Source: Chloroflexota bacterium (GTDB lineage: Bacteria; Chloroflexota; Anaerolineae; UBA3071). From it: a stretch of DNA of 13,506 nucleotides. The position numbers were made by a program, and so were the translations under genes. Every line of letters starts with the position of its first letter. The first letter of the stretch is position 1. Positions 1 through 13,506 of this stretch are shown in pieces. The notes under the pieces were generated by a model. It did not search any database, was not told where the DNA came from, and worked only from the letters and a program-made list of their open reading frames with translations. The stretch covers positions 1 through 13,506 of the forward strand of contig JACNHM010000255.1 in the NCBI GenBank assembly GCA_014383605.1, in the 5' to 3' direction.

Positions 1-62
1 GGCGTTTCAGGGTTGCAGGTTGAAGGCCAACCTGAAACCCTCGAACCCGAAACTCGGAACCC
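1..62. repeat. Period-7 repeat tract T1 with internal inverted repeat
   Basis: The sequence reads as degenerate heptamers: GTTTCAG, GGTTGCA, GGTTGAA on the left, then CTGAAAC, CCTCGAA, CCCGAAA, CTCGGAA on the right. The two halves face each other. Bases 9-22 pair with 28-41 as a 14-bp stem with one mismatch and a 5-nt loop (AAGGC). No T-run follows, so it is not a clear intrinsic terminator. The tract lies upstream of the first promoter in the window; the gene to its left is not visible. Its function is unknown. Confidence 0.6.
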
Positions 63-104
63 CTGTCATTATACCCGCTTTGGGAGGAAAGGGGAAACGG
101 CAAC

Positions 105-133
105 TTGGCCTTTGTGCTGCCTCGTGTTACAAT
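105..133 (+). promoter_or_regulatory. Sigma70-like promoter for the propeller lipoprotein
   Basis: TTGGCC (105-110), a 17-bp spacer and TACAAT (128-133). The predicted start of transcription is near 140, giving a leader of about 48 nt that contains the Shine-Dalgarno sequence GGAGG at 176-180. Spacer length and -10 box are good; the -35 box matches consensus at four of six positions. Confidence 0.6.
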
Positions 134-187
134 GGGCGGCGTGATGCGTGTTCCGCAGTCGCCATCACCAACGCCGGAGGGAGAATC

Positions 188-2278
188 ATGTCCAGAGCGC
201 TCCGTTCCATCCGTAGACTCACCGCAGCTCATTTTTCCATTTTCCATCGTCCATTCTCCATTTCCACCTGTAGCCTTGCGCTGCGCACGCTTGCGCTGCT
301 GCTGCTCCTCGTCCTGTTGCCCTTGGCGCTGGCCGCCTGCCCGCGAGATCGGACGCCCACGCCGACGGTGCCCGTCCCTTCGCCCACGTCACCGCCCACG
401 GCCACGCCAGTTCCCACGCTGCCGCCTCCCACGCCAGGGCCTTATCTGCCTCCCCTGCAATACTTCCTCCCCCCGCGGGCACGGGTGGTGCACGTGGTCG
501 CCGCGGACACCGACGACGATGGCGTGCAGGAGACCATCGTGCTCTACCGCGACAGCGACCAGCCGGACGCCGTCATCCGCGGGCTCGTCGCCGAGCCGCC
601 CACCCCCGAGACGCCCACGCCGACCCCTGCCGCCGAAGAGGTCCCCTTGCCTGAGGTCTACTGGCTGGGCGACGTGGCGGCGATGGCACTCTTCCAGGAG
701 AGATGGGAGAAGCTGCGCGTGGAAGACATCAACGGTGACGGCCGCAGCGAGTTGCTGTTGGAAGGGCAGTGGGATGCGGAGACGCCCGCCGTGCACGTCC
801 TGCAATGGGGCGGCGACGGCTACGTGCCGCTGCTCAGCTTCCAGGCCCGCGGCCAGTTGACCATGGAAGAGGATGACCAGGGGCGGCTGCGCTTCGCCAG
901 CCTGGAGCGTGTCTTCCCCCGTTCCGGCATCATCACCCGCGGCTCGGCCGCGTGGCAAGATGGCCGCTATCAGGTGCTGCAGGAGACGATCTGGGAAGCG
1001 GACGCGCCGCCCGATGCCCCCCATCCCGAGGCGGCGTTGCTGCACTACTACCAGGCCCTGGGCGCTGAGGACGCCGAAGCCGCCCGCCGCTGGTGGAGCG
1101 ACGCGCTCCAGGTTCAGCTTGACGCCGAGGCCCTGGCTGACCGCCTGACGTGGCGGCCGGACCTGCGACTGGAGCGGCTGGCGTTGCTGGAGGAGAGCGA
1201 GAACGCTGCCCGCGCCGCCGTGACCCTGCGCTGGACAGACCCTTTCGGCGAAGAGACGGTATGGAGTGAGGATGAGACGTGGGAGATCGTCCGCCAGGCC
1301 GACGGCTGGCGGCTGGCGCGGCTCAACGACACCCCGCTGGCGCCGGAGTGGCGAGCCTTCACCACCGATGACGGGCTGGCCGAGAACTTCGTCAACGATC
1401 TACTGCTCGATCGTCAGGGGCGTCTGTGGATCGCCTGCGGCAGCAGCGGCCTCACCGTGTGGAGCGATCCTCACTGGTTCACGGTGCGTCGGTCCGAGGA
1501 CGGGTTAGCCAGCGACAACGTGCGCGCCATGTTGCTCGACCCTCAGGGGCGCTATTGGTTCGCCACCCCAGCCGGCCTCACCCGCTACGACGGGCTGCGC
1601 TGGATCAACTACACCACCGCCGACGGCCTGCCCAGCGACGAGGTGCACGCGCTGGCCGCCGATGCGCAGGGCCACGTCTGGGCCGGGACGGCAGAGGGCG
1701 CGGCCCGCACCGACGGCCAAGGCTGGCAGCCGCTGCCTCTGCCTGACGACGTTCCCTCGACACCGGTCAGCGCGGTGGCCGTGGACGAAGAGGGTGTGGT
1801 GTGGCTGGGTCTGGGCAGTGCGGGGGGCGCGCCCGCCATCGCTCGCTACGACGGTGAGACCTGGCAGCTCTTCGGCCCGGAGGATGGCCTGGTGGGAGAC
1901 CGCGTCAGCGCGCTGGCCGTGGCTCCCGACGGCTCGCTTTGGGCAGCGATGGCCGGTGCTGCCGAGACCGGAGGCGGCCTGGGCGTTTGGACGGGCGAGG
2001 AGTGGCGTGTGCAGACGGCCTTCGACACGCTGGTGGACGTGCCCGTTTACGACATCGCCTTCGATGACCGCGGGGCCATGTGGATCGGCACGGCACAGGG
2101 CGCGGCCTACGGCTTCGGCGACGCCTGGCTGGCCTACACGAGTGAGGATGGCCTGGCCGACGGCCCGGTCAACGTCATCCTTGTGGCGCCCGATGACGTG
2201 GTCTACTTCGGCGCCGCCAACGGGCTGACCCGCTTCCGCGACGCCGTGCCTTTGCAGGTCATCGGCGGTGGACAGTGA
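188..2278 (+). CDS. Secreted lipoprotein with FG-GAP-like motifs and a seven-unit Reg_prop beta-propeller
   Basis: The start is ATG 188, with GGAGG seven bases upstream; the same frame is open back to base 20 but has no such signal there. The product has 696 residues. Residues 33-51 form a hydrophobic core ending in a lipobox (LAAC), so Cys51 is probably lipidated and the rest is outside the cytoplasm. A Thr/Pro-rich spacer follows (56-85). Two Ca-binding-type FG-GAP/VCBS motifs come next, DTDDDGVQE (107-115) and DINGDGRSE (180-188), separated by a second Pro/Thr spacer (137-148). Residues 283-380 may be an NTF2-like fold (weak). Residues 390-685 hold seven repeats of the two-component-regulator propeller type, with the recurring pattern DGL..V..L..D..G..W.GT..GL..Y. 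No kinase or DNA-binding domain follows, so it is a sensor-like or binding propeller, not a hybrid two-component protein. The ligand is unknown. The n-region contains period-7 tract T2. Confidence 0.85.
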   Translation: MSRALRSIRRLTAAHFSIFHRPFSISTCSLALRTLALLLLLVLLPLALAACPRDRTPTPTVPVPSPTSPPTATPVPTLPPPTPGPYLPPLQYFLPPRARVVHVVAADTDDDGVQETIVLYRDSDQPDAVIRGLVAEPPTPETPTPTPAAEEVPLPEVYWLGDVAAMALFQERWEKLRVEDINGDGRSELLLEGQWDAETPAVHVLQWGGDGYVPLLSFQARGQLTMEEDDQGRLRFASLERVFPRSGIITRGSAAWQDGRYQVLQETIWEADAPPDAPHPEAALLHYYQALGAEDAEAARRWWSDALQVQLDAEALADRLTWRPDLRLERLALLEESENAARAAVTLRWTDPFGEETVWSEDETWEIVRQADGWRLARLNDTPLAPEWRAFTTDDGLAENFVNDLLLDRQGRLWIACGSSGLTVWSDPHWFTVRRSEDGLASDNVRAMLLDPQGRYWFATPAGLTRYDGLRWINYTTADGLPSDEVHALAADAQGHVWAGTAEGAARTDGQGWQPLPLPDDVPSTPVSAVAVDEEGVVWLGLGSAGGAPAIARYDGETWQLFGPEDGLVGDRVSALAVAPDGSLWAAMAGAAETGGGLGVWTGEEWRVQTAFDTLVDVPVYDIAFDDRGAMWIGTAQGAAYGFGDAWLAYTSEDGLADGPVNVILVAPDDVVYFGAANGLTRFRDAVPLQVIGGGQ
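233..266. repeat. Period-7 repeat tract T2 inside the lipoprotein signal peptide
   Basis: Consecutive heptamers TTTTCCA, TTTTCCA, TCGTCCA, TTCTCCA and a six-base TTTCCA, all ending in CCA. They encode residues 16-27 of the lipoprotein, just before the hydrophobic core of its signal peptide. The AT-rich composition stands out from the GC-rich gene around it. Confidence 0.65.
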
Positions 2279-2284
2279 ATGAAA

Positions 2285-2312
2285 TCCAAACTCCAAAACT
2301 CAAAGCCCAAAA
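2285..2312. repeat. Period-7 repeat tract T3
   Basis: Four heptamers: TCCAAAC, TCCAAAA, CTCAAAG, CCCAAAA. The tract fills most of the 58-bp gap between the propeller lipoprotein and the polyprenyl synthase. It shares the 11-mer CAAACTCCAAA (2287-2297) with tract T5 (5222-5232), so the two use the same word and orientation on this strand. Confidence 0.65.
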
Positions 2313-2336
2313 ACGCGCTGGAAAACGGAGATGAGC

Positions 2337-3356
2337 ATGCAGGGTGCTAAAACCCGCTATTTGCCGTTGATCGAAGAGGCTTTGCGTGAGGTGCTGCGGG
2401 CGCCGCGGGAGACGCTGGCCGCCCACCACGCCATGATGCAGTACCACCTGGGCTGGTTAGATGAGGGTTTGCGGCCCCGGACGGGAGGCGGCGGCAAGCG
2501 GCTGCGGCCTCTGCTCTGCCTGTTGGCCTGCGAGGCGGCTGGTGGAGACGTGCAGGTGGCGCTGCCCGCGGCGGTGGCCATCGAGATCCTGCATAACTTC
2601 TCGCTGGTGCACGACGACATCGAAGACAACAGCCCCACGCGGCGCGGCCGGCCGGCCGTCTGGGCGCTGTGGGGCGTGCCCCAGGCCGTCAACGTGGGGG
2701 ATGCCCTGTTCGCCCTGGCCCATCAGACGTTGGGGCGGCTATCGGAACATGATGTGCCCGCCGCACGCCTGCTGGCGGCGACGCGTGCTTTCGACGATAC
2801 GTGCGTGGCCTTGACGGCGGGGCAGTTCCTGGACATGAGCTTTGAGGCGCGGCTGGATGTGACCGTGGACGAGTACCTGGAGATGATCGAGGGCAAGACG
2901 GCGGCGCTGCTGGGGCTTTCCACTGGCCTGGGGGCGCTGCTGGCCGGCGCACCCGGGCAGACGGCCAGCATGTTTCACCGCTTCGGCAAGAGCCTGGGGA
3001 TCGCTTTCCAGATCCAAGACGACATCCTGGGCATCTGGGGCGACGAAGCGCTCACCGGCAAGCCGGCGGCCAGCGACATCCTGGAGAAAAAGAAAACGCT
3101 GCCCGTGGTCTACGCGCTGGCGAGCGCCGTGGCTGAGCGCTTGCGGCCCCTCTATCGCCAACCAGAGCTGACGGCCGAGGACGTCCCGTCCGTGCTGGCG
3201 CTGCTGGAAGAGGTGAACGCTCGCAGCTATGCCCAGCAGTTGGCGGACGAGGCTCACGATACGGCGATGACCTGTCTGGCGCTTACCGGATTGAGCGAGG
3301 AGGCGCTGGCGCCGCTGCGGGAGTTGGCCGCATCGCTGCGAGGGCGGCAGCGGTGA
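2337..3356 (+). CDS. Polyprenyl (probably geranylgeranyl-class) diphosphate synthase
   Basis: A cytosolic trans-prenyltransferase that condenses isopentenyl diphosphate onto an allylic diphosphate, supplying precursors for carotenoids, quinone tails or lipid carriers. ATG 2337 is preferred because GGAG (2327-2330) lies six bases before it; ATG 2331 in the same frame abuts the GGAG directly. The product has 339 residues, the usual length for the family. Visible motifs, numbered from 2337: GGGGKRLRP (51-59), the first Asp-rich motif DDIED (93-97), KT near 187-188, FQIQDDILG with the second Asp pair (228-229), and GK with KKKTLP (241-256). Phe sits five residues before the first Asp motif, which in archaeal GGPP synthases limits the product to about C20; this makes C20 likely but not proven. 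It follows the lipoprotein gene at 58 bp on the same strand with no separate promoter that I can see, so the two may be co-transcribed. Confidence 0.9.
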   Translation: MQGAKTRYLPLIEEALREVLRAPRETLAAHHAMMQYHLGWLDEGLRPRTGGGGKRLRPLLCLLACEAAGGDVQVALPAAVAIEILHNFSLVHDDIEDNSPTRRGRPAVWALWGVPQAVNVGDALFALAHQTLGRLSEHDVPAARLLAATRAFDDTCVALTAGQFLDMSFEARLDVTVDEYLEMIEGKTAALLGLSTGLGALLAGAPGQTASMFHRFGKSLGIAFQIQDDILGIWGDEALTGKPAASDILEKKKTLPVVYALASAVAERLRPLYRQPELTAEDVPSVLALLEEVNARSYAQQLADEAHDTAMTCLALTGLSEEALAPLRELAASLRGRQR

Positions 3357-3359
3357 CGA

Positions 3360-3401
3360 AGCAAGAGGCAAGAAGCAAGAGGCAAGAGGCAAGATGCAGA
3401 T
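3360..3401. repeat. Period-7 repeat tract T4 (RGCAAGA)n
   Basis: Five perfect tandem heptamers of the form RGCAAGA (AGCAAGA, GGCAAGA, AGCAAGA, GGCAAGA, GGCAAGA at 3360-3394), then a degenerate TGCAGAT. It starts four bases after the synthase stop codon and lies in the 82-bp convergent gap before the stop of the gene on the other strand. This is the cleanest of the six tracts. I see no hairpin plus T-run terminator in the gap. Confidence 0.75.
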
Positions 3402-3438
3402 TTTGTCAGTGCCGCGCCGTCGAACCAGTGGAGGTCGG

Positions 3439-3984
3439 TCAGGGCACAGTGTAGGAGGATGAGTAGCTTGGTGCGCCCTCCAGTCCGTTGATCAGAGCAC
3501 GCAATATGCGCCGCGGTTCGGGGGCTTCCTGCGGCAGGGCGACGGCCGCTTCTTTCAGATAGATGAGCACGTCGCCGCCGTAAGTGGCGGGCTGCAAGGC
3601 ATCGTCGAGCCACTTCACCGCCTGCGGGGCCTGGCCGGTTTGCACCAACTCGTCCCGTACCATCTGCACCGTGACCAGTGCTTGTGGACTCACGTCTACG
3701 CGGCCATCAATGGCCCAGGTGGAGCGGATGAGGCCCAGCAGTGTGCTGGCGATCAGCGCCATCAGCAGCAGGGCGGAAACAGCCGCAAAGGCTGTCCGCC
3801 GCGCCCGTGAAGGCTGCGATGGCGGGGGCACGATCACCGTTGGCTGTCCGCTGACGATCTCCAACACCAGCGGCTGACGCCGCGGTCTCCGCTGCCGGCG
3901 CACCCACCAGAGCGCCGCGGCGATGGTGGCAAATCCCAACGCCACGCCGAAGGCAAACCAGTACTTCTTCTCTTTTGTTCCCAT
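3439..3984 (-). CDS. Two-helix membrane protein of unknown function
   Basis: I do not recognise a family. The start ATG is supported by GAGGTG five bases upstream (3990-3995) and by a good promoter just before it. The product has 181 residues. A short charged N-terminus (GTKEKKYW) leads into a first membrane segment (about residues 9-27), then a very basic linker (RRQRRPRRQ) and a Pro/Ser-rich stretch. A second membrane segment follows (about 66-88), then a soluble C-terminal part of about 90 residues. Under the positive-inside rule the basic linker is cytoplasmic and both ends are outside. The C-terminal part looks helical (ALVTVQMVRDELVQTG, AVKWLDDALQ), with no catalytic motif and no cysteine. 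It is the last gene of the leftward run but has its own promoter, so a functional link to HemW is not implied. Confidence 0.7.
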   Translation of the reverse strand: MGTKEKKYWFAFGVALGFATIAAALWWVRRQRRPRRQPLVLEIVSGQPTVIVPPPSQPSRARRTAFAAVSALLLMALIASTLLGLIRSTWAIDGRVDVSPQALVTVQMVRDELVQTGQAPQAVKWLDDALQPATYGGDVLIYLKEAAVALPQEAPEPRRILRALINGLEGAPSYSSSYTVP

Positions 3985-4044
3985 AGTCGCACCTCGCCGG
4001 GGCCGTTCGGTTGGAGCGGTGACGTCATCGGCCAGACAGCCCAG

Positions 4045-4073
4045 AGTATACCAGCAACGGGCGAGAAGGTCAA
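4045..4073 (-). promoter_or_regulatory. Sigma70-like promoter overlapping the 3' end of hemW
   Basis: Read on the - strand: TTGACC (4073-4068), a 17-bp spacer and TATACT (4050-4045). Transcription should begin near 4038, giving a leader of about 54 nt for the small membrane protein starting at 3984. The TGA stop codon of hemW (4072-4070) lies inside the -35 hexamer. It is one of the two strongest promoter matches in the window. Confidence 0.7.
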
Positions 4074-5218
4074 GAGGGCAGGAACTGCGCGAAGACCTGA
4101 TTGCCCAGCAGCCGCCCCCGCCGGGTCAGCCTGACCCGCTCCGGCAGCCGCTGCAAGAGCCCCACCTGTTCAAGGGCTGCGATCTCCTGACCGTACACGT
4201 CCAGCAGCGGTCGCCCAAAGCGGCGCTCAAAGGCGGCGAACTCCACCCCCTCCTGCACCAGCCGCAACCCCAGCATCATCGTTTCCCCCCTGCCCAGCGC
4301 GTCGTTGATCTCCTCGCTGCCTTCGATGGGAGATTGGTTCCGCTCTAGCCGCTCAACGTACTCGGCCGGTGAGCGCACGTTCCACCACCGCCGTCCCTCC
4401 CGGCTGGAATGCGCCCCCGCGCCGAAGCCCAGGTACGGCTGGTTGCGCCAGTAGGTCAGATTGTGGCGACAGGCTATGTCTGGGCTTTGTTTCGCCCAAT
4501 TGGAGATCTCGTAGTGCATGTAACCTGCGTCGGCCAGGAGGTCGCAGGCCAGCAGGTAGAGATCGGCGCCCAGATCGTCGTCGGGAGGAGGGACGCGGCC
4601 TTCGGCCACGCGCTGGGCCAGTGGCGTGCCCTCCTCCACGCTCAGACCGTAGAGGGAAAGATGCTCAGGCGCCAGGGCGAGAGCCTGGTCAAGGGTGCGC
4701 TGCCAGGTTTCTGTCCGCTGCCCCGGCAGGCCGAAGATGAGGTCGAGGTTGACGTTGGCGAAGCCCGCCGCACGGGCAGAGTGGAAGGCCGCCTCCGCCT
4801 CCGCCGCGGTGTGGATGCGCCCCAGGAAACGCAACTCGCCGTCGTCGAAGCTCTGCACGCCCAGGCTGAGGCGGTTGGCGCCCAGGCGGCGCAGGTCAGC
4901 GAAGCGCTGCTGATCCACCGTGCCCGGATTGGCCTCGCAGGTGATTTCCGCATCAGCTTGCACGGCGAAGGCGCGGCGGCAGGCGGCCAGGATGTCCGCC
5001 AGAAGATCAGGCGGCAACAGCGTCGGCGTGCCGCCGCCGAGGTAGATGGTCTTCACCGGCGGGCGCTGCCGCTGCTGCCCGGCGGCGGCGATCTCCTCCG
5101 TCAGCGCCCGGACGTAAGGGGCGAAGAGATGCTCCAGCCCGGCGTAGGAGTTGAAATCGCAATACAAGCACTTGCGCGGGCAGAAGGGAATGTGGATGTA
5201 AAGACTCAACAGGGCCAC
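4070..5218 (-). CDS. hemW: Radical SAM heme chaperone HemW
   Basis: A cytosolic radical SAM protein of the HemN/HemW family that binds heme and delivers it to haemoproteins; older annotations often call it oxygen-independent coproporphyrinogen oxidase. I place the start at GTG 5218: GGAG is seven bases upstream (5226-5229) and the family-typical N-terminus begins right there (YIHIPFCPRKCLYCDF). The frame is open to an ATG at 5353, but that would add 45 unconserved residues and overlap the next gene. The product has 382 residues. The 4Fe-4S cysteines are C13, C17 and C20 (CxxxCxxC followed by DF, as in HemW). Other motifs are GGGTPTLL (61-68), GVQSF (120-124), DLIFGLPGQ (159-167), YEISNWA (236-242), the heme-binding HNxxYW motif HNLTYW (252-257) and GFGAGAHS (264-271), then a HemN_C-type tail. 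It lies 110 bp downstream of the glycosyltransferase, with a hairpin island and a heptamer tract between them. Confidence 0.93.
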   Translation of the reverse strand: MALLSLYIHIPFCPRKCLYCDFNSYAGLEHLFAPYVRALTEEIAAAGQQRQRPPVKTIYLGGGTPTLLPPDLLADILAACRRAFAVQADAEITCEANPGTVDQQRFADLRRLGANRLSLGVQSFDDGELRFLGRIHTAAEAEAAFHSARAAGFANVNLDLIFGLPGQRTETWQRTLDQALALAPEHLSLYGLSVEEGTPLAQRVAEGRVPPPDDDLGADLYLLACDLLADAGYMHYEISNWAKQSPDIACRHNLTYWRNQPYLGFGAGAHSSREGRRWWNVRSPAEYVERLERNQSPIEGSEEINDALGRGETMMLGLRLVQEGVEFAAFERRFGRPLLDVYGQEIAALEQVGLLQRLPERVRLTRRGRLLGNQVFAQFLPS

Positions 5219-5219
5219 A

Positions 5220-5247
5220 GTCAAACTCCAAATCTCAAACTGCAAAT
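5220..5247. repeat. Period-7 repeat tract T5, carrying the hemW ribosome binding site
   Basis: Four heptamers on the + strand: GTCAAAC, TCCAAAT, CTCAAAC, TGCAAAT. Read on the - strand this gives TTTGGAGTTTGA, whose GGAG (5226-5229) sits seven bases before the GTG start of hemW. The repeat word therefore supplies the Shine-Dalgarno sequence. It shares the 11-mer CAAACTCCAAA with tract T3. Confidence 0.65.
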
Positions 5248-5251
5248 TGCT

Positions 5252-5300
5252 CCGGCTGGATCGCCAGATCCAGCTGCCGGCCGACGGGTCCGGCGATCCG
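5252..5300. other. Overlapping inverted repeats upstream of hemW
   Basis: Two perfect 8-bp stems share bases: GCTGGATC/GATCCAGC (5255-5262 with 5267-5274, 4-nt loop), and GGATCGCC/GGCGATCC (5258-5265 with 5292-5299, 26-nt loop). Because they share 5258-5262 they cannot form together. Neither is followed by a T-run on either strand. The island lies between the glycosyltransferase stop and the hemW ribosome binding site. It could be a processing site, a weak terminator or an alternative-pairing leader; nothing in the sequence decides which. Confidence 0.4.
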
Positions 5301-5328
5301 TAGCGAACGCAAAGGTGAGGGCGTGGGG

Positions 5329-8300
5329 TTAGCGGAGAGTGGGGTTCACCCAATCCACGGCATCGCCGCGTCCCTCGAAGTGGCCCTCTTCGATCTGTTT
5401 CAGGGTCATGAGCTGCACGCCGGCCACGTCCACGTCGAAGGGGGTGGGAGGATCCCAGGGGTGGATCTGGCCGCTGTCCCAGAGGACCTGGCCGTCGCCG
5501 AGGATCTGCATCTGGGTGTGAGAGTCGCCGTAGGTGTCGGTGTCCACGCCCGCCAGGCCCTGGAAGCGCAGGTAACGTCCCGCCAGGTCAAAGTCCACTT
5601 CGCTCGGTCCGTAGACGCCGATGCCGTGGTCGTACATCGTGCTTCCCAGCTTCATGGGCCAGCCCTGGAAGTTGGCATCGCCGATGGGCTGGTTGAACTT
5701 GGAGTCGCCCAGGCGTGCGGCGACGATGGGCACGGTACCGGCGAGTTCGCCCGCGGCATCCAGGATGCGCAGCACGGGGGGCGGGTTTTCGGGCGGCGTC
5801 AGGGCTTGGGCCAGGTCGTCCTCGGTCCAGCCCAGGATGTCAGGGGGTAGAGGGCCGGGCGACTGGCCGGGCGGTGTCCAGCGGGCTTCGAACCAGTGGC
5901 TGCCGCCGTTGTCAATGTAGTCAATGCGCAGGCTGTGCCAGCCAGGCGTGAGATCGGCCGGGCGATCTACCCAGCCGGCGCCGTGCAGGCCCCAGTTGTC
6001 CACCACGAGCTGACCATCTATCCACAGGCGCGAGCCGTCGTCCGAGGACAGGCCGAAGCTGTAGAGGCCCGCTGCCGGGATGCGGATGCGGCCGAGCCAG
6101 CGTATGGCGTCGGTGGCCAGGTCGCCACCGTTGTCGGCGTAAAGCGAGGTATCGTGCGTGATGCGCACAGGGGGCGTGCGCAGGCCGCCGCCTTCGAAGT
6201 GGAGCGCCAGCAGGCCGCCATCAGGGATGCCCAGGGGATACCAGTTCTGCTCAGGGATGGGCTCCCAGTCGCCTGCACCGGGCAGTCGCCAGAGGAGGCG
6301 CGGGGCTGCCGCGCCGGCGAGGGCGATCTCCAGGCGAACGGGAACAAGCCCCCCGGGCAGGGTGAGGGAAATCGGCTGGGAGGGGGTCTCCAGCACCGTG
6401 CGGCCGGCCAGGGTGAGGCGCAGGCGATCCACCCCTTCCACGCGCAGGCCATAGGCCCCTGGACTCGGCAGGTAGAGGCCGCCGCGCAGCTCTGCGCTTG
6501 CCGGCGGCGTGAGGGGCGGGGGATCGAAAGATGTCACCCCGGCCACGGCGGGTTCGCCGCCAGGCTCCAGGCTGGCCCACCAGGTTCCTTGCAGCCCTTT
6601 TTGGGCGACGGTTTCGGCGTTCAGCCGCACGCTGGTGAAGATGGGCTGGCCGTTTGGACCAAGGCCCGGTTCCATCAGGGCGTCGGGGTAGAGACCCTGG
6701 AGGTGGGGGAGAAGGTAGCGACCGTAGGTGCCCAGGATATAGGCAACGGGGCCGGTCTGAGCGGGTGGCGGCGGGATGTGGTCGGGGGCTTTGAGGCGCG
6801 TGAGCGGGCGGCCCGGATTGATGACCTCAATGGGCGAAAAGGCCCAGAACTCGCGGTCGAGGTAGATGGTGGCGTCGTCTGGAAGGGTGGCGATGTACTG
6901 GCCGACGCGGGTGGGGCCGACGTTGAACATGCCGACGACGCCGGGATGGGTAGCCTGGACGTTGAAGTACTGGGTGAGATTCAGGTAGGCGGCAGCGGTG
7001 GCGGCAATGGCGAGGAGGGTGGCGGCCACCAGGTACTGGATATTGGATATTGAGGGGCGTTTTGAACCGCCGCGTTTCGGCCAATATCCAATATCCAGTA
7101 TCCAATCCCCGACTGCCTGCATGGCCAGGCCGGCCAGGAGGGCGATGGCCGGGGTGAGGACGTAGATGCGGAAGGTGTTGGGGGCTTCGGTGGAGAGGAT
7201 GCCCACGGCCAGAAAAGGCAGGACCCAGAGGAGCAGGAGGGCGTGGTGCGGACGCCGGGGGCGGCGCAGGGTCAGGGCCAGGCCCAGGACGGCCAGCACG
7301 CCGGTGATGGGGTCGAGCATAGGCTCGCCGGGGATGTTGTGGCGGCCGTTGTGGTCGCCGCGGAAGTGGAAGACGCCGGCGTACTTGCCGATGTTTTCTT
7401 GGAGGGTCGCCCAGGGGTCACGGGTGAAGAGGGGGTTGAAGATGCTGATGGCCCGGCTGCGCTCCAGGAACAGCTCAGGATTTTGGACGTAGGTCCAGGC
7501 CAGCGGGGCGTAGACGAGGGCGAAGAGAACCCAGAAGACCACTATCCGCGGCCAGAAGCGGCGGAAATAGCCGCGCGGGCAAAGGGCGCGGTACACCAGA
7601 AAGACGGCAACGATGGCGACGAGGGCACGCGTGCTCTGGTAGGAGTACTGGCTCAGCCCCAGGGCCAGGCCGCTGAGTATCCACCACCGCCACTTGCCGG
7701 TGGCCTGGGCACGCCAAAGCAAGAGAAAGACGGTGCAGATCCAGAAGAGCGTGAGGGTATTGGCGTGTCCCCAGCGGCTCATGTTGACCGACCAGCGCAT
7801 CGTGGCCCAAAGAAGGGCGCTGAGGAAAGCGATGGGGCGGTCGAGGAATTGGCGGGCCAGCAGATACAGCACCGGCGCGGTGAGAGTGCTGGTGATCAGA
7901 TGGGGAAGTTTGACGGTGAGGTAGCCAGGGCCGAGGAGCTTGTAGAAGAAGGCGACGTAGTAGTGATAAAGCCAGGGCACCTCCAGACGGGCAACCTGCC
8001 AGGGTTTGGGGCGCAGGCCGTTGAGGATGTCCAGGGCCTGTTTGGCGATGTCGGTCTCGTCCAACCACAGGCCGCTCGGGGTTTCGGCGATGCGGTAGAA
8101 GCGGGCGGCCGCCGCCACAGCGGTGATGATCAAGACAGCCAGGAGATCGGCCGGGAGGGACCAGCGCGAGGGCAGACCTGGAATGCGCTGGCGCCGCCAT
8201 AGCTGCCGGGTCTCGATCACGGAGAGGGCGAAGAGGAGAGCACCCAGGGCCAGGAGCACGGCGCCCAGGGGCCAGGTCAGGGTGCTGCCCGGCTGCCGGG

Positions 8301-8391
8301 CCTGCTGCAGGACCCACTGGCCGGCGACGGCCAGGGCCACGGCCAGGGCCGTGAGCAGAGATCGTAGTATCAGGGTCTGAGGTCGGGTCAT
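5329..8391 (-). CDS. GT39/ArnT-like membrane glycosyltransferase with C-terminal PA14-PA14-NPCBM modules
   Basis: A polytopic GT-C-type protein of 1020 residues. ATG 8391 has GAGGA five bases upstream, and the gene begins 11 bases after the stop of the FHA regulator, so the two should form an operon. Residues 1-470 hold about ten or eleven membrane segments. After the third comes the family's acidic loop motif, PSGLWLDETD (105-114), where D111/E112 are the expected catalytic or metal-binding acids. Such enzymes move a sugar from a polyprenyl-phosphate donor to an acceptor outside the membrane. After residue 480 the chain is soluble and presumably outside: a degenerate PA14-like unit (about 600-705), a canonical PA14 domain (about 742-842, with SSDDGSRLWIDG), and an NPCBM-type carbohydrate-binding domain (about 893-1016, with MYDHGIGVYGPSEVDFDL). 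Typical GT39 proteins end soon after the membrane part, so about 500 residues are extra. Residues 429-453, a loop between two membrane segments, are encoded by heptamer tract T6. Donor and acceptor are unknown. Confidence 0.85.
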   Translation of the reverse strand: MTRPQTLILRSLLTALAVALAVAGQWVLQQARQPGSTLTWPLGAVLLALGALLFALSVIETRQLWRRQRIPGLPSRWSLPADLLAVLIITAVAAAARFYRIAETPSGLWLDETDIAKQALDILNGLRPKPWQVARLEVPWLYHYYVAFFYKLLGPGYLTVKLPHLITSTLTAPVLYLLARQFLDRPIAFLSALLWATMRWSVNMSRWGHANTLTLFWICTVFLLLWRAQATGKWRWWILSGLALGLSQYSYQSTRALVAIVAVFLVYRALCPRGYFRRFWPRIVVFWVLFALVYAPLAWTYVQNPELFLERSRAISIFNPLFTRDPWATLQENIGKYAGVFHFRGDHNGRHNIPGEPMLDPITGVLAVLGLALTLRRPRRPHHALLLLWVLPFLAVGILSTEAPNTFRIYVLTPAIALLAGLAMQAVGDWILDIGYWPKRGGSKRPSISNIQYLVAATLLAIAATAAAYLNLTQYFNVQATHPGVVGMFNVGPTRVGQYIATLPDDATIYLDREFWAFSPIEVINPGRPLTRLKAPDHIPPPPAQTGPVAYILGTYGRYLLPHLQGLYPDALMEPGLGPNGQPIFTSVRLNAETVAQKGLQGTWWASLEPGGEPAVAGVTSFDPPPLTPPASAELRGGLYLPSPGAYGLRVEGVDRLRLTLAGRTVLETPSQPISLTLPGGLVPVRLEIALAGAAAPRLLWRLPGAGDWEPIPEQNWYPLGIPDGGLLALHFEGGGLRTPPVRITHDTSLYADNGGDLATDAIRWLGRIRIPAAGLYSFGLSSDDGSRLWIDGQLVVDNWGLHGAGWVDRPADLTPGWHSLRIDYIDNGGSHWFEARWTPPGQSPGPLPPDILGWTEDDLAQALTPPENPPPVLRILDAAGELAGTVPIVAARLGDSKFNQPIGDANFQGWPMKLGSTMYDHGIGVYGPSEVDFDLAGRYLRFQGLAGVDTDTYGDSHTQMQILGDGQVLWDSGQIHPWDPPTPFDVDVAGVQLMTLKQIEEGHFEGRGDAVDWVNPTLR
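7034..7108. repeat. Period-7 inverted-repeat tract T6 inside the glycosyltransferase gene
   Basis: The left part reads TACTGGA, TATTGGA, TATTGAG; the right part reads CCAATAT, CCAATAT, CCAGTAT, CCAATCC. The 19-mer TACTGGATATTGGATATTG (7034-7052) has a perfect inverted copy at 7082-7100, with a 29-base loop. The tract is 75 bp long (25 codons) and stays in frame. It encodes residues 429-453 of the glycosyltransferase, between two hydrophobic segments. Its low GC contrasts sharply with the coding sequence around it, which suggests insertion. Confidence 0.75.
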
Positions 8392-8402
8392 CGTTGTCCT
8401 CG

Positions 8403-9053
8403 CTATGGAGCCTGTTCAAAACGGAAGCCGTGGCCGCGCACGGTGACCACGTATTGGCGCTCGTCGTCCAACTCTGCCAGACGCTCCCGCAGGCGGCGCA
8501 CCAGCGCGTCAATGGCCTGCTCCGACACGCCTTCTTCCAGCGCTTCGGGCCAGACGGCGTGTACCACCGTCTCGCGGCTGACGATGCCGCCCCTGGCTTC
8601 TGCCAGGAGTTTGAGCAGGCGGTACTGGGCAGGAGAGAGGGGTGGGTCCAGCAAATGGCTGCCAATGTAGACCTGGTGTGTGGGCTCGTCCAGGCGCAGG
8701 CCGGCCTCTGCGGCTTCGGGAAAGGTCAGCGGGGCCGTGGCCCCGGCGTCCACGAAGGCCAGCTTGAAGCGCAAGGCGATCTGAATCTCGTCGCCATCTT
8801 CGAGAATCTGCGTCGCGGCCAGCTCGCGGCCGTTGACGTGGGTGCCGTTCTTGCTGCCCAGGTCCTCCACCACGTAGCGGCCATCGGCCCAGGAGATGCG
8901 GGCGTGGTAGCGAGAGATGTGACGATCGGGCAGGGTGATGTCGCAATCCTCGCCCCGGCCAATGGTGAGCGTGCCCTGTCCCAACGGCCAGCGCCGTCCC
9001 GTGCCCGCGCCTTGCTGCAAGATCAACATCGCGCTCTCACGAACCTGCGCCAT
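8403..9053 (-). CDS. FHA domain / OmpR-type winged-helix transcription regulator
   Basis: A cytosolic regulator of 216 residues. The start ATG is preceded by GGAGGTG with seven-base spacing (9061-9067). Residues 20-100 are a forkhead-associated domain with its phosphothreonine-binding residues intact: IGR (31-33), S47-R48-Y49-H50, and SKNGTHVNG (67-75). Residues 125-213 are a winged-helix DNA-binding domain of the PhoB/OmpR C-terminal class ([45 protein letters not shown]). There is no receiver domain, so the FHA module replaces phospho-Asp signalling. It diverges from a Ser/Thr kinase gene 53 bp away and is followed at 11 bp by a membrane glycosyltransferase. The likely model is that the kinase phosphorylates a threonine that FHA reads and DNA binding changes. 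Mycobacterial EmbR is similar in idea but has the opposite domain order and an extra BTAD domain. I see no confident promoter separate from the shared region. Confidence 0.9.
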
Positions 9054-9068
9054 GGTATTTCACCTCCA

Positions 9069-9085
9069 TTTGACAAGATGTCAAA
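9069..9085. promoter_or_regulatory. Perfect dyad, candidate operator between kinase and FHA regulator
   Basis: TTTGACA-AGA-TGTCAAA: two perfect 7-bp arms around a 3-bp centre, in the 53-bp divergent intergenic region. The left arm contains the TTGACA -35 box of the kinase promoter; the right arm is a TTGACA box on the opposite strand. A protein bound here could block the kinase promoter and affect the regulator promoter. The FHA/winged-helix protein encoded alongside is the obvious candidate, but OmpR-type proteins more often bind direct repeats, so this remains a guess. The symmetry may also just reflect two back-to-back -35 boxes. Confidence 0.5.
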
Positions 9086-9098
9086 CCTGGGTCATAAT
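9070..9098 (+). promoter_or_regulatory. Sigma70-like promoter for the Ser/Thr kinase
   Basis: A perfect TTGACA (9070-9075), a 17-bp spacer and CATAAT (9093-9098). Transcription would begin near 9104-9106, only a few bases before ATG 9107. No Shine-Dalgarno sequence lies between, so the mRNA is predicted to be leaderless or nearly so. Confidence 0.75.
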
Positions 9099-9106
9099 CT
9101 ATCGCC

Positions 9107-10180
9107 ATGAACAAACCACTGCCCAGCGGAACCGTACTGCGATCTCGCTACCAGATCGTTGAATTGATCGGCCAGGGAGGCATGGGCGCCGTGTACCGCA
9201 CCGAGGATCTGCGCCTCCGGGGGCGGGAATGCGCTCTGAAAGAGATCCAGCCCGAACTGGGGGGCATCCCCGAAACGCTGGAGCAGACCCGCGAGCAATT
9301 CTACCGCGAGGCCAGCGTTCTGGCGCGCCTCGATCATCCCACGCTGCCCAAAGTCTCTGACTACTTCTCCCACGAGGGCCGGGAATACCTGGTGATGGAC
9401 TACGTGCCCGGCCCCGATCTGCGGGAGATCCTGAACGACGCCCGACGGCAGGGCAAGTTCCTGGCCGAGAAAACGGTGCTGGAGTGGGCCAGGCAACTGA
9501 GCGATGCGCTGGAATACCTGCACACTCAGAAGCCAACAGTGCTGCATCGCGACATCAAGCCTTCCAACATCAAACTGACGCCCCGCGGCCAGCTCAAGTT
9601 GGTGGACTTTGGCCTGGTTAAGCTGTTGTTGCCCGATGACAGCCGTACGGTGACCGTGGTGCAGGGGCGGGGCACAGCGCAGTACACGCCCCTGGAACAA
9701 TACGGCGGCGACACGGGGCACACGGACGCCCGCTCCGACATCTATTCCTTGGGAGCGACCCTTTACCACCTGCTGACCGGCACACCGCCGGCCGATGCCA
9801 AGGAGCGTTTCCTCCGACCGGGCAGCCTGACGCCACCGCGAGCGATCAATCCCGACATCTCGCCCCAGACGGAGAGGGCCTTGCTGCAGGCGATGGCCAT
9901 GCATCCGGATCAACGCCCGGCCTCGGCGGCCGACTGGAAGACCATGCTGTTCAGCGCGCCGCCCTCGCTGCAAGGCGCTGGCGTTCCCGTGCTCGGCCGC
10001 AGCGAGTGGGCACAGGCGACACAGGCCAACCGCTGGCTGATCGCTGCCACCGTGGGTTTGGCCACCGTGGCCCTATTGGTCACCCTTTTCGCTCCGCTGT
10101 TGCCCCAGGAATCTCCCCCGGCGACCGGAAGCAACCTGCCGGCAACGCTGGCCACCCAGACGCCGCCAGCTTCTCCCTGA
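9107..10180 (+). CDS. Membrane-anchored Hanks-type Ser/Thr protein kinase
   Basis: A PknB-type kinase of 357 residues. ATG 9107 is chosen from the family-typical N-terminus ([21 protein letters not shown]) and the promoter just upstream. The kinase domain covers about 14-280 with all key residues present: Gly-rich loop GQGGMG (22-27), Lys45 in ALKE, Glu68 of helix C, HRDIKPSN (147-154) with catalytic Asp149, DFG (167-169), and [10 protein letters not shown] (189-198) in place of the usual APE. The activation segment has several Thr/Ser residues that could be autophosphorylated. One membrane helix (about 310-332) is followed by only about 25 residues rich in Pro and Thr, so there is no PASTA or other large external sensor. 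It diverges from the FHA regulator gene, which makes that protein its most likely partner. Its stop codon is one base from the stop of the convergent GH3 gene. Confidence 0.93.
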
Positions 10181-10181
10181 A

Positions 10182-13049
10182 TCACGGGCGTTTCGTCGCC
10201 GCACGGGCAGCTTGCCAGCCGCGCACGAGCAAGGGCAACGATCCCCCGATGAAAGCGACGACGGCCGCTCCCCACGGCCCCATCCCCCGTTGCAGCCAAC
10301 TCGCGCCGGGCAGCCAGCCCAGGCCATACAGCACGTAGGCCGCCAGTCCCCCGATCAATCCCCACAGGGCAGAAGCCAGCAGCCGCATGGGCGTGTGCCG
10401 CATGCTCATGGACAGCAGATAGCCGATGGCCGCGGCAATGGCCGAGGCCAGCAGTCCCAGAACGAAGGCCGTGACGCTGACGCGCCGCGGGGGCGGCAAG
10501 GGTGTTTCGGGTATGGGTGCTGGCGTGGGCACGGGCGTGGGAGTCAGGGTAGGCGTCGTGGTGGGGGTGGTCGTGGGCGTGGCCGTCGGTGTCGCCGTGG
10601 GCGTGGTCGTCGGTGTGGGCGTGTCGGTGGGCACCACGGTAGCGATGGTGGCCGGCTGGTCGCCCTGGATGTTCACGACCAGTGTGGTGGACTGCAACGC
10701 CGGCGGGCTGCTGGCCGAGACCCACAACTCGCCAGTGCGCTCCAGGGTCACGCTGACCTCGACCACGCCTTCGACGGTCGTCTGCACCTGGCGAGGGAGT
10801 TCCAAGGCCTCGGCGGGGTAGAACAGCTTGAACTCCACGGGCGTGCCATCGGGCACCGCATGGCCGTTACGGTCGAGAATGACACTGGTGCGCAGGCGCA
10901 GCGTGCTTCCCACATTCACATCTATCGCTGCTGCCGGCTCCTCGCCCGCGGCCACGCTCGCCAGCATCACCTGGATGATTTGATTGGGATCTGGCTCGGT
11001 GCGTTTTAGCAGATCGTAGTTGATGCCGGCGATGCTGACGGGCGGCGCGCCGGCGGGGGTGAATTCGCGGAACAGGGCGCGCACCGAAGCTTCCAGGAAA
11101 GGCTGTGTCTTGGCGTAGACACCGTAGTAGGCCGTCAGTTTGCTGATCTCGGTGGTGTCCAGGAAATAAGGGGCGTTGTAGGCCATGGCGATGAGGTTTT
11201 TGCCCCGCAAGCTGTCGGAGCGCAACCGCAGGAACTGTTTCACGGCGTCGGAGTCGGGATAGTCTTCCTGGTTGAGGTCCAGCATGGCGAAGATGACCCA
11301 TTCCGCCTCTTGAATCAAGGCCTCCATCTCCAGTGCTTCAGCTTCGCCCATCTCATCACGCAGGAAGGCCTTGAGCTGGCTGAAGGTGAGGCTGTTGACC
11401 CGTTCGGGATCCACCTGTCCGCTGGCTGCCGGGCCGTAGAGGCGCAGCATGATCTCTTCCAGGGCTGTGGGCGAGATCAGAGGGAATGCAGGGCAGTCGC
11501 CGCATTCGCTCACCTGGCGAGCCTCGGTGACGATGAGGATGTTCTCGTCCGCCAGCGGCGCGCTGGGCAACCGGTCGGCCAACTCCTCAAGCCCGGGATA
11601 GATCAGGGTAATGGCCTCGCGGGCCACCCGAGCCACCGCCGCCTGGCCCTGGGTCATCACCTCGCTCAGCGCCTCCAGAGGGACCTGTGTGCTGGGCCAA
11701 TCCAACTGGGGGTAGAGACGGAGCTTGAGGGTCAGGATGCGCGTCACCGCCGCGTCCACCCGCCGCCGGAAGTCGGGGTCACTCTCGTACTTCTCGCGGA
11801 AGAACTGGATCGTCTCCTTGATGTTGGCGAACTGGTCGGGCCAGGCGTCGGTGAGGGAAAACTGCGATAGCAGTAACAGGTCATTCCCGGCCAGGAAGGC
11901 TTCCTGGGCGATCTGCCGGTGCGGGAACTTCTGCAGCTGCGGGTCGTAGTGGCGGCGCACGGCGGGCACGCCCAGGGCATCGGTGACCAGCACGCCCCCT
12001 TGCTGGCGCCAGGCGGCGAACTCCGGCAGGGCCATCAGGTCCTGCAACTGCGGCGCCAGGCTGATGGGCGGGGTGAGCTGGCGGATGTTGCCCTGGAAAC
12101 CGCGGTAGCGGATGTGGGAAGACATCAGCGCCGCCGCGCTGCCGGACCAATCGCCGCTTTCGGCGCCGCGCACCACGGCGGCAAAGGGGGCCAGTTCGAC
12201 GGAGCGCAGTTGCTGCAGCGATTTCTGTACCGTGGCCACCTCGTCATCCGGGCGGCGGTCGCTGCCTCCCTGTCCGGGAAAATGTTTGGCCACCGTGGCC
12301 ACGCGGCCGCTGCTGCCCTCTTGCACGCCTCGAATGTACGCCTGCCCCAGTTTGCCCACCCAGTAGGGGTCACCGCCAAAGGTGCGGGTGCCCAGGTCGC
12401 CCTTGCCGCCGGGCCGCGGGTTGTCCAGCACGTCCAGCGAGGGGCCCAGGAGCAGGTTGATGCCGACCGCCTCCAGCTCACGGCCCACGACCTGTCCCAC
12501 TGCCTGGGCGTTGGCCGGGTTCCAGGTGGCGCCGATGGCCATGTTGCTGGGCAGGGGGTTGAATCCGTTGAAGAGATAACTGTAGGGGAAGCCGTCGCCC
12601 TCCTGCACGATGGCGGCAAACAGGGGGACAGGAAAGCTTTCCGCCGGCTGTGTGGGGGTGATGACCTCTCCAGTCTCGGCTGTGGGGGGAACAGGGATGG
12701 GCAGTGGCTGGCTGAAGGGCCAGGTCTGCAATCCTCTGGTCAGTTGCGCGACCTGGTCAGGCGTGTCTCCTTCGTTGCGATAGTTGCCGTTGGAGGCCAG
12801 CAGCACCACGCCGCCCACGCGGTAGTCGCGAATGAGTTGGGCGATGTCGGAGTTCGGCCCCACGTCTGTGCCGGCGAAGGAGACCAGGAAAAGCTGTCCC
12901 ACTTTGTCGGCGGTGGACATTTGGGCCATCACCTGCTGGACAGCATCCGAGGTCTCCTGTGCGGCCGCGGCACGCGGCGCGCCCAATCCGCTGAACGCCA
13001 GAGCGATCACCAGGAGCCATCTAGCCATTCCGCCTGCCCGCTTCTTCAT
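10182..13049 (-). CDS. Secreted, membrane-anchored GH3 family protein with Ig-like domain and Thr-Pro linker
   Basis: ATG 13049 is chosen because GGAG is ten bases upstream (13060-13063), a promoter lies at 13075-13103, and a classical signal peptide starts there (cleavage near AAAA-QE, residue 30). The frame is open to 13136, but those starts lie upstream of the promoter. The product has 955 residues. Residues 40-420 form a GH3 N-terminal barrel of the NagZ type, with LDV (205-207), TFGGDP (223-228), KHFPG (255-259) and VTDALG (355-360), where D357 is the expected nucleophile. The region where NagZ carries its Asp-His acid/base pair (GHG....DSH) reads GQGGSDRRPDDE, with no His, and the DQEGG motif reads VQEGDG. 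Activity is therefore doubtful or altered. A GH3 C-terminal-like domain follows (about 450-690), then an Ig-like domain (about 700-800), a Thr-Pro linker (about 806-845) and three membrane helices. The NagZ family removes N-acetylglucosamine from peptidoglycan fragments; the substrate here is not known. Confidence 0.85.
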   Translation of the reverse strand: MKKRAGGMARWLLVIALAFSGLGAPRAAAAQETSDAVQQVMAQMSTADKVGQLFLVSFAGTDVGPNSDIAQLIRDYRVGGVVLLASNGNYRNEGDTPDQVAQLTRGLQTWPFSQPLPIPVPPTAETGEVITPTQPAESFPVPLFAAIVQEGDGFPYSYLFNGFNPLPSNMAIGATWNPANAQAVGQVVGRELEAVGINLLLGPSLDVLDNPRPGGKGDLGTRTFGGDPYWVGKLGQAYIRGVQEGSSGRVATVAKHFPGQGGSDRRPDDEVATVQKSLQQLRSVELAPFAAVVRGAESGDWSGSAAALMSSHIRYRGFQGNIRQLTPPISLAPQLQDLMALPEFAAWRQQGGVLVTDALGVPAVRRHYDPQLQKFPHRQIAQEAFLAGNDLLLLSQFSLTDAWPDQFANIKETIQFFREKYESDPDFRRRVDAAVTRILTLKLRLYPQLDWPSTQVPLEALSEVMTQGQAAVARVAREAITLIYPGLEELADRLPSAPLADENILIVTEARQVSECGDCPAFPLISPTALEEIMLRLYGPAASGQVDPERVNSLTFSQLKAFLRDEMGEAEALEMEALIQEAEWVIFAMLDLNQEDYPDSDAVKQFLRLRSDSLRGKNLIAMAYNAPYFLDTTEISKLTAYYGVYAKTQPFLEASVRALFREFTPAGAPPVSIAGINYDLLKRTEPDPNQIIQVMLASVAAGEEPAAAIDVNVGSTLRLRTSVILDRNGHAVPDGTPVEFKLFYPAEALELPRQVQTTVEGVVEVSVTLERTGELWVSASSPPALQSTTLVVNIQGDQPATIATVVPTDTPTPTTTPTATPTATPTTTPTTTPTLTPTPVPTPAPIPETPLPPPRRVSVTAFVLGLLASAIAAAIGYLLSMSMRHTPMRLLASALWGLIGGLAAYVLYGLGWLPGASWLQRGMGPWGAAVVAFIGGSLPLLVRGWQAARAATKRP
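10519..10632. repeat. Low-complexity Thr-Pro linker coding repeat
   Basis: A degenerate 6-bp repeat (GTSGGN on the + strand) that encodes a run of TP, TPT and ATPT units in the GH3 protein on the - strand. It separates the surface domains from three C-terminal membrane helices and should be an extended, possibly O-glycosylated stalk. Short relatives of it occur in the propeller lipoprotein (residues 56-85 and 137-148) and in the kinase tail. Confidence 0.75.
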
Positions 13050-13074
13050 GACATGCAATCTCCGCCTGGGCCTA

Positions 13075-13103
13075 AGTATACTCATTTCCGGACAAAGCGT
13101 CAA
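13075..13103 (-). promoter_or_regulatory. Sigma70-like promoter for the GH3 gene
   Basis: Read on the - strand: TTGACG (13103-13098), a 17-bp spacer and TATACT (13080-13075). Transcription should begin near 13068, leaving a leader of about 19 nt that still contains GGAG at 13063-13060. This position rules out the longer in-frame starts at 13136 and 13082. Confidence 0.75.
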
Positions 13104-13147
13104 CTGAGCGCAGCGCGCCGTGGCGCTGACGTTCATCGGGCTGAGAG

Positions 13148-13176
13148 TTGCTTGTGCTTCGGAAGTGGAGTATAAT
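13148..13176 (+). promoter_or_regulatory. Sigma70-like promoter for the SMR-like transporter
   Basis: TTGCTT (13148-13153), a 17-bp spacer and a consensus TATAAT (13171-13176). The ATG at 13181 starts only four bases after the -10 box, so transcription would begin at or within the first codons. Translation is then either leaderless or begins at ATG 13193. A GGAG (13167-13170) lies ten bases before ATG 13181 but upstream of the predicted start of transcription; it would be usable only from another promoter. Confidence 0.6.
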
Positions 13177-13180
13177 CCTC

Positions 13181-13506
13181 ATGGTGAAGGACATGAGAAT
13201 TGACCCCAAGGACCTCCTCTTACTAACGATCACAGTGTTGCTCAACGTCTTCGGACAACTGGCCATGAAAAAGGGCATGACCGCTGTGGGGGTCGTGACC
13301 TTCGAGTTCGATCGCTTCCTGGCCACGATGGGCCAGGCTCTGAGCAACGGCTACGTGCTGGCGGGCATCGCCGCCTACGGCCTCAGCGCCCTTCTGTGGC
13401 TCGTTCTGCTCTCCCGCCTGGCGCTGAGTTACGTCTATCCGGCCATCAGCCTGGGCTACGTCCTGGTGGTGTTGATCTCCTGGGCGGTGCTCAAGGAGGA
13501 TGTGCC
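13181..13506 (+). CDS. SMR/ArnE-like four-helix transporter, partial at 3' end
   Basis: The frame opens at ATG 13181 (next in-frame ATG at 13193) and runs through the right edge without a stop: 108 codons are visible. Four hydrophobic segments can be seen, at about residues 12-30, 48-66, 68-82 and 85-104, as in small multidrug resistance and EamA-half proteins. The first helix reads LLNVFGQLAMKKG and the last reads SYVYPAISLGYVLVVLISW, both typical of the superfamily. The proton- and drug-coupling glutamate of EmrE (Glu14) is replaced by Asn, as in the ArnE/ArnF-like branch that moves undecaprenyl-phosphate-linked sugars. A lipid-linked sugar flippase is thus more likely than a drug exporter, but the partner subunit and the substrate are not visible. 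It diverges from the GH3 gene. Confidence 0.75.
   Translation, partial: MVKDMRIDPKDLLLLTITVLLNVFGQLAMKKGMTAVGVVTFEFDRFLATMGQALSNGYVLAGIAAYGLSALLWLVLLSRLALSYVYPAISLGYVLVVLISWAVLKEDV

Follow-up and report, generated by a model that had tools for sequence, protein, structure and literature searches.

The 13,506-nt stretch of DNA analysed here, the window (Chloroflexota bacterium, contig JACNHM010000255.1, positions 1 to 13,506), carries six tracts that repeat every seven bases or nearly so. Tracts of this kind recur in related genomes, where different words may occupy one and the same orthologous site. Tentatively, and at close to an even chance, we read them as small non-coding cassettes that disperse, turn over by slippage and get lost or replaced. 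Sequence comparison revealed the features on which this reading draws: an excess of lag 7, recurrent words with unrelated flanks, the polarity of two word families, filled and empty sites, and differing words at one site.

Period-7 tracts of the window

The window has a GC content of 0.66, and Chloroflexota drafts are the nearest relatives found for it. Its genes code for a Reg_prop lipoprotein-like protein (PF07494), a polyprenyl synthetase, HemW (TIGR00539), a large glycosyltransferase with PMT_2, PA14 and NPCBM domains, a GH3 protein, a protein kinase and an FHA regulator; one small ORF has no Pfam match. An Rfam scan of the window for regulatory RNA families returned nothing at gathering score.

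The initial annotation, made from the sequence of the window, described six tracts with an exact 7-bp period. All six are present where it had placed them (Table 1), and the exactness holds for T2, T4 and T6 only. T2 (lag-7 match 0.74), T4 (0.80) and both arms of T6 (0.92 and 0.89) are sharp lag-7 arrays, in which lags 5, 6, 8 and 9 reach 0.18-0.46. T1, T3 and T5 are degenerate: the right arm of T1 matches 0.57 at lag 7 versus 0.56 at lag 8, T3 0.71 at lag 7 versus 0.65 at lag 8, and T5 is fitted equally well by lag 6 (0.59 versus 0.57 at lag 7). Three lag-7 segments of the window score at least 13, as do two each at lags 6 and 12 and none at lags 5, 8, 9, 10 and 11; 30 order-1 Markov copies of the window contained no lag-7 segment at this score. 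T1 and T6 are foldbacks, i.e. inverted pairs of arms, rather than single tracts. Both are strong hairpins in predicted DNA folding (z -3.96 and -6.3), and T1 has GGTT on the left and AACC on the right. No folding was predicted for T2-T5, each of which is a single array that lacks a partner arm. Further statements of the initial annotation were borne out: all six tracts are AT-rich (GC 0.36-0.58 versus 0.66 in the window), four (T1, T3, T4 and T5) are intergenic, with T6 lying within a gene and T2 in the 5' part of an ORF, and T3 and T5 have an 11-mer in common (CAAACTCCAAA, at 2287 and 5222).

Table 1 Tracts of the window and gene blocks missing from the corresponding place in the closest relative, G029
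Feature	Position	Strand	Description
T1	1..62	.	Foldback; left arm ~5-22, right arm ~28-62; words GAAACCT/GGAACCC; upstream intergenic region
T2	233..266	+	Single array, word TTTTCCA; 5' part of Reg_prop gene or just before the gene
T3	2285..2312	+	Degenerate single array CCAAACT/CCAAAAC; between Reg_prop gene and polyprenyl synthetase
T4	3358..3401	+	Single array, word GCAAGAG; begins 2 nt past polyprenyl synthetase stop
T5	5220..5247	+	Degenerate single array CAAACTC/CAAATCT; directly upstream of hemW start
T6	7034..7108	.	Foldback, arms 7034-7052 and 7081-7106; TTGGATA/CCAATAT; in frame inside glycosyltransferase gene
Block 1	138..2352	+	Reg_prop lipoprotein-like gene near T2 and T3; missing from corresponding G029 place
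Block 2	3357..5326	-	Small ORF (3439-3984) and hemW (4070-5218), near T4 and T5

The closest relative found is the draft genome G029, whose glycosyltransferase is 84% identical to that of the window. G029 aligned to the window at 7-137, 2353-3356 and 5327-13109 and is without Blocks 1 and 2 at the corresponding place. The gene of Block 1 has only partial similarity elsewhere in G029. At the place of Block 2, the polyprenyl synthetase and glycosyltransferase genes of G029 are parted only by one GGTTTCA tract. A hemW orthologue was not found elsewhere in this draft (best match 28% identical, E 3e-8), and Block 2 may therefore have been lost, gained or missed by the draft. Each of the four block borders has one tract within 100 bp: T2 lies ~95 bp from the left and T3 ~40 bp from the right border of Block 1, T4 is located at the left border of Block 2 and T5 ~80 bp from its right border. 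In G029, T1 has an orthologous counterpart whose units have drifted, and T6 is common to both genomes as an array.

The protein loop that contains T6 spans 88 aa in the window and 85 aa in G029, and 66-69 aa without a lag-7 array in L092-L095, where the DNA comparison counted only loci matching the anchors (the window, G029 and L092-L095). Among the protein homologues, P0002 has more units in this loop than the window and P0004 a different repeated motif, seen from the protein only. P0003 and P0005-P0014 have loops of 67-88 aa that were read as array-free from the protein alone, and P0005, P0010 and P0012 among them reach 88 aa. T6 is likely an in-frame insertion into a protein loop; loop length by itself proves nothing here, since it varies also in homologues read as array-free.

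Period, words and placement in related genomes

N-free sequence of relatives was searched for tracts scoring at least 14. In G029 (291 kb), 31 tracts were found at lag 7 versus 0, 17, 8 and 2 at lags 5, 6, 8 and 9; lags 12 and 14 gave 23 each. Lag-7 tracts numbered 14 in G005 (lag 8: 8), 13 in G007 (lag 9: 3), 5 in G008 and 4 in G001. The signal was weak in G246 (4, with 3 at lag 6) and in G041, where lag 7 (3) is not ahead of lag 6 (4). No lag-7 tract of this score was found in 100 kb of G391 or in 674 kb of mainly Clostridia loci, the latter giving one at score 12. Order-2 Markov copies of the relatives contained on average at most 0.5 tracts, with means of 0 for G029. Both expectations attached to the initial annotation, that lag 7 should surpass its neighbouring lags and that tracts should exist outside the window, thus agree with the counts in the tract-rich relatives. 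The period-7 excess is a lineage-specific property, and with lag-7 arrays above chance expectation and above neighbouring lags the tracts conform to heptanucleotide long repeats as a class. A strictly fixed period had to be abandoned, as octamer and ~9-nt foldbacks occupy the guaB-purA site in relatives.

The proposal of a separate word for every tract does not hold outside the window, because the words form recurrent families in the relatives. The 40 tracts of G029 fall into 11 word clusters, and 35 of its 780 tract pairs, a few of which are the two arms of one foldback, have identical consensus words (40 letter shuffles: mean 2.35, maximum 7). Identical words were also found in 16 of 105 pairs in G005 and 21 of 153 in G007, versus 0.3 in shuffles of either genome. 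Several recurrent word families per genome are characteristic of cyanobacterial STRR heptamers too, so that the initial contrast with STRRs, taken as having one word per family, does not stand. The T4 word was found exactly in four G029 tracts, and five of the six window words, including T4, lie at most one letter from some G029 word; this closeness is modest, since shuffled words also matched within one letter in 604 of 1800 trials. The flanks of same-word tracts gave no similarity matches (five families, 30 tracts including T4 of the window), and a larger mobile element around them was rejected on account of these unrelated flanks. In three of five G029 families the variable positions of the word were clustered (P 0.001, 0.0035 and 0.018), and in the two others they were not (P 0.17 and 0.31). 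For the GAAC word, clustering reached P<0.0005 at loci partly chosen by the GAAC pattern and P 0.052 at other loci.

Tracts often stand in inverted pairs. Among 35 neighbouring pairs within 200 bp, 22 were inverted and 4 direct, and 9 had different words. The foldbacks are also polar, as judged from counts in which matches overlap within long arrays and hence are not independent sites: GTTC-loop-GAAC gave 622 overlapping matches in 28 of 58 genomes of the order of Geomesophilobacter, the Geobacterales, and the opposite order 17 in 5 of 58, and TTGG-then-CCAA gave 303 matches in 18 of 100 genomes of the class of G029 and the opposite order 90 in 17 of 100. Of the opposite-order CCAA-TTGG matches listed, most have other words (CCAATGA, CCAAATC); CCAATAT in G070 is also among them. 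For the T1 family, the backward-read controls of the TTGG/CCAA scan in the same class gave 164 overlapping matches of GGTT-then-AACC in 20 of 100 genomes and 6 of AACC-then-GGTT in 5 of 100.

Intrinsic terminators would be expected at the ends of operons, in convergent gaps or behind last genes. The 142 tract sites comprise 74 in codirectional gaps, 10 in convergent and 5 in divergent gaps, 8 at edges and 45 called in genes, the last being an upper estimate because the codon-usage caller may read through open tracts. Divergent gaps hold 5 of the 89 intergenic sites, versus 68 of 462 among all gaps of at least 40 nt. In 27 foldbacks, Watson-Crick pairing of the arms was 0.57, compared with a between-element mean of 0.53 and a maximum of 0.63 of 500, and on the sense strand A-C numbered 32 versus 15 for G-U, opposite to RNA selection. 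Neither covarying arms nor a sense-strand G-U excess was thus seen in these 27 foldbacks, and an RNA-level structured element is not supported.

Orthologous sites with and without tracts

The initial annotation had called for a comparison at orthologous gaps. Run on the relatives, this comparison revealed that tract presence, words and unit length differ between genomes, and it upheld the view that the word variety needs more than simple local slippage, as distant words are found at one orthologous site. The guaB-purA gap was compared in eight genomes of the family of G108, with the genes named on G386 and the other loci identified by DNA match; L258, L263 and L264 were left out because the upstream stretch is not common to them. 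A foldback is present in seven of the eight genomes and belongs to one of four word classes (heptamer, another heptamer-like, octamer and ~9 nt). In the eighth genome, G165, the gap measures just 13 nt. G386 and G348 have octamer foldbacks of the TGACAAGG type, G465 and G464 the heptamer GGGGATT/GGGGACT, and G128 AATACCC, which is one letter away. G470 has a near-perfect palindrome of the TGAATGA type, three letters from both GGGGATT/GGGGACT and AATACCC, and G376 a ~9-nt foldback of the ACGAATT type. Fold z values extend from -2.0 (G128) and -2.2 (G464), both weak, down to -8.6. Identity within the gap was 0.36-0.56 between classes and 0.80, 0.71, 0.52 and 0.50 within classes (six genomes, without G376), whereas the 1.4 kb upstream are 85-90% identical in the five closest genomes (G386, G465, G464, G348 and G128). 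Local slippage does not yield a distant word, or turn a heptamer into an octamer, between flanks that are 85-90% identical; the behaviour of the tracts resembles that of small cassettes, with arrival, expansion, drift and, at times, replacement. Against replacement, the single letter that separates G128 from G465 and G464 looks like local drift or expansion.

Four Geobacterales relatives were compared in regions partly picked for holding foldbacks, most of the genomes being drafts; under this selection, a tract of score at least 11 was present in at least one genome at 9 of 43 distinct orthologous gaps. At six of these nine gaps an orthologue scores 0, and the tract-free orthologue is tight (-4 to 18 nt) in five of the six; tract-free gaps of 128, 181 and 200 nt occur too. 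An array would find little seed sequence in gaps as tight as -4 to 18 nt, which supports the cassette reading over local slippage. At two sites G408 has a GGGG-type foldback where its relatives carry GTTC, with words 3-4 of 7 letters apart and no closer than letter-shuffled words. All three states, a GTTC foldback, a GGGG-type foldback and an empty gap, are seen among the four relatives at one site. Two other gaps hold words 2-3 letters apart, compatible with drift, and TTCACCA in G408 looks like a local expansion. Taken by their sequences, a different word or none at orthologous spots suggests that cassettes are inserted and replaced besides being stretched by copying errors. One candidate, L220:7838-7935, which had drawn repeated hits, was rejected as a dispersed element: in all four relatives its alignment has no gaps inside it, as is usual for coding sequence.

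A methyltransferase gene with an FtsJ domain (RlmM-like below the model cut-off) encodes a loop with lag-7 arrays in six of nine genomes. The loop has no lag-7 array in G348, G181 and G108, though it is long in G348. Its words form three classes (TCACG-, CAGAC- and CGCAAT-), and since these are common to several genomes, the loop points to a composite tract with differential decay and not to replacement.

Origin of the tracts and relation to known repeats

In the reading that we favour, cassettes of ~25-130 bp would exist as single arrays or foldbacks, built in each genome from a few families of heptamer (less often octamer or ~9-nt) words, and would disperse into intergenic gaps and tolerant protein loops. 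Unit number and letters would then change by slippage and point mutation, and the cassette at a given site may be lost or swapped for one with another word. We infer that the filled state represents an insertion, that what is copied is the array or foldback alone, and that replacement comes about by loss and a second insertion. Against this reading, neither a target-site duplication nor a mobiliser was seen in the tracts and surroundings compared, and T2-T5 have no second arm; most of the genomes are drafts, and the choice of several regions was guided by their foldbacks. A less probable but serious contender is that the tracts are ordinary long simple sequence repeats, produced wherever selection tolerates them by slippage with a preferred 7-nt step (the polymerase footprint) and by point-mutation drift. 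In most genomes, heptanucleotides reportedly make up the most frequent class of long repeats (excerpts of PMC4679880 and PMC4692102), and slippage may account for the drifted units of T1 in G029, the change in unit number of the T6 loop from the window to P0002, the TTCACCA expansion in G408 and the one-letter difference of G128. It does not account for words 3-4 letters apart or another unit length at one orthologous site, for filled sites facing gaps of -4 to 18 nt, or for the few recurrent words per genome and the strong polarity of the foldbacks. That the hairpins or arrays are selected functional sites (3' mRNA stabilisers, attenuators or sites of the IHF/HU type), replaceable because any word serves, is unlikely. 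The foldback in seven of eight guaB-purA gaps, the clustered variable positions in three of five G029 families and the few sites in divergent gaps are consistent with such a function, whereas the 45 of 142 sites called inside genes, the orthologous empty sites, the pairing of arms at the between-element level with A-C above G-U, the lack of folding in T2-T5 and the lack of an Rfam match at gathering score argue against it.

A dedicated repeat-writing activity, which would make fixed-period arrays and foldbacks from a genome-specific vocabulary and plant or overwrite them at sites, is in our estimation rather improbable. It might reside, for instance, in a reverse transcriptase that copies a short template, or in a polymerase acting on folded-back ends; the enzyme would set the period and the template the word. 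If true, this would account for a period that stays constant while the words change, for composite multi-word tracts and for word replacement at one site between related species, and the enzyme would represent a new kind of genome-modifying activity. Repair scars, i.e. filler DNA left by the joining of gene blocks and marking rearrangement borders, would fit the position of T2-T5, since the two blocks missing at this place in G029 have a tract no more than 100 bp away from each of their four borders. We regard scars as highly improbable, as this evidence is one small locus set against a draft, in which the absence of hemW may be incompleteness, and tracts also lie in gaps whose neighbouring genes keep their order on either side (guaB-purA and the Geobacterales sites). 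Hardly credible, finally, is a REPIN/RAYT system, in which REP doublets are moved by Y1 tyrosine transposases. Palindromes starting with GTAG, a hallmark of REPs, exist separately in the same Geobacterales. The transposase family PF01797 is found in 10 of 13 genomes, yet it has no match in the tract-rich G005 and G075, and 85.8 kb around 30 Y1 loci contain a single tract versus 0.67-1.08 per 10 kb elsewhere. On these grounds a Y1 transposase is not supported as the mover and is not likely to have this role. An inverted hairpin doublet is present in T1 and T6 and in none of T2-T5, and the tracts are short, palindromic, dispersed and mostly intergenic, as described for REPINs in the available part of PMC3116915.

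Tandem repeats of heptamers, inverted pairs included, are already published from other phyla, and in the open-licence literature searched, as far as its text was accessible, we found no description of them in Chloroflexota nor of word replacement at orthologous sites. Bacterial heptamer repeats have attracted notice for decades, with hypotheses only for their origin in the texts seen; a difference in word or unit length within the same gap and the same foldback geometry offers a direct way to tell slippage from insertion or replacement, and the orthologous-site comparison supplies a set of named sites for this separation. Over-representation of heptanucleotides and the idea of polymerase contact go back to Mrazek 2007, as cited in excerpts of PMC4679880 and PMC4692102. 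The genome of Geobacter metallireducens contains heptanucleotide elements (Gmet_H4 and class 3), with GGACCGG in 49 copies between and inside genes and MTYCTGA in pairs on opposite strands, and an octanucleotide (class 1) (PMC2700814, in part). Similar to the tracts described here, these elements include tandem heptanucleotides, pairing on opposite strands and octamers; their description covers a single genome and interprets them as putative regulatory RNAs or sites for IHF/HU, and the portion of PMC2700814 at hand does not mention word replacement at orthologous sites. The Xanthomonas repeats GGGAATC and the Nostoc repeats GGGGA(C/T)T are likewise heterogeneous heptamer arrays, often in inverted pairs, whose length and sequence differ between species at the same genes. 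The same excerpts deal with a single word in each genome, of which 83% share the same gene context, with the type usually kept (PMC4692102). In contrast, the tracts analysed here have several words per genome, and the words are replaced at some sites. Along with the cyanobacterial STRR heptamers, the TAACTGA repeats illustrate how heptamer tandem repeats are scattered over phyla. TAACTGA is, in the excerpt of PMC4679880, a fixed word that, in the one genome described, mostly lies immediately ahead of start codons, whereas the words of the present tracts vary and many tracts lie after stop codons or in genes. REPINs resemble the tracts as tiny dispersed hairpins with mobile-like behaviour, but have a conserved 16-mer and a linked RAYT where the tracts have heptamer arms and no Y1 link (PMC3116915, in part). 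With DRT10, bacteria have an enzyme that uses an RNA template to write short tandem repeats; these are 9-nt repeats in cDNA, with no genomic arrays described in the available sections of PMC12632851.

Gene content and coding repeats of the window

The block carrying hemW is absent from the orthologous place in the closest relative found, the draft Chloroflexota genome G029, and did not turn up elsewhere in that draft either.

The Ser/Thr kinase gene matched the PADLOC PD-T4-6 profiles, probably through mere generic kinase similarity. In the GH3 gene, an in-frame 24/12-base repeat encodes a Thr/Pro-rich stretch.

Coordinates of the features
Feature	Sequence	Positions
hemW-bearing block	window	3357-5326
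Ser/Thr kinase gene	window	9107-10180
Repeat in GH3 gene	window	10552-10623
Palindrome	L220	2318-2350
GTTCTAC array	L269	2-133

Repeats in other genomes

The palindrome GTAGGGGCACGGCGCGCCGTGCCCCTAC, seen at locus L220 and scattered through the Geobacterales relatives, is separate from the heptamer foldbacks, the inverted arms of 7-base repeat tracts; we take it to be REP-like in appearance. Contig C26 of genome G404 opens, from its base 2 on, with the near-perfect GTTCTAC array (~19 units) of locus L269; arrays such as this one may break assemblies.
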